DNA of 64,000 nucleotides from Candidatus Fimenecus excrementigallinarum. Its GTDB lineage: Bacteria; Bacillota; Clostridia; Oscillospirales; Acutalibacteraceae. Shown here one piece after another: positions 1-64,000 of this stretch. Position numbers and translations under genes: made by a program. The notes below the pieces were generated by a model. It was given only the letters and a program-made list of their open reading frames with translations, was not told where the DNA came from and ran no database searches. Each line of letters starts with the position of its first letter. The stretch's first letter is position 1. Location of the stretch: NCBI GenBank assembly GCA_018714805.1, contig DVMW01000043.1, forward strand, positions 1 to 64,000, written 5' to 3'.

Positions 1-82
1 AAAGGGGGCACCCCTTTGGAAACCCCGGACAACAAAACAGGCGGTATGCTGCCCTCTCCGGGAGCATACCGCCGTTTGTTGT
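1..82. other. Two adjacent hairpins at the left edge
   Basis: Bases 1-17 form a perfect 7-bp hairpin (AAAGGGG paired with CCCCTTT). Bases 29-82 form a long one: GGCGGTATGCT (40-50) pairs with AGCATACCGCC (63-73), extended outward by ACAACAAA with TTTGTTGT across a small bulge. No long T run follows on either strand, so these are not textbook terminators. They lie just beyond the 3' end of the minus-strand gene that stops at 140 and may stabilise or end its transcript, or belong to a gene off the left edge. Confidence 0.6.
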
Positions 83-139
83 CAGCAGCCCGTTTCACGG
101 TCTGCGTGTAGTTCCTTGTAAACTGACCTAATTATACGA

Positions 140-1108
140 CTAAAAATCTATTTCATATTCCAGATAACGCCGTTCTTCGTTCTTCGCTTCACTTGCAACA
201 GTTGTGTTCCCGACAAACTTCATGGATTTTAAAATCGTATCGATTTTAACCGCATCGTTTTCTTTTAGACCGGATGAATTGCTGAGCTTTATCATGAATT
301 TTTGATGCGTTAAAGGCGCTTTCTTATCTAAGCGCATGGCAACAAGCGCCTGAATGCTGGGGTCACGCAGTAAATATTTTAATTTTGGTTTTATGGGTTC
401 GTGACCGGCGCACGTCATTTCTGCCGCAATCTCGATTGTAGCATACTCCTTTTTTTCTGTTTTGTGTGTCATTTCACCGCCGCCGACAGCTTTAGCCTTT
501 ATTTTGGCATCCGCTTTCTTTTCGGCAAAAGACGATTTGTCCTCGACATAGGTAACCCGAAAATGCTTTGCGCCTAAATCCTGCGCGATTCGTTGCAATT
601 CGCTGACTCTTTCCATTTTCAGATAACTGAAATAGTCGTCCAAAGCAATATACCGGTCTCTGTCGCTGGGGTCAATATAGTAGAACTCGCTTCTGCAATC
701 CGGATAAAACGTAATGCCAAATAAATCGGCACTGTCTCGAAAGATATTTAAAATTCGGATTCCTTTGTGGGTGGAGTAATGCCCGATTGCTCCGCGGCAA
801 GCCTTGCTGTCGGCATAACGCCTGCTGCGGTCGGCAACACGAATGAATTTGTGAAGCAAGAAATCCCCGCTGTCAACGTCTGACGGGAAAATCGGCTGGA
901 GGATTTTCAATTCCAGCTGCCTTGCTTTTTCATCCGCATTTTCTTTGATTGTGTTCGCAACTTGCGCAACATCGTCTTTGTCAAATTTGCCGTCATCATT
1001 TTGGTCCATAGCGTTTGTAATAGATACTTTTGCCTTGGCAAGAACTTTTGAAACTTTTTTTCCGGCCTCGACCGATTTGCTGCTGAAATTTGTTTTTTCT
1101 TTTTCCAT
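140..1108 (-). CDS. Hypothetical protein with N-terminal EF-hand-like loop (322 aa)
   Basis: I do not recognise the family. A basic N-terminus is followed by a canonical 12-residue EF-hand-type calcium loop at residues 35-46 (D35, N37, D39, G40, D43, D46). The rest is a soluble alpha/beta protein rich in Lys and Glu, with no signal peptide or membrane segment. A Lys/Ala-rich stretch lies near residues 195-215. The start at 1108 has a ribosome binding site (AAGGATG) and a sigma-A-like promoter upstream. Its GC content is well below that of the housekeeping genes to the right, so it is probably an accessory or recently acquired gene. The calcium loop is directly visible; any function is unknown. 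Confidence 0.75.
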   Translation of the reverse strand: MEKEKTNFSSKSVEAGKKVSKVLAKAKVSITNAMDQNDDGKFDKDDVAQVANTIKENADEKARQLELKILQPIFPSDVDSGDFLLHKFIRVADRSRRYADSKACRGAIGHYSTHKGIRILNIFRDSADLFGITFYPDCRSEFYYIDPSDRDRYIALDDYFSYLKMERVSELQRIAQDLGAKHFRVTYVEDKSSFAEKKADAKIKAKAVGGGEMTHKTEKKEYATIEIAAEMTCAGHEPIKPKLKYLLRDPSIQALVAMRLDKKAPLTHQKFMIKLSNSSGLKENDAVKIDTILKSMKFVGNTTVASEAKNEERRYLEYEIDF

Positions 1109-1156
1109 ATTTACACATCCTTAATCAAAAGAAGTCATAACAAGTTCGCTAAATAT

Positions 1157-1185
1157 ATGGTAGCATATAGACCCGTTTTGTACAA
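1157..1185 (-). promoter_or_regulatory. Sigma-A-like promoter of the EF-hand-like gene
   Basis: On the minus strand, -35 TTGTAC (1185-1180), a 17-bp spacer and -10 TACCAT (1162-1157), about 50 bp before the start codon at 1108. The -10 is only a moderate match. Confidence 0.45.
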
Positions 1186-1187
1186 TC

Positions 1188-1472
1188 TTATTTTTTTATT
1201 CCGTTAATCATTTTTCGAATCCATTTTTCACTATACCCGTATTTGGTTGCGAGATATTTTATGTTGTGTCCGTTGTATTCTTTTGTGACTTGTGTGCGCA
1301 TAAACTCGGCTGTGAAAAGGCTGACAGGGAAATTGATTTGCTGACCGCGAAAAGCAGAGTGCAATATGACGGCCGCTTCAACGCCCAACAGGTTTGCAAT
1401 TTCGTTGTACACACCGTTTAAGCATTCACATTTGATTTCTTTCGGCTCCATACCCGTAAAAACCTCTCTCAT
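1188..1472 (-). CDS. Mor-family transcription activator-like protein (94 aa)
   Basis: The protein resembles the Mor/Martha transcription activator family, which is named for the phage Mu middle operon regulator and is common as small chromosomal proteins in Clostridia. The N-terminal half (NEIANLLGVEAA, then an INFPVS segment) matches the dimerisation part. The C-terminal half (IKYLATKYGYSEKWIRKMI) is a helix-turn-helix. The reading frame is open further upstream, but the ATG at 1472 is preceded by a good ribosome binding site (GGGAAGGA), so I start there. Its DNA target is unknown; an inverted repeat at 1535-1550 upstream of its own start is a candidate for autoregulation. It lies in the same low-GC stretch as the preceding gene. 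Confidence 0.8.
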   Translation of the reverse strand: MREVFTGMEPKEIKCECLNGVYNEIANLLGVEAAVILHSAFRGQQINFPVSLFTAEFMRTQVTKEYNGHNIKYLATKYGYSEKWIRKMINGIKK

Positions 1473-1534
1473 TGTTTGTTCCTTCCCATTATGTTGTATT
1501 AGGCAAGAATTGTATAGAGTTGCTGTTCTTTGAC

Positions 1535-1565
1535 TTGTTCCTTGGAACAATTCGTGGAATAATTC
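1535..1565. promoter_or_regulatory. Inverted repeat / candidate operator upstream of the Mor-like gene
   Basis: TTGTTCC (1535-1541) and GGAACAA (1544-1550) form a 7-bp inverted repeat with a 2-bp centre. It overlaps two direct repeats of GGAAYAATTC (1544-1553 and 1556-1565). On the minus strand it sits about 20 bp upstream of a -10-like TATACAAT near 1508-1516, where an activator or repressor would bind. Confidence 0.35.
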
Positions 1566-1720
1566 TGCCCATAAAGGAATTTGTTTTTTTTGCGTTGCGA
1601 GGTAGCTGATATAAAGGCGGCAGATAGGGAATTGGTGAGTAAGTACGCTTTTTTGGACATTGGATTTGCTATACTGAAAACAAGATAAAGGCACACAGAA
1701 CAATTGAAAGGATGGTAAAT

Positions 1721-1795
1721 ATGGTGTACCTGCTGCTTTTCCTCGTGCTGCTCCCGTTTGTGATTCTCTCCGGCCTTGTAAAAAGCGCAAGATAA
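1721..1795 (+). CDS. 24-residue hydrophobic microprotein
   Basis: A short open frame encodes MVYLLLFLVLLPFVILSG followed by LVKSAR and a stop. It is a single predicted transmembrane helix with a basic C-terminal end. The ATG follows a ribosome binding site (GAAAGGATGG). About 45 bp upstream is an extended -10 (TGCTATACT, 1667-1675) without a clear -35. A hairpin at 1823-1861 follows. Size and character resemble small membrane peptides such as type I toxins or membrane-protein regulators, but no family can be named. It lies between the Mor-like gene and the GNAT gene, in the low-GC region. Confidence 0.45.
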   Translation: MVYLLLFLVLLPFVILSGLVKSAR

Positions 1796-1822
1796 GCAGG
1801 CAATTTATCCAATATATGTACG

Positions 1823-1865
1823 AAACACGGTTCGGAAACGGTCTGCTTCTTAACCGTGTTTTAGT
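1823..1865 (+). terminator. Hairpin terminator after the microprotein
   Basis: AAACACGGTT (1823-1832) pairs with AACCGTGTTT (1852-1861), followed by a short T-rich tract. The 19-nt loop makes it a modest terminator. Confidence 0.45.
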
Positions 1866-1901
1866 ATATTTCACAAAATGATTGGCTGGGCCGCGTTTGG
1901 A

Positions 1902-1930
1902 TTGACACACCGTGAAATATTCGTTAGAAT
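1902..1930 (+). promoter_or_regulatory. Sigma-A promoter of the GNAT gene
   Basis: Perfect -35 TTGACA (1902-1907), 17-bp spacer and -10 TAGAAT (1925-1930), 40 bp before the start at 1970. Confidence 0.8.
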
Positions 1931-1969
1931 AAGGAAAATGTGATTTTTCACGGCATAGGGGGAGACAAA

Positions 1970-2440
1970 ATGGACTTTCGCCGTATGGAAATGCGCGACT
2001 TTGAGCAGGTTCGGCTTTTGTCGCAAAATTTGGCGCAAATGCACGCGCAGCAGCGGCCGGACGTCTTTCTCCCACCCGAAGCGATGACAAAAAAGGAATT
2101 CAAAAAACGCGCAATGCGAAAAGAAGCTTTCGGGATTGTCTGCACAGACGGCGCATCTGTCGCCGCGTACTGCTTTTGCCGCGTGAAAGCGTGGGGTCAA
2201 AAAAACAAAGTGGCTTGTCCGCGAAGAATTTTGTGGATTGATCAATTTTTCGTCGATTCCGCTTTTCGGAGCAAGGGCGTCGGCACGGCGCTGACGCAGT
2301 ATATTCGCAAGACGGCGGTACAGCTTGGCTGCAATAGTATAGAGCTGGATGTGTGGGCGTTTAACGAAGACGCGCGCGCCTTTTACACGAAGCAGGGCTT
2401 TTCCGAGCAAGGCCGGCTTTTAGAGCTGCCCGTTTTATAA
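1970..2440 (+). CDS. GNAT family N-acetyltransferase (156 aa)
   Basis: A single GNAT domain. The acetyl-CoA pyrophosphate loop is visible as FRSKGVGTAL (residues 99-108, R100-x-x-G103-x-G105), after strand beta-4 (RILWIDQFFV). It ends with the usual ELDVWAFNEDARAFYTKQGF strand and helix. The ATG at 1970 is chosen over one 30 bases upstream because GGGGGAG lies directly before it. The substrate cannot be told from sequence; single-gene GNATs of this type acetylate small amines, antibiotics or protein N-termini. It has its own strong sigma-A promoter. Confidence 0.88.
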   Translation: MDFRRMEMRDFEQVRLLSQNLAQMHAQQRPDVFLPPEAMTKKEFKKRAMRKEAFGIVCTDGASVAAYCFCRVKAWGQKNKVACPRRILWIDQFFVDSAFRSKGVGTALTQYIRKTAVQLGCNSIELDVWAFNEDARAFYTKQGFSEQGRLLELPVL

Positions 2441-2508
2441 AATCCATCCGAATCGTAACCCATGCGCCGCGGTTGCCGCGCGCAGCTATATAAAGGAGAG
2501 AAATTGAA

Positions 2509-4503
2509 ATGAAAGCCTTGAAACGCTTCGGAAACGCGCTGACCTCGCGCGCGGGCGCATACATTTTTTATGTGCTCGCCATGCTTGCGGTCGTTTTCCT
2601 GGAGAGCGCGACTTGGGCGTATACCTGGATTGCCGAATTGTATCCGCTCGGCAGCCAGTTTGTCCCGACGCTGCGCATTGTAATCCTTGTATTTGCCGGA
2701 CTTGACGTGCTGTACCTGCTTGCGCGCGCCTTTTCCAAAACGGAGGAGCTCAATAAACCCCTCAAGGTGTTCCGCGCCGTCTTTGTTCTTTCGGCAGTCG
2801 TAAGCCTTGTCGCGTTCATCTACACGTTCGTGTTGGTGTTCGGCCTCGACAACGGCGTGCAGGCGACGCTGTTTGCGCGCGGCCTGCAGGCAATCACGCA
2901 GTACCTTATCCCGCTGGGCTTCGTCTGCCTGCTGCCGCTGCCGCTGCTTTTCACGACGACCCCTCTGAAGACGGCCAAGGCCGCGGTCGCTTCGGCGCTT
3001 GTCGCGGTGCTTATCGTGCTGCCTTTGCAAATCGATTTCGGCTCCGGCGAGCTGACCGCCGACGAGCTTCCCGCGCTGACAATGCGCTCCGAGGACCTGC
3101 TGGCGGGCGCAGCCGTTTCGTTTGAAAGTCTTAAGTCCGGCGAAGAAGCGGACGCCGCGAACCTGCTCGACGGCGACGACAAAAACTATTGGACCCCGCA
3201 GGACCCGGCGCGCGACCCGGCCGAAGGGCAGGAGGACGGCAACAACAGCTACGTTGAATTCCAGCTTCCGCGCGCGGTGACATTTAACACCGCCATTATC
3301 GAAGAGGAAGGCAACGAGGCGCAGTATTTCCGCCTGCAGGCCTTTGTGGACGGCGAGTGGGTCACGGTCTATCAAAGTGAAAAGATTCAGGCGATGCGCC
3401 TTTGCAGCTTCGACGCGGTCACGACCGACCGGGTGCGGTTGTCCGTGGACAAGTTCCGCAGCAGCGATACGCCGGTGCGCATCCGTGCGCTCCGCCTGTA
3501 CAACGAGCCGCAGCGCGCCGCCGAGGATTTTGAGGTAACGGCGTACCAGCGTCTCGACGGCGACGTGCCGACCGAGATTCTTGCGCGCGGCGAAGCGTAT
3601 GCGCGCAATTACGCCCGCTTCTACGACGTCTACAGCACGGTGCTTGTTTTCGCGGCGGTGCATTGGGACGAGCAGGGCAATATGAACTTCGGCGACATCG
3701 GCGAAGAAGGCTTTGCACGGGAGATTGCGGCGCTGCGCGAGCTTATCTCGATGCGCTCCAATCCCGACCACCGGGTCAAAATCATTGTGACGGCTCTTGC
3801 GGACGGCGCCTGGGGCGACGGGCACAACGGCGTCAACACCTATATGGCGCAGTATTGGGAATCGGTCGCGGACAAGATTGTTGCGTTCGTGGAAAAGTAT
3901 GATTTTGACGGCGTGGACATCGACTGGGAGTATCCGCAGACCGCGGCGGACTGGGCGGTGTACGACCAGTTTATTGCGCGGCTCGACGACGGCATGAACG
4001 CCGGCGGGCGCGAACGTATCCTTTCCGCGGCGCTGTCGGCCGGCAGCCTCGGCATGGCGCCCGAAACGCTTGCGCGCTTTGACCAGATTCAGTTTATGGC
4101 GTATGACGGCAGCGACATAGACGGCTACCAAAGCTCGCTGCAGCAGGCGCAGGAGGGACTTAAAGCGTTCCGGGAAAGCGGCGCGGATTTGTCGCAGATT
4201 AACATCGGCATCGCCGCCTACGGCCGGCCGGTGAACGGTTCGCCGTACTGGGCGACCTGGCGCGATTTGGACGAGGCGAATTACTGGGACAGCAAGTATT
4301 ACAACGTCGCGGACGCCGGTCAGATTTACGAGGGCACGTTCTGCGCCCCGGCGCTTGCGGGCGACAAGACGGCCCTGGCCATTCTTTCCGGCGCGGGCGG
4401 CGTGATGGTGTTCCGCACGGGCTGCGACAAGACGATGGACGACCCGAACAGCGTCGCGTGCGGCATTGAAAACGCACTCGACCGCTACTTTGAAAACTGG
4501 TAA
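2509..4503 (+). CDS. Membrane-anchored GH18 family glycosidase with discoidin-like domain (664 aa)
   Basis: Residues 1-175 contain about five transmembrane helices (near 16-35, 52-72, 89-112, 127-148, 156-174). A beta-sandwich resembling F5/8 type C (discoidin) carbohydrate-binding domains follows (about 200-335, with ANLLDGDDKNYWTP). A GH18 TIM barrel covers about 345-660. The GH18 signature FDGVDIDWE is intact at 466-474, with catalytic E474 and partners D470 and D472. An odd number of helices would place the enzymatic part outside the cell. Family members cleave chitin, GlcNAc-containing N-glycans or peptidoglycan-type glycans, or are spore-cortex SleL-like. The start has a strong AAGGAGAG site and a terminator follows. 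The fusion of a polytopic membrane domain to GH18 is unusual. Confidence 0.85.
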   Translation: MKALKRFGNALTSRAGAYIFYVLAMLAVVFLESATWAYTWIAELYPLGSQFVPTLRIVILVFAGLDVLYLLARAFSKTEELNKPLKVFRAVFVLSAVVSLVAFIYTFVLVFGLDNGVQATLFARGLQAITQYLIPLGFVCLLPLPLLFTTTPLKTAKAAVASALVAVLIVLPLQIDFGSGELTADELPALTMRSEDLLAGAAVSFESLKSGEEADAANLLDGDDKNYWTPQDPARDPAEGQEDGNNSYVEFQLPRAVTFNTAIIEEEGNEAQYFRLQAFVDGEWVTVYQSEKIQAMRLCSFDAVTTDRVRLSVDKFRSSDTPVRIRALRLYNEPQRAAEDFEVTAYQRLDGDVPTEILARGEAYARNYARFYDVYSTVLVFAAVHWDEQGNMNFGDIGEEGFAREIAALRELISMRSNPDHRVKIIVTALADGAWGDGHNGVNTYMAQYWESVADKIVAFVEKYDFDGVDIDWEYPQTAADWAVYDQFIARLDDGMNAGGRERILSAALSAGSLGMAPETLARFDQIQFMAYDGSDIDGYQSSLQQAQEGLKAFRESGADLSQINIGIAAYGRPVNGSPYWATWRDLDEANYWDSKYYNVADAGQIYEGTFCAPALAGDKTALAILSGAGGVMVFRTGCDKTMDDPNSVACGIENALDRYFENW

Positions 4504-4519
4504 ATCGGATACAGAGCCG

Positions 4520-4554
4520 ACGGGCGCGCTTATTAAGAAGCGCGCCCGTTTTTG
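4520..4554 (+). terminator. Terminator after the GH18 gene
   Basis: 12-bp stem: ACGGGCGCGCTT (4520-4531) with AAGCGCGCCCGT (4538-4549), then TTTTT. Confidence 0.9.
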
Positions 4555-4564
4555 CTGATTAGGA

Positions 4565-4593
4565 TTGCATTTTCCCGCCTGGTTTGCTATAAT
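4565..4593 (+). promoter_or_regulatory. Sigma-A promoter of the GH63-like gene
   Basis: -35 TTGCAT (4565-4570), 17-bp spacer, perfect -10 TATAAT (4588-4593). Confidence 0.8.
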
Positions 4594-4646
4594 ACGTCAG
4601 TAAATTTGCGGTTGTTTTGTATCGGGTAAAGAGGGGCTTGCAGCAC

Positions 4647-7349
4647 ATGAAAAAAATCTCTTGCGTCCTCCCGAAATGGGGGCCTTATTCCAAAAAATAC
4701 AGCGGCATTTCCCGCATTACGGACCACGAGGAACAGCAGGGCGTGCGGTTCGACCTGGTGGTGAGCCCGGCGCTTGCCAATACGAACACCTGCCCGCCCA
4801 ACGTGACCATTCCCGTCGGCGTCCACCCGTGGACGGCGCGCGCGGATTACAGCCATTACGCGTACCGCTGCGATTTGGAGTGGAAGGACGTCATTTACGC
4901 CGACGTCGCCTTTACGCGGCTTACCGATGAAAGCGTGCTGGTATGCACGACCCTGGTCAACAATTCGGAGATGACGCAGAATTTTCTGGTCAACTATTTT
5001 TCCGCGCTGGAATTTCCCGGGCGGAAAACGGCGAAGCTGTCGCTGCCCGCGCGCTGCGTCTGGAAAAAAGCGACGGACTATGCCGCCTATGCCTATCGCA
5101 CGCCGCGCCCGTGGGACGCGCAGTGCATGGACGCCATGAAAAAGGGCGAGTTTTTGGACGACCGGTTCACAGAGCGCAAGGGTCTCGGCGACCGGGACGA
5201 CAACCGCTATATTTTGCAGAAGTTCCCGCGCTTCGGGGAAGAGGCGGGGGATTCGGTCTCCTATACGCTTGAAACCGACCGCCCGTTTTCGGAGCCGGTG
5301 CTCACCGTTCGCTACCGGACCGTGGACGCGCGCGACTGCGCCTTCACGCTCAACGGCGAGCCGGTCGTTTTCCCGGCGACAAACGGGGAAATGGGCCTTG
5401 TGCGTTTTCAGACGCCTGCGCTGGCAGAAGCGCGCATCGACCTGTCCTTTGTGTCGGCGGGCACGGGCGCGCTGGAGCTCGACTTTTTAGCCGTTACGCA
5501 GCGCGAGGACGCGGAAAAAATCGCGGTTGAAGTAACAGAGAACCCATATATGCCGGAAATTTCCACCGCGCTTCTTTCGGACGGCGCGAAAGCGGAATAC
5601 CGCTATGCGGGGGTGGAAAAGCCCTTCGTGCTGCGCACCTTTGACCGGCAGACGCGCTTTCGCAATTTCCTGACCGGCGCGCTCGAGGACAGCCCGACCT
5701 CCCGCATTACCCAGCCGGACGAGAGCTTCGGCGATATGCTCGAGCAGTTTTCCGGGTCCTTTTCCGAAAAGCACAGCGACCCGGGCTTTTATCACAACGC
5801 CGTCGTCCATACCATTTATGCGCAGCCCCATACCGTGCAAAAGCAGTATGCGGTAATCTCCTACGGCGAGACCGATTACCGCGAAAAAGCCGAATATGAA
5901 GCTGCCGCCCGGGCGGCAGCGGACGCGGTGGAGCCGGACGGCTTTACGGCGGCGGGCAGGCCGTACGCCTTTTCCTGCGGGCTTTTGCGCGCGGCGCTGT
6001 TCCAAAACGTCGTCTACCCGCTATACTGCCACGGCGAATATGTCCCGCACCAGACGCCCGGCAAGCGCTGGGATTCCTTTTACACCTGGGATTCCGGCTT
6101 TATCGGCCTTGCCATGGCGCAGTTTGCGCCCGAAATTGCCGACGCGACGCTGGATTTGTATTTTGCGGAGCTTGACAACCCCGACTATGCTTTCCTGCTG
6201 CACGGCTCGCCCGTGCCGGTACATCTGTACCAGTATCTGGAAATGCTCAACCATACGAACGACAAGACGCATTTGTACGGCTACTACGACCGCGCCAAAC
6301 GGTTCTATGAATTTTTGGCCGGCCGCACGCACGGCTCCACGACCGCACGCTTCCAAAGCGGCCTGACGACGACCTTCGACTACTTCTACAACTGCGCGGG
6401 CATGGACGACCTGCCGCCGCAAAAGGAGATGTACCGCCGCGGTCTGCAGCGCGTCTGTGCGCCCGCTATTTCCACGTCGCAGGTCATCCGCACCGCAAAG
6501 CTTTTGCGCATTGTGGCGCTTCAGCTGCAAAAGGAGGCGGATGTTTCCCGGTTTGACCGTGACATCGAGCGCCTGACAGAAGCCTTGCAAACCTACGCCT
6601 GGGACGAGGAATGCGGCTATTTTTCCTATGTCGTGCACGACGGCGAGACGGGCAAGCCGGTGGACAAGCTGCGCGCCGAATCCGGCGAAAACCTTAACAA
6701 AACGCTCGACGGCATTTACCCGCTGCTTGCCGGTGCGGTCACAAAGGAACAGGAGCGGCGTCTGCTCGGGCATTTGCAGGACGACCGGGAGATGTTTACG
6801 CCGGTCGGCATCAGCGCGGTCGACCGCACCGCCGGATACTATATCACGAACGGGTACTGGAACGGCAACGTGTGGCTCGCGCACCAGTGGTTCGTCTGGA
6901 AGACGATGCTTGACCTTGGAGAGACGGATTTTGCCTGGCGGATTGCAGAAACGGCTCTGAAGGCCTGGAAGCGCGAGGTGGAGTATTCCTACTACACCTT
7001 TGAAATGTTCAGCATCGAGACCGGCCGCGGCGGCTGGTTCCACAACTTCGGCGGCCTGTCGTCCCCGGTCTGCCTGTGGGCGAACGCCTATTTTAAGCCC
7101 GGCTCGCACCAGACCGGCTTTGACGCCTATTGCCTGCACGCGGCGTTCGAGGCGGATTTCCGCGCGTTCTCCGGCAGGTTCCGCAATTATGCCGACCGCC
7201 CGGGCACGCTGCTGTTGTGCATGGCCGAATCCGGGGAATACCGCGCGTTCTGCAACGGCGAGCTTGTTCCGGCTTATACGCGTATGCCCGGCGTGCTCGA
7301 GCTGCCGTTAGCCCCCGGGGAAAACGACGTCCGCGTTCAGCTTGTGTAA
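4647..7349 (+). CDS. GH63-like (alpha/alpha)6-barrel glycosidase (900 aa)
   Basis: The C-terminal half (about residues 450-850) carries the hallmarks of GH63 and related trehalase/glucosidase barrels: KRWDSFYTWDSGFIGLA, then TPVGISAVDRTAGYY and NGYWNGNVWLAHQWFVWK. The N-terminal half is beta-rich, as in bacterial GH63 proteins. There is no signal peptide, so it acts in the cytoplasm, probably on alpha-glucosides or mannosyl-glycerate-type substrates; the substrate is not readable. I start at the ATG at 4647, which follows GAGGGG, rather than at an in-frame TTG at 4617. The 3' end overlaps the convergent BofC-like gene by 13 bases. Confidence 0.8.
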   Translation: MKKISCVLPKWGPYSKKYSGISRITDHEEQQGVRFDLVVSPALANTNTCPPNVTIPVGVHPWTARADYSHYAYRCDLEWKDVIYADVAFTRLTDESVLVCTTLVNNSEMTQNFLVNYFSALEFPGRKTAKLSLPARCVWKKATDYAAYAYRTPRPWDAQCMDAMKKGEFLDDRFTERKGLGDRDDNRYILQKFPRFGEEAGDSVSYTLETDRPFSEPVLTVRYRTVDARDCAFTLNGEPVVFPATNGEMGLVRFQTPALAEARIDLSFVSAGTGALELDFLAVTQREDAEKIAVEVTENPYMPEISTALLSDGAKAEYRYAGVEKPFVLRTFDRQTRFRNFLTGALEDSPTSRITQPDESFGDMLEQFSGSFSEKHSDPGFYHNAVVHTIYAQPHTVQKQYAVISYGETDYREKAEYEAAARAAADAVEPDGFTAAGRPYAFSCGLLRAALFQNVVYPLYCHGEYVPHQTPGKRWDSFYTWDSGFIGLAMAQFAPEIADATLDLYFAELDNPDYAFLLHGSPVPVHLYQYLEMLNHTNDKTHLYGYYDRAKRFYEFLAGRTHGSTTARFQSGLTTTFDYFYNCAGMDDLPPQKEMYRRGLQRVCAPAISTSQVIRTAKLLRIVALQLQKEADVSRFDRDIERLTEALQTYAWDEECGYFSYVVHDGETGKPVDKLRAESGENLNKTLDGIYPLLAGAVTKEQERRLLGHLQDDREMFTPVGISAVDRTAGYYITNGYWNGNVWLAHQWFVWKTMLDLGETDFAWRIAETALKAWKREVEYSYYTFEMFSIETGRGGWFHNFGGLSSPVCLWANAYFKPGSHQTGFDAYCLHAAFEADFRAFSGRFRNYADRPGTLLLCMAESGEYRAFCNGELVPAYTRMPGVLELPLAPGENDVRVQLV

Positions 7350-7660
7350 GCCTCTATGATTTTCAATATCTCTTCGTCCGTTTCCGCCGGAATGCCCGCC
7401 GTGACGCGCTCCTGCTCGCTTTGCGGGAGGGTGCGCAGGTACACGTCGTAAATTTCCGTCGGCATCGTGCTGCCGCGCTCGTACAGCGCGAGCCGGCCTT
7501 CAAACTGCGAAAAGATATATTTCGGCGCCGCCGCCTTTTGGACCTCGGTTGCAAGCGGGGCGGTCCCGTCGCCCGCGCGCAGCGCAAACGCGGCGCCGCA
7601 GACGACGAGCACAATCGCGCAAACGACGGCGAGGATTGCGTGTTTCAAAATTTTCTGCAT
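7337..7660 (-). CDS. BofC-like C-terminal domain protein (107 aa)
   Basis: An N-terminal hydrophobic segment (residues about 6-27) acts as signal or anchor. The following YIFSQFEGRLALYERG, then TLPQSEQERVTAGIPAET and EEILKIIEAY, match the pattern of the BofC C-terminal domain. BofC restrains the SpoIVB protease and so times sigma-K activation across the forespore membrane in Bacillus. The N-terminal BofC domain is absent, as in many clostridial homologues. The ribosome binding site is weak (GGATG). It is convergent with, and overlaps, the GH63-like gene and is divergent from the PBP gene. The family link rests on my reading of the motif pattern. Confidence 0.65.
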   Translation of the reverse strand: MQKILKHAILAVVCAIVLVVCGAAFALRAGDGTAPLATEVQKAAAPKYIFSQFEGRLALYERGSTMPTEIYDVYLRTLPQSEQERVTAGIPAETDEEILKIIEAYTS

Positions 7661-7889
7661 GGCAGCACATCCGTTCTGAAGCTTGTATCGCAGAGCTTGC
7701 CCTTATAGCTTTTCCCGGCGCGGCTTTTTTATAAATATTTGTTAAAATTGGAAAAATCTAATGAAAACCCGCGCAGAATATGATACAATACAAACTGTAT
7801 CCGAATAAAATGCGTTGGTATACGCAAAAAAGACCACGGAAAGGAGCGGCGCGCCCGGGAAAACGACCGGCGCGTACTGCGAAACGCGT

Positions 7890-10202
7890 ATGGCAAAACG
7901 AACACACAAAACGGATTCGGAGCGCCTGCAAAAGCGTCAAAAACGATTCGCCGCCTTAATGAAGCACCGCACGGCCGTGACGGTGCTGCTGGCGTGCGCG
8001 CTGACGGCGCTTCTGACGGTGCTTATCGTCGGCATCTATGTGCTGGCCTTTGCCGTGTCCTATGTGAACGGAGAGGCGAAGGTCAATCTGGAGGAATATA
8101 AGCAGAACCAGGACCAGACGACCTTCATTTACGCCTACGACGACAACGGCGAGACGGTCCAGCTTGCGCGCCTGCACGGCGAGCAGAACCGCGTCTGGGT
8201 CATCTATCGGGAAAACCCGGAGGAGAGCACCATCCCGCAGAACCTTGCGAACGCCTATATCGCGCTCGAGGACAAGCGCTTTTACAGCCACCACGGCGTC
8301 GACTGGTTCCGCACGCTTTCCGCCGTGATTAAGGACCGCGGCTCGACGGGCGGCTCCACCATCACCCAGCAGCTTATCAAGAATCTGACCGGGGAAAACA
8401 AGCGCACGCTCAACCGAAAGTTTTATGAAATTTTGATGGCGCTTAACCTGGAAAAGAACGTTTCCAAGGAAACCGTCCTGGAAGCGTATATGAACACGGT
8501 CTATATGAGCCACGGCTGCTACGGCGTGCAGACGGCGGCGGAGACCTATTTCGGGAAAAACGTGCAGGATTTGAACCTTGCCGAATGCGCCTCGCTTGCG
8601 GCGATTACGCAGTCTCCCTCCAAAAACGACCCGCTTTTGCACCCGGAGGAGAACCGCAAGCGCCAGCTGACCTGCCTTGCCAATATGGAAGAAGAGGGCA
8701 TGATTACCAAAGAGGAAAGGGAAGCGGCGGAAGCGTACGAAATGGTGTTTACCAACAGCGAAGGGTACACCCCGTCCGGCGACCTTGCCTCCCAGCAGGT
8801 GGAGACGGAAAAATCGGTCTGGAGCTACTATGTCGATTACGTTATCCAAAGCGTCCGCGACGACCTTGTCGACCAGTATGGCTACTCCCGTTCGCAGGCC
8901 TCCTCCCTGATTTATTCCGGCGGGCTGCGGATATACGCCGCCGTGGATTTGGACGTGCAGGAGGCGATGGAAAGCGTTTACGTCAACCGGACGGGCTTTC
9001 CGAAGTATAACAAGCACATCGACGACGCGCAGTCGGCGATGACCATTATGGATTACAGCGGCCGTATCGTCGGCATGGTCGGCGGCGCCGGCGAAAAAAC
9101 GGAGAACCGCGGCCTGAACCGCGCCGCGAACTCTTACCGGCAGCCGGGCTCCTCCATTAAGCCGCTGACGATTTACGCCCCGGCCATGCAGGAAAAGCAG
9201 ATTACCTGGAGCACAAAAATCGAGAACTACGGCATCAAGAATTATTACAGCGACGGGCGGTACGGCCCTGTCAACTACGGCGACGACCCCGGCTCGCCCG
9301 GCTCGTATGTGACGGTGCAGAAGGCCCTCGCCATCTCCTACAACACCGTGCCCGCGCAGATTCTGCAGGACCTTGGCTTTAACACAAGCTTTGAATATGC
9401 GACGCAGAAATTCCACCTGTCGCACCTTGTGGACCCGACCGATAAGAACACGTCGTCTTTGGCCGTCGGCGGTACCTACAAGGGTGTTTCCACGCTGGAA
9501 ATGGCGGCGGCGTTTGCGGCGTTCGGCAACGGCGGGAAATACTTTGAGCCGTATTGCTACTACCAGGTTACGAATTCCAACGGCTCGGAGGTGCTTTTGC
9601 GGCACAACGAGACCGAGGGCGAGCAGGCCATTTCCGCGGATACGGCGGACGTGATGAACGAGCTTTTGCAGACGGTCGTTACCGACCGCGCGGGGCAGGC
9701 GACCGCCCGCAACTACGGGCTGGAAAATTCCCCGCTGTTTGCAAAAACCGGTACGACCTCGGAGGACAAGGACCGCTGGTTCGTCGGCGGCACGCCGTAT
9801 TACGTTGCGGCGGTCTGGTTCGGCTGCGACACGCCCAAGCAGATTTCCAACTACGTTTCCGGCAACCCGGCGGGCAGCATTTTTGACGAAGTTATGGACC
9901 GCGTGCACGAGAATTTGGAGCGCAAGGAATTCCAGAAATTCTCGCCCATTGTCGAGCAGCGGACCTATTGCACGGCAAGCGGCCTTTTGGCGAGCGACGG
10001 CTGCACGAGCCGTGCGACCGGCTGGTATTCCAAGGAAAACCTGCCCGGCACCTGCAAGCAGGCGCACGCCTCTACGACGCCGCCTGCGACGACGGTGCCT
10101 GCCGGCGAGGGCGCAACGCAGCCGGCAGCACCGCAGACAACCGTACCGTCCGCAACCCAGCCTGCGGACGGTACGCCGGAAACCACCGCGCCCGCCGCAT
10201 GA
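7890..10202 (+). CDS. Class A penicillin-binding protein, PBP1A-type (770 aa)
   Basis: A bifunctional peptidoglycan synthase. A short cytoplasmic tail and one transmembrane helix (about 28-56) precede a GT51 glycosyltransferase domain (ALEDKRFYSHHG with catalytic E127). The transpeptidase domain has S421-S-I-K424, S483-Y-N485 and K619-T-G-T. A Thr/Pro/Ala-rich tail of about 45 residues closes the protein. The ATG at 7890 has no good ribosome binding site; an in-frame TTG at 7815 would add 25 residues, so the start is unsure. A -10-like TATGATACAAT lies at 7779-7789 without a clear -35. The stop overlaps a possible ATG of pyrC, so the two may be co-transcribed. Confidence 0.92.
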   Translation: MAKRTHKTDSERLQKRQKRFAALMKHRTAVTVLLACALTALLTVLIVGIYVLAFAVSYVNGEAKVNLEEYKQNQDQTTFIYAYDDNGETVQLARLHGEQNRVWVIYRENPEESTIPQNLANAYIALEDKRFYSHHGVDWFRTLSAVIKDRGSTGGSTITQQLIKNLTGENKRTLNRKFYEILMALNLEKNVSKETVLEAYMNTVYMSHGCYGVQTAAETYFGKNVQDLNLAECASLAAITQSPSKNDPLLHPEENRKRQLTCLANMEEEGMITKEEREAAEAYEMVFTNSEGYTPSGDLASQQVETEKSVWSYYVDYVIQSVRDDLVDQYGYSRSQASSLIYSGGLRIYAAVDLDVQEAMESVYVNRTGFPKYNKHIDDAQSAMTIMDYSGRIVGMVGGAGEKTENRGLNRAANSYRQPGSSIKPLTIYAPAMQEKQITWSTKIENYGIKNYYSDGRYGPVNYGDDPGSPGSYVTVQKALAISYNTVPAQILQDLGFNTSFEYATQKFHLSHLVDPTDKNTSSLAVGGTYKGVSTLEMAAAFAAFGNGGKYFEPYCYYQVTNSNGSEVLLRHNETEGEQAISADTADVMNELLQTVVTDRAGQATARNYGLENSPLFAKTGTTSEDKDRWFVGGTPYYVAAVWFGCDTPKQISNYVSGNPAGSIFDEVMDRVHENLERKEFQKFSPIVEQRTYCTASGLLASDGCTSRATGWYSKENLPGTCKQAHASTTPPATTVPAGEGATQPAAPQTTVPSATQPADGTPETTAPAA

Positions 10203-10210
10203 GAACGCTT

Positions 10211-11500
10211 ATGAAACAGAAGCTTTTACTGCAAAACGCGAGGGTCGTGGACCCTTCCCAGAAATTGGACGCAGTCTGCGACGTCCTGTGTGCGGACGGC
10301 CTGATTGAACGGGTCGCGCCGGATATTCGGGCGTGCGGGGATATGCGGGTCATCGACGCTTCGGGGCTTGTTTTAGCCCCGGGGCTCGTTGATTTACATA
10401 CGCACCTGCGCGACCCCGGGCTTACGCAGAAGGAGGATATTTTGTCCGGCGCTGCGGCCGCTGCCGCGGGCGGCGTCACCACACTCTGCGCTATGCCGAA
10501 TACCGCTCCCGCCTGCGACACGCCGGAGACGGTGCGCTATATTTTGGACAAGGCAAAGGATGCGCCCTGCCGCGTTTTGCCGGTCGGCGCCATTACAAAG
10601 GGCCTTGCCGGCAAAGAGCTGACCGATATGCACGCCTTAGCCGAAAGCGGGGTTTGCGCATTTTCGGACGACGGCGTCCCCGTGGCGACGGCGGATTTGA
10701 TGGCAAAGGCGCTCGCGCGCAGCGCGCAGCTCTCTCTGCCCGTTTTTGCCCACACGGAGGACAGGTCGCTTTCTCGCGGCGGCATTGTCAACCGCGGCGT
10801 TTGGAGCGAGAAGCTCGGCGTCGGCGGCATTCCCAATGCCGCGGAGGACGTCGGCACGGCGCGTGAGCTGGCGCTTTTGATGAACGCGCCGGAAGGTGCG
10901 CGGCTGCACATCTGCCATGTCAGCACCGCGGGCAGCGCCGCCATGCTTGCCGACGCAAAAGCACGCGGCCTTGCCGTCACGGCGGAGACCTGTCCGCACT
11001 ACTTTATGTTTACGGAAGACAAGCTGGCGCTCGGCGATGCGGATTACCGCATGAATCCGCCGCTTCGCACGGAAAAAGACCGCGCGGCGATAGAGCGTGC
11101 GGTTTTGGACGGCGTGATTGACGTCATTGCGACCGACCACGCGCCGCACACGCCGGAGGAAAAGGCGGATTTTCTGACCGCGCCCAACGGCGTCATCGGG
11201 ATGGAAACGTCGTTTTCGGCGAGCTATACCGCGCTGTGCCTGCCGGGGAAGCTTACGCTTTCCGAGCTGATTTCTAAAATGTCCTGCCGGCCCGCGCAGA
11301 TTCTCGGCGCAGGCGGCGGCACCCTAAAGCCCGGCGCGCGCGCCGACCTGTTTTTGTTCAACCCGGACGCGTGGTGGACCGTGGAGCCTGCACGCCTGCA
11401 CGGCAAATCGAAAAACTGCGTGTTCAAGGGCTGCCGCCTGTGCGCCCGTATAAAAATGACGGTCCTTGCAGGACGCATTGTCTTTCAGGAGGAAAATTAG
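10211..11500 (+). CDS. pyrC: Dihydroorotase (429 aa)
   Basis: Third step of de novo pyrimidine synthesis: reversible cyclisation of carbamoyl-aspartate to dihydroorotate. It is a type I amidohydrolase with zinc ligands H63-x-H65 in DLHTHLRDPG, a downstream HICHVS and TAETCPHY, and the catalytic Asp D309 in ATDHAPH. Length is normal for the family. The start is given at ATG 10211; an in-frame ATG at 10199 overlapping the PBP stop is possible, and neither has a strong ribosome binding site. It heads the run pyrC-pyrF-carA-carB-pyrK-pyrD. Confidence 0.95.
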   Translation: MKQKLLLQNARVVDPSQKLDAVCDVLCADGLIERVAPDIRACGDMRVIDASGLVLAPGLVDLHTHLRDPGLTQKEDILSGAAAAAAGGVTTLCAMPNTAPACDTPETVRYILDKAKDAPCRVLPVGAITKGLAGKELTDMHALAESGVCAFSDDGVPVATADLMAKALARSAQLSLPVFAHTEDRSLSRGGIVNRGVWSEKLGVGGIPNAAEDVGTARELALLMNAPEGARLHICHVSTAGSAAMLADAKARGLAVTAETCPHYFMFTEDKLALGDADYRMNPPLRTEKDRAAIERAVLDGVIDVIATDHAPHTPEEKADFLTAPNGVIGMETSFSASYTALCLPGKLTLSELISKMSCRPAQILGAGGGTLKPGARADLFLFNPDAWWTVEPARLHGKSKNCVFKGCRLCARIKMTVLAGRIVFQEEN

Positions 11501-11509
11501 GAGGTTATG

Positions 11510-12427
11510 ATGGGATTTGACAGATTGATTGCGCGCATCCGCGCCTTACAAAACCCGACGGTTGCCGGGCTTGACCCGAAGCTTTCCTATGTCCCGGAAT
11601 TCATCCGTCGGGAAGCGTTTTCCCGCTTTGAAAATCCGTTCGAGGCGGCGGCGGAAGCCATTTTAACGTATAACAAAGGCCTGATTGACGCGCTTTGCGA
11701 CGTTGTGCCCGCCGTCAAGCCGCAATGCGCGTATTACGAGATGTACGGCTGGCAGGGTATGCGCACGCTGGCGCAAACGATTGCCTATGCCAAGGAAAAG
11801 GGAATGTTCGTTATCACCGACGGCAAGCGCAACGACATCGGCGCGACGATGCAGGCGTATGCGGCCGCGCACCTCGGGGAAACGCAGCTTGACGGCGGCG
11901 TGCTGCTGCCCGCCTTTGACGCGGACGCCTTGACGGTGAACGGCTATCTCGGCACGGACGGCATTGCGCCCCTGACAGAGGTCTGCACAAAAAAGGATAA
12001 GGGGATTTTTGTCCTTGTCAAGACCTCGAACCCGTCCTCCGGCGAGCTGCAGGACCGCCTGCTCGGCGAAGAACCCGTCTACCGCGCCATGGGCGCTATG
12101 TGCGAGCGCTGGGGCGAGGGCACCGTCGGGCAATACGGCTATTCCGCCGTCGGCGCCGTGGTCGGCGCGACGTATCCGCAGCAGCTTGAGGAGCTGCGCG
12201 CGGCGCTGCCGCATACGTTTTTCCTGGTGCCGGGCTACGGCGCGCAGGGCGGCGGCGCCAAGGACGTAGCGCCCGCCTTTGACAAAAACGGGGACGGCGC
12301 CATCATCAATTCCTCCCGCGGAATTTTGTGCGCGTACCAGAAGGCGGGCTGCGAGGAACACGCTTATGCCGAAGCGGCGCGCAAAGAAGCGATTCGGATG
12401 CGCGACGACATCATTTCCGCGCTGTAA
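11510..12427 (+). CDS. pyrF: Orotidine 5'-phosphate decarboxylase (305 aa)
   Basis: Last step of UMP synthesis. The long bacterial form (about 300 aa) has the catalytic D104-x-K106-x-x-D109 motif in VITDGKRNDIG, and a C-terminal VPGYGAQGGGA phosphate-binding loop. Two ATGs lie side by side (11507 and 11510); the second is placed better behind GGAGG. Only a few bases separate it from pyrC. Confidence 0.95.
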   Translation: MGFDRLIARIRALQNPTVAGLDPKLSYVPEFIRREAFSRFENPFEAAAEAILTYNKGLIDALCDVVPAVKPQCAYYEMYGWQGMRTLAQTIAYAKEKGMFVITDGKRNDIGATMQAYAAAHLGETQLDGGVLLPAFDADALTVNGYLGTDGIAPLTEVCTKKDKGIFVLVKTSNPSSGELQDRLLGEEPVYRAMGAMCERWGEGTVGQYGYSAVGAVVGATYPQQLEELRAALPHTFFLVPGYGAQGGGAKDVAPAFDKNGDGAIINSSRGILCAYQKAGCEEHAYAEAARKEAIRMRDDIISAL

Positions 12428-12447
12428 GAAAGAGGGGAGCGACGTCC

Positions 12448-13530
12448 ATGAACAAGGGGCAAACGCCGGCCTATCTGCTGCTGGAAGACGGCTCGCTGTT
12501 TACCGGGTATTCCATGGGGAAACAGGGGACTTCCATCGGCGAGGTTGTTTTCAACACCTGCACCGCGTCTTACACCTCCCTGCTGTCCGACCCGACCTAC
12601 TACGGGCAGATTGTGGCACAGACCTATCCGCTCGTCGGCAACCGCGGCGTTTCCGCCGAGAACCGCCCGTCCGACATTATGGCGAACGGCTATATCGTGC
12701 GGGAATGGTGCGACGTGACCGACGACGGCGAGCTGTCGCTGGACGCATATCTGCGCAAGCAGGGGATTGTCGGCCTTTGCGGCATTGATATGCGCCGCCT
12801 GACGCGCGCGCTGCGCGACAAGGGCTATGTCAAGGGCGCGATTACGGACGACCTTTCCGATAAAGAGGGCCTGCTTCGCCGGATTCGCGCATATACCATT
12901 TCCGGCGCGGTGCACGCCATTACGACGCGCGCGCCGCAGCACGTGCCGCTTGCGAACGCGTCCTACCGCGTCTGCGTGCTGGATTACGGCTTCCCGCGGG
13001 ATATTTTGCGCGGGCTTACCGCGCAGGGGTGCGAACTGGATATTCTGCCGGCCGATTCGACGGCCGAGCAGTTGCTCGCCTTGTCGCCGGACGGTATCTT
13101 TTTATCGGACGGACCTGCCGACCCGGACGACGACCCCGCGCTGGTCCGTGAAATCTCGGCCATTATAAAGCTCGGGATTCCCGTTTTTGCCGTCGGGCTC
13201 GGCCACCAGATGCTTGCGCTCGCCAACGGGATGGAGATTGAAAAAATGCAGAAGGGCCACCGGGGCTCGAACCAGCCGGTTTTCTGTACGCATACGGGCC
13301 GGTTCATGGTTACCGAGCAGAACCACGGTTACGCGGTGCGCCGCGAGAGCGTGCGTTCGGATACGGCGGAAATCCTTTTGTATAACCTGAACGATAAGTC
13401 CGTAGAAGGACTTTTGTACCGCTGGTTTTCGGGCTTGAGCGTCCAGTTTACGCCAAGCGCGGACCCGGACAGCTCGACGGCATGGGTGTTCCCGCGGTTT
13501 GCGGAAATGATGGAGGAGGCGCGCAAATGA
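12448..13530 (+). CDS. carA: Carbamoyl-phosphate synthase small subunit homologue lacking the glutaminase triad (360 aa)
   Basis: The fold is clearly CarA. The N-terminal domain has EVVFNTCTASYTSLLSDPTYYG-like sequence and GLCGIDMRRLTRALRDKG, followed by a class I glutamine amidotransferase domain with HRGSNQPV and EQNHGYAV. The catalytic residues are missing. The nucleophile Cys in the usual GICLGHQ is Gly (G250 in AVGLGHQ). The catalytic His and Glu of QFHPEA are Thr and Ser (T335 and S337 in QFTPSA). The frame is unbroken, the ribosome binding site (GAGGGGAG) is strong, and carB overlaps the stop by ATGA. It should not hydrolyse glutamine. It may be a structural or regulatory partner of the equally altered CarB. 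Confidence 0.9.
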   Translation: MNKGQTPAYLLLEDGSLFTGYSMGKQGTSIGEVVFNTCTASYTSLLSDPTYYGQIVAQTYPLVGNRGVSAENRPSDIMANGYIVREWCDVTDDGELSLDAYLRKQGIVGLCGIDMRRLTRALRDKGYVKGAITDDLSDKEGLLRRIRAYTISGAVHAITTRAPQHVPLANASYRVCVLDYGFPRDILRGLTAQGCELDILPADSTAEQLLALSPDGIFLSDGPADPDDDPALVREISAIIKLGIPVFAVGLGHQMLALANGMEIEKMQKGHRGSNQPVFCTHTGRFMVTEQNHGYAVRRESVRSDTAEILLYNLNDKSVEGLLYRWFSGLSVQFTPSADPDSSTAWVFPRFAEMMEEARK

Positions 13531-16526
13531 ACCGGTCCATTCAAAAAGTCCTGGTAATCGGCGCGGGCCCCGTCGTTGTCGGCCAGTCGAGCGAGTTCGA
13601 CCTTGCCGCCGTCCAAATGTGCCGCGCGTTGAAGGCGGAGGGCGTGACGGTCGTGGCCGTCAATTCCAATCCGGCGACGGTTATGACCGAGCACGGGGTT
13701 GCGGATATCGTTTATATGGAGCCGCTGACCGGGGAGGCCGTCAAAAAAATCATTGCGATAGAGCATCCCGACGCCGTCCTTTCCACCGCCGGCGGCAGGA
13801 CCGGCCTGGAGATTGGTCTGGAACTTTCGCAAAACGGGTACCTCGAGGAGCACGGCGCGGTCCTTTTGGGCGCGCAGCCCGAGGTGATAAAAAGCGTGCG
13901 TTCCCCGCAGGCGCTGCAGGGTATGCTCGAGCGCGCCGCAGAGCCGTTTTTGCCGTCTGTCGTTGCGGCGAGCAAAGCGGAAGCGGCGGCCTTTGCCGAA
14001 CGGGTCGGGTATCCTGTGCGCATACAGGCCGCTTTTTCGGCGGAAAGCCCGGAAAGCGCTGTTTGTCAAACGCCGGATGCGCTCAAGGCCGCCTTTGCGG
14101 ATTGCGCGGCGCGCTCTCTGGTCGGGCAGGCGCTTTTGCAAAAATGCGTGGACGACTATAAGGAGATTGAGCTGGTCGTTGTGCGTGACGCGGACGGCAA
14201 CGCGGTCTGCGTATGCAGCACGGAAAGCATGGATACCGTCGGCGTTCATTCCGGCGACAGCGTTACGGTGCTGCCGGCGCAGACGCTGACCGACGCGGAG
14301 CTGCAAAAGCTGCGCCGCGTTGCGAGGAAGCTCACGAACTATTTGCAGATTGTCGGCGTGTGTCTGGTGCGTTTCGCGCTGCACCCGACGAACGGCAGCT
14401 ACTTTGTTTTGGACGTTGAACCCGAGCTTGACCGTGTGACGGCGTTTATATCGAAGGCGACCGGCTACCCCATAGCCTCCGTCTGCGCGCAGGTTGCGCT
14501 TGGAAAACGGCTGTATGAGATTGAAAATCCGCTGACCGGCGTTACTTCCGCGGCCAACGAGCCGGCGCTCGACTACTGCGCGGTCCGCGTGCCGAAGTGG
14601 TCGTTCGAATCCTTCGGCGTGAACGTGGACAAGCGCCTGGGTGCCGCCATGAAAGCGACCGGCGAGGCCTTTGCGATAGGCACGGGTTTTGAGCTTGCGT
14701 TGATGAAGGCGGTGCGCTCCACCAACCCGAAGTCGCAGCACATCGGGCTGCCGAAGCTTCGCTTGATGACCGACGAGGAGCTGACGGCGCGGCTGCGCAC
14801 GCCGGACAGCGAGCGGCTTTTCACGCTGTATGAAGCCGTCAAGCGCGGGTATTCCCAAAAGGAGCTGCAAACGCTGACGGGCATTGCGCCGTTTTTCCTC
14901 TCGAAGCTGAAAAATATAGCGGATGCGGAATCGGCGCTGGCCGCTTCTCTGTCCGAGGAAACCTATCTGCGCGCGAAGCGCCTCGGTTTTCTCGACACCG
15001 TCATTGCCGGCATCTGCGGCGAGGAAACGCTTCCGTTTTCGGCTCGCCCCACCTACAATACGGTCGACACCTGCGCGGCGGAATTTGACGTGCGCAAGCC
15101 GTATTTCTATTCGGCGTGGGACGAGGAAAACGAAGCGGCGATGTTTTTAGAGGCGCATCCGCAGCAGAAAAAGAAGGTGCTGGTTGTCGGCGCCGGCCCG
15201 ACTTCTATCGGACTCGGTACCGACCGCGACTGCGCGGCGTTTGCCGCTTTGCGGACACTGCGGGATTTCGGCTGCGAGACGGTTGTCCTCAACAACAACC
15301 CGGCCGCCAATACGACCAATCCTGAAGCGGCGGACAAGCTTTACGTCGACCCCATCACATCCGAGGACGTTGCGGCGGTCTGCGCGACGGAAAAGCCGGA
15401 CGGCGCGATTCTTGCGTTCGGCGGCGGCGCCGCGGTCCGCTGTGCGCAGGCCCTGCGGGACATGGGCGTTGCGGTCTACGGCCCCGACGACCGCTCGCAC
15501 GCTTTGCTGAAAAACAAAATTGCCTTCTTCGACCTTTTGGATTCGCTCAATATCCGGCACACGGCCCTGCGGCGTCCGCTTGTCGGCAAGGGCGCGCAGG
15601 TCGACGTTTTGACGGACGGCCGGGATTTCCTGATTCCCGGAATCTGCGAGCTGATTGAAAAGGCGGACGTCCATTCCGGCGACTCGATTTCCGTCTACCC
15701 GTCCGTTACGCTGTCGGATGCGGACAAGGCGGTGATTGTGGAGTACACCGCGCGTATTGTGGCCGCCTTGCAGGTCCGGGGGCTTTTGAACCTGCAATTC
15801 GTTTTGTATGACAACGCGGTTTACGTTTCCGCCGCAAGCGATGTGGCAACCCGCAACATCCCGTTTTTGTCCAAGGCGACGGCGCTGCCGATTGTGGAGT
15901 TTGCCACGCGGCTGATGCTCGGCGAGTCTATCTCCGACCTTGGCGTGGGCAGCGGGCTGTACCGCGAACCGTCGCGCGCGTTTGTCCGTGTGCCTGTGTT
16001 CAGCTTTGAGCAGCTCGCGGGCACGGATGTGCAGCTCGGCGGGGAAATGCAGTCTACCGGCGAGGTCATCGGCGTGGGCAGGACGTTCGACGAGGCGCTT
16101 TTGAAGGGCTTTGTCGCATCCGGAATGCGCATCAAGCGAACGGGCGGCGTGCTGATTTCCGTCGCCGATTCCGACAAGCCCGCCAGCGCCGTGCTGGCCG
16201 CGCAGTTCCAAAAACTTGGGTTCAAGGTATATGCGACCTCCAATACGGCAAAGCTTTTGAATGCGAACCATGTGGCGGCAAACGCCGTGCGCAAGCTGCA
16301 CGAAGGCGGGCCGAATACCCTGACGCTGATTCTGCAAAACCGGCTTTCCTATCTGGTCTCGACCGCGCAGCCGCAGGCGGCGAAAAGCGGGGACGAGGTG
16401 CGCATCCGGCGGACGGCCCTGCTGCGCCGCATCCCGGTGCTGCCCTCCGTGGAAACGGCCGGCGCGCTTGCACGCTGCCTTGCGGAAAGCAGCGCGGCGG
16501 AGGAACTCCACGTGGAACGTCTGTAA
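13527..16526 (+). CDS. carB: Carbamoyl-phosphate synthase large subunit homologue with degenerate ATP-grasp sites (999 aa)
   Basis: The two-fold CarB architecture is recognisable: GAGPVVVGQSSEFD, VNSNPATVMTE and VGVHSGDSVTVLPAQTLTD in the first half; GAGPTSIGLGTDRD, KADVHSGDS and IPFLSKATALPI in the second. The catalytic signatures are not kept. EMNPRVSRSS is DVEPELDRVT (D296, E298, E300), and the second-half EVNPRASRT reads AASDVATR (A769, S771, V773). The glycine-rich PSFTLGG and PSYVLGG loops are absent. About 60 residues are missing around 679-690. Length is 999 against about 1,065. The C-terminal MGS-like allosteric domain (VLISVADSDKPAS, KVYATSNTAKLL) is kept. It is unlikely to make carbamoyl phosphate. 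A GGAGGAGG site precedes the start. Confidence 0.9.
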   Translation: MNRSIQKVLVIGAGPVVVGQSSEFDLAAVQMCRALKAEGVTVVAVNSNPATVMTEHGVADIVYMEPLTGEAVKKIIAIEHPDAVLSTAGGRTGLEIGLELSQNGYLEEHGAVLLGAQPEVIKSVRSPQALQGMLERAAEPFLPSVVAASKAEAAAFAERVGYPVRIQAAFSAESPESAVCQTPDALKAAFADCAARSLVGQALLQKCVDDYKEIELVVVRDADGNAVCVCSTESMDTVGVHSGDSVTVLPAQTLTDAELQKLRRVARKLTNYLQIVGVCLVRFALHPTNGSYFVLDVEPELDRVTAFISKATGYPIASVCAQVALGKRLYEIENPLTGVTSAANEPALDYCAVRVPKWSFESFGVNVDKRLGAAMKATGEAFAIGTGFELALMKAVRSTNPKSQHIGLPKLRLMTDEELTARLRTPDSERLFTLYEAVKRGYSQKELQTLTGIAPFFLSKLKNIADAESALAASLSEETYLRAKRLGFLDTVIAGICGEETLPFSARPTYNTVDTCAAEFDVRKPYFYSAWDEENEAAMFLEAHPQQKKKVLVVGAGPTSIGLGTDRDCAAFAALRTLRDFGCETVVLNNNPAANTTNPEAADKLYVDPITSEDVAAVCATEKPDGAILAFGGGAAVRCAQALRDMGVAVYGPDDRSHALLKNKIAFFDLLDSLNIRHTALRRPLVGKGAQVDVLTDGRDFLIPGICELIEKADVHSGDSISVYPSVTLSDADKAVIVEYTARIVAALQVRGLLNLQFVLYDNAVYVSAASDVATRNIPFLSKATALPIVEFATRLMLGESISDLGVGSGLYREPSRAFVRVPVFSFEQLAGTDVQLGGEMQSTGEVIGVGRTFDEALLKGFVASGMRIKRTGGVLISVADSDKPASAVLAAQFQKLGFKVYATSNTAKLLNANHVAANAVRKLHEGGPNTLTLILQNRLSYLVSTAQPQAAKSGDEVRIRRTALLRRIPVLPSVETAGALARCLAESSAAEELHVERL

Positions 16527-16542
16527 AGGAGAGGAGCATGTT

Positions 16543-17310
16543 ATGCTGCAAGCCGATTTTCCCATTGTTTCCATCAAACGATTGAACGCGACCACCTATT
16601 ATTTCGTGCTTGCCTGTCCCGCCTTGGCAGAGGAAAGCTGGTGCGGCCGCTTCGTCCATATCCGCTGCGGGGAAAAGCCGCTGCGCCGCCCCATTTCCAT
16701 TTGCACCATTGACAAGGACCGCGGCCTTCTTTCCCTGGTTTTTGAGGTGCGCGGCGAGGGGACGGCCTGGCTCGCCGAACGAAAGACGGGCGATTTGCTC
16801 AACGTGCTGGGACCGCTTGGCAACGGATTTTTCCCTGACCGGGACCGACCCGCGATTTTTGTCGGCGGCGGCATCGGCTGCCCGCCCATGCTCGGCGCCG
16901 CGCAGGACTACGGTCCGAACGCACAGGCCATTCTGGGCTTCCGCTCGGAAAAACAGGCGATTCTGCTTTCGGAGTTCCGGGACAGCTGCAAGCGCGTCGA
17001 CGTCACCACCGACGACGGCTCGCTCGGGCAGAAGGGCTTTGTGACGGATGTCCTGCAAAAGCGGCTTGCAGCACAGCCGAACGCAGCCGTCTATGCCTGC
17101 GGTCCGACGCCGATGCTTAAAAACGTAGCCGCGCTGTGCCGGGAACGGGACGTGCCGTGCTTTGTGTCGCTGGAACAGAGAATGGGCTGCGGCGTCGGCG
17201 CCTGCCTTGTCTGCGCGTGTAAGACGCACGAGGCGGACGGCGAGCATATGCGCCACGTCTGCAAGAACGGCCCGGTATTTGACGCAAGGGAGGTCGTTTT
17301 CGATGGCTGA
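16543..17310 (+). CDS. pyrK: Dihydroorotate dehydrogenase B electron-transfer subunit (255 aa)
   Basis: PyrK passes electrons from PyrDB to NAD+. A ferredoxin-reductase-type FAD domain with RRPISICTI is followed by an NAD-binding domain with GGGIGCPP and ACGPTPML. A C-terminal [2Fe-2S] site has C216, C221, C224 and C240. The ATG at 16543 follows AAGGAGAGGAG. Its last codons overlap pyrD by 8 bases, which suggests translational coupling of the two subunits. Confidence 0.95.
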   Translation: MLQADFPIVSIKRLNATTYYFVLACPALAEESWCGRFVHIRCGEKPLRRPISICTIDKDRGLLSLVFEVRGEGTAWLAERKTGDLLNVLGPLGNGFFPDRDRPAIFVGGGIGCPPMLGAAQDYGPNAQAILGFRSEKQAILLSEFRDSCKRVDVTTDDGSLGQKGFVTDVLQKRLAAQPNAAVYACGPTPMLKNVAALCRERDVPCFVSLEQRMGCGVGACLVCACKTHEADGEHMRHVCKNGPVFDAREVVFDG

Positions 17311-18214
17311 TTTGCACGTAGACCTTTGCGGCGTGCGTCTGAAAAATCCCGTCATTACGGCGAGCGGCACGTTTGGCTTTGGGCAGGAATACGCCCGGCT
17401 TTATGACATCCAAAAGCTCGGCGGCATTTCCTGCAAGGGTACGACGCTGCACGAACGGCCCGGCAATTTGCCGCCGCGTATTGCGGAGACGCCGTCCGGG
17501 ATGCTCAATTCCGTCGGCCTGCAAAATCCCGGCGTCGACGCTTTTTTAAAGGATGACCTTCCCGCGCTCGAAAAGCTCGATTTGGCGGTGCTCGCGAATG
17601 TGGCGGGGAGCACGGAGGACGAATACGTCGAAACCATCCGCCGCCTGCAGGGGAGCGCGGTCGATATTATCGAGGTCAACATCTCCTGCCCGAATGTAAA
17701 AGCCGGGGGTGTTTCCTTCGGGACGGACCCGAGCGCGGTCGAGCGCATTACGCGGCTTTGCAAAGCCGCCTCCGATAAGCCAATCATGATGAAGCTTTCG
17801 CCGAACGTGACCGACATCGCCGAGATTGCCGCCGCCGCGGAGGCGGGCGGCGCGGACGCCGTATCGCTCATCAACACCCTGACCGGGATGCGCATCGACA
17901 TCCGCACGCGCCGTCCGATTTTGCGCAACAACACCGGCGGCCTTTCCGGCGCGGCGGTTTTCCCGGTCGCCCTTCGGATGGTCTGGCAGGTTGCGAACCG
18001 CGTGCAAATCCCGGTCGTCGGCATGGGCGGGATTACGCGCTGGCAGGACGCGGCCGAGATGCTGCTGGCCGGCGCAAGCGCTGTGCAAATCGGCGCGGCG
18101 AATTTTACGGACGCCTTTACGCCGCTGCACATCATAGAGGGCTTAAACGCGTATTTGGACGAAAACGGCCTCGCTTCGGTTTCGGAGCTGGTCGGGCAGG
18201 TGCGGCCATGGTGA
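17303..18214 (+). CDS. pyrD: Dihydroorotate dehydrogenase, class 1B catalytic subunit (303 aa)
   Basis: Oxidises dihydroorotate to orotate using FMN, handing electrons to PyrK. The TIM barrel shows TASGTFGFG at the N-terminus, the active-site Cys C129 in VNISCPN (class 1 enzymes use Cys, class 2 Ser), LINTLTGM, and the FMN phosphate loop GMGGI with GASAVQIG. The class 1B assignment fits the adjacent pyrK. A GGGAGG site precedes the ATG at 17303. The stop overlaps ruvX by 7 bases. Confidence 0.96.
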   Translation: MADLHVDLCGVRLKNPVITASGTFGFGQEYARLYDIQKLGGISCKGTTLHERPGNLPPRIAETPSGMLNSVGLQNPGVDAFLKDDLPALEKLDLAVLANVAGSTEDEYVETIRRLQGSAVDIIEVNISCPNVKAGGVSFGTDPSAVERITRLCKAASDKPIMMKLSPNVTDIAEIAAAAEAGGADAVSLINTLTGMRIDIRTRRPILRNNTGGLSGAAVFPVALRMVWQVANRVQIPVVGMGGITRWQDAAEMLLAGASAVQIGAANFTDAFTPLHIIEGLNAYLDENGLASVSELVGQVRPW

Positions 18215-18633
18215 TTCTCGCGGTGGATTACGGCGACGTGCGCACGGGGCTTGCCGTGTGCGACGCGCTGGAGCTGCTTGCGTCGCCGGTTGCGGTCCTC
18301 AGAGAGCCGGACGCTAATGTGCTTGCGCAAAAAATTGCGGAGGTTGCAAAAGCGCGCGGCGCGCAAAAAATAGTTGTCGGACTGCCCAGAAACATGGACG
18401 GAAGCGAGGGCTTCCGCGCGGATGCCTGCCGCAGCTTCGGCGCGCTTTTGCAGGAAGCGAGCGCGCTGCCCGTCGACTTCCAGGACGAGCGCTTGACGAC
18501 GGTTTCGGCGCATCGGGCGCTGAATGAAACGAACACGCGCGGGAAAAAGCGAAAAGCCGTGGTGGACGCGGTTTCCGCCGTTCTGATTTTGGAGGACTAC
18601 CTGCGGCGCGCGAAAAACGGCGTGCGCCCATGA
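18208..18633 (+). CDS. ruvX: Holliday junction resolvase-like RuvX/YqgF (141 aa)
   Basis: Small RNase H-fold protein with the family's first Asp in AVDYGDVRTGLA, then IVVGLPRNMDGSEG, and a conserved FQDERLTTVSAHRAL region. The C-terminal catalytic Asp is in KRKAVVDAVSAVLILEDYL. Homologues act in 16S pre-rRNA 5'-end processing and possibly on DNA junctions. It overlaps the end of pyrD, so it is the last gene of the pyrimidine transcript. The terminator at 18648-18689 follows. Confidence 0.9.
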   Translation: MVILAVDYGDVRTGLAVCDALELLASPVAVLREPDANVLAQKIAEVAKARGAQKIVVGLPRNMDGSEGFRADACRSFGALLQEASALPVDFQDERLTTVSAHRALNETNTRGKKRKAVVDAVSAVLILEDYLRRAKNGVRP

Positions 18634-18667
18634 TTTGACAAAATTTCAGATTCGGTACCGGTATAAT
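18634..18667 (+). promoter_or_regulatory. spoIIG-type promoter with Spo0A-box-like -35 and 21-bp spacer
   Basis: TTGACA (18635-18640) is separated by 21 bp from TATAAT (18662-18667). TTTGACAAA, the reverse complement of the clostridial 0A-box consensus TTTGTCRAA, overlaps the -35 (18634-18642). A strong -35 and -10 spaced about 4 bp too far apart, with an 0A box on the -35, is the known architecture of the Bacillus subtilis spoIIG promoter, which needs Spo0A~P. The downstream gene is spoIIGA, which fits. The -10 lies in the loop of the upstream operon's terminator. Confidence 0.75.
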
Positions 18668-18689
18668 GGACGGTGCCGAATCTTTTTTT
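18648..18689 (+). terminator. Terminator of the pyrimidine-ruvX operon, overlapping the spoIIGA promoter
   Basis: AGATTCGGTACCG (18648-18660) pairs with CGGTGCCGAATCT (18671-18683) with one G-U pair, then seven Ts. The 10-nt loop contains the TATAAT of the spoIIGA promoter. A transcript starting from that promoter would lack the left arm and read through. Confidence 0.85.
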
Positions 18690-18703
18690 GTGTGGTGACG
18701 CGC

Positions 18704-19726
18704 TTGGTCGTGTACGTTGATGTGCTGCTGGTCGTCAATCTCCTGATAGACTATCTGCTGCTGCTTTTGACCAAAGCGGTGCTGCGCAAGCCGGTCCGCC
18801 GCGTTCGGCTGCTTGCCGGCGCGCTTATCGGCGCGGCGTATGCGCTGACCATTTTCCTGCCGGCGCTGCCTTTCCCGGTATACGTCCTCCTGCATCTTGC
18901 CGTGCTGACCGCCATCGTGGCCGCCGCTTTTTCTCTTCACGGAATTCGGGATTTCATCAAAACCGCCGGTGCGTTTTTCGGCGTCAATTTCCTGTTCGCA
19001 GGGCTTATGCTGGCGCTGTATCTGTTTTATAAGCCGGCGCAAATGCTGTACCAAAACGGCGTGGTGTATTTTGACCTCGATATCCGCCTGCTTCTGGCGC
19101 TGACCCTGCTTTGCTATGCGACTTTAACCGTGCTGACCCGGCTGCTGCGGCGCAAAGCCCCGGACGACCGGCTGTTCGACGTCGTACTGTGCAGCGGCGG
19201 AAAAAGCATCCGGGAAAAGGCGCTTCTGGATACGGGCCACGGTCTTAGCGACGGATTTTCGGACCGGACCGTCGTCGTTGCCGAGCCGCGCGTCGTCCGC
19301 TTTTTGGCGCCGGAAACGATTTCCGCTTTCCTTGCAGACGGTGCGCCGCCAACCGGCGCTGCGCCGCCCGTCCGCCTGATTCCGTATGCAAGCGTCGGGA
19401 GGGAGGGGGTCCTGCGGGCGTTTCTGCTGGACAGCGTCCAAACGGTGCACCCGGCCTGCATACAGCGCGGCGTATGGCTTGCCGAAAGCCCGCACCCCTT
19501 TGCGGGCGGGGAGTATGCGGTGCTGTTGAGCGCCGATTTTCTGGAAAGAGGAGAGAAGAACCATGCTGAAAAAGCTAAAAGCGCTGCTCGCGCGCATCCG
19601 AAACGCGCTGCTGCGCGGCGACATTCACTACATAAACGGCCCGCAGACCCTGCCGGAGCCGCTGAGCCGCGGCGAGGAGGAGGCGCTGCTCCGACGGCTC
19701 GCGGCAGGGGAGACGCAGGTCCGTGA
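18704..19726 (+). CDS. spoIIGA: Sporulation sigma-E factor-processing peptidase SpoIIGA (340 aa)
   Basis: Membrane aspartic protease that removes the pro-sequence of sigma-E in the mother cell. The N-terminal half has about five transmembrane helices. The C-terminal domain carries the active-site motif [10 protein letters not shown] with D176. I choose the TTG at 18704 because [11 protein letters not shown] then aligns with the start of Bacillus SpoIIGA; there is no clear ribosome binding site, and GTGs at 18692, 18695 and 18710 are alternatives. The frame runs 164 bases into sigE; the Arg/Ala-rich last 55 residues look like a read-through tail, so a sequence error or frameshift near 19540-19565 is possible. 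Confidence 0.85.
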
Positions 19727-20267
19727 GGATTTGATAATCCATAATCTGCGCCTTGTGGTCTACATCGCCAAGAAGTTTGAAAGCGGGCACGCGAACACAG
19801 AGGACCTGATTTCGATTGGAACCATCGGCCTTATCAAAGCGGTGCGCACGTTCCGGCCGGAGAAAAAAATCAAGCTTGCAACCTATGCCTCGCGCTGCAT
19901 TGAAAATGAAATTCTGATGTTTCTGCGAAAGACCGGCTCGCACCGTTCGGATGTTTCCATCGACGAGCCGCTCAACGTCGACTGGGACGGCAACGAGCTG
20001 CTTTTGTCCGACGTGCTCGGTTCCGGCGCGGAGGATGTGCACGAGGGACTTGAGCAGGACGACGAGCGCCGGCAGCTTTTGCGCGCGGTGTCCGGTCTGC
20101 CGGCGCGCGAACAGACGATTATGCGCCTGCGCTTCGGACTGGACGGGTCGCCGGAACGCACGCAGAAGGAGGTCGCCGACCTGCTCGGCATTTCCCAGAG
20201 CTATATTTCCAGGCTCGAAAAGCGCATCTTGGCAAGGCTTAAAAAGGAACTGGAAAAAGTCGTCTGA
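19563..20267 (+). CDS. sigE: RNA polymerase sporulation sigma factor sigma-E (234 aa)
   Basis: Early mother-cell sigma factor. It starts with a basic amphipathic pro-sequence ([17 protein letters not shown]). By alignment with Bacillus pro-sigma-E (cleavage between Y27 and Y28), the cleavage site here would be between H22 and Y23. Region 2 has [28 protein letters not shown] and [16 protein letters not shown]. Region 4 has [22 protein letters not shown]. An AGGAGAG site precedes the ATG. SpoIIGA directly upstream is its processing protease. In many relatives sigG follows, but here an acyltransferase gene does. Confidence 0.97.
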
Positions 20268-20368
20268 AATTTTGACTGCGTGTTGATTTTTTACGGAAAA
20301 AGGACTATGCAGGCAGGGCAAAATATGTTACAATATGAGCAGTATTCGACCGCTTCGGAGGCGCTTCC

Positions 20369-21775
20369 TTGGTATTTTCCAGTCTTGTTTTTCTGTATAT
20401 TTTTCTGCCGCTTTGCCTGGCGGCGTATTTCATCCCGAAAAGCATCCGTGTACGCAACGTGGTGCTGCTTTTATTTTCGCTGGTGTTTTATGCCTGGGGC
20501 GAGCCCGTCTATATCCTTTTGATGGTCGCGACGACCGCCGTGGACTTTTTTGCCGGCCTGTTTATTGAAAAATATCGCGGCACGAAAAAAGCAAGGCTGT
20601 TTTTGGCCCTTGCCGTCATACTGACGCTTTCCTCTCTGGGCCTTTTCAAGTACTACGACTTTTTTACGACCGCCGCCAACAGCCTGTTTTCGGTACAGAT
20701 TCCGCTTTTGGGCGTCGCGCTGCCCATCGGCATTTCGTTTTATACGTTCCAGGCGCTCACCTACGTTGTGGACGTCTACCGCGACAAGGTGCCGGTGCAG
20801 ACCTCGTTTTATAAGCTGCTTTTGTATGTCTCCATGTTCCCGCAGCTTATCGCAGGCCCCATCGTCCGCTACAGCGACGTCTGCGAGCAGATTGAGGCGC
20901 GCACCTGCACCGTGCAAAAGGCGGCGGGCGGCGTTGTCCGGTTTTGCATCGGGCTTTTAAAAAAGACGGTGCTCGCCAACTTCGCGGGCGAGCTTTGCGA
21001 GCAGCTGTTCGGCGGGGATTTGACGACGCTGACCGTACTCGGCGCCTGGGTCGGCATTTTGGCGTACGCCTTCCAGATTTACTTCGATTTTTCCGGATAT
21101 TCCGATATGGCGATAGGGCTCGGGAAAATTTTCGGCTTCGATTTCCCGGAAAACTTCCGCTATCCCTACATCGCGCGCAGCATCAACGATTTCTGGCGCC
21201 GCTGGCACATAACCCTAAGCACCTTTTTCCGCGATTACGTATACATCCCCATGGGCGGCAACCGCAAACGCTGGGCCGTCAATATGCTGGTCGTCTGGCT
21301 GCAGACGGGTCTCTGGCACGGCGCTTCGTGGAACTTCGTTTTGTGGGGCCTTTACTACTTTGTGTTCCTGATGCTCGAAAAGCTCTGGATTGGCGAAAGG
21401 CTTGCAAAAGCGCCCGCCGTCCTTGGACATATTTACTCGATAGTCGTTATCCTGATTGGCTGGGTGTTCTTCTACTTCGAATCCCTGTCCGAAATCCAGG
21501 CCTTTTTCCTCGCTGCGTTCGGTGCAAACGGCTTTTCCTCCGTTACGCAGCGCACCGTTATCGTCAACTACATCGCCGTGCTGCCGGTCTGTGCCGTCTG
21601 CGCCTTGCCGGTCCTTCCGAAAGCGCGTGAGATGCTTTTGAAAATCCGCAGCGAAAAGACCCGGCGGCTTCTCATAAGCGTCGGGCAGACGGCGTTTTCC
21701 GCCGGGGCGCTTCTGGTCGCGACAGCGGCGCTTGTCGGGTCGAGCTACAACCCGTTTTTGTATTTCCGCTTCTAA
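20369..21775 (+). CDS. MBOAT-family O-acyltransferase, AlgI-like (468 aa)
   Basis: Polytopic membrane protein of about ten helices with the MBOAT hallmarks: LPIGISFYTFQALTYVVDVYR, FPQLIAGPIVRY, SINDFWRRWHITLSTFFRDYVYIP, and the catalytic His H317 in TGLWHGASWNF. AlgI-like proteins move acetyl groups across the membrane to a DHHW/AlgJ-type partner that acetylates exported polysaccharide. It starts with TTG at 20369 directly behind GGAGG; no better start exists. The next gene encodes only the anchor part of a DHHW protein. Its position after sigE could mean a spore- or envelope-polysaccharide role, but that is inference. Confidence 0.9.
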   Translation: MVFSSLVFLYIFLPLCLAAYFIPKSIRVRNVVLLLFSLVFYAWGEPVYILLMVATTAVDFFAGLFIEKYRGTKKARLFLALAVILTLSSLGLFKYYDFFTTAANSLFSVQIPLLGVALPIGISFYTFQALTYVVDVYRDKVPVQTSFYKLLLYVSMFPQLIAGPIVRYSDVCEQIEARTCTVQKAAGGVVRFCIGLLKKTVLANFAGELCEQLFGGDLTTLTVLGAWVGILAYAFQIYFDFSGYSDMAIGLGKIFGFDFPENFRYPYIARSINDFWRRWHITLSTFFRDYVYIPMGGNRKRWAVNMLVVWLQTGLWHGASWNFVLWGLYYFVFLMLEKLWIGERLAKAPAVLGHIYSIVVILIGWVFFYFESLSEIQAFFLAAFGANGFSSVTQRTVIVNYIAVLPVCAVCALPVLPKAREMLLKIRSEKTRRLLISVGQTAFSAGALLVATAALVGSSYNPFLYFRF

Positions 21776-21788
21776 GGAGCCTGTTTTC

Positions 21789-22217
21789 ATGATTGCGTTT
21801 GCGGAGAAATTAAAAAAACGGCCTGCCGCGCTGCAGGAAAAGGCGGAACCCTCGCGGGAAACGCCGCGCATCTATAAGCCGTTTGCGGTCGTGCTCTGCG
21901 TACTGTTTTTCGGCGCGCTGTTCGCCTTGTTTGCGATAAGCGTGCTGGACACGGACAAGACCGTGTCGGAAACCGAGAACCGCGCGCTGGCGGCCCGTCC
22001 GGCGCTGACGGCTTCTGCTGTGTTTGACGGCAGCTATATGACGGATTTTGAAACCTATTATACCGACACCTTCCCGTTCCGCGATTGGCTCATGCAGCTG
22101 CACGAGACGCTGTCCGACTTTTTCAGCTCTACAAAGACCTCGGATGATATCGTGCTCGTGGACCGCGGGAACAAGGACGATTTTGCGGGGCAGGACATCG
22201 ATTACGACGATGCGTAA
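21789..22217 (+). CDS. Truncated DHHW-family protein, membrane anchor part only (142 aa)
   Basis: A cytoplasmic tail and one transmembrane helix (about 29-54) lead into TVSETENRALAARPALT, then YMTDFETYYTDTFPFRDWLMQL. This is the conserved N-terminal part of DHHW/AlgJ-like polysaccharide O-acetyltransferase partners. Normal members run to about 350-400 residues with an SGNH-type catalytic domain. This one stops at an acidic tail (GQDIDYDDA), and the next gene begins 26 bases later. The ribosome binding site (AAGGAG) is good and MBOAT is immediately upstream. Either the catalytic part was deleted, or a short anchor alone is useful. Confidence 0.7.
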   Translation: MIAFAEKLKKRPAALQEKAEPSRETPRIYKPFAVVLCVLFFGALFALFAISVLDTDKTVSETENRALAARPALTASAVFDGSYMTDFETYYTDTFPFRDWLMQLHETLSDFFSSTKTSDDIVLVDRGNKDDFAGQDIDYDDA

Positions 22218-22243
22218 CGGCATTTGCCGTAGAAAGGATATGG

Positions 22244-23683
22244 GTGAACGCTATGAAGTTTGACGTGGCTGTCATCGGCGGCGGTGTAATCGGCGCGCTT
22301 ATCGCACGGGCGCTGTCCCGGACCGATTTGCGCGTTGCGCTTTTGGAAAAGTGCAACGACGTCGCCATGGGTACGACCAAAGCGAACAGCGCCATTGTGC
22401 ACGGCGGCTTTGACGCGGCGAACGGGACGCTGAAAGCAAAGCTGAACGTCCGCGGCACGGCGCTGATGCCGGCGCTTTGCAAAACGCTCAACGTACCGTA
22501 CCGCAACAACGGCTCTTTGGTGCTGGCGTTTTCCGACGAGGAAATGCAGCACGTCCGCGCCCTTTATGAACGCGGGCAGAAAAACGGCGTGCCGAAGCTT
22601 TCCGTTCTGGACGGGGACGCTGTGCGGCAGCTGGAGCCGCACGTCAGCGGCGAGGTCGTGGGCGCCCTGCTTTCGGAAACGGCCGGTATCGTCTGCCCGT
22701 ATGAGCTGACCATCGCCGCGACGGAAAACGCGGTGGAAAACGGCGTGGAATTTTACCGAAACTGCTGCGTTACCGGCATGGACAAGCTCGACGGCGGGTT
22801 CTGCCTGCAAACGACCCGCGGAGAAATAGAGGCCGGTTATGTCGTCAATGCGGCCGGGATTCACGCGGACGAAATTGCGCGGATGATTGGGGACGACAGC
22901 ATCACGCTTGTCGCGCGCAAGGGCGAATATTATCTGCTGGACAAGGCCTACGGCTATCTTGCCGACCACACCATTTTCCAGTGCCCCAACAAAATGGGCA
23001 AGGGCGTGCTTGTCACGCCGACGGTGGACGGCAACCTGCTTATCGGCCCGTCCGCGCTGGACGTCGAGGACAAGGAGGATGTGGACACGACGGCCGACGG
23101 CCTTTCCTTTGTCTTCGAAAAAGCGAAGCGGTCCGTCCCGGAGCTGACGCTGCGCGGAGCCATTACCTCCTTCGCCGGAATGCGCGCGCATCCGACGTCT
23201 GACGACTTCATTATCGGGTTTTCCGAAAAGAGCGACCGCTTCCTTCATGTTGCGGGCATTGAGTCGCCCGGTCTTTCCGCCGCGCCCGCGATTGCGGAAA
23301 TGGTGTACGACCTGCTTTGCGCGCGCATAGAGCCCCGCGTTCGTGCGGATTTTCGCCCCGAACGTCCCGCGCCCGTTCGTTTTCGCCATCTGTCCAAAAC
23401 ACAACGGGAGGCGCTTGTCGCGAAGAACAAGGCGTACGGCCGCGTGATTTGCCGCTGCGAGACCATCACGGAGGGCGAAATTCTCGACGCGATACACGCG
23501 CCGGCGGGCGCGCGCGACGTCGACGGCGTCAAACGCCGCACCCGCGCCGGGATGGGCCGCTGTCAGGGCGGCTTCTGCGGGTCCAAGGTCGTTGAGATTC
23601 TGGCGCGGGAGCTGAACGTGCCGATAAACGAAATTACGAAGTTCGGCGGGGATTCCAAAATCCTCTTCGACAAAACGAAGTGA
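22244..23683 (+). CDS. GlpA-like FAD-dependent oxidoreductase with BFD-type [2Fe-2S] domain (479 aa)
   Basis: A DAO-fold flavoprotein with FAD motif DVAVIGGGVIGALIAR at the N-terminus and TTKANSAIVHGGFDA after it. The C-terminal BFD-like domain has Cys pairs in VICRCETITEGEI and MGRCQGGFCG. This is the layout of anaerobic glycerol-3-phosphate dehydrogenase subunit A and related 2-hydroxyacid oxidases. It probably oxidises glycerol 3-phosphate or a similar alcohol; the substrate is inferred. GTG at 22244 has AAAGGA five bases upstream and is preferred to ATG 22253. It heads a three-gene unit with a second flavoprotein and DUF1667. Confidence 0.88.
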   Translation: MNAMKFDVAVIGGGVIGALIARALSRTDLRVALLEKCNDVAMGTTKANSAIVHGGFDAANGTLKAKLNVRGTALMPALCKTLNVPYRNNGSLVLAFSDEEMQHVRALYERGQKNGVPKLSVLDGDAVRQLEPHVSGEVVGALLSETAGIVCPYELTIAATENAVENGVEFYRNCCVTGMDKLDGGFCLQTTRGEIEAGYVVNAAGIHADEIARMIGDDSITLVARKGEYYLLDKAYGYLADHTIFQCPNKMGKGVLVTPTVDGNLLIGPSALDVEDKEDVDTTADGLSFVFEKAKRSVPELTLRGAITSFAGMRAHPTSDDFIIGFSEKSDRFLHVAGIESPGLSAAPAIAEMVYDLLCARIEPRVRADFRPERPAPVRFRHLSKTQREALVAKNKAYGRVICRCETITEGEILDAIHAPAGARDVDGVKRRTRAGMGRCQGGFCGSKVVEILARELNVPINEITKFGGDSKILFDKTK

Positions 23684-23693
23684 GGTGGGCTGT

Positions 23694-24950
23694 ATGCTGC
23701 GATATGATTTGGTCGTCGTGGGCGGCGGGCCCGCCGGTATGGCTGCGGCCCTGCAGGCGCATGAGGACGGCGTAAAAAGCATCCTCGTGCTGGAGCGCGC
23801 CGACACGCTCGGCGGCATTCTTGAGCAATGCATCCATACGGGCTTCGGGCTGCACTATTTCGGCGAGGAGCTTTCCGGCCCCGAATATGCCGCGCGTTTT
23901 TCCGAAGCGCTGTATCAAACCGACATCGACGTGAAAGTGGATACGATGGTGCTCGACATTTCCGCCGACAACGTCGTGACGGCAGTTAACAATTTCGACG
24001 GGCTTTTGTCCATTCAGGCCAAGGCCGTTGTGCTGGCCATGGGCTGCCGGGAACGTCCGCGCGGGGCGCTTTCCATCGCGGGCAGCCGCGCCGCCGGCAT
24101 TATGACGGCGGGCACGGCGCAAAAGTATGTGAACATAGACGGCTATAACCCCGGCAAAACCGTCGTGATTTTAGGCTCGGGCGACATCGGCCTTATTATG
24201 GCGCGCCGCATGACGCTGGAGGGGGCCAAGGTCAAGGCCGTCTGCGAGCTGATGCCGTATTCCGGCGGCCTGACGCGCAATATCGTGCAGTGCCTGGAGG
24301 ATTTCGGGATTCCGCTTCGCCTTTCCTGCACGGTCATTCAAACCCATGGTAAGGAGCGGCTCGAGGGTGTGACCGTCGCCAATGTGGACGAGCATTTGCA
24401 GCCCATCCCCGGCACGGAGGAATACATCCCGTGCGATACGCTGCTGCTGTCCGTCGGTCTTATCCCGGAAAATGAGCTGTCTAAAAGCGCCGGCGTGCCG
24501 CTTGACCCGGTTACGAACGGTCCCGTGGTCGACGAGTACCGCGAGACGTGCAAGCCCGGCGTGTTCGCCTGCGGCAATGTTTTGCAGGTACACGATTTGG
24601 TTGACTATGTTACCGAGGAAAGCAAGCTTGCGGGCATGGGCGCCGCCAAGTTCATCCGCGGCGAAAAACCGGCCGGCAATACGGTTGAAACGGCGGGGGA
24701 GGGCGCTGTGCGCTACGTTGTTCCCCAGCGCATCCACCGCGACACGGACAAGGACGTCAAGCTGTATTTCCGCGTCGGACGGGTGCTCGAAAACGTGCAG
24801 CTGACCGTTACCTGCGGCGAACAGACGCTGCTTGCGCGCAAAAAGCGGAAAATGACGCCCGGCGAAATGGAATATGTTACGCTGAAGGCTTCCGACCTCG
24901 CCGCTCTGCCGGCGGATGCGAAGCTGGTAGTCAGCACTAAGGAGGCGTGA
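23694..24950 (+). CDS. FAD/NAD(P)-binding oxidoreductase of the GlpA-DUF1667 unit (418 aa)
   Basis: A pyridine-nucleotide-disulfide-type flavoprotein. The FAD motif is DLVVVGGGPAGMAAA, followed by ERADTLGGILEQCIHTGFG. The second nucleotide-binding site is VVILGSGDIGLIMARR, and the C-terminal FAD contact is GVFACGNVLQVHDLVDYV. A roughly 85-residue beta-rich extension ends the protein. In clostridial genomes this family sits between GlpA-like and DUF1667 proteins and likely passes electrons from the first enzyme to an acceptor. ATG 23694 follows GAGGTGG. Confidence 0.88.
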   Translation: MLRYDLVVVGGGPAGMAAALQAHEDGVKSILVLERADTLGGILEQCIHTGFGLHYFGEELSGPEYAARFSEALYQTDIDVKVDTMVLDISADNVVTAVNNFDGLLSIQAKAVVLAMGCRERPRGALSIAGSRAAGIMTAGTAQKYVNIDGYNPGKTVVILGSGDIGLIMARRMTLEGAKVKAVCELMPYSGGLTRNIVQCLEDFGIPLRLSCTVIQTHGKERLEGVTVANVDEHLQPIPGTEEYIPCDTLLLSVGLIPENELSKSAGVPLDPVTNGPVVDEYRETCKPGVFACGNVLQVHDLVDYVTEESKLAGMGAAKFIRGEKPAGNTVETAGEGAVRYVVPQRIHRDTDKDVKLYFRVGRVLENVQLTVTCGEQTLLARKKRKMTPGEMEYVTLKASDLAALPADAKLVVSTKEA

Positions 24951-24953
24951 ACC

Positions 24954-25313
24954 ATGAAGACCAAAGAGTTGATTTGCGTGTCCTGCCCAATCGGCTGCGC
25001 TGTGACGGTCACGCTGGACGACAACAACGAGGTCGTCTCCGTGACGGGCAATACCTGCAAACGCGGCGACAGCTATGCGCGCCAGGAGTGCACGCATCCC
25101 GAGCGGATGCTCACCTCCACCGTCAAGGTCACGGGCGGCAGGCTGCCGGTTGTGCCCGTGAAGTCTGCAAGGCCGGTGCCGAAGGAGCTGCTGCTCGACT
25201 GCATGAAAGAAATCAACCAGGTCACCGTAGAAGCGCCTGTCCACATAGGTGACGTCGTGCTGTCGAACATCTTAAATACCGGCGTAGATATTGTCGCGAC
25301 AAACGAGGCGTAA
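24954..25313 (+). CDS. DUF1667 domain protein (119 aa)
   Basis: Small protein with N-terminal Cys motif ELICVSCPIGCAVTV and a third conserved Cys cluster GNTCKRGDSYARQEC. This resembles a metal or Fe-S site. DUF1667 is almost always the third gene after GlpA-like and FAD/NAD oxidoreductases, as here. Only three bases separate it from the preceding gene. Its role is probably electron transfer within that complex; there is no experimental basis that I can cite. Confidence 0.9.
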   Translation: MKTKELICVSCPIGCAVTVTLDDNNEVVSVTGNTCKRGDSYARQECTHPERMLTSTVKVTGGRLPVVPVKSARPVPKELLLDCMKEINQVTVEAPVHIGDVVLSNILNTGVDIVATNEA

Positions 25314-25330
25314 TAGAGACCCGCAGAAAA

Positions 25331-25364
25331 AAGCCGTCAGACAGCTGTCTGACGGCTTCTGTTT
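25331..25364. terminator. Bidirectional terminator
   Basis: AAGCCGTCAGACAG (25331-25344) and CTGTCTGACGGCTT (25345-25358) form a perfect palindrome, with A-rich sequence before and CTGTTTT after it. It serves the DUF1667 unit on the plus strand and the lipase-like gene on the minus strand. Confidence 0.9.
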
Positions 25365-25374
25365 TGCCGTATTG

Positions 25375-27372
25375 CTATTCTGCCGGAAGCTTGCGCCGCT
25401 TGTGTGCAGCGGGCAGAAGCATCACCGTCAGGCACAGCGGAACGGCTGCAAGCACGCCCGCCTTGCCGCTTTGTTTGTTTCCGCCCGTTCCGGGAATCGA
25501 CGCTGCCGTCTGCTCCTGCGGCGGCGTTTCCGTTTCGGGCTCTGCCGCTTCCGGCTCGGTTTCGGCCGGCTGCGGCGACAGCGGTGTCGTCGGCGTCTGC
25601 GGCGTTTCTTCTATGAGGTAAGAAAAAGCGCTCGCTTTTTCCGCGTCGAGCGGCGTAAAGACAAAGTCCTCGGTCTTAAGAAGCATCTGCGGGCTTAACA
25701 GCGTGTAGGTTACGCGCACCGTAAACGGCGTGTCGCAGTCGGCAAGGTCGTGCGCGCCCAAATTCACGCCGCCGCTATCGCCTGGCGCGATACGCGCGGC
25801 AAAATCCGTCTCGGCGGAAAACGGCGCGCCGACGAGCTCTATATCCCAGATGGTCAGGTCATATTGCGCGGACAGGTTGTAAAGCAAAAGGCTTTGGTCT
25901 GCTTCGCTGTGGAACCCGGGGGCCGTCGCGTCAAACCGGACGTAGAGGCTGTCGACGGGATTGTGCGTTGCATTGAACTGCGGGAAATCCGGGTCGGAAA
26001 ACACGGTTTCCAAAGAATCCGTAAAGAAGAAGGTCTGCAAAAGCGAGACGGTGTAGGGGTCGAACACATACATCCCGTGGAACTGCCGGTTGATAAACCA
26101 GGTGTTGTCCGGCAAATATGCATAGGAGGCGTCGATGTTCTGCTCCGGCGAAACGTGCAGGTGTCCCTTGTCGGTGCAGTTCTGCCCGGTCTGGCGGTAG
26201 CCTGCGGCAAAGGTCCCGTCAAACGGCGCGCAGACGGCGCCGGAGGACAGCGACGTGTCAATGATGTAATCGGAATTCCGATTGCTGCCCGTCACATTTT
26301 CAAAGCCGTAATTCGAGACGATGGCGATTTTTGTCCCCGCCTTCTGCGCGCGCAATAGGCCTTCGCGTATATTGGCAAGCACATTGTAATGGAACGCGTC
26401 GGAGTCCCGGATGATTTGCGCGTTTTCAACCGGGTCGAGCCGTTTTTCCTTCGCTTCCTCGTAGACTTCGAGCGGGCAGAAATCCCAAATGCTCGGGATG
26501 GTTTTGACAAAATCCAGGGCGTACCGCTCGAACAGGTCGGCAACAACCGCGTCCAGCTTTTCCAGGCCGATATACCGCAGCAGTCCCTCAAATTCGCTTT
26601 CCGTCCCAAGCCCCAGCTCGACAAACTGCAAAATGGTTGCGTAATCGATGTGAATGGGCTCGCCAAGCAGCAAATCGCCTACCAAAGAGGTGCCCCCGAT
26701 GGCGGGCGCGTCGAGCATCGCCTTGCGGACGTCGCCCTTTTCGCCGTACAGCGCAAGATAGGTCGCGGCGCATTGCCCGCCGTGGCTCAAGCCGAACAAA
26801 TCGACCTGCCGCGCGCCGGTCAGCGCCTTGACCTCACCGATAAAAGCGTCAATGGCGTCGGCGTAGGCCATTTGCCCCTTGCGCCAGTCGAAGTTAAATA
26901 TGAATACGTTTTCGCTGCCGATGCGCGCCTCAAACATTGCGACCAGCTCTTTTTCGGCAATAAGCGCCTCCTCGCCGTTTGCGCGCAAGGTGGAGACGCG
27001 GGCCTCTTCGGCGGTCTTTATGTGCGGGACCAAATCATATTTGGAGGTCCCGTCCGCCTTGCAGGCAATAGGCTCTAAGACTTCCAGCACAATCGGGCCG
27101 AGGACGTCCACAAGCGCGGTCGTATCGCCCGCAAAGGTGCTGCCTGCCGTGCCGAGTATTTCGGGGATGGCCTCGGCCACGCGCTGTCCGACCGCGTCAA
27201 AATCGAGGCCCCAAACCTGTTCGCCGGTCGCGGCGTCGTCCAGGCGCGGGCCGCTGTAGCCCTGCAAAAGGATTAAGGGCGTCGGCACGGACGCGGCTGC
27301 GGCAGACAGCCCCGGAACCAGCGCCATGCAAAGCGTCAGCAGAATGGCAAGAAAGCATGCGGTTCGTTTCAT
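25375..27372 (-). CDS. Secreted lipase/acyltransferase-like alpha/beta hydrolase with C-terminal anchor (665 aa)
   Basis: A signal peptide (residues 1-27) is followed by an alpha/beta hydrolase core resembling LCAT/PF02450-type lipases. The nucleophile elbow is GLSHGG with S196. FNFDWRKGQMAYADAID upstream of it is the region where these enzymes line the active site. A beta-rich domain follows (about 440-590), then a Pro/Glu/Thr-rich linker (about 595-630), an IPGTGG motif, a hydrophobic helix and a basic tail (HKRRK). That ending looks like a sortase-type or plain membrane anchor, with the enzyme exposed outside. Substrate unknown. GAAAGGGG precedes the ATG. Confidence 0.8.
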   Translation of the reverse strand: MKRTACFLAILLTLCMALVPGLSAAAASVPTPLILLQGYSGPRLDDAATGEQVWGLDFDAVGQRVAEAIPEILGTAGSTFAGDTTALVDVLGPIVLEVLEPIACKADGTSKYDLVPHIKTAEEARVSTLRANGEEALIAEKELVAMFEARIGSENVFIFNFDWRKGQMAYADAIDAFIGEVKALTGARQVDLFGLSHGGQCAATYLALYGEKGDVRKAMLDAPAIGGTSLVGDLLLGEPIHIDYATILQFVELGLGTESEFEGLLRYIGLEKLDAVVADLFERYALDFVKTIPSIWDFCPLEVYEEAKEKRLDPVENAQIIRDSDAFHYNVLANIREGLLRAQKAGTKIAIVSNYGFENVTGSNRNSDYIIDTSLSSGAVCAPFDGTFAAGYRQTGQNCTDKGHLHVSPEQNIDASYAYLPDNTWFINRQFHGMYVFDPYTVSLLQTFFFTDSLETVFSDPDFPQFNATHNPVDSLYVRFDATAPGFHSEADQSLLLYNLSAQYDLTIWDIELVGAPFSAETDFAARIAPGDSGGVNLGAHDLADCDTPFTVRVTYTLLSPQMLLKTEDFVFTPLDAEKASAFSYLIEETPQTPTTPLSPQPAETEPEAAEPETETPPQEQTAASIPGTGGNKQSGKAGVLAAVPLCLTVMLLPAAHKRRKLPAE

Positions 27373-27432
27373 TTTGCGCCCCTTTCAGCAAAAACGACAA
27401 AATTACAGATAAAAGCGGATAAATACAATTCA

Positions 27433-27461
27433 ATATTACTACTTCCGCTGCCGAAAGTCAA
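27433..27461 (-). promoter_or_regulatory. Sigma-A promoter of the lipase-like gene
   Basis: Minus strand: -35 TTGACT (27461-27456), 17-bp spacer, -10 TAATAT (27438-27433). Confidence 0.7.
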
Positions 27462-27489
27462 TCTACATCACAGGCGGAATATGTTCAGT

Positions 27490-27518
27490 TTGAAATTCCC
27501 GGCAAACTATGGTATGAT
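27490..27518 (+). promoter_or_regulatory. Sigma-A promoter of the GH29 gene
   Basis: -35 TTGAAA (27490-27495), 17-bp spacer, -10 TATGAT (27513-27518). Confidence 0.75.
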
Positions 27519-27554
27519 ACTACGCAGACCCTAAAAAGAAGAAGGAGAGTTCCT

Positions 27555-28985
27555 GTGGAAGCGTATCAAATTGCGGCGAATGTAACGCCCTCAGCGCGGC
27601 AGCTGCAATGGCAGCAGTTGGAGTTTTACGCGTTTTGCCATTTCGGCATGAATACCTTTACCGACAAAGAGTGGGGGAACGGCTTTACGCCGCCGTCCTT
27701 GTTTGATTTGAAGGAGCTGGATGCGGACCAATGGGCAAAGGCGGTGAAGGCCGCCGGGATGCGCGGGCTTATTTTGACCTGCAAGCATCACGACGGGTTT
27801 TGCCTCTGGCCGAGCGCCTATACGGACTATTCGGTCAAAAACAGCCCGTTTCGGGACGGCAAAGGCGATGTCGTGCGCGAGGTGTCGGACGCCTGCCGGC
27901 GCAACGGGCTGAAATTCGGCGTCTATTTGTCGCCCTGGGACCGGCATGAGCCGACCTACGGCCAGGGAGAGGCGTATAATACGTTTTATAAGAACCAGCT
28001 GACCGAGCTTCTGACGAATTACGGCGACATTTTCGCCGTCTGGCTCGACGGCGCCTGCGGGGAGGGGAAAAACGGCAAGGTGCAGCAGTATGACTGGCAG
28101 GGGTACTACGCCGTTGTGCGCAAGCTGCAGCCGGACGCCGTGATTGCCGTCAGCGGCCCGGACGTGCGCTGGATTGGGAACGAGGCGGGCGTTTGCCGAA
28201 AATCCGAATGGAGCGTCGTACCCGCGCGCCTTTCCATCAGCGAATTTGTCGCGGCGCACTCGCAGAAGACCGACGACCGCAAATTCGCAAAGAAAAAGAT
28301 GAACAGTATGTCGCTGGACTTAGGCTCGCGCAAGGCAATCCGCGGCGAAGAGGACCTGATTTGGTATCCCGCGGAGGTGGATGTGTCCATCCGGCCGGGC
28401 TGGTTCTACCATAAAAACGAAGACGATAAGGTAAAATCCCTGAAAAAGCTGTTCCAAATCTACCTGAGCGCCGTCGGCGGCAACGCCGCGCTGCTTTTAA
28501 ACGTTCCGCCGGACACGACCGGGCGTATTGCCGCGCCGGACGCTTTGGCGCTGGACGCGCTCGGCCGGATGCTGAAGCGTGAATTCCCGCGCAATCTGCT
28601 GGAAAACGCCCATGTCCGCGCCACCAGCGAGCTGGACGACGACCATGCGGCGACCGCGGCGCTGCGGTCGGATGACGACTATTGGCAGGCGGCGGCGGAC
28701 GACGCGCGCCCGGAGCTGGTTTTTGATTTCGGCGAGGTTACGGCGTTCGACAGCCTGATTTTGCAGGAAAACATTGCGACCGGCCAGCAAATCGAGGCGT
28801 TTGACGTTTACATCGACCGAAAGAACCGCTGGAAAAAGCTTGGAAAATACACGGTTATCGGCTATAAGCGGATTTGCCGCTTTAAAAAGACCTGGCAGGC
28901 CAAGCGTATCCGCATCGTGATACGCGCCTGCCGGGGAAAAGCAACGCTTTTGCGCGTACAGGCGTTTCGGCGCGAGACGGTGTGA
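27555..28985 (+). CDS. GH29 alpha-L-fucosidase (476 aa)
   Basis: Releases alpha-linked L-fucose from glycans. The barrel shows FCHFGMNTFTDKEWG, LTCKHHDGFCLWPS and GVYLSPWDRHEPTYG. The nucleophile is D165 in FAVWLDGACG. A C-terminal beta-sandwich (about residues 350-470) resembles the discoidin-like tail common in this family. There is no signal peptide, so it works on imported oligosaccharides. It starts with GTG at 27555 behind AAGGAG. It has its own promoter, and a terminator at 29004 follows. Fucosidases of this kind fit a gut organism using mucin or milk glycans. Confidence 0.92.
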   Translation: MEAYQIAANVTPSARQLQWQQLEFYAFCHFGMNTFTDKEWGNGFTPPSLFDLKELDADQWAKAVKAAGMRGLILTCKHHDGFCLWPSAYTDYSVKNSPFRDGKGDVVREVSDACRRNGLKFGVYLSPWDRHEPTYGQGEAYNTFYKNQLTELLTNYGDIFAVWLDGACGEGKNGKVQQYDWQGYYAVVRKLQPDAVIAVSGPDVRWIGNEAGVCRKSEWSVVPARLSISEFVAAHSQKTDDRKFAKKKMNSMSLDLGSRKAIRGEEDLIWYPAEVDVSIRPGWFYHKNEDDKVKSLKKLFQIYLSAVGGNAALLLNVPPDTTGRIAAPDALALDALGRMLKREFPRNLLENAHVRATSELDDDHAATAALRSDDDYWQAAADDARPELVFDFGEVTAFDSLILQENIATGQQIEAFDVYIDRKNRWKKLGKYTVIGYKRICRFKKTWQAKRIRIVIRACRGKATLLRVQAFRRETV

Positions 28986-29321
28986 CGCCGCTTTTTCCAT
29001 GACAAGCCGCCGCCCTTTCCCTGAAATTCGGGGAGGGGCGGCGGCTTTACTCAAAAACTGTCTGCGTTTGCAGGAGGAGCTGCAAAAAATATACGGGGAA
29101 GGATGAATACTTCACAGGAATTTTTCCGTTTGTAAAGCGGTTCGCTTTACATGATTTTCATATTCAAATCGCTTAAAATCAGAGTTTTTAACATTATGAA
29201 CAGGGTTTTGAACATTTTTAACGTTGAAAACCCGGGAGGAAATTTTCGTATATTTTCGACAGGATGCCCGCAAATACCTGGGAAAAACTGCATTTTCGAA
29301 GCCGAAATCCTGCACAAGGTT
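28986..29321. other. Gene-free interval between GH29 and the TtcA-like gene
   Basis: Holds the terminator at 29004-29048, a small hairpin GTAAAGCG (29132-29139) with CGCTTTAC (29143-29150), and a near-perfect inverted repeat GGGTTTTGAAC (29203-29213) with GTTGAAAACCC (29223-29233). The left arm overlaps a repeated GTTTTNAACATT motif. I see no convincing gene here. Confidence 0.6.
29004..29048. terminator. Terminator after the GH29 gene
   Basis: A 12-bp stem, AAGCCGCCGCCC (29004-29015), pairs with GGGCGGCGGCTT ending at 29047, followed by a short T run. It would also work on the minus strand. Confidence 0.85.
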
Positions 29322-30032
29322 TTACCAATCGGACAAATGGCTGCGCTCCATAGCCCCCAGCAGCTTTTTGCGCAGCTGCGGGTACGCGCTTTCCAGCTGC
29401 AGCAGGGTTTCCTTTGCCTTTTGCCGGTCGGTCTGCTTGTCCGCCGGGCAGGCGGAGGGGAGCACGGGCAGCCGTGCTTTTGCGGCGGCAGCGGCTACCT
29501 GCGCTTCCGTGGCGAACACCAGCGGCCGGATGACGGTAATCTCTTTTCGCGAAAGATAGGAGACGGGCGAAAAGCAGCCGAGCGTTCCGTTTTGAAACAG
29601 GTTCATCAGAAGCGTTTCCACCGCATCGTCGGCGTGGTGCCCGAGCGCAACCTTATTGCAGCCGTTTGCCTTTGCCGTGTCGTGCAAAATCCCGCGGCGC
29701 ATTTTGGCGCAGAGCGCGCAGGGGTTTTTCTCCCTGCGTTCTTCAAAAATCACCCGCCAAAGGTCCGTGCGGCGCACCTGAAATTCTACGTCCAGCGTTT
29801 TACAAAGCGCCGCAATGGCGGCGTAATCCGCGTCCTGCCCGAAAAAACGGTAGTCAAGCGACAAAGCGACGAGCGAAAACGGCGCCGGATAAAATCTGCG
29901 CAGCTTTGCGAGAACACACAGCAGCGCCAGCGAATCCTTGCCGCCGGAAACGCCGACGGCGATACGGTCGCCCGGCGCAATCATTTCGTATTTGTCCACC
30001 GCCGCGCGGCAGAGCGACAACAGTCTTTCCAT
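29322..30032 (-). CDS. TtcA-like tRNA 2-thiocytidine/PP-loop ATPase (236 aa)
   Basis: N-type ATP pyrophosphatase with the PP-loop SGGKDS at residues 29-34, CALC in KNPCALCAKMRRG, and a conserved NKVALGHHADDAVET. A C-terminal Cys is in LPSACPAD. The TtcA/Ncs6 group binds an Fe-S cluster through these Cys residues and thiolates tRNA. The ATG at 30032 follows AGGCGG; a TTG at 30038 is a weaker alternative. It is divergent from rplM. TtcA is the best match, but some clostridial homologues have other thiolation targets. Confidence 0.85.
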   Translation of the reverse strand: MERLLSLCRAAVDKYEMIAPGDRIAVGVSGGKDSLALLCVLAKLRRFYPAPFSLVALSLDYRFFGQDADYAAIAALCKTLDVEFQVRRTDLWRVIFEERREKNPCALCAKMRRGILHDTAKANGCNKVALGHHADDAVETLLMNLFQNGTLGCFSPVSYLSRKEITVIRPLVFATEAQVAAAAAKARLPVLPSACPADKQTDRQKAKETLLQLESAYPQLRKKLLGAMERSHLSDW

Positions 30033-30191
30033 AAGCAATCACCGCCTTTTTCCGCGCTATTGTACCGTAAAAACAGCCTTGTGTAAACCGGAAAAGGAAA
30101 ATTCATCTTTCAGGAAACACTATAAAAACAAGAGAAAACAAAAGAAAACGCGAGAAAACAATTTGAACGTTTTAAAATACGAAAATTTTTG

Positions 30192-30220
30192 TTGACGAAT
30201 CCGGCGCGAAGTGGTATGAT
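30192..30220 (+). promoter_or_regulatory. Sigma-A promoter of rplM-rpsI
   Basis: -35 TTGACG (30192-30197), 17-bp spacer, -10 TATGAT (30215-30220), 46 bp before rplM. Confidence 0.85.
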
Positions 30221-30265
30221 AGTTGCGCTTTGAGAAAAGGAATACAGAAAACGGAGGTTTCGACT

Positions 30266-30694
30266 ATGTCCACTTATATGCCCAAAGCCGGCGACATCAG
30301 CCGCGACTGGTACGTGCTCGATGCGGACGGCAGAACGCTTGGCGACGTAGCGACGGAAGCGGCGACGCTTCTGCGCGGCAAGCATAAGCCGACGTTCGCG
30401 CCCCATGCGGACTGCGGGGACAACGTTATCGTTATCAACGCGGAAAAGATTGTCCTCACCGGCAATAAGCTTGAGCAGAAAATCTACTACCACCACACCG
30501 GGTACATCGGCAACATGAAGCAGGTCCAGTACAAGACCCTCATGGCCGAGAAGCCGGAGTTTGCGGTCAAAAAGGCCGTCAAGGGGATGCTGCCCGACAA
30601 CACCGTCGGCAGAAAGTCCCTGACCCGCCTGCACATCTATCGCGGCGCCGAGCATCCGCACGAAGCGCAGAAGCCGCAGACCAGAGAATTCTGA
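30266..30694 (+). CDS. rplM: 50S ribosomal protein L13 (142 aa)
   Basis: Early-assembling large-subunit protein. It has the family opening RDWYVLDADGRTLGDVAT, GDNVIVINAEKIVLTGNK, and YYHHTGYIGNMK. The closing region MLPDNTVGRKSLTRLHIYRG is also typical, and the length is normal. The ATG at 30266 follows CGGAGG. It is paired with rpsI 20 bases downstream, the standard bacterial arrangement. Confidence 0.98.
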   Translation: MSTYMPKAGDISRDWYVLDADGRTLGDVATEAATLLRGKHKPTFAPHADCGDNVIVINAEKIVLTGNKLEQKIYYHHTGYIGNMKQVQYKTLMAEKPEFAVKKAVKGMLPDNTVGRKSLTRLHIYRGAEHPHEAQKPQTREF

Positions 30695-30714
30695 GAAAGG
30701 GAGGCTAACACGAT

Positions 30715-31113
30715 ATGTACGATACCAATCCTTATTTTTACGGCACCGGCAGAAGAAAGAAATCCGTAGCGCGCGTCCGCGTGTATGCGGGTACCGGTAA
30801 AATCACCGTCAACGACCGTGAGCTGGACGATTATTTCGGGCTTGAGACGCTCAAGCTGATTGTCCGCCAGCCTCTCGCGCTTACGAACACGACCGAGAAG
30901 TTCGACATCGTCTGCAAGGTCGCCGGCGGCGGCGTGACCGGGCAGGCCGGCGCAATCCGCCACGGCCTTTCCCGCGCGCTTCTCCAGTATGACGAGAGCC
31001 TGCGCCCCGTGCTGAAAAAGGCCGGGTTCCTCACGCGTGACCCCAGAATGAAGGAAAGAAAGAAATACGGCTTGAAAGGTGCGCGCCGCGCGCCCCAGTT
31101 CTCCAAGAGATAA
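30715..31113 (+). CDS. rpsI: 30S ribosomal protein S9 (132 aa)
   Basis: Small-subunit protein whose C-terminal tail reaches the P site. It shows [15 protein letters not shown], the central [19 protein letters not shown] signature and the basic tail [18 protein letters not shown] ending in Lys-Arg. A GGGAGG site precedes the start. A strong terminator follows. Confidence 0.98.
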
Positions 31114-31135
31114 CAAGCCTTTCCAAAGCTTTCCG

Positions 31136-31166
31136 GGCAGCCGCCGATTTGGCGGCTGCCTTTTTT
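31136..31166 (+). terminator. Terminator of rplM-rpsI
   Basis: GGCAGCCGCC (31136-31145) pairs with GGCGGCTGCC (31151-31160), then six Ts. Confidence 0.93.
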
Positions 31167-31172
31167 AGTGAC

Positions 31173-31208
31173 AGAAAAGCAGCCTTTCCGATTGCCGGAA
31201 AGGCCGCT
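31173..31208 (-). terminator. Terminator of the aldo/keto reductase gene
   Basis: On the minus strand GCGGCCTTTCCG pairs with CGGAAAGGCTGC and is followed by TTTTCTGT. Confidence 0.8.
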
Positions 31209-31221
31209 TCCATTTTTTGCG

Positions 31222-32352
31222 TTATTGCAGCTTCTCTGCAAAATCCGCCAGGGCTTCTGAAATTTTAATCTGCTGCGGACAGACCGCCTCACAGCTGCGG
31301 CAGCCGATGCAGGAGCTCGGCTGCTTGTCGTCGGGCATGGCGGACAGCGCCATCGGCGCCAAAAACCCGCCGCCTGTGACGATGTGCTCGTTGTAAAGCT
31401 CCAGCAAATAGGGGATATTAAGCCCCTGCGGGCAATGCGTCGTGCAGTACCGGCACGCGGTGCAGGGGAGGGCCGACTTGTTGACAAGGTGTGAGGCAAT
31501 CTCGAAAAGCGCCTGCTTTTCTTCCGCATTAACCGGCTTATCCGTCGAGAAGATTGCGATGTTTTCCTGCAGCTGCTCCAAATTGGACATCCCCGAGAGC
31601 GTGACCGTGACGGAAGGGAAGCTTTGCAGGAAACGGAACGCCCAGCCGGGAACGCTTTCCTGCGGACGGAAAGAAGCAAGGCGTTCGGCGTCGTGTGCGG
31701 GCAGCTTTGCGAGCTTGCCGCCGCGCAGCGGCTCCATGACCCAGACGGGGATGTTGTATTCGGCAAGCAGTTGGAGCTTTGCTTTGGCGTTTTGGAAGTC
31801 GTAATCCATGTAATTCAATTGGATTTGACAAAATTCCATATGTTTGCCGTACGCTTCCAAAAACCGCTTGCACACGTCATAGCTTCCGTGTACCGAAAAG
31901 CCCAGGTGGCGTATGCGGCCGTTTTCCTTCTGCCGGAGCAGGTAATCCAAAATACCGTATTTTGGGTCGAGGTACTGGTTCACATTGAGTTCGCAGACGT
32001 TGTGGAACAGGTAAAAATCAAAATACGAAACGCGGCATTTTTCCAGCTGCTTTTCAAAGATGGTCTCCACCTTGTCCATATTGGCAAGGTCGTAGCCGGG
32101 GAATTTGCTGGCAAGGAAAAACGAGTCGCGCGGGTATTTTTGCAAAAGCTCGCCCATGACAAGCTCAGAGTTGCCCTCATGGTAGCCCCAGGCGGTATCA
32201 AAGTAGTTGACGCCGTTTTGCATGGCGTATTCGACCATTTGAGCGGTTGCTTCCTTGTCGATATGGGCGTCGTTTCCGTCCGTTGTCGGCAGGCGCATGG
32301 ACCCGAGCCCGAGCGCGGAGAGCTTTTCCCCTTGAAAATCCTTGTACAGCAT
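31222..32352 (-). CDS. Aldo/keto reductase with C-terminal 2[4Fe-4S] domain (376 aa)
   Basis: An NAD(P)H-dependent reductase barrel: GLGSMRLP, the catalytic Asp and Tyr in NYFDTAWGYHEGNSE, Lys in LASKFPG, and His in YLFHNV. The C-terminal 80 residues carry two ferredoxin-like motifs, CTACRYCTTHCPQG and CIGCRSCEAVCPQQI. This fused form is widespread in anaerobes. The substrate is unknown. The start is behind AAGGAGG. The upstream region has a promoter with a 19-bp spacer and three phased TGTCAA repeats. Confidence 0.9.
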   Translation of the reverse strand: MLYKDFQGEKLSALGLGSMRLPTTDGNDAHIDKEATAQMVEYAMQNGVNYFDTAWGYHEGNSELVMGELLQKYPRDSFFLASKFPGYDLANMDKVETIFEKQLEKCRVSYFDFYLFHNVCELNVNQYLDPKYGILDYLLRQKENGRIRHLGFSVHGSYDVCKRFLEAYGKHMEFCQIQLNYMDYDFQNAKAKLQLLAEYNIPVWVMEPLRGGKLAKLPAHDAERLASFRPQESVPGWAFRFLQSFPSVTVTLSGMSNLEQLQENIAIFSTDKPVNAEEKQALFEIASHLVNKSALPCTACRYCTTHCPQGLNIPYLLELYNEHIVTGGGFLAPMALSAMPDDKQPSSCIGCRSCEAVCPQQIKISEALADFAEKLQ

Positions 32353-32405
32353 GGCTTACCTCCTTATAATAGCAGGAAACAATTTCGGTAACGAAGTCTA
32401 TCATC

Positions 32406-32436
32406 ATTATACTACCTAAACCCCGCTTCAAGTCAA
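32406..32436 (-). promoter_or_regulatory. Promoter of the aldo/keto reductase gene
   Basis: Minus strand: -35 TTGACT (32436-32431), 19-bp spacer, perfect -10 TATAAT (32411-32406). The slightly long spacer suggests it needs help from an activator. Confidence 0.65.
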
Positions 32437-32460
32437 CCCTTTTTTAGCAGTAAAACAGAA

Positions 32461-32490
32461 CGCTTGACAAAGCTTGACAGCACTTGACAG
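32461..32490. repeat. Three tandem 10-bp repeats with TTGACA/TGTCAA core
   Basis: Consecutive decamers CGCTTGACAA, AGCTTGACAG and CACTTGACAG. Read on the minus strand they are three TGTCAAG boxes at exact 10-bp helical spacing, ending about 25 bp upstream of the -35 of the aldo/keto reductase promoter. The core resembles a Spo0A box (TGTCRAA), but the last base differs. Confidence 0.7.
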
Positions 32491-32511
32491 GCGCGACTGG
32501 CGTTTGCCTTT

Positions 32512-32556
32512 ACAGAAAAACCCGTACGGTGTTTCAACTTTACACCGTGCGGGTTT
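32512..32556 (-). terminator. Terminator of the RluA-type gene
   Basis: On the minus strand AACCCGCACGGTGT pairs with ACACCGTACGGGTT (one wobble), followed by TTTCTGT. Confidence 0.85.
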
Positions 32557-32576
32557 CTATATTATATAGTATAGAT

Positions 32577-33545
32577 TTACAGCGTTCCGTCACGAAATGC
32601 GTCCCGAAACCAGACCGCGGGGACCTCGAACGACTTCTGATTTAAGTAGGAAAGCGCCCCTGCGTCGGTTTGAAAATCGAAAACCAGCTTATAGGCGTAC
32701 AGGCATTGCTTTTTATAGCCGTAGGGCTTGTTTTGCGCGTTGGAGCCGTACTTGCCGTCGCCGAGCAGCGGGTGTCCCAGGGCGGCAAGCTGGGCGCGAA
32801 TCTGATGCGTGCGGCCGGTCAAGAGGTCGATTTCCAGCAGGGATAACCCGTTTCGGCTGTCCAATACGCGGTATTTCGTGGCGATGGACTTGCTGCCGGG
32901 GCGCGGCGTCTGCAAAATTTTCACCTGATTGTGCTTTTCGTCCTTGAACAGGTAGCCCGTGACGGTTGCGCTTTGCGGCTTCGGCGTACCGTGCACCAGG
33001 CAGAGGTAGTATTTGTGCAGCTCGCGGTCCTTCATCTTTTGGTTGAGGATGCGCAGCGCAAGCGCGTTTTTCGCGGCGATGACGATACCGCCCGTGTTGC
33101 GGTCAATGCGGTTGACAAGCGCCGGAGCAAACGCGTTTTCCGCCTCGGGGTCATATTCGCCTTTTTCGTAGAGATAGCGCTGCACCCGCCCTATGAGCGT
33201 GTCGATGTATTCCCGGTCGTCCGGGTGGCACAGAAGACCCTGCTTTTTGTCGAGCAGCAGGAGATTTTCGTCCTCGTACAGAACGGAAAGCGACCGCCCC
33301 GCACGCAAAAAGTCATACGCGAACTGCGCCTGCGGGCGTGTGAGAAATTCGTCCGCGACATACAGCGCGAGCGTATCGCCGCTGGCAAGGCGCTGGGAGA
33401 TTTCCGCGCGCTTGCCGTTGACCTTGATGCGTTTCTTTCGAATATACTTATATAGTAGCGACTGCGGCAGGTTCGGGAACGCCTTTTGCAAGAAGGCGTC
33501 CAGCCTTTTCCCCGCGTCGTTTGCGCCGATAACCAGCTCTTTCAT
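32577..33545 (-). CDS. RluA-family pseudouridine synthase (322 aa)
   Basis: An N-terminal S4 RNA-binding domain (about 12-70, KAFPNLPQSLLYKYIRKKRI and VNGKRAE) is followed by a pseudouridine synthase domain. Its catalytic Asp lies in VNRIDRNTGGIVIAAK, and GRTHQIRAQLAALGHPLLGD is the conserved C-terminal motif. It isomerises uridines in 23S rRNA or tRNA; the exact sites cannot be inferred. The ATG at 33545 follows AGGAGG. Confidence 0.93.
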   Translation of the reverse strand: MKELVIGANDAGKRLDAFLQKAFPNLPQSLLYKYIRKKRIKVNGKRAEISQRLASGDTLALYVADEFLTRPQAQFAYDFLRAGRSLSVLYEDENLLLLDKKQGLLCHPDDREYIDTLIGRVQRYLYEKGEYDPEAENAFAPALVNRIDRNTGGIVIAAKNALALRILNQKMKDRELHKYYLCLVHGTPKPQSATVTGYLFKDEKHNQVKILQTPRPGSKSIATKYRVLDSRNGLSLLEIDLLTGRTHQIRAQLAALGHPLLGDGKYGSNAQNKPYGYKKQCLYAYKLVFDFQTDAGALSYLNQKSFEVPAVWFRDAFRDGTL

Positions 33546-33683
33546 GGCCTTTTCCTCCTGTAAGCTATATACAGTATAGCACGTCTTTTCCCGAATTTCC
33601 ACCGCTGAAGTCAAAAGGGGAAAACGCCCCGGATTTTAGCTGAAATTCAGCGCCGATTTGCGCCTGCGTGGGGAAATTTACTT

Positions 33684-33745
33684 GTAATTTCACAGCAACA
33701 GCCGGAAATGCTTTTTCCGTTTTTCGGTTCCGGCGGAGAAATTAC
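33684..33745. repeat. Nested inverted repeat in the gene-free interval
   Basis: Outer arms GTAATTTC (33684-33691) and GAAATTAC (33738-33745), inner arms GCCGGAA (33701-33707) and TTCCGGC (33728-33734). It could be the core of a structured RNA or a protein-binding site. Confidence 0.5.
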
Positions 33746-33984
33746 ATAGTTTCCCTGCATATGCATATACTATATGTGGAAAACAGGGCGAATTTTTGCG
33801 GAAAATTAGGCGAAATACCGGCCTGTAACCCCTTTGTAATCTGTTGTAAGATTTTTAACTTTTCCACAAATATTCACTCCCCGTAAAATCGGATTGTTCA
33901 AAAGTCCGGCCGGAAACCGCTCGAAATGACAGATTCTGCCATTGGCCGTTGTGCAAAATCAACAAAAAGTGATTCTCGGGAAAT

Positions 33985-34013
33985 TTGACAATTAGCACTC
34001 CTGGAAATATAAT
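33985..34013 (+). promoter_or_regulatory. Consensus sigma-A promoter of the G5/3D-domain gene
   Basis: Perfect TTGACA (33985-33990), 17-bp spacer, perfect TATAAT (34008-34013). It is the best promoter in the window. Confidence 0.92.
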
Positions 34014-34019
34014 GTCCCC

Positions 34020-34147
34020 CGTCACAAGCGCTAGTAACAGCGGCGTCACAAAAACGTCTGCCGAAAAACTCTTTCTGATTCGGCATTCGGACGCCCAACA
34101 GCCGCCCACCGCGCATTTCCCCGGGCGGTATGAGTTAAAGGAGCAGA
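34020..34147 (+). promoter_or_regulatory. Structured 5' leader of the G5/3D-domain gene
   Basis: About 130 nt between promoter and start. CGTC and TGCCGAA (34055-34065) pair with TTCGGCA and GACG (34079-34093). CCGCCC (34102-34107) pairs with GGGCGG (34123-34128) a few bases before the ribosome binding site. Genes of this wall-protein type are often under cyclic-di-AMP riboswitch control, but I do not see that consensus here. Confidence 0.4.
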
Positions 34148-34150
34148 ATG

Positions 34151-35404
34151 ATGATAACTGAATTAAAAGGGTATGCGAAGGCGACCCGCATGACTTTCTC
34201 GAAAGTCCTTGCGCTGATTCTGGCGCTCGCGCTGCTTTGCGCCGTCACCGCTTTCGCTGCCACGCCCTCCGCGTATGTCGTTGACATTTACGACGGAGCG
34301 GCAATCACAAGAGTAGAGACGACCAAAACGGACGCCTACGAAATTGTGGAGCAGGCCGACATTTCGCTTTCCGAGCAGGATAAGCTCGGGCTGGACGCGT
34401 TCCATGCCGGCGAGGACAGCGTGATTACGATTTATCGCGCTTCGAATGTGACCTTTGTCAGCCTTACAGGTGAAACCAAGGAGCTTGTCGCCGCGGGCAC
34501 CGTCGCCGACCTGCTCGAGACCCTCGGGGTTACGCTGCAAGCGGAACAGCTTGTCAGCGTGCCGGAGGACACGGTGCTTACGGACGGTCTTGTTGTCCGC
34601 ATCACGAACGCGTATCACGTAAACGTTACGGCGGACGGCCAGACGAAAGAGCTGCTTATCGGCGAAGGAACGGTGCGCGACGCGCTTGACGCGGCGGGCA
34701 TTACGCTCGGCGCGGACGACGAAACAAGCCCCGCGCTGGATTCCGAACTCTATGATGCGCTGTCCGTCACGGTTTACCGTGTGACCTACACGGAGCGCAC
34801 GGTGACGGAAATCGTCCCGTTCGCGAAGGAGACGCAGCGTTCCGCTTCCCTCTATAAAGGGGAGAGCAAAGTCACCCAGCAGGGTGTAAACGGCTCGCGG
34901 ACCGTTACCTATCGGGATAAGGTTGTGGACGGCGAGGTCGCTTCCTCCGAGGAGCTTGCCGAGACGGTCCACGAGCAGGCCGTCCCGCAGATTACGGTGG
35001 TCGGGACAAAGCAGAAGCCCGTTAGCATTTCTTCGCTGAAAAACAGCGGCAAGGCCATTTCGGAGCTGCAGCCGCCCGCGTCCTTGCAGATTGTCAACGG
35101 CGCGCCGACGCAGTATTCGAAGATTATCACCGGTAAAGCCGCCGCCTATACGGACCATCCCGGCGCCAAAACCGCCAGCGGCCGTACCGTAAAGGCAGGC
35201 TATATCGCAGTCAATCCGAAGCAGATTCCGTACGGTACGGAGCTGTGGATTGTTTCTACAGACGGTATCGTATACGGCTACGCCATTGCGGCGGACACCG
35301 GCGGATTCGTGAAAAAGGGCAAGTTTACGGTTGACCTGTTCATGAATTCGGAGTCCGAATGTGTGCAATGGGGTGCGCGCGACGTGGTTATCTACGTCCT
35401 GTAA
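34151..35404 (+). CDS. Secreted DUF348/G5/3D-domain cell-wall protein (417 aa)
   Basis: Resembles YabE/YocH/Rpf-like cell-wall proteins. A signal peptide (about 14-36) is followed by DUF348-type repeats (about 40-215, with GTVADLLETLGVTL and GTVRDALDAAGITL) and a G5 domain (about 215-290). A C-terminal 3D domain (about 320-417) has TASGRTVKAGYIAV, AADTGG and the final VDLFMNS. 3D domains share the MltA-type lytic transglycosylase fold, so it probably cuts or binds peptidoglycan outside the cell. ATG 34151 sits 7 bases behind AAAGGAG; an adjacent ATG lies at 34148. Promoter and terminator are both strong. Confidence 0.9.
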   Translation: MITELKGYAKATRMTFSKVLALILALALLCAVTAFAATPSAYVVDIYDGAAITRVETTKTDAYEIVEQADISLSEQDKLGLDAFHAGEDSVITIYRASNVTFVSLTGETKELVAAGTVADLLETLGVTLQAEQLVSVPEDTVLTDGLVVRITNAYHVNVTADGQTKELLIGEGTVRDALDAAGITLGADDETSPALDSELYDALSVTVYRVTYTERTVTEIVPFAKETQRSASLYKGESKVTQQGVNGSRTVTYRDKVVDGEVASSEELAETVHEQAVPQITVVGTKQKPVSISSLKNSGKAISELQPPASLQIVNGAPTQYSKIITGKAAAYTDHPGAKTASGRTVKAGYIAVNPKQIPYGTELWIVSTDGIVYGYAIAADTGGFVKKGKFTVDLFMNSESECVQWGARDVVIYVL

Positions 35405-35430
35405 GCGCACCGGCAGAAAACTTGTGACGA

Positions 35431-35461
35431 CGTCCCCCGGGGTGCCCCGGGGGCATTTTTT
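35431..35461 (+). terminator. Terminator after the 3D-domain gene
   Basis: Very GC-rich stem CCCCCGGGG / CCCCGGGGG (35434-35453), then CATTTTTT. Confidence 0.88.
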
Positions 35462-35567
35462 ATGGACAGAACGCTCTCCTTTGTCCGATTGCAGAGTGCC
35501 TTTGCACGGTTTCTGCGCGAATCCGGCATTTTGGCGCAAACAAAGCAAAATTCTTTTGCAAAAACAC

Positions 35568-35596
35568 TTGGAAACTTGCACGGAATCGTTTATAAT
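35568..35596 (+). promoter_or_regulatory. Sigma-A promoter of the hprK operon
   Basis: -35 TTGGAA (35568-35573), 17-bp spacer, perfect -10 TATAAT (35591-35596). Confidence 0.75.
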
Positions 35597-35624
35597 AATG
35601 GAAATTGGGAAAGGGAGTGTCGCC

Positions 35625-36584
35625 GTGGCCACAAACTATTCCGTAGCCTTGGAACGCATTTTGCGGGAATTCAGCTTTGAGACGCTGTTTTTGCCGGCGG
35701 AGGCCTCGGAGCTTTACGTTACGTCGCAGGACGTGAACCGCCCCGGGCTGCTGCTTGCCGGGCGCGACGACTACTTTGACCCGGCGCGCATCCAGATATT
35801 GGGCCTTTCCGAAATGGAATTTTTAAAGACCAAAACGCAGCACGAGCAGGCGCAGGCGCTCGAACGCCTTACCTCGCGCAAGCCCGCGGGGATTCTCATT
35901 ACCCGCGACCTTGCCTGCCCGGAAGACCTGCTTTCCCTGTGCAAAACATACGGCGTGCCGCTTCTGCGCACGGGGGAATCGACCTCAAGCTGTATGTCCG
36001 CGCTGATTTACTTTTTGGGTACGGAGCTTGCCGAGCGCGTGACCCGGCACGGCGTGCTTGTGGAGGTTTACGGCGAGGGCGTTTTGATTATCGGCGACAG
36101 CGGCGTCGGCAAAAGCGAAACCGCCATTGAGCTGATAAAGCGCGGGCACCGCCTTATCGCGGATGATGCGGTCGAGATTCGCCGCGTTTCCGCCAAGGCG
36201 CTGGTCGGCTCGGCGCCGGACAATATCCGTCATTTTATCGAGGTGCGCGGCATCGGCATTATCAACGCCCGCCGCATTTTCGGCATGGGCGCCGTCAAGC
36301 TGACGGAAAAAATCGATTTGGTTGTGCAGCTTGAGCCCTGGGACCCGGAAAAGGTATACGACCGCATGGGGCTTGACGATGTGCACACAAGCATCATGGG
36401 CGTGCAGGTGCCGGTCGCCGTCGTGCCCGTAAAGCCCGGGCGCAACCTTGCCGTTATCATTGAGGTTGCTGCCATGAACAACCGCCAGAAAAAAATGGGC
36501 TACAACGCGGCGCGCGAGCTTTTGCAGCACCTCGGCATTGAGGAGGAAGCCGGCTCCTATGCAGAACAGACGGAGGTCTGGTAA
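35625..36584 (+). CDS. hprK: HPr kinase/phosphorylase (319 aa)
   Basis: Phosphorylates HPr at its regulatory Ser and so drives carbon catabolite control. The Walker A motif GDSGVGKS is at 157-164. The HprK signature IEVRGIGIINARRIFG and LTEKIDLVVQLE follow. GTG at 35625 is the start, seven bases after AAAGGGAG; no ATG fits. It opens a run with ROK kinase, murB, rapZ and whiA, a conserved Bacillota neighbourhood. A sigma-A promoter lies directly upstream. Confidence 0.97.
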   Translation: MATNYSVALERILREFSFETLFLPAEASELYVTSQDVNRPGLLLAGRDDYFDPARIQILGLSEMEFLKTKTQHEQAQALERLTSRKPAGILITRDLACPEDLLSLCKTYGVPLLRTGESTSSCMSALIYFLGTELAERVTRHGVLVEVYGEGVLIIGDSGVGKSETAIELIKRGHRLIADDAVEIRRVSAKALVGSAPDNIRHFIEVRGIGIINARRIFGMGAVKLTEKIDLVVQLEPWDPEKVYDRMGLDDVHTSIMGVQVPVAVVPVKPGRNLAVIIEVAAMNNRQKKMGYNAARELLQHLGIEEEAGSYAEQTEVW

Positions 36585-36624
36585 GGCTGTCCAATACATA
36601 AAGATATAAACGGAGGAATGGAAT

Positions 36625-37572
36625 ATGTATCGTGTAGGTGTGGACCTCGGCGGCACAAACATTGTTGTCGGCGTCGTCGATGAGTACTATAAAATCATCG
36701 CCAAGGCCAAGCGCAAAACGGCCTGTCCGCGGCCGGCCGGGGAGATTCTCAAGGACATCGCGCTTTGCGTGCAGGACGCGGTGCGCACGGCCGGGCTTAC
36801 GATGGAGGATGTGCAGTCTATCGGCATCGGCACGCCCGGTTCCGTCAACAAAAAGCTCGGGATGATTGAGTACGCCAACAACCTGGACTTCGACAAGGTC
36901 CCCGCGCGGGAAATCCTCTCGAAATACTTTACGCAGCCCATTTACCTTGAAAATGACGCAAACTGCGCCGCGCTCGGCGAAGCGGTTGCGGGCGCGGGCG
37001 GCAACGTGGAAAATTTCGTGGCCATTACGCTCGGTACGGGCGTCGGCAGCGGCATCATCGTCAACGGCAAAATCGTCAACGGCTGCAACGACGCCGGCGG
37101 CGAAATGGGGCATTCCGTTCTCGTCGTGGACGGCGAGCCCTGCACCTGCGGGCGGCGCGGCTGCTGGGAGGCGTATTCCTCCGCGACGGCGCTGGTCCGT
37201 CAGACCCGTAAGGCGATGCGGGAAAATCCCGACTCCGTTATGTGGGAGATTGCCGACCGCGACCTCCAAAACGTCAACGGGCGCACGGCCTTCGAGGGGA
37301 TGCGCCGCGGCGACCGGACTGCGCAGGACGTGGTGGATACATATATCAAGTACCTTGCCGCCGGCATTACGAACGCCATCAACATTTTTCAGCCGGATGT
37401 GCTGTGCGTCGGCGGCGGGATTGGCTGTGAAGGCGAGCCGCTGCTCGAACCGGTGCGCCGCTATGTGGAAAAAGAGCGCTACAGCATCCATTGCGGCAAG
37501 CAGACGCGCATCTGCTCGGCGGTACTCGGCAACGACGCGGGCATCATCGGCGCGGCGCTGCTGAATGAATGA
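36625..37572 (+). CDS. ROK-family glucokinase (315 aa)
   Basis: ATP-binding motif VGVDLGGTNIVVGVVD at the N-terminus; catalytic ENDANCAALGE; EMGHSVLVVDG with a zinc-type CTCGRRGCWEAYSS. These mark a kinase rather than a ROK repressor, since no helix-turn-helix precedes them. Glucose is the likeliest substrate because clostridial glucokinases often sit next to hprK or murB. The ATG follows CGGAGG. The stop overlaps the murB frame, so the genes are probably co-transcribed. Confidence 0.9.
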   Translation: MYRVGVDLGGTNIVVGVVDEYYKIIAKAKRKTACPRPAGEILKDIALCVQDAVRTAGLTMEDVQSIGIGTPGSVNKKLGMIEYANNLDFDKVPAREILSKYFTQPIYLENDANCAALGEAVAGAGGNVENFVAITLGTGVGSGIIVNGKIVNGCNDAGGEMGHSVLVVDGEPCTCGRRGCWEAYSSATALVRQTRKAMRENPDSVMWEIADRDLQNVNGRTAFEGMRRGDRTAQDVVDTYIKYLAAGITNAINIFQPDVLCVGGGIGCEGEPLLEPVRRYVEKERYSIHCGKQTRICSAVLGNDAGIIGAALLNE

Positions 37573-37592
37573 GCGAAACGGAGGGATTCGCG

Positions 37593-38534
37593 GTGTTTGA
37601 CGCGGTCCTAAAAGCCGCGCGCAGGCACGGCGTGCGCTGGGAAACGGACTATCCCATGCGGAAGCTGACAACCTTTCGCACGGGCGGTCCTGCGTCGCTG
37701 CTGGTGCAGCCAAACAGCGAGGGCGCGCTGCAGGATATTTTGCAGGCGGCGCTTTCGGAAAATATACCGTACTGCGTGATTGGCAACGGCAGCAACCTGC
37801 TGGTATCCGACGAAGGGTTTTGCGGGCTTGTCATCCGCATCGGCGCGGAAATGTCCGGGATTGAGGAGCTCGGCGGCGGCCGGCTGCGTGTGGAGGCCGG
37901 CGCTTCCATGAGCACGCTTTGCAACGCGGCCTGCAAGCTGGGGCTGTCCGGGCTGGAATTTGCCTTCGGCATCCCGGGGACTGCCGGCGGCGCCGCTGTG
38001 ATGAACGCCGGCGCGTACGGCGGGGAAATGCGGGACGTGCTGCTTTCCTGCGACCATCTCGACAGCCGCGGAAATCCCGGCGCCTTTACAGGGGAAGCTT
38101 TAGACCTTTCCTACCGCCACAGCGCGTATTCCGCCGGCGGTTACATCCTTACGGCGCTGACGCTGCGCCTCATGCCGGACAGCACGCAGGCCATCCGCGC
38201 GCGTATGGAGGAAAATCTCCGCCGCCGCAAGGAAAAGCAGCCCCTGGATTTTCCGAGCGCCGGAAGTACGTTTAAACGCCCCGAGGGGCATTTTGCCGGC
38301 GCGCTTATCGAGCAATGCGGACTCAAAGGCTGCCGCATCGGCGGCGCGCAGGTCAGCGAAAAGCACGCGGGGTTCATTATTAACGCACAAGAAGCGACCT
38401 CCGCCGATATTGCCGCCCTGATTGCCTTCGTCCGGCAAAGGGTGCTCGAGGAAACCGGCGTTTTGCTCTCGCCGGAAGTGAAATGGATTGGGCCGCTGCC
38501 TGAAAGTGGGGATGCTGCATTATGGAACTCGTAA
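37593..38534 (+). CDS. murB: UDP-N-acetylenolpyruvoylglucosamine reductase (313 aa)
   Basis: Second committed step of peptidoglycan precursor synthesis (FAD, NADPH). Motifs are LTTFRTGGPA, IGNGSNLLV, GIPGTAGGAAVMNAGAYGGEM, LSYRHSAY and the Ser-containing PSAGSTFKRPEG. A GTG at 37593 lies 8 bases behind GGAGG and gives a normal N-terminus; an ATG at 37569 overlapping the kinase stop would add eight residues and has no ribosome binding site. It overlaps rapZ by 13 bases. Confidence 0.96.
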   Translation: MFDAVLKAARRHGVRWETDYPMRKLTTFRTGGPASLLVQPNSEGALQDILQAALSENIPYCVIGNGSNLLVSDEGFCGLVIRIGAEMSGIEELGGGRLRVEAGASMSTLCNAACKLGLSGLEFAFGIPGTAGGAAVMNAGAYGGEMRDVLLSCDHLDSRGNPGAFTGEALDLSYRHSAYSAGGYILTALTLRLMPDSTQAIRARMEENLRRRKEKQPLDFPSAGSTFKRPEGHFAGALIEQCGLKGCRIGGAQVSEKHAGFIINAQEATSADIAALIAFVRQRVLEETGVLLSPEVKWIGPLPESGDAALWNS

Positions 38535-39382
38535 TTGTAACCGGGCTTTCCGGCGCCGGCAAATCCCGCGCCGCCGACGCGCTCGAGGACATCGGGTTTT
38601 ACTGCGTCGACAATATGCCGCCGCTGCTCATTCCGACCTTTGTGGAGCTGATTTTAAAATCCAAGGAAAAGCGCGCGCGTGTGGCGCTTGTCGCGGATAT
38701 TCGGCTTGGCAGCTCGTTCACCGACCTGTTTGCGGTGCTCGGCGACCTTGAAAACATGAACGTGCAATACAAGATTCTCTTTATCGATGCGGATACGGAG
38801 GTCATTGCGCACCGCTACCAGGAGACGCGCCGCAAGCATCCGCTGTCGGACGAGCTCGGCGGCCCCTCCGTGCGCGAGGCGATTGAACGCGAGCGGGAGA
38901 TTCTTTTGCCGGCGCGGCAGAAGGCCGATTACATCATCGATACGTCCCAGGTCACGAGCTCGCAGTTTAAGGAGCGCGTCGCGGCGCTGTTTTTGGAAAA
39001 TGCGGACAACGCTTTAAAGATTTTCTGCATTTCGTTCGGCTTCAAGCACGGCACGCCGAAAGAGGCCGACCTGGTTTTCGACGTGCGCTGCCTGCCGAAC
39101 CCGTTCTATATCCCGGAGCTCAAAGGCCATACGGGGCTCGAGGACCCGGTTCGCAATTTCGTAATGAAATTTGACCAGGCCAAGGGCTTGGAGCGCCGGC
39201 TTTACGATTTGCTGGATTTTCTGCTGCCGCTGTACCGCACGGAGGGGAAAAGCCAGCTGACCATCGCCATAGGCTGCACGGGCGGCAAGCACCGTTCCGT
39301 TGTGTTTGCCGAGCTTATTAACCGGCATCTTTTGGAAAACGGCGCTTGCAGCAGCGTGTACCACCGCGATATTTCCAGGTAA
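38522..39382 (+). CDS. rapZ: RapZ-family nucleotide-binding adaptor (286 aa)
   Basis: The YvcJ/RapZ P-loop protein: Walker A GLSGAGKS at residues 8-15, VDNMPPLLIPTF, ETRRKHPL and the C-terminal IGCTGGKHRSV. In Enterobacteria it guides RNase E to a small RNA; in Bacillota YvcJ affects competence and metabolism, and the target here is unknown. It starts inside the 3' end of murB. Many relatives have yvcK next, but here whiA follows after 7 bases. Confidence 0.95.
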   Translation: MELVIVTGLSGAGKSRAADALEDIGFYCVDNMPPLLIPTFVELILKSKEKRARVALVADIRLGSSFTDLFAVLGDLENMNVQYKILFIDADTEVIAHRYQETRRKHPLSDELGGPSVREAIEREREILLPARQKADYIIDTSQVTSSQFKERVAALFLENADNALKIFCISFGFKHGTPKEADLVFDVRCLPNPFYIPELKGHTGLEDPVRNFVMKFDQAKGLERRLYDLLDFLLPLYRTEGKSQLTIAIGCTGGKHRSVVFAELINRHLLENGACSSVYHRDISR

Positions 39383-39389
39383 GAGGGAT

Positions 39390-40283
39390 ATGTCTTTTTC
39401 ATCCGATTTAAAACTGGAGCTTTTGGGGCTTGCCTGTGACAAGCCCTGCTGTAAGCTGGCGGAGAACTACGGGCTGATGCTGTTCGGCAAAGGCTTTTCC
39501 GCCGGCGAAATTTCGCTGACGACGGAAAACAGCGGCGTAGCAGAGCGTTACCGCTATGTGGCCGGGCGGCTTTGCCGCGGGGAGCCCCAGCTTTTGCGCG
39601 CGTCCGCAAAAAAGTACAGGGTTTCCGTTTTGTCCGCCGAGGACCGCCTGCGCGTGCTTTCCGCTTTCGGGTACGACGGCCGCGAGCGCACGCGGCGGCT
39701 CAACTGGGGCAACATTTCGGAAGAATGCTGCATCGGTTCCTTTTTGCGCGGCGCTTTTTTAACCTGCGGGACGGTGACCGCGCCTGAAAAGAATTACCAC
39801 CTGGAATTCGTTGTCCCGCATTACAATTTGTGTCAGGACTTGAAAAAGTTTCTGGAGGATAATGAATTTTTCCCAAAGGAGGTGCGGCGCGGCGGACACT
39901 ACGTGCTGTATTTCAAGAAAACCGAGGACATCCAAAATCTCATCGGGATTATGGGCGCGGCGCGCTTCGTCATGGAATTCATCGATGTGATTGTATACAA
40001 GGATATCCGCAACAACGTCAACCGCCGCTTGAATTTTGAAAGCGCCAACCTCAACAAGACCGTGAACGCCGCCATGCGGCAAAACGAGCTTCTGAAAAAG
40101 CTTGGCGCGTCCGCTTGCTTTTCCGAGCTGCCTGCGGATTGGCAAAGCATTGCAAGGCTGCGGCTGGAGAACCCGGAGCTTTCGCTGCAGCAAATCGGCG
40201 ACGAGCTTACGCCGCCCATGTCGCGCTCCGGTGTGAATTACCGGCTGCGGCGGATGTGTGAAATGGCAGAGACCCTGCACTGA
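39390..40283 (+). CDS. whiA: DNA-binding protein WhiA (297 aa)
   Basis: An N-terminal LAGLIDADG-like domain (CCIGSFLRGAFLTCGTVTAPEKNYHLEF region) is joined to a C-terminal helix-turn-helix (LRLENPELSLQQIGDEL, then SRSGVNYRLRRM). NNVNRRLNFESANLNKTV is the conserved middle motif. In Bacillota it influences division and chromosome segregation. It begins seven bases after rapZ, behind AGAGGG. Confidence 0.96.
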   Translation: MSFSSDLKLELLGLACDKPCCKLAENYGLMLFGKGFSAGEISLTTENSGVAERYRYVAGRLCRGEPQLLRASAKKYRVSVLSAEDRLRVLSAFGYDGRERTRRLNWGNISEECCIGSFLRGAFLTCGTVTAPEKNYHLEFVVPHYNLCQDLKKFLEDNEFFPKEVRRGGHYVLYFKKTEDIQNLIGIMGAARFVMEFIDVIVYKDIRNNVNRRLNFESANLNKTVNAAMRQNELLKKLGASACFSELPADWQSIARLRLENPELSLQQIGDELTPPMSRSGVNYRLRRMCEMAETLH

Positions 40284-40302
40284 CCCCTGGAGGTACCCCT
40301 TT

Positions 40303-41202
40303 ATGAAAATTCTGGCTATTGACATCGGCGGCACCGCAATCAAATACGGTACGGTCCGCGAAGACTATTCCATTGAAAGCGCCTTTGAGATTCCGACGGA
40401 AGCGCACCTCGGCGGCCCGCACCTGATGAACAAAATCATGTGCATCGTGGACGAATACGCCGCGCAGGTGGACTGCGTCGGCATCAGCACCGCCGGACAG
40501 GTCAACAGCGAGCTCGGAAAGATTATTTTCGCGAGCGAAAACATCCCGAACTACACCGGGATTGAAATTACCAAAACCATCCAAAAAAAGCACAATCTGC
40601 CCGTCAGCGTGGAAAACGACGTGAATTCCGCGGCGACGGCGGAGGCCAAATTCGGCGCCGGACGCGGCTACAGCGATTTCCTCTGCCTGACTTACGGGAC
40701 GGGCGTCGGCGGCGCGATGTGGATTAACAACAAAATTTATACCGGCACCCACTTTTCCGCCGGGGAGTTTGGGCACATTGTGACGCACACCGGCGGCAAA
40801 AAATGCACCTGCGGCAACAACGGCTGCTATGAAATGTACGCGTCGACCCGCGCGCTTGTCAACGCCGTGGCGGATGCGACCGGCAAAACGCTCAACGGCC
40901 GCGAAATCTTTCAGCCGGAGCATTTCAACAACACGACCATCCGTTCGGTGATTGACAATTGGATTGAAGAAATCATCGGGGGACTGACGACGCTCATTTT
41001 CATTTTCAACCCGCCCTGCATCATTCTCGGCGGCGGCATTATGAACGAGGAATATGTCGTTTCGGAAATCGACCGCCGCATCCATGCGCGCAGCATCCAC
41101 AGCTTCCGCACGGTTGCCATTAAGCGCGCCGCGATGAAAAACCAGGCCGGAATGCTCGGCGCGGCTTATCTTGCCCGTGAAAAGCTGCTTGCCGGCAAAT
41201 GA
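40303..41202 (+). CDS. ROK-family sugar kinase (299 aa)
   Basis: Second ROK kinase of the cluster: ILAIDIGGTAIKYGTV, ENDVNSAATAEA, LTYGTGVGGA and the zinc motif CTCGNNGCYEMYAS. It is shorter than, and clearly different from, the one at 36625. The relaxed glucokinase-type motifs fit several hexoses, including N-acetylmannosamine or fructose. It starts behind TGGAGG, 20 bases after whiA, and ends just before the mntP promoter. Confidence 0.88.
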   Translation: MKILAIDIGGTAIKYGTVREDYSIESAFEIPTEAHLGGPHLMNKIMCIVDEYAAQVDCVGISTAGQVNSELGKIIFASENIPNYTGIEITKTIQKKHNLPVSVENDVNSAATAEAKFGAGRGYSDFLCLTYGTGVGGAMWINNKIYTGTHFSAGEFGHIVTHTGGKKCTCGNNGCYEMYASTRALVNAVADATGKTLNGREIFQPEHFNNTTIRSVIDNWIEEIIGGLTTLIFIFNPPCIILGGGIMNEEYVVSEIDRRIHARSIHSFRTVAIKRAAMKNQAGMLGAAYLAREKLLAGK

Positions 41203-41206
41203 GGAC

Positions 41207-41235
41207 TTGACAAAAGCCCGCCATTCTGGTACACT
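41207..41235 (+). promoter_or_regulatory. Sigma-A promoter of mntP
   Basis: Perfect -35 TTGACA (41207-41212), 17-bp spacer, -10 TACACT (41230-41235). Confidence 0.8.
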
Positions 41236-41357
41236 ATGCAGCACCTGTGAGGGAGTAGTCGGCGTAGGATACGCGGCAAGTCAACATACTGACCGTTCGG
41301 TCTGGCTTGACCTCAAATGACGAGACTCACGCGCAAATTTGCGCGTGAGTCTTTTTT
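41236..41357 (+). promoter_or_regulatory. yybP-ykoY manganese riboswitch with terminator platform
   Basis: The leader has the conserved GGGAGTAG box (41251-41258) and the CAACATACTGACC segment (41282-41294) of the manganese-sensing yybP-ykoY class. A long hairpin with arms GACTCACGCGCAAA and TTTGCGCGTGAGTC (41324-41351) and a T run forms the expression platform. The gene directly downstream is the manganese exporter mntP, a standard partner; Mn2+ binding would allow read-through. Confidence 0.9.
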
Positions 41358-41387
41358 ATATCTGCAAAAGGAAGGGGAGTCGAACGC

Positions 41388-41960
41388 ATGGGCTTTTGGG
41401 AGCTGCTGCTGATTGCCGTCGGTCTTTCCATGGATGCGTTTGCCGTCGCGCTGTGCAAGGGCTTGGAAATGCCGAGGTTTAACGGAAAACGCGCGGGGCT
41501 TATCGCCGTATTTTTCGGCGGGTTCCAGGGGCTGATGCCGCTTGTCGGCTGGCTTTTGGGCAGGCAGTTTGAAGCGTACATCACGAAAATCGACCACTGG
41601 ATTGCTTTTTTGCTGCTGGCGGTTATCGGCGGGAAAATGATTGCGGAGGGCCTCAAAAAGCCGGAGACGGCCGACGCGGAAAACGAAAATCGGTTTTCCG
41701 TTAAGGAGCTTTTCGTGCTGGCGGTCGCTACGAGCATCGACGCGCTGGCGGTCGGCATTACCTTTGCGTTTTTGCAGGTCAACATCCTGCCATCCGCGTC
41801 GCTTATCGCCGTGACAACGCTGCTGCTGTCTTTTGCGGGCGTCTTTATTGGGCACAAGTTCGGCGCAAAGCTGCAGAACAAGGCGGAGCTTGTCGGCGGC
41901 ATACTTTTGGTGTGCATCGGGTTGAAAATACTCCTGGAGCATCTGGGCGTGCTCGGATAA
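41388..41960 (+). CDS. mntP: Manganese efflux pump MntP (190 aa)
   Basis: Six-helix membrane exporter of Mn2+. The conserved Asp pair is visible: D16 in VGLSMDAFAVAL and the second in ATSIDALAVGITFA. Glycine-rich IAVFFGGFQGLMPLVGW matches the family. Length (190) is normal. AAGGAAGGGGAG precedes the ATG. Expression is set by the riboswitch directly upstream. Confidence 0.95.
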   Translation: MGFWELLLIAVGLSMDAFAVALCKGLEMPRFNGKRAGLIAVFFGGFQGLMPLVGWLLGRQFEAYITKIDHWIAFLLLAVIGGKMIAEGLKKPETADAENENRFSVKELFVLAVATSIDALAVGITFAFLQVNILPSASLIAVTTLLLSFAGVFIGHKFGAKLQNKAELVGGILLVCIGLKILLEHLGVLG

Positions 41961-42001
41961 TCCGCGTCTGCTGCGCGCTGTGAAAAAAATCGTTTTCGCG
42001 C

Positions 42002-42030
42002 TTGACAAAATCCGAATTTGGCAATAGCAT
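42002..42030 (+). promoter_or_regulatory. Promoter of the EEP hydrolase gene
   Basis: Perfect -35 TTGACA (42002-42007), 17-bp spacer, -10 TAGCAT (42025-42030). Confidence 0.65.
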
Positions 42031-42067
42031 ACAGGTGTACGAGCTTTGTGCCTGCGGGAAAGAACCG

Positions 42068-42799
42068 TTGACGCCCGTCGGTGAAAATCCGGTGCTCAAT
42101 ACGGCCGGGACCGATACGCTCACCGTCATGACCTACAATGTGAAAAACTGCGGGACGGGCGAGAAAATTGCGGACGTTGCCGCTGATATCCGCGCGGAGG
42201 ACCCGGACGTGGTCTGTTTGCAGGAGGTGGACCGCAACGTCAAGCGTTCCGGCGGGCGCGACGAGCTGCAGGCGCTTGCGAACGAACTCGGGATGAACTA
42301 TGTGTTTTTCCCCGCCATTCGCCTGCAGGGCGGCACCTACGGCGTCGGTATTCTGAGCGTTTATCCGCTGACGGACTGCGAGATGGTCCCCTTAGAAACC
42401 AGGCGCGAGGATGAGGACCGCGTGCTGGCAAGCGCGGCAATCCGGGTAAACGGGCAGACCATTATGATTTATAATACGCACCTGAGCTTTGAGGACACCG
42501 ACCAGCGGCAGAAGCAATGGGCATTCCTGCAGCAGACGCTGCAGCAGGAAACGAATCCGTTTGTTCTGACCAGAGATTTTAACATCACAGATATTGCGGA
42601 ATTTTCCAATTTGACCGGCGTGACGGCCGTCAACAATGCTCAGACGCGGTACGAGACTTATCTCGGCGACGGCTCGGGCGGCGGTATGCTTTGCATCGAC
42701 AACATTTTTGTTTCGGATAAGCTGACGGTTGCAAATCACCGGCTCGCCAATACCACGGTCTCCGACCATCGGCCGCTTGTCGCCGAAATACAGTTGTAA
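42068..42799 (+). CDS. Endonuclease/exonuclease/phosphatase family hydrolase (243 aa)
   Basis: Metal-dependent phosphodiesterase fold: LTVMTYNVKNC, the metal-binding Glu in VVCLQEVDRN, YNTHLSF, TRDFN (usual GDFN, with Gly replaced by Arg), and a final TTVSDHRPLVAEI. The start is uncertain: the frame is open from 42002, but that lies in the promoter. The TTG at 42068 after GGGAAAG, or GTGs at 42035 or 42092, are the options, with no strong ribosome binding site. No signal peptide is visible. The substrate may be a nucleic acid, an inositol phosphate or a sphingomyelin-like lipid. Confidence 0.75.
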   Translation: MTPVGENPVLNTAGTDTLTVMTYNVKNCGTGEKIADVAADIRAEDPDVVCLQEVDRNVKRSGGRDELQALANELGMNYVFFPAIRLQGGTYGVGILSVYPLTDCEMVPLETRREDEDRVLASAAIRVNGQTIMIYNTHLSFEDTDQRQKQWAFLQQTLQQETNPFVLTRDFNITDIAEFSNLTGVTAVNNAQTRYETYLGDGSGGGMLCIDNIFVSDKLTVANHRLANTTVSDHRPLVAEIQL

Positions 42800-42811
42800 C
42801 GCCATAGGTCT

Positions 42812-42843
42812 GCCGGGAGGGCTTTGCCTTCCCGGCTTTTTTT
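42812..42843 (+). terminator. Terminator of the EEP gene
   Basis: GCCGGGAGGGC (42812-42822) pairs with GCCTTCCCGGC (42826-42836), then seven Ts. Confidence 0.9.
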
Positions 42844-42845
42844 AT

Positions 42846-43220
42846 TTACAGGATATTTTGCAGGCTTGGCTTTTCGGCTTCCCGCAGGCGGGAAAGCAGG
42901 GCCTGCAGCTCCGAAAGATACGCCGCCTTTTCCGCTTCGCCGGCCGCATCCGTTTTTGCGGGCAGAAGGCGGATTTGCAAATCCAGCGATTCCGTGTACC
43001 CGTGCGGACAAAGCATATCGAGAACCGGCCCGTGCCGCTCCCAGTCTGTTAGCAGCTGCGTTTGCGCCTGCTTGTAGGCGTCTGTTTGCCCGACCGCGTT
43101 TGAAAGGGCGCGCGCGTCGCCTTCCAAAGTGTCGCAGATGCTTACAAATCGTGCGTACCCGGCGCCCGCGGCGCATACCGCGAGCACGGCAATGCAGAGT
43201 GCGAGCGCAAACCGTTTCAT
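42846..43220 (-). CDS. DUF4363 family protein (124 aa)
   Basis: A single N-terminal hydrophobic helix (residues about 3-22) is followed by a soluble helical region with LLTDWERHGPVLDMLCPHGYTE, the conserved core of DUF4363. The gene nearly always follows DUF421, as here, overlapping it by four bases (ATGA-type coupling). Function is unknown; the pair may form a small membrane complex in sporulating Clostridia. AAGGAGG precedes the ATG at 43220. Confidence 0.85.
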   Translation of the reverse strand: MKRFALALCIAVLAVCAAGAGYARFVSICDTLEGDARALSNAVGQTDAYKQAQTQLLTDWERHGPVLDMLCPHGYTESLDLQIRLLPAKTDAAGEAEKAAYLSELQALLSRLREAEKPSLQNIL

Positions 43221-43900
43221 TTCTTTTCCTCCTTCTCTTTCTCCACCCAAAAGCAGTTCCCGCCGCGGTCCGCGGTCATCAGCAGCAGGTCCCCGGCGCG
43301 CAGGCCGTTCTTTTTCAGGATGTTTTCCAGCTTTTCTTCCGTCATCGCGCAGACCTGAAAATTCGTTTTTACAACCTCGCCGTCGCTGACGACTACGCAG
43401 GGAATCCCGCTGTCCTGCACGGTCAGGCACAGCGCGTCGTTCTGCGGCGTGCGCGCGCCGGGCTTTAACAGGACGCTCAACGTCCCGTCGGTTTCCACAA
43501 TGGCGTATTGGACCTCGGAAAGGTCATAGACGTCTTTTTTGCGCAGCTCCTCCAGCAAATCGTCCACGGTAAAGCGCAGCCGCTTCAGCTGCCTTTGGTC
43601 AAGCTTGCCGTTGCGGATAACGAACAGGGGGTTGCCCTGCAAAAGCGTTCGAAAACGCAGGCTTTTCATGGAAAGCACGGACATGCTGATTTCGAGACCC
43701 ACCAAAAGCGCAACCGGCACGAGCGTGTGCAAAAGCGGGGCCTGCATATCCTGAATGGAAACGGACAGCAGCTCGGACAGCAAAAAGGTCAGGACAAGGT
43801 CGACCGGCTGCAATTCGCCGATTTGCCGTTTGCCGAGAAGCCGGAAGGTTGCCAGCACCAGAAAATACAGCAAAACCGTCCGGACAATGGAAATGAGCAT
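43217..43900 (-). CDS. DUF421/YetF-like membrane protein (227 aa)
   Basis: Three transmembrane helices in the first 80 residues (FRLLGKRQIGELQPVDLVLTF is the family signature) are followed by a soluble domain with GNPLFVIRNGKLD, LRFTVDDLLEELRKKDVYDLSEVQYAIVE-type sequence and VVVSDGEVV. A C-terminal extension of about 60 residues follows the core. YetF homologues are implicated in spore membranes in Bacillus. GGAAGGTGG lies before the ATG. It is divergent from gerAA. Confidence 0.88.
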   Translation of the reverse strand: MLISIVRTVLLYFLVLATFRLLGKRQIGELQPVDLVLTFLLSELLSVSIQDMQAPLLHTLVPVALLVGLEISMSVLSMKSLRFRTLLQGNPLFVIRNGKLDQRQLKRLRFTVDDLLEELRKKDVYDLSEVQYAIVETDGTLSVLLKPGARTPQNDALCLTVQDSGIPCVVVSDGEVVKTNFQVCAMTEEKLENILKKNGLRAGDLLLMTADRGGNCFWVEKEKEEKK

Positions 43901-43921
43901 GGTACCACCTTCCGTATGAGA

Positions 43922-43966
43922 GCCGGGCGCAAAATGGTTCGGGATTTTTCCGCATCCGCGCCCGGC
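43922..43966. repeat. 9-bp inverted repeat between the divergent DUF421 and gerAA genes
   Basis: GCCGGGCGC (43922-43930) and GCGCCCGGC (43958-43966) are perfect arms around 27 bp. A weak sigma-G-like pair, GCATCC (43952-43957) and CATATTG (43975-43981), overlaps it, pointing to gerAA. Confidence 0.4.
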
Positions 43967-44016
43967 AGCATACGCATATTGTGTGCGCGCACGGCCAAAA
44001 TAGAACCGGTGATTCT

Positions 44017-45522
44017 ATGTGGAACTGGCTGAAGCTGGCAGAAAAGCGTGTGACAAAGCCGCTTAACGAAAACCGCGCGCCTGTTGCGGTGTTTCCGGAG
44101 CTGGAGCGCAATATTCAGTACATCAAAGCGCAGCTCGGCGGCAGCTTTGATATTTTGTACAAGCACACGCGTATCGGAAACAACCGCGCGTGCCTTATCA
44201 TGGACGACGGGATGTGCGACAATCTTTTGGTGACCCAGCAGGTTGTCGCACCGATAATGCAGCTTCAAAAAGCCCCCGACGCGCCCGCGGCGCAGATGGC
44301 GTATATCCGCGACCAAATCAGCGCCGGCATCGACCAGAAAGAGGACCATACGCTCGACGAGGTGCTGGCCGACATCGTATCCGGCGTTGTGGTGCTGCTT
44401 ATCGACGGCGCGCCGTTCTGCGAGGGCTTCGGTGTGCAGGGGTTCCCGAAACGGAGCATCGACAACGCGCAGACCGAGGTGCAGGAACGCGGCGCGCAGG
44501 AGGCGTTCGTAGAAAGCTTTAAGGACAACGTGGCGCTTCTGCGGCGGCGCGTGCGTTCGCCCGTCGCGCGGTTTGAGCTGCAGGAGATGGGGGCGACCAG
44601 CCGCACGCGCGTCTGCGTCTGCTATTTTGCGGACCGCGCCGATAAGCAGATGATTGCGCAAATCAAGTCCCGCCTGCAAAAGGCGGAGCTGGACATGGTG
44701 CTGGGCGCGGGATATTTGCGGCCGTTCCTGGAGTCGGATGTGCGCACCATTTTTACAAGCGTCGGTACAACGGAGCGTCCGGACATCGCCTGTGCGGAAA
44801 TGGCGGAGGGGCGCGCCGTCATTTTGGTGGACGGCACGCCGTTCGCGCTTATCGTGCCGTATCTGTTCGCCGAGAATTTCCAGTCGATGGACGACTACAA
44901 CCACCGGCCGTATTATGCGCTGTTTATCCGCATATTAAAATTTTTTTCGTTTCTCATCAGCGTTTTCCTGCCGGGCCTGTATGTTGCCGTATGTACGTTC
45001 CATCAGGAGCTGCTGCCCGCCTCCATGCTGTACGACGTTGCCGTGCAGGAAAGCGTCACGCCGTTTCCCGTGATGGCGGAAGCGATTTTCATCCATTTTC
45101 TCTATGAGATTGTGCGGGAAGCCGGGCTGCGTATGCCGAAATCGGTGGGGCACGCGGTCAGCATCGTCGGCGCGCTGGTGATTGGGGACACGGCGGTATC
45201 CGCCGGCCTTATCGCCGCGCCGATGCTCATTGTCGTCGCGATGACGGCCATAAGCTCCTTCGTGGTTTCCAAAATCTATTATCCCGTCTCCGTTATGCGC
45301 TTCGTTTTCATGCTGATTGGCGGCCTGGCCGGTTTTTACGGCATCGTTTTGGGGTTCGGCGTCGTGCTGTTTAACCTCTGCGCCGTTACGGCGTACGGCA
45401 CGCCGTTCTTGGCGCCGTTTTCGCCTTTGCTTGTCGGCGCGCTCGCGCGGGATTCCTTCTGGCGGCGCAGTTGGAAAAGGCTCGGCAAGCGCGAGCTGGA
45501 AGTGCACGCACTGGAGAAATAA
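44017..45522 (+). CDS. gerAA: Spore germination protein GerAA-type receptor subunit A (501 aa)
   Basis: Nutrient germinant receptor A subunit. The long N-terminal soluble domain (about 1-300) is followed by five or so membrane helices. Typical segments are RSPVARFELQEMGATSRTRV, AEGRAVILVDGTPFALIVP, SMDDYNHRPYYA and the PVMAEAIFIHFLYEIVREAG motif. It forms an inner spore-membrane complex with GerAB and GerAC, encoded directly downstream. The germinant cannot be read. Ribosome binding site is modest (CGGTGA). Confidence 0.95.
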   Translation: MWNWLKLAEKRVTKPLNENRAPVAVFPELERNIQYIKAQLGGSFDILYKHTRIGNNRACLIMDDGMCDNLLVTQQVVAPIMQLQKAPDAPAAQMAYIRDQISAGIDQKEDHTLDEVLADIVSGVVVLLIDGAPFCEGFGVQGFPKRSIDNAQTEVQERGAQEAFVESFKDNVALLRRRVRSPVARFELQEMGATSRTRVCVCYFADRADKQMIAQIKSRLQKAELDMVLGAGYLRPFLESDVRTIFTSVGTTERPDIACAEMAEGRAVILVDGTPFALIVPYLFAENFQSMDDYNHRPYYALFIRILKFFSFLISVFLPGLYVAVCTFHQELLPASMLYDVAVQESVTPFPVMAEAIFIHFLYEIVREAGLRMPKSVGHAVSIVGALVIGDTAVSAGLIAAPMLIVVAMTAISSFVVSKIYYPVSVMRFVFMLIGGLAGFYGIVLGFGVVLFNLCAVTAYGTPFLAPFSPLLVGALARDSFWRRSWKRLGKRELEVHALEK

Positions 45523-45539
45523 AGAACGGAGGGCGCGCG

Positions 45540-46634
45540 ATGAAAGGCAGCGTGAAAATCAGCGTCTGGCAGCTTTGCTGCCTGCTTTTGCTGTCCCGGT
45601 TGCTTACGACTTTAACCTTTTCGCCGGTGGGCGCCGAAAAAATCCCGACCGCCGACTATCTTCCCGCCGTTTTTGCTGCGGCGGGCCTGATGCTTTTCGG
45701 ATTTTTGCCGGTTATCCTGCAAAGGAAATACTTTCCCGGCATGGATATGCCGGACGTCGCGTATACGCTGTCGCACGCGCTTTCGAAATGCTGTACCGTC
45801 AGCTACACGCTGGTATTCTTTTTTTTAACGCTGGTCTCTGTGGCGCGGCTGGAGCTTTTTGTCGGGTCCGTTGTATTCCCGAACAACGACAGCGCGTTTT
45901 TTGTGCTGCTGTTTGCCGTTGCCGCCGTCTATGCGGCGGGCTTGGGACTGGAAGCGCTCGGGCGCGCCGGCACGGTCTGTCTGGTGCTGTTTCTCGGCGC
46001 GTTTTTCTGCATCGTGCTTGCCATGACGGACAAAATCGAAATTGCGAATCTGTCCCCGATGCTTGCAAAAGGCGTATCGCCCGTCTGGACGGCCGGGCTG
46101 GACGCCGCGACGCGGACGGTGGAGCCGGCGCTCGCCGCCGTGCTTCTCCCGCGGGTCAGCGGCAAGCCGGGCAAGGCGCTTGCGGCCGGCTGTCTTTGCT
46201 TTATCTGCTTTACGGAGGGCATTTTGTTTTATGTATTTGCGGGGCTCGGGGATTTTGCGCTGGCGCAGATGTTCCCCGTTCATGCCGTGGCGGTCCTTGC
46301 GGAGTTCAGCGTTTTTCAGCGCTTCGACGTGCTGCTGACCGGGGTCTGGATTTTAACGGCGTTTGTCAAGGTCAGCCTGCTTTTGTATTTGCAGTCGGAG
46401 CTTTTGAAAAAGTCCTTTTCCGAAAAGCCCGGCCGGCTGTATATCCTGCTTGCCGCCGCAGCCGTTTTGGTGATTCAGCTCGGGTTTGCCGGAAAAGTGA
46501 CCGACTATTATTTTACGCTCGGCCTTTTCTGGCGCACGCTGCTGTATGCGGTGTTTGTTGTCCTGATACCGCTGGTGTTTTTGCTGACGGCAATTGTGAA
46601 AAAAAGGAGGCGGGAAAATGCGCAGCTTCGGTAA
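45540..46634 (+). CDS. gerAB: Spore germination protein GerAB-type receptor subunit B (364 aa)
   Basis: Ten-helix APC-superfamily-like protein, the putative germinant-binding subunit. It begins KISVWQLCCLLLLSRLLTTL, as usual for the family. LEALGRAGTVCLVLFLG and ATRTVEPALAAVLLP lie mid-protein. The ATG at 45540 follows CGGAGGG. Its 3' end overlaps gerAC by 17 bases. Length is normal for the family. Confidence 0.93.
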   Translation: MKGSVKISVWQLCCLLLLSRLLTTLTFSPVGAEKIPTADYLPAVFAAAGLMLFGFLPVILQRKYFPGMDMPDVAYTLSHALSKCCTVSYTLVFFFLTLVSVARLELFVGSVVFPNNDSAFFVLLFAVAAVYAAGLGLEALGRAGTVCLVLFLGAFFCIVLAMTDKIEIANLSPMLAKGVSPVWTAGLDAATRTVEPALAAVLLPRVSGKPGKALAAGCLCFICFTEGILFYVFAGLGDFALAQMFPVHAVAVLAEFSVFQRFDVLLTGVWILTAFVKVSLLLYLQSELLKKSFSEKPGRLYILLAAAAVLVIQLGFAGKVTDYYFTLGLFWRTLLYAVFVVLIPLVFLLTAIVKKRRRENAQLR

Positions 46635-47766
46635 ACGCGCGCTGCTTTGCCTTTTGTGCCTGCTTCTTTTGGGCGGCTGCAGCGCGCCGGGGCTTGAATT
46701 AAAAAACCGCCTTATTGTGCAGGCGATAGGCGTGGACCGTATAAAAGACGGCGTTCGCGTCACGCTGCAGGTCCTCAACACGGAAATGGCGGGAAATCCG
46801 AACAACGGCAGCGACCTCGGCGATGCGACGCGCACGCTAACTTCCGAGGGCCCGACGGTTTCGGAGGCCATTGCCGCGCTGTCCGTTCAATCCGGCAAGC
46901 AGCCGCTGCTGTCCCAAAACAAGCTGCTTGTATTCGGGCGCGAAACGGCCGAACAGGGGCTTTTTCCCTTGCTCGATTATTTTGTGCGCGACCCGTCCTC
47001 GCGTTTAACGGTGCCGGTGGTCCTGTCGGATACGACGGCGGAAGCGCTCGTCGGCGTCAGTCTCGGGGAAAATGTGCTGTCCTCCGACGCCATCACAGAG
47101 CTGCTCGGCGGCGAGCCCTATGCGCCCGCAGTCGTTTCTCAGGCGCTTTATGCTTGGATGAACCGGGCGCAGTCCGATGTGACAGATGCTTTTTTACCCG
47201 TGCTTGGCGTCCGCGAGCAGGGGGGAGAGCAAAGCCTTTTATATCAGGGCGTCGAGGTGTTTTCCGGCGACCGTCTTGCCTATGCGCTAAGCTTTGAAGA
47301 GACCGCCGCGCTTTCCTTGCTGACAGGGCGCATGGACGGCGGATATTGGACGGTTCCGGGACCCGGAACGGCGGATGAGACGACCATGCATATCCGAAAG
47401 GCCAGTTCACGCGTGCAAAGCCGGATAGAAAACGGCGCGGCTGTTTTTGAAATTCATATAAAGCTGACGGCCGACGTCGCCGAGACGAAGGCGCAGTCGC
47501 CGTTCCCGCTTGACAAGGCCTATTTGCAGGAGGTGCAATCGCGCCTGCAGCAAAGCATAGCAAACAAGGTGCAGGCCGCCGTCCGAAGCTGCTTTCTCGA
47601 AAAGAGCTCCGACCCGTTCGGCCTCGGCCACAGATTGCGCCAGCGGCACCCCAGGCAGTTTTCGGCGCAGTTCCCGTCCTGGCGGGACGCCCTTGCGCGC
47701 GCACAGGTTGCGGTCAGCGTGTCGGTAAAGCTCGAACGGATTGGCAACGGGGTGGAAAATCTGTAA
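46618..47766 (+). CDS. gerAC: Spore germination lipoprotein GerAC-type subunit C (382 aa)
   Basis: Lipoprotein signal with lipobox LLGGC (lipidated C21), then the family start LELKNRLIVQAIGVDRIKDG and GPTVSEAIAALSVQSGKQPLLSQNKLLV-type sequence. The C-terminal domain is beta-rich. It anchors to the outer face of the inner spore membrane with GerAA and GerAB. AAAGGAGG precedes the ATG. No obvious terminator follows before the MGMT-like promoter. Confidence 0.93.
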   Translation: MRSFGKRALLCLLCLLLLGGCSAPGLELKNRLIVQAIGVDRIKDGVRVTLQVLNTEMAGNPNNGSDLGDATRTLTSEGPTVSEAIAALSVQSGKQPLLSQNKLLVFGRETAEQGLFPLLDYFVRDPSSRLTVPVVLSDTTAEALVGVSLGENVLSSDAITELLGGEPYAPAVVSQALYAWMNRAQSDVTDAFLPVLGVREQGGEQSLLYQGVEVFSGDRLAYALSFEETAALSLLTGRMDGGYWTVPGPGTADETTMHIRKASSRVQSRIENGAAVFEIHIKLTADVAETKAQSPFPLDKAYLQEVQSRLQQSIANKVQAAVRSCFLEKSSDPFGLGHRLRQRHPRQFSAQFPSWRDALARAQVAVSVSVKLERIGNGVENL

Positions 47767-47773
47767 AGAAAGG

Positions 47774-47802
47774 TTGCGGTTTTTTGCACTTTCCGCTATG
47801 AT
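47774..47802 (+). promoter_or_regulatory. Promoter of the MGMT-like gene
   Basis: -35 TTGCGG (47774-47779), 17-bp spacer, -10 TATGAT (47797-47802). Confidence 0.6.
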
Positions 47803-47817
47803 ATAAGCGGTGAGGAT

Positions 47818-48141
47818 ATGGAAAACACGTTCCAAAAAATCTATGCGGTCGTCAAAACGATTCCGCAGGGGTACGTTGCAACCTACGGCGATATCGCGTT
47901 TGCGGTCGGCAATCCGCGGCTGGCGCGCGTTGTCGGCTACGCGCTGCACGCAAACCCGGACCCGGCGACCATCAAATGCCACCGCGTGGTCAACCGGCAG
48001 GGCAGGGTGTCCGACGCGTTTGTTTTCGGCGGGAAGAACCGCCAGATTGCGCTTTTGCGTGCGGAGGGCGTCGCCGTCAGCGACGACGGCTATGTGGACT
48101 TGTCCCGCTACCGCTGGCCGTGCCTGCCGGCAGACAAATAA
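47818..48141 (+). CDS. MGMT/alkyltransferase-like DNA-binding protein (107 aa)
   Basis: Only the DNA-binding C-terminal domain of methylated-DNA-cysteine methyltransferases is present: QGYVATYGDIAFAVGNPRLARVVGYAL, then KCHRVVNRQG. The acceptor Cys of PCHRV is kept, unlike many ATL proteins where it is Trp or Ala, but the Pro before it is Lys. It could repair O6-alkylguanine or flag lesions for excision repair. The ATG is behind TGAGGAT. A terminator follows. Confidence 0.88.
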   Translation: MENTFQKIYAVVKTIPQGYVATYGDIAFAVGNPRLARVVGYALHANPDPATIKCHRVVNRQGRVSDAFVFGGKNRQIALLRAEGVAVSDDGYVDLSRYRWPCLPADK

Positions 48142-48146
48142 CAAAA

Positions 48147-48180
48147 AAGCACGGGGTGCGTAAAACGCATCCCGTGCTTA
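48147..48180. terminator. Bidirectional terminator
   Basis: AAGCACGGGGTGCG (48147-48160) pairs with CGCATCCCGTGCTT (48166-48179), one wobble. It serves the MGMT-like gene and the convergent GH36 gene. Confidence 0.85.
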
Positions 48181-48194
48181 TCCGTTTTGCCGCT

Positions 48195-49838
48195 TTATAC
48201 GATTTTGCCGCTTTGCATATCAAAGCTGAAATGCTTTTCCGTGCCGTTTTCGGTATAGTCGATATCCAGAATGCGCCGCGCCGATGCACGGAATTCCGCT
48301 TTTCGGATAACAATCTCATCCTTGGAAAACGTCCGCAGCAAAAGCTGCATTTGCCGTTCGTTATAGTCGCCGACGTTGTCGGAGGTGAACAGCACGGAGC
48401 CGAACAGCTTGTTGACCGTCGCGATAATCTCGCGCTGTTCAAAGCTGCAATGCATATTGTTTTCCCGCAGCAGGAACACGTCCGGGTCGTTGCGGAACGC
48501 GCGGCCGTCAAGCTGCCGGCGGAAAATCGAATTGCCGAGCGTGTTGATGGTCGAAACGTTTTCGCGATGGCTGAAGGTTTGGTGGTTCCAGCTTAAGCCC
48601 ATGTCCGCGCCGATGCGGCAGTATTCGACCTTCCCGAAGGCCGGGAACAGCGGCACGCCGCAGCCGAGAATCTGCTTTTCGCCGACGCATTCCCGCAAAA
48701 AGTCCATGGCCTCGCACATCAGCTGCCCGCGCGTTTTGCCGTGGTTCGGAATGATGGCCGCGGCATACAGGAAATCCAGCTTGACAAGGTCGTAGCCCCA
48801 CTCGTTTAAAATGACGTCAAAGAAGTGGCGGATGTATTCGCGCGCTTGAGGGTTTTCAATGTCCAGCGCATAAAAGCCGCCCCAGTTGAGCCCGCAGCGG
48901 ACCGGCTTGCCGTTCGGATAGCGGATAATCCAGTCCGGGTGCGCCTTTGCGACCTCGGAAACATACTGCGCGCCGAAGGGGGCGAGCCAAAGCCCAGCCT
49001 TCATGCCCTTGGCGTGGATTTGGTCGGCGACGAGCTTCATGCCGCCGGGGAATTTTTTCTGGTCAATCGTGAGCCAGTCGCCGACGTTGGACTGGTACCC
49101 GTCGTCAACCTGGAAAATATCGATATCGGCCTGCACCTTGGACAGCGCCTCCAAGTCGGCGGAGACGATTTTTTCGTTGATGTTCGGGTAGTAGTTGTAC
49201 CAGGTCGTGTACCCGTTCTGGACGGGAGCCGTGGCCTTCGGAATGCCGAGGAGCTTGAACCAGCGGTCAAAGACCTCGTCCTCGGCGCCCTGCAGATGGA
49301 CAATGTCCAGAACGTCGTATTCGCCGTCGATGGCAATGCCTTCCAAATCCTTTTCCACCGTCACGGTGTTTTCCGGGCAGTTGAAGCGGAAAATCGTGTA
49401 CCCCGTGCGCTCGTTTAAAGAGGCGAACAGGTCGTACTGCGCGCCGCGGCGCACATAGGCGTAGGAAAAGCCGTGGAAATACCCGGGCTTTGTGCCGTAC
49501 TTTGTAAAGGTGTAGTCCCCGGAGGAACGGACGGAGGACGCCATGATAAACGGCTTGTATAACAGCTGCAAATACGGCGGCTTTTCATCCGGGAACATCT
49601 CGCGGCAATCCGTCCATGACTGAAAGCCGTTTAAAAACAGCCGGTCGTCGGGGCCGAACGTGTAGGGGATGGTGATGGAAAGCTTGTGGATACGCACGGG
49701 CACGGGCGTCTGGATGCGCAGCGCAACGTGGTCGCAAAACGCCTTGCAATGCATCCGGAAATGCTCGGTTTCAAACAGGTTGGTCACATAGGTGGTTTTG
49801 GCAACCTGGTACTCGACGGAAAGCTTGAATTTTTCCAT
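48195..49838 (-). CDS. GH36-type alpha-galactosidase (547 aa)
   Basis: Removes terminal alpha-galactose. The barrel shows GYTTWYNYYPNINEKI, DIDIFQVDDGYQ, GLWLAPFGAQ and the catalytic nucleophile D355 in YDLVKLDFLYAAA. CRIGADMGLSWN carries the likely acid/base Asp. It is shorter than classical GH36 (about 720 aa), as in the group of smaller clostridial members. The ATG at 49838 is five bases behind GGAGG; an upstream ATG at 49850 overlaps that site and is rejected. There is no signal peptide. An extended -10 (TGGTATACT) lies near 49868-49876. Confidence 0.88.
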   Translation of the reverse strand: MEKFKLSVEYQVAKTTYVTNLFETEHFRMHCKAFCDHVALRIQTPVPVRIHKLSITIPYTFGPDDRLFLNGFQSWTDCREMFPDEKPPYLQLLYKPFIMASSVRSSGDYTFTKYGTKPGYFHGFSYAYVRRGAQYDLFASLNERTGYTIFRFNCPENTVTVEKDLEGIAIDGEYDVLDIVHLQGAEDEVFDRWFKLLGIPKATAPVQNGYTTWYNYYPNINEKIVSADLEALSKVQADIDIFQVDDGYQSNVGDWLTIDQKKFPGGMKLVADQIHAKGMKAGLWLAPFGAQYVSEVAKAHPDWIIRYPNGKPVRCGLNWGGFYALDIENPQAREYIRHFFDVILNEWGYDLVKLDFLYAAAIIPNHGKTRGQLMCEAMDFLRECVGEKQILGCGVPLFPAFGKVEYCRIGADMGLSWNHQTFSHRENVSTINTLGNSIFRRQLDGRAFRNDPDVFLLRENNMHCSFEQREIIATVNKLFGSVLFTSDNVGDYNERQMQLLLRTFSKDEIVIRKAEFRASARRILDIDYTENGTEKHFSFDMQSGKIV

Positions 49839-49919
49839 AATGGCCTCCAAATGGGATTAGTAGAGACAGTATACCATAAATTCTGTCGGATTGCACCCAA
49901 ATTTATTTTTTCTTTTTTG

Positions 49920-49948
49920 TTGATTTTGCCGCCCGCGTGCTGTAAAAT
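49920..49948 (+). promoter_or_regulatory. Promoter of the phosphoglucomutase operon
   Basis: -35 TTGATT (49920-49925), 17-bp spacer, -10 TAAAAT (49943-49948). Confidence 0.65.
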
Positions 49949-49972
49949 AAGAAAAAACTGCGGAGGTGGCCT

Positions 49973-51613
49973 ATGCGGTTTGCGGACCGGTACAACGAAT
50001 GGCTTTTGTTCGACGATGAAACAAAGCAGGAGCTTTTGAAAATTACGGATGAAAAAGAGCTGGAGGACCGTTTTTACAAGGACCTTGCGTTCGGGACCGG
50101 CGGCCTTCGCGGCATTATGGGCGCGGGCCCGAACCGCATGAACGTGTATACCGTTTCCAAGGCGACGGCGGGGCTTGCGCAGTATTTAAACGACCGCTTC
50201 TCCGGGGAAAAGCACGTCGTGATTGCTTACGATTCGCGCAACCATTCCCGCGCCTTCGCGGAATGCGCCGCGCAGGTGCTTGCCGCCAAGGGCATCACGG
50301 CCCATCTGTTCCGCGAAATCACGCCGACGCCGGTGCTTTCCTTCGCCGTGCGGTACCTGCACGCGGCCGCCGGCATCGTCATTACGGCAAGCCACAACCC
50401 CAAGGAATACAACGGCTACAAGGTCTACGACGCGAACGGCTGCCAGCTGGTGCCCGCGCTCGCAGATGAAGTCATCCGCTATGTCAACGCCGTTACCGAT
50501 TTGCGCCGCATTGACCGGCTCGACTTCGAGGTCGCCAAATCCAGCGGCCTTGTGCGGTTTGTGAGCCCCAAGGTGCTCGACGCGTTTCTGGACGCGGTTC
50601 GGGCGCAGTCGGTGTATACGGAAAGTACGGATTTGAAGGTGGTGTATACGCCGCTGCACGGGACCGGCAACATCCCGGTCCGCCGTATTCTCGAACGGTA
50701 CGACGTCTCCGTTTTGAAATCGCAGGAACAGCCGGACGGCGATTTTTCTACGGTGCGCTCGCCGAACCCGGAGGAACGCGACGCTTTGACGCTCGCCATA
50801 GAGCAGGCGAGAGCGCAGGGGGCCGACCTTGTGCTCGGCACGGACCCCGACTGCGACCGCGTCGGCATTGCGGTCCGGCACGATGGGGACTATGTGCAGC
50901 TGACCGGCAACCAGGTCGGCGCGCTTTTAACGGATTTCCTGCTTCGCTTCCAAAGGGACACGCTCAAGCCCGGCGCGACGCTTGTTAAGACCATTGTGAC
51001 CAACGACCTCGGCGCGGATATTGCGCGCAGGTACGGCCTGTCCGTCGTGGAAACGCTGACGGGCTTTAAATTCATCGGCGAGCAAATCACGAAATTTGAA
51101 GAGAGCGGCGACCGGTATTTCGTGTTCGGGTATGAGGAGAGCTACGGCTACCTTGCCGGTACATACGCGCGCGACAAGGACGCGGTCGTCGCCTCCATGC
51201 TCATTTGTGAAATGGCCGCGTACCACAAAGCGGGCGGCCGCACGCTTGTCGATGCGCTCGAGAGCCTGTATGCCGATTACGGGTGCTATCTGGACGCGCT
51301 GAAAACCTATACCCTGCGCGGGGAGGACGGCGCGGCGCGTATACGCGCCATTATGCAGGCTTTCCGGAAGGCGGGGGCGTCCGCGTTTTCGGACGTCAAG
51401 GACGTGGAGGACTTCGCCGAGGGGGTTGGAGAGCTGCCCAAATCGGATGTGCTGAAATTCCGGTTCGAGGACGGCGGCTGGCTCGCGATACGGCCTTCCG
51501 GCACCGAACCGAAGCTGAAGGTCTATTTTTCCGTCTGCGCAAAAGAACGGGCAAGCGCCGAAGAAAAGCTTGCCCGCCTGCAGGCGGCCTTTCAGGAGGC
51601 GATTGGAGCATGA
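49973..51613 (+). CDS. Phosphoglucomutase/phosphomannomutase (546 aa)
   Basis: Interconverts hexose 1- and 6-phosphates. The alpha-D-phosphohexomutase signature TASHNPKEYNGYK has the phospho-Ser at S140. The metal-binding loop is GTDPDCDRVGIAV, the sugar-binding loop GYEESYGYLAG, and the phosphate-binding loop IRPSGTEPKLKVY. Length and the AFGTGGLRGIMGAGPNRMN start match the PgcA-type enzymes of Bacillota. CGGAGG precedes the ATG. It is coupled to the NifU-like gene (ATGA overlap). Confidence 0.96.
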   Translation: MRFADRYNEWLLFDDETKQELLKITDEKELEDRFYKDLAFGTGGLRGIMGAGPNRMNVYTVSKATAGLAQYLNDRFSGEKHVVIAYDSRNHSRAFAECAAQVLAAKGITAHLFREITPTPVLSFAVRYLHAAAGIVITASHNPKEYNGYKVYDANGCQLVPALADEVIRYVNAVTDLRRIDRLDFEVAKSSGLVRFVSPKVLDAFLDAVRAQSVYTESTDLKVVYTPLHGTGNIPVRRILERYDVSVLKSQEQPDGDFSTVRSPNPEERDALTLAIEQARAQGADLVLGTDPDCDRVGIAVRHDGDYVQLTGNQVGALLTDFLLRFQRDTLKPGATLVKTIVTNDLGADIARRYGLSVVETLTGFKFIGEQITKFEESGDRYFVFGYEESYGYLAGTYARDKDAVVASMLICEMAAYHKAGGRTLVDALESLYADYGCYLDALKTYTLRGEDGAARIRAIMQAFRKAGASAFSDVKDVEDFAEGVGELPKSDVLKFRFEDGGWLAIRPSGTEPKLKVYFSVCAKERASAEEKLARLQAAFQEAIGA

Positions 51614-51849
51614 ATCTGGAGCAGTACATCGAAACCGCCATTCGTCCGCGCTTGCAGGGCGACGGCGGTGAGGTCCGCTTTGCGGAGCAAAAGGAGGACA
51701 GCCTGACGCTTGTGTTTCAGGGGGAGTGCTCCAAATGCCTTATCCTGGAACGCTGCGTGCGCTGGATAGAGGAGCAGATTGCACACGACCTCGGCGTGCG
51801 CGTGCACATCCGCGCCGTGCGCAAAAAGCCGTATTTCTGGGACGCATAA
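51610..51849 (+). CDS. NifU C-terminal-like domain protein (79 aa)
   Basis: Small protein matching the NifU/NfuA C-terminal domain: IRPRLQGDGGEVRF, then GECSKC with C40 and C43, and C49 in LILERC. The CxxC pair can hold a transient [4Fe-4S] cluster for delivery to apoproteins. The third Cys and the substitutions around it are atypical. The ATG overlaps the stop of the mutase gene and the GH38 gene follows after 11 bases, so it is part of a sugar operon. Confidence 0.75.
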   Translation: MNLEQYIETAIRPRLQGDGGEVRFAEQKEDSLTLVFQGECSKCLILERCVRWIEEQIAHDLGVRVHIRAVRKKPYFWDA

Positions 51850-51860
51850 GGAGGGTGTAA

Positions 51861-54809
51861 ATGGCACATATCGCTGTGGTGCGCCGCAGTATGCGACCCG
51901 AGGAATGGACGCAGCTGCGCTTCGGCTGGCTGAAGCGGCACATTTATAAAAAGCAGTATGAAATTAAGACCCTGCAAATCCGCAACGCACGCCAGGTCGC
52001 GGAAATGGAATTTGTCTACGACGACGATTACGTGCCGCTGTGCAAGGGAGATTTCTATTTTACGCCGGACGGCACCGCCTTTATCCGCGGCGACATCGTT
52101 ATCCCGGAGGATTTGCGGCAGGAGGAGCTCTGGCTGACGCTGAAAACGGCGGCGGAGATGATTGTGCGGGTCAACGGCGCCTATGTCGGCGGCGTCGACC
52201 CGAACCGGGAACGCGTGCTGCTTACGCCGTATCTCGCGCCCGGCACGGAGCGCCTGCATATTGAAATCCAGGGGTACAACCGCTCCAAGCCCGACGACGA
52301 GCGCAATCCGGAGTCGCTGTCCGTGCGCGGGTGCAGGCAGATTTTTGAGGGCGCCTATCTTTCCGTCGTGGACCACGCCGTCCTGGACCTGGTCTACGAT
52401 TTGGAGCTTTTCCTGAATATTGCGGGCAGCGAGCTGTTTTCGGAGGACTACCGTGCGTTTTTGAACCGGGAGCTCAGCCGCGCGCTCGATTGTATTGATT
52501 TTGAGGACGATGCGCTGCCCGGGCTTGCCGACGCAAAACGGTATATAGACGAGGTCGTCTATGCAAACGACGACTACAAGGGCAGCGGCGACGTCGCGCT
52601 GCTGGCGCATTCGCACCTGGATTTGGCGTATTACTGGCGGCGCGTCCATGCCGTGCAGAAAAACCTGCGCACGGTGCTTATCCAGCTGCGCTTAATGGAC
52701 CGTTACCCGGAATTTACGTATACGCACACCCAGGCGTATACATACGAGACCCTGGAAAAGTATTATCCGGAAGTTTTTGCGGAACTCAAGGAGCGCGTAG
52801 CGCAGGGACGCTTCGAGCCGGTCGGCGCGATGTATGTCGAGCCCGACTGCAACATCCCGGCGGCGGAGAGCCTGATTCGGCAGTGCCTGTACGGACAGGC
52901 GTATTTCCGGGAAAAATTCGGCAAAACCATTCGCAACTGCTGGCTGCCGGATGTTTTCGGCAACAGCTGGATATTGCCGCAAATCTTGAAAAAATGCGGC
53001 GTGGACTATTTTGTTTCCAACAAGATGTCTACCTGGAACGACACGAACCGTTTCCCGCACAACAACTTTGTATGGCGCGGGATTGACGGCAGCGAGGTTT
53101 ACGCCTGCGTGCCGCCGACGCATTTTATTACCTGGAATATGCCGTCCCAGATTCAGGAAAACTGGGAGGCGTACCAGGACAAAAACACAGGCGGGCAGAC
53201 GCTGTCCATGTTCGGCTACGGCGACGGCGGCAGCGGCTGTACCGAGGAAATGCTCGAGCTTATGCGGCGCTTCCCGAAGGTTTCCGTTATGCCCAAGACC
53301 GAGCACGTCGGCGCGCAGGCGTTTTTGGAAAAGAACCTGAAGGACAACCCCAAGCTTGCCAAATGGGACGGCGAGCTGTATCTCGAAATGCACCGCGGGA
53401 CATTCACGACAAAGGCCAAGATAAAAAAGGAAAACCGCCGGCTCGAATATAAGCTGCGGGAGGCCGAGATTATTTCCACGCTGCGCGCGCTCGGCGGCGA
53501 GGCGTATCCGGCCGAAAAGCTGAAGGCCTGCTGGAAGAAGCTGCTTGTCAACCAGTTCCACGACATCTTACCCGGCAGCCATATTGCGCCCGTATATCGC
53601 GACGCGATGGCCGATTATGCCGAAATCGACCGGACGCTGGACGAGGTTATCGGCAGCGGGACGCAGTATTTTAATTCGCTGAATTTTGTTCGGACACAGC
53701 TGACGTTTTTTGAAAACGAAAACGGCGACAGCACGCGCTTCGGCAAAAAGGGATATTGGTGCGTTCCGAACCTGCCCGCGCTCGGGCACGGGGAGGTGCG
53801 CCGCAGCGTCGGCACGGCGTCGCGCTGGTGCGCCTGTGTTGGGGACACGGTGGAAACGCCGTTTTACTCCATCCGTTTCGCGCCGGACGGCAGTTTCGAG
53901 AGCCTCTGGGATAAAACGCTTTCCCGCGAGTGGGTCGCCGGGCCTTTCAACCGGCTGTGCGTGTATGAGGACAAGCCGGGCGTTTATGATGCGTGGGATA
54001 TTTTACCGAACTACAAGGACAAGCCCGTTTCGATCGAGGTGGTGTCGCCCTTGCAGCTGCAGGAACAGAGCGATGAAGCGGCAACGTTTGAAACGGAGCT
54101 TCGCGTAGGTACAAGTACCTGGAAGCGGCGCATCCGTCTTTTCCGCGTCTCGCGCGGCATTGAGGTGGAAAACGTTGTGGACTGGCGCGAGAAGCACCGT
54201 CTTGCCAAGGCGGAATTTACCTGCAACGTGCTTGCGCGCGAAGCGCTTTGCGACCTCGGGGCCGGCTTTATTCGGCGGGAGACGCACCGAAACACAAGCT
54301 GGCAGCAGGCGCGCTTTGAGGTCTGCCACCACAAATGGTGCGACCTTGCGGAGACCGACGGCGGTATCGCGCTGATAAACGACTGCAAGTACGGCGTCGG
54401 CTTTGAGGAGAACCGAATCTCCTTAAGCCTTCTGCGCGCCACCATCCGGCCGGACCCCACAAGCGATATGGGGCTGCACCGGTTCGCGTATCTGATTCTG
54501 CCGCACGCGGGAGACGCCGTGCACGCCCACATTAACCGTGCGGCGCTCGAATACAACATCCCGCTTGTCAAGGCGGATGTTTCCTGTCAGAACACGTTCC
54601 CCGGGCTGTTTTTACAGGCCATGAAGCTGTCGGAGGACGGCAAAATGGTGGTCGTCCGTCTGACGGAAACCGAAGGGCACCGCGGCACGCTGCAGCTTCC
54701 GAAGCCGGTTAAGCTGCTCAATATGCTCGAGGACGCCTGCGGGGAAGCGCAGTCGGTCGATTACCATCCGTTTGAAATTTTGACGCTCGGCATCCCGCTG
54801 CAGCAGTAG
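51861..54809 (+). CDS. GH38 alpha-mannosidase (982 aa)
   Basis: Zinc-dependent retaining mannosidase. The zinc ligands are H252-x-D254 in LLAHSHLDLAYYW. The nucleophile is D364 in WLPDVFGNSW, and VNQFHDILPGS contributes a further ligand. The N-terminal 240 residues form a beta-sandwich-like lid typical of bacterial members, and the C-terminal 400 residues are beta-rich. No signal peptide is present, so it trims imported alpha-mannosides. AAGGAGGG precedes the ATG. Confidence 0.93.
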   Translation: MAHIAVVRRSMRPEEWTQLRFGWLKRHIYKKQYEIKTLQIRNARQVAEMEFVYDDDYVPLCKGDFYFTPDGTAFIRGDIVIPEDLRQEELWLTLKTAAEMIVRVNGAYVGGVDPNRERVLLTPYLAPGTERLHIEIQGYNRSKPDDERNPESLSVRGCRQIFEGAYLSVVDHAVLDLVYDLELFLNIAGSELFSEDYRAFLNRELSRALDCIDFEDDALPGLADAKRYIDEVVYANDDYKGSGDVALLAHSHLDLAYYWRRVHAVQKNLRTVLIQLRLMDRYPEFTYTHTQAYTYETLEKYYPEVFAELKERVAQGRFEPVGAMYVEPDCNIPAAESLIRQCLYGQAYFREKFGKTIRNCWLPDVFGNSWILPQILKKCGVDYFVSNKMSTWNDTNRFPHNNFVWRGIDGSEVYACVPPTHFITWNMPSQIQENWEAYQDKNTGGQTLSMFGYGDGGSGCTEEMLELMRRFPKVSVMPKTEHVGAQAFLEKNLKDNPKLAKWDGELYLEMHRGTFTTKAKIKKENRRLEYKLREAEIISTLRALGGEAYPAEKLKACWKKLLVNQFHDILPGSHIAPVYRDAMADYAEIDRTLDEVIGSGTQYFNSLNFVRTQLTFFENENGDSTRFGKKGYWCVPNLPALGHGEVRRSVGTASRWCACVGDTVETPFYSIRFAPDGSFESLWDKTLSREWVAGPFNRLCVYEDKPGVYDAWDILPNYKDKPVSIEVVSPLQLQEQSDEAATFETELRVGTSTWKRRIRLFRVSRGIEVENVVDWREKHRLAKAEFTCNVLAREALCDLGAGFIRRETHRNTSWQQARFEVCHHKWCDLAETDGGIALINDCKYGVGFEENRISLSLLRATIRPDPTSDMGLHRFAYLILPHAGDAVHAHINRAALEYNIPLVKADVSCQNTFPGLFLQAMKLSEDGKMVVVRLTETEGHRGTLQLPKPVKLLNMLEDACGEAQSVDYHPFEILTLGIPLQQ

Positions 54810-54819
54810 GCAAAACGGC

Positions 54820-54855
54820 AAGCGCCCCGGAAAGAGAACTTTCCGGGGCGCTTTT
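54820..54855. terminator. Bidirectional terminator after GH38
   Basis: A 15-bp perfect stem: AAGCGCCCCGGAAAG (54820-54834) with CTTTCCGGGGCGCTT (54839-54853), flanked by T runs. Confidence 0.92.
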
Positions 54856-54863
54856 TCGCGGGC

Positions 54864-55544
54864 TTATAAAATATATACGCCGGAATCCAGCTGGACAATT
54901 TCCTTGCCGCAGGCGCGCACATACCGCCGCACCGGCTCGTCAAACGTTCGGAAATCCCGCACGGCATAGTTTTTCAAATTGACGGTGCGTATCTTAAAGG
55001 AGCCGGCGTTGCAGATGAACAGCTCGCCGCCGTATTTGCTTAAGGAGACCGGCCTGCTGAACGCCGTGGAATTCTCGCCGCCAATGCGCATATAAAATTT
55101 CTTGTGGGAGACGGAATAGCTGATAATGGCGTTCTGCTCCGGCACCGTGCACCAAATCTGGCTGCCGTCGGAGGCGACGTCCTGTACGGGGCAGCCGTGG
55201 TACAGCAAATCGCCCGCCCAGACCGGCTTTCCCTCATAGTCAAAAATGCCGGTTTCGCCGGTCGGGTACACAATGACGGTTCCGTTGTTGCCGTATACGT
55301 CGGCGTCGCAGTTTAAATAGTCGCCGATTTCGTCCACAATCCGCTGGTACCCGCCGCCGAATTTGTTTAGCATATATACGCTGCGCGTAACGGGGGCGTT
55401 GCGCATTTTTTCCATATCAAAGCCGAAAAACGAAACCTTGCACTTGTCGTCGGGCAAAATCTCTTTGCGTGAGAACAGGACGCCGCAGGAGAAGGGGACA
55501 AGGTCGATGATTTCGACCTTTTCAAAGTCCAGAATTTTTTTCAT
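54864..55544 (-). CDS. Hypothetical protein, beta-propeller-like (226 aa)
   Basis: No family recognised. The sequence is a chain of short beta strands with recurring aromatic/Gly turns (GTVIVYPTGETGIFDYEGKPVW, then SDGSQIWCTVPEQNAIISYS and GGELFICNAGSFKIRTVN), which suggests a small beta-propeller fold. There is no signal peptide or membrane helix. A sigma-A-like promoter lies upstream and the terminator at 54820-54855 serves its 3' end. The ribosome binding site is weak. Confidence 0.7.
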   Translation of the reverse strand: MKKILDFEKVEIIDLVPFSCGVLFSRKEILPDDKCKVSFFGFDMEKMRNAPVTRSVYMLNKFGGGYQRIVDEIGDYLNCDADVYGNNGTVIVYPTGETGIFDYEGKPVWAGDLLYHGCPVQDVASDGSQIWCTVPEQNAIISYSVSHKKFYMRIGGENSTAFSRPVSLSKYGGELFICNAGSFKIRTVNLKNYAVRDFRTFDEPVRRYVRACGKEIVQLDSGVYIL

Positions 55545-55595
55545 AGCCAGTCACCGAAATATATAAAAAAGTAGAAAAACCGTATATTCGTATTT

Positions 55596-55624
55596 ATTCT
55601 ACTAAATTTTTTATATTCGGTCAA
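55596..55624 (-). promoter_or_regulatory. Promoter of the beta-propeller-like gene
   Basis: Minus strand: -35 TTGACC (55624-55619), 17-bp spacer, -10 TAGAAT (55601-55596). Confidence 0.7.
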
Positions 55625-55634
55625 CCGTTTGCCG

Positions 55635-55829
55635 TTATTTTTGAAAAGTTTTAGAAATCTCCAGGCTTTTCAGAAGCTGCCGGATACACCTGCATTCCCG
55701 GCTTTCGCAGGCGCCGCTCTGCCTGCACAGTATCTGCACCTCGCCGTTCGGCTTGCGGTGCTCCTCCAGCCAGACATTTTGATTTTTGTGCAGGCAGAAT
55801 TGCTCGTACTCCACAACCGTTTCTCTCAT
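55635..55829 (-). CDS. Small Cys-rich hypothetical protein (64 aa)
   Basis: Six cysteines and nearby His, in YEQFCLHKNQN, VQILCRQSGAC and SRECRCIRQLL, suggest a structural metal site or zinc ribbon. I do not recognise the family. The frame is open 30 codons further upstream, but the ATG at 55829 follows GAGAGGAG. It is divergent from bofA. Confidence 0.6.
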   Translation of the reverse strand: MRETVVEYEQFCLHKNQNVWLEEHRKPNGEVQILCRQSGACESRECRCIRQLLKSLEISKTFQK

Positions 55830-55891
55830 GCGACAGGCTCCTCTCTTCGTTTGGTACAAGTATATTCCCGAAAAAAAGAAATAAACATCCG

Positions 55892-55920
55892 GCATAATCT
55901 GATTTTTCGGTTTATACAAT
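55892..55920 (+). promoter_or_regulatory. Sigma-E-like promoter of bofA
   Basis: GCATAAT (55892-55898), 14-bp spacer, TATACAAT (55913-55920). This fits the sigma-E pattern KMATATT - 14 - CATACAHT with one mismatch in each box. No sigma-A -35 lies at the right distance. In Bacillus bofA is a sigma-E gene. Confidence 0.6.
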
Positions 55921-55941
55921 GTACAAACTGGTATGGAGACG

Positions 55942-56208
55942 ATGCGCTTGACAGGTTGGATTTATTTTGCACTCGGTATTGCCGGCGTCGCGGTGCTGGC
56001 GGCTATGCTCAGAAGCGGGCGTTTTTTCGCGAGCCTCGCGCTTTCCGCCCTGCAGGGCGTCGCCGCATTTTTCGCCGTCAATTTTGTCGGCTCGTTTTTC
56101 GGCGTAGAGCTGCCGCTGAATCTTCCCTCCCTGCTGCTTTCGGCGCTCGGCGGGGCGCCGGGTGTAATCGTGCTTTTGCTTTTGCAGGCGCTTTGCGCCG
56201 CAGTCTGA
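55942..56208 (+). CDS. bofA: BofA-family pro-sigma-K processing regulator (88 aa)
   Basis: Integral membrane protein that in Bacillus restrains SpoIVFB, the protease activating sigma-K. Two to three hydrophobic helices; the family core is AAFFAVNFVGSFFGVELPLNL, here split as FFAVNFVG and FGVELPLNLPSLLLSALGG, with GAPGVIVLLLLQAL at the C-terminus. The start is uncertain among ATG 55933, ATG 55942 and TTG 55948; GGAG at 55935-55938 argues against 55933. The sigma-E-like promoter fits mother-cell expression. Confidence 0.85.
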   Translation: MRLTGWIYFALGIAGVAVLAAMLRSGRFFASLALSALQGVAAFFAVNFVGSFFGVELPLNLPSLLLSALGGAPGVIVLLLLQALCAAV

Positions 56209-56210
56209 AA

Positions 56211-56234
56211 GGACCGAACGGTTTCGTTCGGTCC
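56211..56234. terminator. Hairpin between convergent bofA and amidase genes
   Basis: GGACCGAACG (56211-56220) with CGTTCGGTCC (56225-56234), perfect 10-bp stem, but only weak T runs on either side. Confidence 0.6.
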
Positions 56235-56240
56235 TGAAAT

Positions 56241-56939
56241 TTATGATTTTGTTTCCGCTTCCGGCAAAACGCCGGCCTGCATTTCCTGCAGCGTCTCAAA
56301 AACTGCCGCAGCGACCGCCTCGGCGTATGCGTTCAGGTTTTTGTCGAACAGCGCGTTGTCCGCATCGCTTGTAATAAACCCGGCTTCGACAAGACAGCTC
56401 GGCATATCGGTGTGCGCGTTGACGTAGTAGTTGCCGTCCGCATTGTGCACATAGCCGCTTTTTACGCCGCGCGCTTTGCTGATGCCGACCTCGTCAAGCC
56501 CCTCCAAAATATGCTCTGCAAGCGCCCAGTCAATTTTGCCGGGCGTGTTTTCCACCCAGATTTCAACGCCGTTTCCGCTTTCGGCGCTGTTGCGGTGCAG
56601 GGAAACAAACAGAGTGCAGCGCTTGCGGTTTGCGGTTCGGCAGCGTTCCTCAAGCGACAGAAACGTGTCATCGTCGCGCGTCATATAAACCTTTACGCCT
56701 TTTGCTTCCAAAGCGTCGCGCGTTGCCAATGCGAGCCGCAAATTGTCGTCCTTTTCATAGCGCTCGCCGTTAACGGCGCCGGCGTCCTTCCCGCCGTGCC
56801 CGGCGTCGAGACAGACCGAAATCTCCCGCTGTGCCGTCTGGTGGTAGTAAACCGCCGCGACGCAAAATACGATAAGGGCGGCGCACAAAATGCACAGAAA
56901 AAGCTTTGACAGCCGCTTTTTTTGAATCCGTTTTTTCAT
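56241..56939 (-). CDS. N-acetylmuramoyl-L-alanine amidase, CwlD-like (232 aa)
   Basis: Amidase_3 zinc hydrolase behind an N-terminal membrane/signal helix (about 11-31). The motifs are CLDAGHGGKDAGAV with H48, E62 in RYEKDDNLRL, LFVSLHRNS and the catalytic Glu in CLVEAGFITS. CwlD makes muramic-lactam in spore cortex; the size and single domain fit, but a vegetative role is possible. The ATG follows AAGGAGCC. Promoter at 56980-57008. Confidence 0.88.
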   Translation of the reverse strand: MKKRIQKKRLSKLFLCILCAALIVFCVAAVYYHQTAQREISVCLDAGHGGKDAGAVNGERYEKDDNLRLALATRDALEAKGVKVYMTRDDDTFLSLEERCRTANRKRCTLFVSLHRNSAESGNGVEIWVENTPGKIDWALAEHILEGLDEVGISKARGVKSGYVHNADGNYYVNAHTDMPSCLVEAGFITSDADNALFDKNLNAYAEAVAAAVFETLQEMQAGVLPEAETKS

Positions 56940-56979
56940 GAGGGCTCCTTTTTTTCGAAGGGCTTGTCTTTTCCGTTGC

Positions 56980-57008
56980 ATTGTACCACGTTTCCTCCCA
57001 AGATTCAA
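56980..57008 (-). promoter_or_regulatory. Promoter of the amidase gene
   Basis: Minus strand: -35 TTGAAT (57008-57003), 17-bp spacer, -10 TACAAT (56985-56980). Confidence 0.7.
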
Positions 57009-57057
57009 TGACACAATGTATGTACGCTTTTGCGGACTTATGCAGGCGGCGGGTCGG

Positions 57058-57086
57058 TTGTAAATTCCGGCGGATTGTGATAGAAT
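57058..57086 (+). promoter_or_regulatory. Promoter of addB-addA
   Basis: -35 TTGTAA (57058-57063), 17-bp spacer, -10 TAGAAT (57081-57086), 27 bp before addB. Confidence 0.7.
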
Positions 57087-57112
57087 TGCAAAAAAGGAAA
57101 GGGGTGTGCGGG

Positions 57113-60100
57113 ATGCTGCATCTTCTGCTCGGCCGCAGCGGCAGCGGGAAGACGACGTTTGTGCGAAACACCATTGCCGAGCGGCTGCACGCCGGGGACA
57201 CCGGGCTTTTGCTTCTGGTCCCGGAGCAATACTCCTATGCGTCCGAACGTGCGATGCTCTCGCTTGTGGGCCCGCGCGAGCTTGATGGGCTTTCCATCGT
57301 CAGCTTCACGCGGCTTGCCGAGACGGTGCTGCAGGAGAAAATGCCTTCGCGCCTGCCGCAGGTGGATGACGGGATGCGCGCGGTGCTGATGCGCCTGGCG
57401 ATTGATGCGCTCGGCGACCATACGAAAATCTTTGAACGCTATGCGCGGCGGCCGCAGCTTCTGCATACGCTTGTTTCCTTCGCCAAGGAGCTGAAGCAAT
57501 GCGCCGTGCCCGTCGGCGCGCTCGACGCCGCGATGAACAAGCTGTCGGTCGGCGCGCTGCGGGAAAAGGTCTCCGAGCTCTCGCTGCTTATGCAAATGTA
57601 CGAGACGCTTTTGCATGAGCGCTTCTCGGACGACACGGACGCGCTCACGCTTTTGGCTTCCTGCATTTCGGCCGACGCCACATTTCAAAACAAAACCGTG
57701 TTTGTCGACGCGTTTGCCGGCTTTACCGCGCAGGAGCGGCAGGTTCTGCGCGCGCTGTTTGCCGCCTGCCGGGATGTGTATATTACGCTGACGCTGCCGG
57801 ACAGGCGTGCGCAGGAGGACGCGGCCTTCGGCGTGTTCGACAATGTTGAACGGGAAATGGAAATGCTGAAAGCGGCGGCGCGCGAGGCGGGCGCGCAGGT
57901 GGCAAAGCCTGTCTGGTTCACGGTTTCGCCGGAGTCAAAGCCGCAGGGCCTTCAGCATTTGGAACGCGGGCTGTTTTGCGCACGGAAAACGCCGATGCCG
58001 GGCGCCGTTGCCTGTATCAAGATGTCCGCGGCCGCAAACCGCGCCCAGGAAAGCGATATGGTCGCGCGCGCCATTTGCGGCCTGCTGCGCGACGAAGGAT
58101 ACCGGGCCAGGGAGATTGCCGTTGTCCAGAGAAGAAAGGACACCTACGACTTTCATTTGCGCACGGCTTTTCGGAAATACGGCGTGCCGTATTTTGAGGA
58201 CCGTCGCCAGCCGGTCAAGACCCAGCCGCTTATGCAGCTGACGGACAGCCTGCTTTCCATGGGCGTGAGCGGCATTACGACCGAGGAACTGCTGCGGTAT
58301 CTGAAAACCGGGCTTTGCGGGCTTTCCATAGAGGAGATTGCCGCGCTCGAAGGCTATGCCGTGCTCTGGGGCGTGGACCGCGCGCAATGGCGGACGGATT
58401 TCACCGCCAACCCGGACGGACTCGGTGTGGAAATGCAGGCGGAGCAGGAAAAGACGCTGGCGCGGCTCAACGCGCTGCGCCGGCGGGCGGTCGAGCCCGT
58501 ACTCCGTTTTCGCAAGACGTTTCGAGCCGGCGCCGGCGAGCAAAAGGCGCGCGCGCTTTTTGACGTGCTGCAGTCGCTTGCCGTCCCGGATGCGCTCAAC
58601 GAACTCGCAGCCACGCTTCGCGCGGCCGGCCGGCCGGAACTTGCCGAACAGCAGGACGCCGTTTGGACGCTGCTCATGCAGATGCTCGACGCCCTGGCGG
58701 CCGCCTGCGGTGAGGCGGAAATGGAGCCGGCGCGCTTTTATACGCTTTTTACGATACTGCTGGACCATGCGGATATCGGAACTTTGCCGCAGGGCCTCGA
58801 TACGGTTACGCTCGGCACGGCGGACCGCATCCGCATGGACCCGCCGCGCGCCGTATTTTTGGTAGGGGCAAACGACGGCGTGTTCCCGGAGCCGCCGCCG
58901 ACGGACGGCGTGTTCAGCAGCCGGGAGCGTCAGGCGCTTGCCGAGGCGGGGCTGGAGCTTTCGGACACGGTGGAATACAAGGCCGTGGATGAGCGCAGCT
59001 TCGTGTATGATGCGGTGACGCTGCCGAAGGAAAAGCTCTTTGTTTCCTGGTCGTCTACCGATTTCCAGGGCAATGCGCTGCGCCCGTCGGTGCTTGTCCG
59101 GGAGCTTTTGGAGCTGTTTCCCGACCTTCCGGTGTCGGACGACGCATTGCTCGACGCGTTTTCCCGCGCGCAAAGCGAGGCGTCGGCCTTTGAAGCGCTC
59201 GCAGACGCCGAAGGTCTTTCTGCGGAGCAGGCCGAAACGCTGCGCGCCTATTTCCGGGAAAAGCCCGCCTATAAAGACCGGCTTTCCGCGCTGGACCGCG
59301 CCGTCTCGCACACGGCGGCCGCTTTTTATGACCCGGAGATTTCCACGCGGCTGTTCGGCAGGGATATGCTGATTTCCGCCTCCCGCGCCGAGCGGTTTTA
59401 CCAATGCCCGTTCGGGTATTTTTGCAAGTTCGGCCTTGCGTTAAAGCCCTTGAAGCAAGCGGAGCTCGACCCGGCGCAAAGCGGTACCATCATCCACTAC
59501 TGTCTCGAAAAAATCCTCGGTGAGTATGATAAGCAGACGCTTTGCGGCCTGTCCGGCGACGAGCTGCGGCGCCTTGTCGGGGAAACGATGGACGCCTATA
59601 CGCAAACGCGCCTCGGCGGCAAGGCGGATAAAGACGCGCGGTTTCTGCGGATGCTCAGGCAGCTTTCCGGCACGGTACAGGAGGTGCTGCTGCGCCTGGT
59701 TGCCGAATTTTCCGTATGCGCGTTTATTCCGACGGCGTTCGAGTTATCCATCAGCCCGGACGGCGACATCCAGCCCTATAAGCTGACGCTCAAAGACGGC
59801 GGCTCGCTTCGCATCATCGGCTCCGTCGACCGGGTGGATACGATGCAGAAGGACGAAAAAACCTATCTGCGCGTCATCGACTATAAATCCGGCGGTAAGA
59901 ATTTCGACCTCTCCGAGGTGCTGTCCGGCCTCAATATGCAGATGCTGATTTATCTCTACGCCATATTGGAAAACGGTTCGTCCGTGTTCGGTGAAACGCT
60001 TGTGCCGGCCGGGGTGCTCTATTTTCCCGCCAAAGAGGTGGGCGAAAAGCTGCCCCGCGACGCCGATGCGAAGTCGGTACTGGACGCCAAGCTTAAGGCC

Positions 60101-60463
60101 GCCCGCATGAACGGCGTGGTGCTTGCGGACGAGAATGCCATCCGCGGGATGGACAGGACCGGCTCCGGCAATTTTATCCCGGCCAAAGAGAACGGCTCTG
60201 ATTTTAAAGGAAACCTTCTTAGTCTTGACGCGTTTTCCGCCCTGAAAAAGAAGGTGGACGAAAACCTGACGGAAATGGGCGAGCGCCTGCACCGGGGCGA
60301 GATTCCGGTGCTTCCGGATGCGCGGCCGGACCATTCGGCGTGCAAGTATTGCGATTACGCGGCGGTGTGCGGGTATGAACCGGGCGACCCCGCGCGTGAA
60401 ATGCAGGACTACGGTAAATTTGACGATGTCAAAAAGCTTTTGGAAAAGGAGGGTGAGCTTTGA
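57113..60463 (+). CDS. addB: ATP-dependent nuclease subunit AddB (1116 aa)
   Basis: Partner of AddA in double-strand break resection and recombination. An N-terminal Walker A GRSGSGKTT (residues 7-15) opens an inactivated-helicase-like core. A C-terminal RecB-type nuclease has YLRVIDYKSGGK. The Fe-S cluster cysteines are in ERFYQCPFGYFCKFG and ACKYCDYAAVCGY (one plus three ligands). AAAGGGG precedes the ATG at 57113. It overlaps addA by four bases. Confidence 0.96.
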   Translation: MLHLLLGRSGSGKTTFVRNTIAERLHAGDTGLLLLVPEQYSYASERAMLSLVGPRELDGLSIVSFTRLAETVLQEKMPSRLPQVDDGMRAVLMRLAIDALGDHTKIFERYARRPQLLHTLVSFAKELKQCAVPVGALDAAMNKLSVGALREKVSELSLLMQMYETLLHERFSDDTDALTLLASCISADATFQNKTVFVDAFAGFTAQERQVLRALFAACRDVYITLTLPDRRAQEDAAFGVFDNVEREMEMLKAAAREAGAQVAKPVWFTVSPESKPQGLQHLERGLFCARKTPMPGAVACIKMSAAANRAQESDMVARAICGLLRDEGYRAREIAVVQRRKDTYDFHLRTAFRKYGVPYFEDRRQPVKTQPLMQLTDSLLSMGVSGITTEELLRYLKTGLCGLSIEEIAALEGYAVLWGVDRAQWRTDFTANPDGLGVEMQAEQEKTLARLNALRRRAVEPVLRFRKTFRAGAGEQKARALFDVLQSLAVPDALNELAATLRAAGRPELAEQQDAVWTLLMQMLDALAAACGEAEMEPARFYTLFTILLDHADIGTLPQGLDTVTLGTADRIRMDPPRAVFLVGANDGVFPEPPPTDGVFSSRERQALAEAGLELSDTVEYKAVDERSFVYDAVTLPKEKLFVSWSSTDFQGNALRPSVLVRELLELFPDLPVSDDALLDAFSRAQSEASAFEALADAEGLSAEQAETLRAYFREKPAYKDRLSALDRAVSHTAAAFYDPEISTRLFGRDMLISASRAERFYQCPFGYFCKFGLALKPLKQAELDPAQSGTIIHYCLEKILGEYDKQTLCGLSGDELRRLVGETMDAYTQTRLGGKADKDARFLRMLRQLSGTVQEVLLRLVAEFSVCAFIPTAFELSISPDGDIQPYKLTLKDGGSLRIIGSVDRVDTMQKDEKTYLRVIDYKSGGKNFDLSEVLSGLNMQMLIYLYAILENGSSVFGETLVPAGVLYFPAKEVGEKLPRDADAKSVLDAKLKAARMNGVVLADENAIRGMDRTGSGNFIPAKENGSDFKGNLLSLDAFSALKKKVDENLTEMGERLHRGEIPVLPDARPDHSACKYCDYAAVCGYEPGDPAREMQDYGKFDDVKKLLEKEGEL

Positions 60464-63400
60464 GCGGCGCGCGAAATTGGACGATGGACCAAAGCAACGC
60501 CATTTACTCCCGCGGCGGGGGACTGCTGGTTTCCGCGGCCGCCGGCTCCGGGAAAACGGCGGTTCTTGTAGAACGCGTTATCCGCCGCGTTTGCAGCGAA
60601 GCGGACGGCTGCCCGATTGACCGGCTGCTTGTTGTGACCTTTACCAATGCGGCGGCGGCGGAAATGCGCGAACGCATTGCGGCAGCGCTCGAAAAGGAGC
60701 TTGCCGCGCACCCGCAGGACGCCTATCTTTTGCGGCAGCAGATGCTGCTGCCCTCTGCGGACATCTGCACCATGGACAGCTTTTGCAGCGCGCTTGTCAA
60801 AACCCACTTTCACGCCGCGGATGTTTCCCCGGACTTCCGCATCTTAAGCGACGGGGAAAGCGAGGCGCTGCAAAGGGAGATTTTAAAAGATTGCCTGCAA
60901 GAGCTTTATGCGCAGGAAACGCCGGCGCTCGACTTTCTGACCGGCGTTTTAACAAGGGGCTCCAACGACGGCGATTTGCAGGAGACGCTGCTGACGCTGT
61001 ATACCAACGCGCAGGCGTACCCGTACCCGGAGCATTGGCTGCGGTCCATTCCCGGGCAATACGACCCAACGGTTCCCGTGCAGGAGACAGCCTGGGGTAA
61101 AGTCATTTTGCAGGAGGCAAAACGACGCGCAGAGGACTGCCGGTATACGCTCGACAGCGCCGTGAAGGCGCTGGAGGCCGAACCCGAATTGGCCGACGCG
61201 TATGCGCTGCTTGTGTCGTCGGACCGGGCGTTTCTCGACGCGCTGGAGGCGCGTGTGGATGCCCGAGACTGGGACGGCGTCGTCGACACGCTTGCCGCTT
61301 TTCGGCCGCTGCCGCTCAAAGGTACGCCGAAGGGCTATAAGGACCATCCGGCAAAAGCGCTGTTTCAGCAGGCCCGCACCGAAAATAAGGAGAAGCTGCG
61401 CAAGCTGATAAGCCTGTTCCCGGCGACTGCGGCAGAGCATCGGGAGGACATGACCCGTATGCAGCCGGCCATACAGCTGCTTATCGACACGGTCCTGCGT
61501 TTTTCCGAAAAGCTTTTCGACGCAAAAAAAGCGGAAAACGCGTATGATTTCAGCGATATCTCGCACCTTGCGCTGCAGCTTCTCGTCCGCATCGACCCGA
61601 AAACCGGCGCCTATGCGCGCACGCCGCTTGCCGAATCGCTGCGCGCGCAGTACCGCGAGATTTTGCTGGACGAATACCAGGACACAAACGATGAGCAGGA
61701 GGCCCTGTTCACGGCGCTGTCGGATGATGAAACCAACCTGTTCTGCGTCGGGGATGTCAAGCAAAGCATTTACAGCTTCCGCCTTGCCGTGCCGGATTTG
61801 TTTTTGCGCCGCCGTGCGGCGGCCTGCGACTATGACGGCACGCATTTTCCGGCGCGGATTACGCTCAGCCACAATTTTCGTTCCCGCAAGGCGGTGTGCG
61901 AGGGGATTAACCGCCTGTTTTCACAAATCATGACCAAGGAAACCTGCGGGATAGAGTACGGCGAAACCGAGCGTTTGAATCCGGCCGCGTCCTTCCCCGG
62001 AGAAGACCCGGCCGTCGAGCTGCACATTCTCGAAAAGGATTCGTTAGACGACCCCGTATTTTTTGCCGAACCCGTCCATATTGCGGCGTACATCCGCAAG
62101 CTTGTTGACGACGGGACGCCCGTGTCCGACGGGCAGGGGGGGCAGCGCCCGGTTCGGTACGGCGACATCTGTATTTTAATGCGGTCGCTTTCCGATTACG
62201 AGTCGTATATGCGCGCTTTGGAATTGTACGGCGTTCCGGCTTATTCGCAGAAAAACGGCGGCTTTTTCCAAATGCGGGAAATTCGCACGGTCGTATCCCT
62301 GCTGGAAGCAATCAACGACCCGTTCGCCGACGTCCCCCTGTGCGCCGCGCTCTATTCCCCCATCTGGGGCTTTACGCCGGACGAGCTTGCCGAAATCAAA
62401 ATGGCGGGGCAAAGCATGCCGTTTTACCGCAAGCTTACTTTGACGCACACAAAAAAGTGCGCGCGGTTTTTGCGGGATTTTGAACGGCTGCACACGCTTT
62501 CTACCGTTCTGACGCCCGTTGAGCTGCTCCGGGAAATCTATGAATCGACGGCGTTTTTCGCCATCTGCGGCGCGCTGCCGGGCGGGGAGGACCGCAAGCG
62601 CAACCTGCTGCTTCTGCTGCAGTATGCAGAGGAATACGGCGCGCACGGCAAAAACTCGCTTTCCGGCTTTTTGCGCTATCTTGAGCGCCTGCGCAGCGCG
62701 GTCGGCGCCGTTGAATCCCCGTCGGGCGTTTCGGAATTTGCAAATGTGGTCCGCATCCTTTCCATCCACAAAAGCAAGGGGCTGGAATTTCCCGTCGTGA
62801 TTCTCGCAAGGTGCGGCAGCGCCTTCAACGAAAAAGAGCTGAACAAAAAAATGGTGCTGCATCCAAAGCTGCTGCTTGGCTGCAAGGTGTATGACGCCGC
62901 CGGGGCGCGGGTTTATCCTTCCGTGCCGCTGGAGGCTGTGAAGCTTGCCAAACGGGCCGATTTGCGCGCCGAAGAGCTTCGGATTCTGTATGTGGCCATG
63001 ACCCGGGCAAAGGAACGCCTGGTTGTGGTCGGGCAGGTCGGCGCGCGCATGAAATCGGAAACGCAGCTGCGCGCGGCCGCGTTTGCACTTTCGGACGGGA
63101 AGGTCCGTCCCTCCTATGTGCGCGATTCCAACACGTATCTGTCCTGGATTTTGGCGGCGTGGATGCTTCATCCCGACGCCGACTGGCTGCGGGGGGCGTC
63201 GGGCTGCCCGCAGCCGGCGGACGCGGACGCCGCCTTCCGGCTTCGGGTTGCGTATTACGACAGCCTGGATTTGCCCGAACAGGCGCCGAAAGCCGTGCAA
63301 ACAGCTGCGGCAAATGCGGAAATGCTCGCCGGGCTGACCAGGCGCTTGTCGTTTCGCTATCCGTATCTGGCGCTGCAAAACTGCCCGGCGAAGGTCAGCG

Positions 63401-63990
63401 CCTCCGCCTTGAACGAACAGTCGACGCAGCAGGCGTATTTTGCACAGGCGCGCCCGGCTTTTCTCGGAAAGGGCGGGTTGACGCCCGCCATGCGCGGCAC
63501 GGCGACGCATACCTTTGTGCAGTTTTGTGATTTTTCCGCTGCCGCGGCGGATTTGGAGCCGGAAATCCAAAGACTGCAAACGGCCGGCGTTCTGTCGCAA
63601 GAGGAGGCCGAGGTGCTGGACCGCAGCGCGCTGCGGGGCTTTTTCGACTCCGCTTTGTTCGCCCGGATGCAGCGTGCCGCGTCTTTAGAGCGTGAGCGGA
63701 AATTCACGGTCCTTCTGCCGGCCGGCGAGTTTTTAGGCGAGATGTGCCCCGCGGCGGAGGAAAGCATATTGCTGCAAGGCGTTATGGACTGTATTTTTAC
63801 GGAGGGCGGCTCGCTCGTGCTTGTCGATTATAAGACGGACAGCGTGCGAAAACCGGAGGAGCTCGTCACGCGCTACCGGGAGCAGATGCGCGCCTACGCG
63901 CGCGCCGCGCAGCAGCTGTATGCGCGCAGGGTGGATGAAATCTATTTGTATTCCTTTTCGCTCGGCGAGGCGGTTTCGGTAAATATTTAA
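60460..63990 (+). CDS. addA: ATP-dependent helicase/nuclease subunit AddA (1176 aa)
   Basis: UvrD-like helicase plus nuclease: Q-motif WTMDQSNAIYSRGG, Walker A SAAAGSGKTAVL, Walker B LLDEYQDTND, motif III VGDVKQSIYSFR, LSIHKSKGLEFPVV and VAMTRAKERL. The C-terminal nuclease motif LVDYKTDSV with a downstream YREQMRAYARA is complete. It starts with TTG at 60460, whose last bases overlap the addB stop, six bases after GGAGGG. The stop lies just inside the window. Confidence 0.97.
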   Translation: MSGARNWTMDQSNAIYSRGGGLLVSAAAGSGKTAVLVERVIRRVCSEADGCPIDRLLVVTFTNAAAAEMRERIAAALEKELAAHPQDAYLLRQQMLLPSADICTMDSFCSALVKTHFHAADVSPDFRILSDGESEALQREILKDCLQELYAQETPALDFLTGVLTRGSNDGDLQETLLTLYTNAQAYPYPEHWLRSIPGQYDPTVPVQETAWGKVILQEAKRRAEDCRYTLDSAVKALEAEPELADAYALLVSSDRAFLDALEARVDARDWDGVVDTLAAFRPLPLKGTPKGYKDHPAKALFQQARTENKEKLRKLISLFPATAAEHREDMTRMQPAIQLLIDTVLRFSEKLFDAKKAENAYDFSDISHLALQLLVRIDPKTGAYARTPLAESLRAQYREILLDEYQDTNDEQEALFTALSDDETNLFCVGDVKQSIYSFRLAVPDLFLRRRAAACDYDGTHFPARITLSHNFRSRKAVCEGINRLFSQIMTKETCGIEYGETERLNPAASFPGEDPAVELHILEKDSLDDPVFFAEPVHIAAYIRKLVDDGTPVSDGQGGQRPVRYGDICILMRSLSDYESYMRALELYGVPAYSQKNGGFFQMREIRTVVSLLEAINDPFADVPLCAALYSPIWGFTPDELAEIKMAGQSMPFYRKLTLTHTKKCARFLRDFERLHTLSTVLTPVELLREIYESTAFFAICGALPGGEDRKRNLLLLLQYAEEYGAHGKNSLSGFLRYLERLRSAVGAVESPSGVSEFANVVRILSIHKSKGLEFPVVILARCGSAFNEKELNKKMVLHPKLLLGCKVYDAAGARVYPSVPLEAVKLAKRADLRAEELRILYVAMTRAKERLVVVGQVGARMKSETQLRAAAFALSDGKVRPSYVRDSNTYLSWILAAWMLHPDADWLRGASGCPQPADADAAFRLRVAYYDSLDLPEQAPKAVQTAAANAEMLAGLTRRLSFRYPYLALQNCPAKVSASALNEQSTQQAYFAQARPAFLGKGGLTPAMRGTATHTFVQFCDFSAAAADLEPEIQRLQTAGVLSQEEAEVLDRSALRGFFDSALFARMQRAASLERERKFTVLLPAGEFLGEMCPAAEESILLQGVMDCIFTEGGSLVLVDYKTDSVRKPEELVTRYREQMRAYARAAQQLYARRVDEIYLYSFSLGEAVSVNI

Positions 63991-64000
63991 GCGTTTTCGA

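Follow-up and report, generated by a model that had tools for sequence, protein, structure and literature searches.

In a pyrimidine operon of Candidatus Fimenecus excrementigallinarum both subunits of a carbamoyl phosphate synthase (CPSase) have lost their catalytic sites, a CPSase pair with catalytic residues is present in the same genome, the dead pair is under purifying selection and its homologues form one clade in trees. The window analysed is the whole stretch of 64,000 nucleotides, in which overlapping genes encode the small subunit, here CarA′ (360 aa), and the large subunit, CarB′ (999 aa) (Table 1). An earlier note on this DNA had described an open frame of 999 codons coupled to carA by ATGA with neighbour-like codon use, all of which holds, the synonymous-codon correlation with six adjacent genes being 0.963 in frame and 0.541 and 0.407 in the shifted frames. 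An Rfam scan of the whole window gave 0 families at the gathering score, so no RNA leader match, with promoter and terminator scans of the window giving counts close to those of shuffled controls. The constraint on the pair suggests that it has acquired a new function, and a CPSase of the pyr operon may have lost all three catalytic functions and been retained as a pseudo-subunit with a regulatory or structural part to play.

Table 1. Features of the carA′-carB′ locus (positions in the window)
Feature	Position	Strand	Basis
pyrC	10208..11500, start approximate	+	named by reading translation; omega 0.113
pyrF	11507..12427	+	named by reading translation; omega 0.072
carA′ small subunit, triad lost	12448..13530	+	Pfam PF00988 and PF00117; omega 0.085; AlphaFold2 pLDDT 90.3
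Gly250 codon, site of E. coli CarA nucleophile Cys269	13195..13197	+	alignment
Thr335 to Ser337 codons, E. coli His353 to Glu355	13450..13458	+	alignment
ATGA overlap, carA′ stop and carB′ start	13527..13530	+	
carB′ large subunit, both ATP-grasp active sites lost	13527..16526	+	residues aligned; omega 0.077; AlphaFold2 pLDDT 87.3
carB′ residues 296-300, eroded half-A metal/phosphate site (E. coli E299, N301, R303)	14412..14426	+	
Junction of missing half-B ATP-grasp lid (E. coli 697-757)	15579..15584	+	alignment, approximate
carB′ residues 769-773, erased half-B site (E. coli E841, N843, R845)	15831..15845	+	
C-terminal MGS (allosteric) domain, residues 869-999	16131..16523	+	Pfam PF02142
pyrK	16543..17310, start approximate	+	named by reading translation; omega 0.102
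pyrD	17303..18214, start approximate	+	named by reading translation; omega 0.052

Loss of the three catalytic sites

We take the catalytic triad of E. coli CarA to be Cys269-His353-Glu355, residues replaced in CarA′ by Gly250, Thr335 and Ser337, a loss on which the earlier note was silent. Glycine at position 269 and threonine at position 353 are found in all 22 pseudo-CarA sequences aligned (18 from the genus together with L124, L125, L249 and L251).

In CarB the catalytic residues are presumably R129, R169, E215, Q285, E299, N301 and R303 in the carboxyphosphate half (half A) and R715, E761, Q829, E841, N843 and R845 in the carbamate-kinase half (half B). Alignment to E. coli CarB (L075) bears out the claim that both ATP-grasp sites are erased, the motif DVEPELDRVT running from residue 296 and the residues D296, E298 and E300 and A769, S771 and V773 reading as previously given. 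In half A only E215 is retained, E299 is conservatively replaced by Asp and the other changes are N301>E, R303>E, Q285>R, R129>P, R169>Q and G175/G176>E/S; the first glycine-rich loop, described before as absent, is in fact substituted and not deleted. In half B only Q829 is retained (E841>A, N843>S, R845>V, E761>G), and the gap of about 60 residues already reported corresponds to the 61 residues 697-757 of E. coli CarB, the half-B lid, which with R715, H754 and L756 is without counterpart in 12/12 main-clade CarB′ sequences. N301>E and Q285>R are each fixed in the same 12 sequences, with positions 129, 169, 176 and 299 varying within the main clade (position 299: S in 5, D in 3, G in 2, E in 1, A in 1). 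Among the full-length genus sequences N843>S and R845>V/T are each found in 17/17, and at 15 CarB′ positions all 17 share a new residue that departs from the one common to 90% or more of 113 further CarB sequences.

The overall fold is shown by the predicted models to be preserved. The AlphaFold2 model of CarB′ (input alignment shallow, 30 rows) superposes on 1c30_A with TM 0.92/0.87, such that the CarB fold survives the structural check proposed earlier, and that of CarA′ (29 rows) on 1a9x_B with TM 0.90/0.86. CarB′ likewise retains the CarB homology and domain set of preATP-grasp, ATP-grasp, oligomerisation and MGS domains (Pfam PF25596, PF02786, PF02787, PF02142), its second ATP-grasp domain being without the lid. 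Among profile models, NF003671 scores CarB′ at 894.5 bits (cut-off 599), the equivalog-domain model TIGR01369 scores it at 883.0 bits, below its cut-off of 1027, and TIGR01368 scores CarA′ at 310.8, above its cut-off of 307.35 despite the lost triad. This is an annotation trap, the dead CarB′ being named carbamoyl-phosphate synthase large subunit by a current curated model.

Distribution, live paralogue and selection

Dead CarB homologues were found in at least 24 genomes (one seen in part) from four genera of one family, Candidatus Fimenecus included, in a search with an E-value limit of 1e-195, by which strongly diverged or split homologues may be missed. A dead CarA′ is present in 18 genomes of the genus, in 17 of which CarB′ is dead in both halves and in the eighteenth (G008) CarB′ is cut after 266 residues; a nineteenth genome (G422) has carB′ alone, and the three other genera contribute at least five further genomes with a dead CarB′ (80 of 589 confirmed loci were retained in one of the searches behind this count). 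For half of the genus (18 of 36 genomes) no copy of the pair, whether complete or partial, was identified. The gene carB′ stands without an adjacent carA′ in G422 and G603, with no carA′ elsewhere in the genome of G422. Chance or assembly error is ruled out because constrained homologues occur in at least 24 genomes.

In trees the dead CarBs all fall into a single clade (SH-aLRT 100) nested within that of the pyr-operon CarBs, with losses that are graded (CarB trees of 56 rows, from a set of 137 CarB entries, and of 29 rows; CarA tree of 55 rows). Two members, L124 and L247, combine a dead half B with a half A in which R129, R169, E299 and the glycines of the loop persist (RRGGEREDR), L124 having N301>D and Q285>R. 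The three sites appear to have been switched off stepwise, first the glutaminase, then the carbamate-kinase half and then the carboxyphosphate half.

The search for a second carAB suggested in the earlier note was successful, the same genome carrying a CarB in which all the catalytic residues examined are present and a CarA that has the CHE triad (L119); the first residues of this CarB are cut off by a contig end and its liveness is judged by catalytic residues. Catalytic loss was tolerated presumably because this second CPSase could take over synthesis.

The omega values of carB′ (0.077) and carA′ (0.085) are far below 1 and lie within the range of the adjacent pyr genes (0.052-0.113), with omega evenly spread over six carB′ domains (0.057-0.086), as against 0.024 for live CarB, such that the CarB′ protein evolves faster than its live paralogue. 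These estimates take carA′, carB′ and pyrK from 11/12 main-clade genomes (all but G014) and pyrC, pyrF, pyrD and PBP1 from eight (G016, G019 and G025 also left out), and they use 10 rows for live carB, nine for live carA and five for each clade-2 set, gapped columns being dropped. Full-length carB′ frames are open in the homologues at 39-47% identity to that of the window across clades, and the pair shows a single disruption, a TAG codon in frame early in carA′ of G013, which lies at a contig end of an assembly that is 9% contaminated. Neither relaxed selection nor disrupted carB′ frames, the marks of a decaying pseudogene, were thus found, and of disrupted frames that would point to decay in sister strains, put forward before as grounds for refutation, that one TAG is the only instance seen. 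The proposal of a pseudo-synthetase kept by selection is supported by the live second copy, the low omega, the open frames and the CarB fold of the AlphaFold2 model.

The UMP pocket and the role of the pair

The MGS domain in the window retains S878, K884, T904, T907 and K923, the counterparts of E. coli S948, K954, T974, T977 and K993, which are identical in 12/12 main-clade CarB′ sequences. We take K954 and T974 to belong to the UMP pocket. Thr977, Lys993 and Ser948 are named as UMP pocket residues in PMC6245113. Judged by its residues, the main clade has the pocket of a UMP-regulated CPSase, and in 17/17 readable pseudo-CarBs outside clade 2 positions 954, 974, 977 and 993 are K, T, T and K. 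As raw means over the 12 main-clade sequences, the number of different residues per position is 2.67 for half-A catalytic positions (n=9), 2.17 for all columns and 1.0 for the pocket (n=5).

Our preferred reading, held tentatively, is that carA′-carB′ may be a prozyme-like, UMP-sensing regulatory pseudo-subunit whose target would be either the live enzyme or enzymes further down the pathway. CarB′, accompanied by CarA′ in genomes that have both, would bind UMP through its MGS domain, and the retained oligomerisation and allosteric domains would link it to live CarAB and/or the pyr enzymes, the live CPSase thereby being tuned or routed toward pyrimidine synthesis. Its mode of action would be that of a prozyme or, alternatively, that of the inactive dihydroorotase on which the assembly of some aspartate transcarbamoylases depends. 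Against this, the pocket residues might have been kept for stability.

Clade 2 bears on this reading directly. Its CarB′ has a gap at K993 in 5/5 full sequences (L202 lacks K993 as well and has V for T974), yet its omega is 0.043; the lysine being lost and the gene constrained, UMP sensing is therefore not the sole role. Among the clade-2 neighbourhoods tabulated (G021, G022, G422), the pair in G021 and G022 lies between PBP1 and yqgF, the flanking pyrC, pyrF, pyrK and pyrD being absent there and the pyr genes sitting elsewhere in the genome. That the clade-2 pair is debris of lost pyrimidine synthesis is ruled out for G017, G021 and G022, in which pyrC-pyrK-pyrD-pyrF-pyrE-pyrB and a PyrI-like frame lie together elsewhere (names mostly from translations).

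With match scores none of which exceeds the curated cut-off, PyrI, the regulatory chain of aspartate transcarbamoylase (ATCase), was found in 0/17 pocket-keeping genomes as against 5/6 genomes with a CarB′ lacking the lysine; five of the 17 PyrI-less pocket-keepers matched a prior prediction, two of the five (G423/G424) having already been seen. ATCase itself is over the cut-off in 21/23 genomes, with none over it in G025 and G028. PyrI is also missing in 4/7 non-pseudo genomes searched (G034, G037, G043, G529), and the pattern is largely one evolutionary event. In a table of 16 live CarBs, leaving out G003, G014 and the third CarB of G021, K993 is present in 10/10 main-clade genomes and missing in 6/6 clade-2 genomes; it is retained in the live CarB of G003 and in the third CarB of G021 (G021b). 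It is rather doubtful, if conceivable, that the whole heterodimer now serves as a dedicated UMP receptor of the pyr operon, reading pyrimidine sufficiency and acting in trans on ATCase or on the only live CPSase left to the cell, an enzyme that arginine synthesis also draws on, the UMP lysine having been lost once the clade-2 ATCase gained PyrI.

A structural scaffold without nucleotide sensing, holding together the pyr enzymes or the live CPSase and handing on labile carbamoyl phosphate, seems somewhat unlikely. The main-clade operon with pyrC, pyrF, pyrK and pyrD, the evenness of constraint over the six domains and the keeping of the clade-2 gene without its pocket lysine are in keeping with it, but it does not predict that the main-clade effector pocket should be invariant next to active sites that vary freely, and the clade-2 pair stands apart from its pyr genes. 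Unlikely to a greater degree is a new ligand or catalytic role, in which the eroded clefts would take a ligand different from ATP or bicarbonate, or the protein would serve an unrelated, for example nucleic-acid, regulation: the fixed replacements at 301, 285 and 843, the 15 genus-fixed positions and a clade-2 half A that keeps more than that of the main clade (R129, R169, E215 and R303 in 5/5, Q285 in 4/5) would suit such a role, but the variation at 129, 169, 176 and 299 argues against a reused half-A catalytic site in the main clade. It is very improbable that less eroded members retain a CPS-like partial reaction, such as bicarbonate-dependent ATP hydrolysis by a UBA1691-type half A, as the residues kept in L124 and L247 would allow, given that even L124 has changes at 301 and 285 and that the idea is inapplicable to the window protein, whose half A no longer has R129, R169, N301 or either glycine. 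Slow decay of a redundant, as yet undisrupted copy under weak selection is disfavoured as the least probable reading, the faster evolution of CarB′, the missing carA′ genes, the G013 TAG and the genus genomes with no copy identified being outweighed by full-length carB′ frames across divergent clades, an omega like that of the pyr neighbours, in-frame codon use and a pair retained where the flanking pyr genes have vanished.

Comparison with known systems

The three active sites of CPSase, coupled to one another and linked by a tunnel, are a textbook example, and the dead pair offers a natural dissection of the value of its non-catalytic remainder, above all the allosteric domain. Human CPS I (5dou) has a glutaminase-like part without the Cys nucleophile, kept for structure or regulation, but remains a synthetase, whereas both synthetase halves of CarB′ are dead. 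The pair resembles E. coli CarA/CarB (CPS II; 1a9x/1bxr/1c30) in domain order, fold, gene pairing and UMP/IMP pocket residues and differs in that the triad of the glutaminase, the two ATP-grasp sites and the lid of half B are gone. No dead CPSase paralogue was found described in the titles and abstract openings of the open-access papers listed. An inactive dihydroorotase occurs in Pseudomonas-type ATCase dodecamers and fungal CAD-like proteins (PMC4581275, PMC6022934) and is needed for assembly of some aspartate transcarbamoylases; it too is a pyrimidine-pathway enzyme retained as a dead subunit, but it is a different enzyme with known assembly partners. In trypanosomatids, dead paralogues termed prozymes activate AdoMetDC and deoxyhypusine synthase (PMC5201418, PMC3663545). 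Like these, CarA′-CarB′ is a dead paralogue retained beside a copy that is live by its catalytic residues; prozymes have been shown to regulate their live partners, and the same is only proposed for CarA′-CarB′, which derives from a two-subunit, three-site bacterial enzyme. The pair also offers a clean test of dead-paralogue control over a branch-point enzyme common to arginine and pyrimidine synthesis, the retention of a complete dead pair in the pyrimidine operon of a group of gut Clostridia suggesting an enzyme turned regulator or scaffold.

Active sites and predicted folds of the window pair

The frame of carB', the dead CarB-like gene of the window, is open over 999 codons as the earlier note had claimed, and its product is homologous to CarB and contains the Pfam domains expected of it. 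Compared with E. coli CarB (L075) at the catalytic positions which we take from the CPSase literature for CarB and CarA, the carboxyphosphate half (half A) of CarB' lacks R129, R169, both loop glycines, Q285, N301 and R303, with E299 replaced by Asp, and the carbamate-kinase half (half B) lacks E761, E841, N843 and R845. The missing stretch of about 60 residues noticed earlier corresponds to E. coli 697-757 in the alignment, so that R715, H754 and L756 have no counterpart, and only E215 and Q829 are kept of 17 catalytic-site positions tabulated, bearing out the claim that both ATP-grasp active sites are erased. In the overlapping partner CarA', Cys269, His353 and Glu355 are replaced by Gly, Thr and Ser, a loss of the triad with which glutamine hydrolysis should be gone too; the pair lacks the catalytic features of a CPSase. 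The predicted folds are kept, with CarB' (pLDDT 87.3) superposing on E. coli CarB 1c30_A (TM 0.92/0.87) and CarA' (pLDDT 90.3) on 1a9x_B (TM 0.90/0.86).

Coordinates of the features and loci discussed
Feature	Sequence	Positions	Strand	Remark
GH18-like frame	window	2509-4503		upstream of PBP1; name from reading the translation only
Large glycosyl-phosphorylase-like frame	window	4617-7349		upstream of PBP1; name from reading the translation only
carA'	window	12448-13530	+	dead CarA-like partner
carB'	window	13527-16526	+	dead CarB-like gene
Extra C-terminal part of CarB	L141	9100-10026		diaminopimelate epimerase match (PF01678, E 1.2e-56)
Cys269-less CarA beside CarB with catalytic residues checked	L049, L051, L053, L054 (clade 2), L028, L033, L126, L141, L147, L158, L160, L166, L173

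Live synthetase, selection and distribution

The second, intact carAB that the earlier note proposed to seek is represented in the window's own genome (G000, completeness 97.32%) by two genes at contig ends: a CarB on C33 (L038), with every catalytic residue checked present and its first residues cut off, and a CarA on C27 (L119) that carries the CHE triad. One ATCase match exceeded the cut-off, with a second, weaker match probably being OTCase. As far as can be seen from this assembly, a single live CPSase thus has to feed both pathways. Between G000 and the genome G026, dS of live carB (G000:C33) was 0.244 vs 0.71-1.04 in the pyr operon genes (G000:C39), perhaps through expression bias or recombination.

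Across orthologues of the main clade (12 genus genomes including the window's), the dN/dS check gave a codon-model omega of 0.077 for carB', within the range of the neighbouring pyr genes (pyrC 0.113, pyrF 0.072, pyrK 0.102, pyrD 0.052), with 0.085 for carA', 0.061 for PBP1, and 0.024 and 0.053 for live carB and carA. The six carB' domains gave 0.057-0.086. Moderately diverged pairs gave a consistent picture, with omega of carB' at 0.034-0.106 in five main-clade pairs (dS 0.44-1.38) and at 0.056 in one pair from clade 2, the other lineage within the genus, whose overall values were 0.043 (carB') and 0.032 (carA'). In the 12 main-clade rows, the mean number of different residues per position was 2.67 at nine half-A catalytic positions, 2.17 over all columns and 1.0 at five positions of the UMP/IMP pocket (descriptive values, without a significance test); from this, the main-clade active site looks released from constraint and the pocket does not.

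Full-length short homologues (47-100% identity) were found in 17 of 59 genomes searched, own included, all within the 36 of the window's genus. In G008 a contig end truncates the homologue at 266 residues, and G422 adds another, bringing the genus total to 19. None was identified in the remaining 18 of those 36 genomes, three of which (G004, G005, G018; 75-85% complete) had no CarB match at all. An order survey was positive in 5 of 394 genomes, all of this genus, and a family survey in 9 of 398. These nine comprise three genomes of this genus, five that carry a dead CarB and belong to three other genera (G440, G551, G553, G518, G603), and G529, whose CarB is intact. Dead CarB therefore totals 24 genomes, four genera and one family. 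In each of two quick trees the dead proteins (14 and 12 rows) group as one clade with SH-aLRT 100, inside the pyr-operon CarB clade and beside L126 (with L248 in the second tree), the placement of the long branches L125, L244 and L245 being less sure; pseudo-CarA and the CarA of L126 likewise form one clade (SH-aLRT 100).

Probable order of loss and gene neighbourhood

At L126 CarB is intact and CarA lacks the Cys, and G529 (L252) has an intact pyr-operon carB in pyrC-pyrF-carB-pyrD with no adjoining carA at that locus. By coordinates, L124 is the G551 locus (also L246) and L125 that of G553. In L124 and L247, half B is dead (R715 absent, N843>S, R845>T); R129, R169, both glycines and E299 are still in place in half A, and most of the second ATP-grasp lid is kept in L247 and L246 alike (13 gaps in E. 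coli 690-764). The Fimenecus proteins have lost this lid, and their half B is dead. Half A is eroded throughout in the main clade; in clade 2 (G013, G017, G021, G022 and G028 in full, G008 and G422 assigned by residue pattern) the loop glycines, E299 and N301 are lost, with R129, R169, E215 and R303 kept in 5/5. Judged from these present-day proteins, the order of loss reads as glutaminase, then carbamate-kinase half, then carboxyphosphate half.

In G021 and G022 the flanking pyrC-pyrF (upstream) and pyrK-pyrD (downstream) are missing; carA'-carB' still lies between PBP1 and yqgF, and the pyr genes are in another cluster. Outside the genus, L124, L125, L249 and L251 are flanked by pyrC and pyrF on the upstream side and by pyrK on the downstream side, making loss in G021/G022 likelier than later gain. 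In G422 (99% complete) carB' lies directly 3' of PBP1 without carA', the sole CarA of the genome being the live kind, and at the G603 locus carB' follows straight after pyrF with no carA' between or beside. Together these loci point to CarB' as the kept core, retained away from pyr genes.

Among other CarA proteins, Cys269 has been lost repeatedly beside CarB with the catalytic residues checked, mostly scattered in the CarA tree; at L158 two separate pieces make up the CarB frame. In the assemblies as searched, G429 (L141) and G431 (L173) each had a single match to CarA and a single match to CarB, suggesting that some gut Clostridia have ammonia-dependent CPSases. Many order relatives have CarB frames of 1325-1432 aa, some 270 residues too long; L141, the sole such case examined, is an apparent CarB-DapF fusion.

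Possible link to nucleotide control and proposed mechanism

Allosteric-site residues of CarB include Thr977, Lys993 and Ser948 (PMC6245113). Outside clade 2, all pseudo-CarBs that could be read (17/17: 12 from the main clade plus L124, L125, L244, L245 and L247) have K, T, T and K at positions 954, 974, 977 and 993. K993 is missing from clade-2 CarB' (5/5 full rows, plus L202). Of the live CarBs tabulated, those from the main clade all carry K993 (10/10) and those from clade 2 have P or S there (6/6), with a third CarB of G021 keeping K. PyrI, the ATCase regulatory chain, was not found in any of the 12 main-clade genomes, G423 or G424, nor, as predicted beforehand, in the five genomes from other genera that keep the pocket, of which G423 and G424 account for two. 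Matches, none reaching the curated cut-off, occur in G013, G017, G021, G022 and G422; G008 has a fragment, and G028 (74% complete) gave no match. PyrI was also missing from 4 of the 7 non-pseudo genomes in which it was sought, and clade 2 amounts in essence to a single event, which counts against over-reading the pattern.

As a mechanism, the evidence best supports a pseudo-subunit with a regulatory or structural role, of which a UMP-sensing, partner-binding form is our tentative choice. The oligomeric state of E. coli CPSase shifts with UMP and ornithine via its regulatory and oligomerisation domains (PMC6245113); with both domains kept in CarB', a mixed oligomer is plausible. None of the literature matches listed was found to describe a CarB paralogue that is dead. 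The proposed way of working would resemble that of prozymes (PMC5201418, PMC3663545) and of the inactive dihydroorotase in some ATCases (PMC4581275, PMC6022934).
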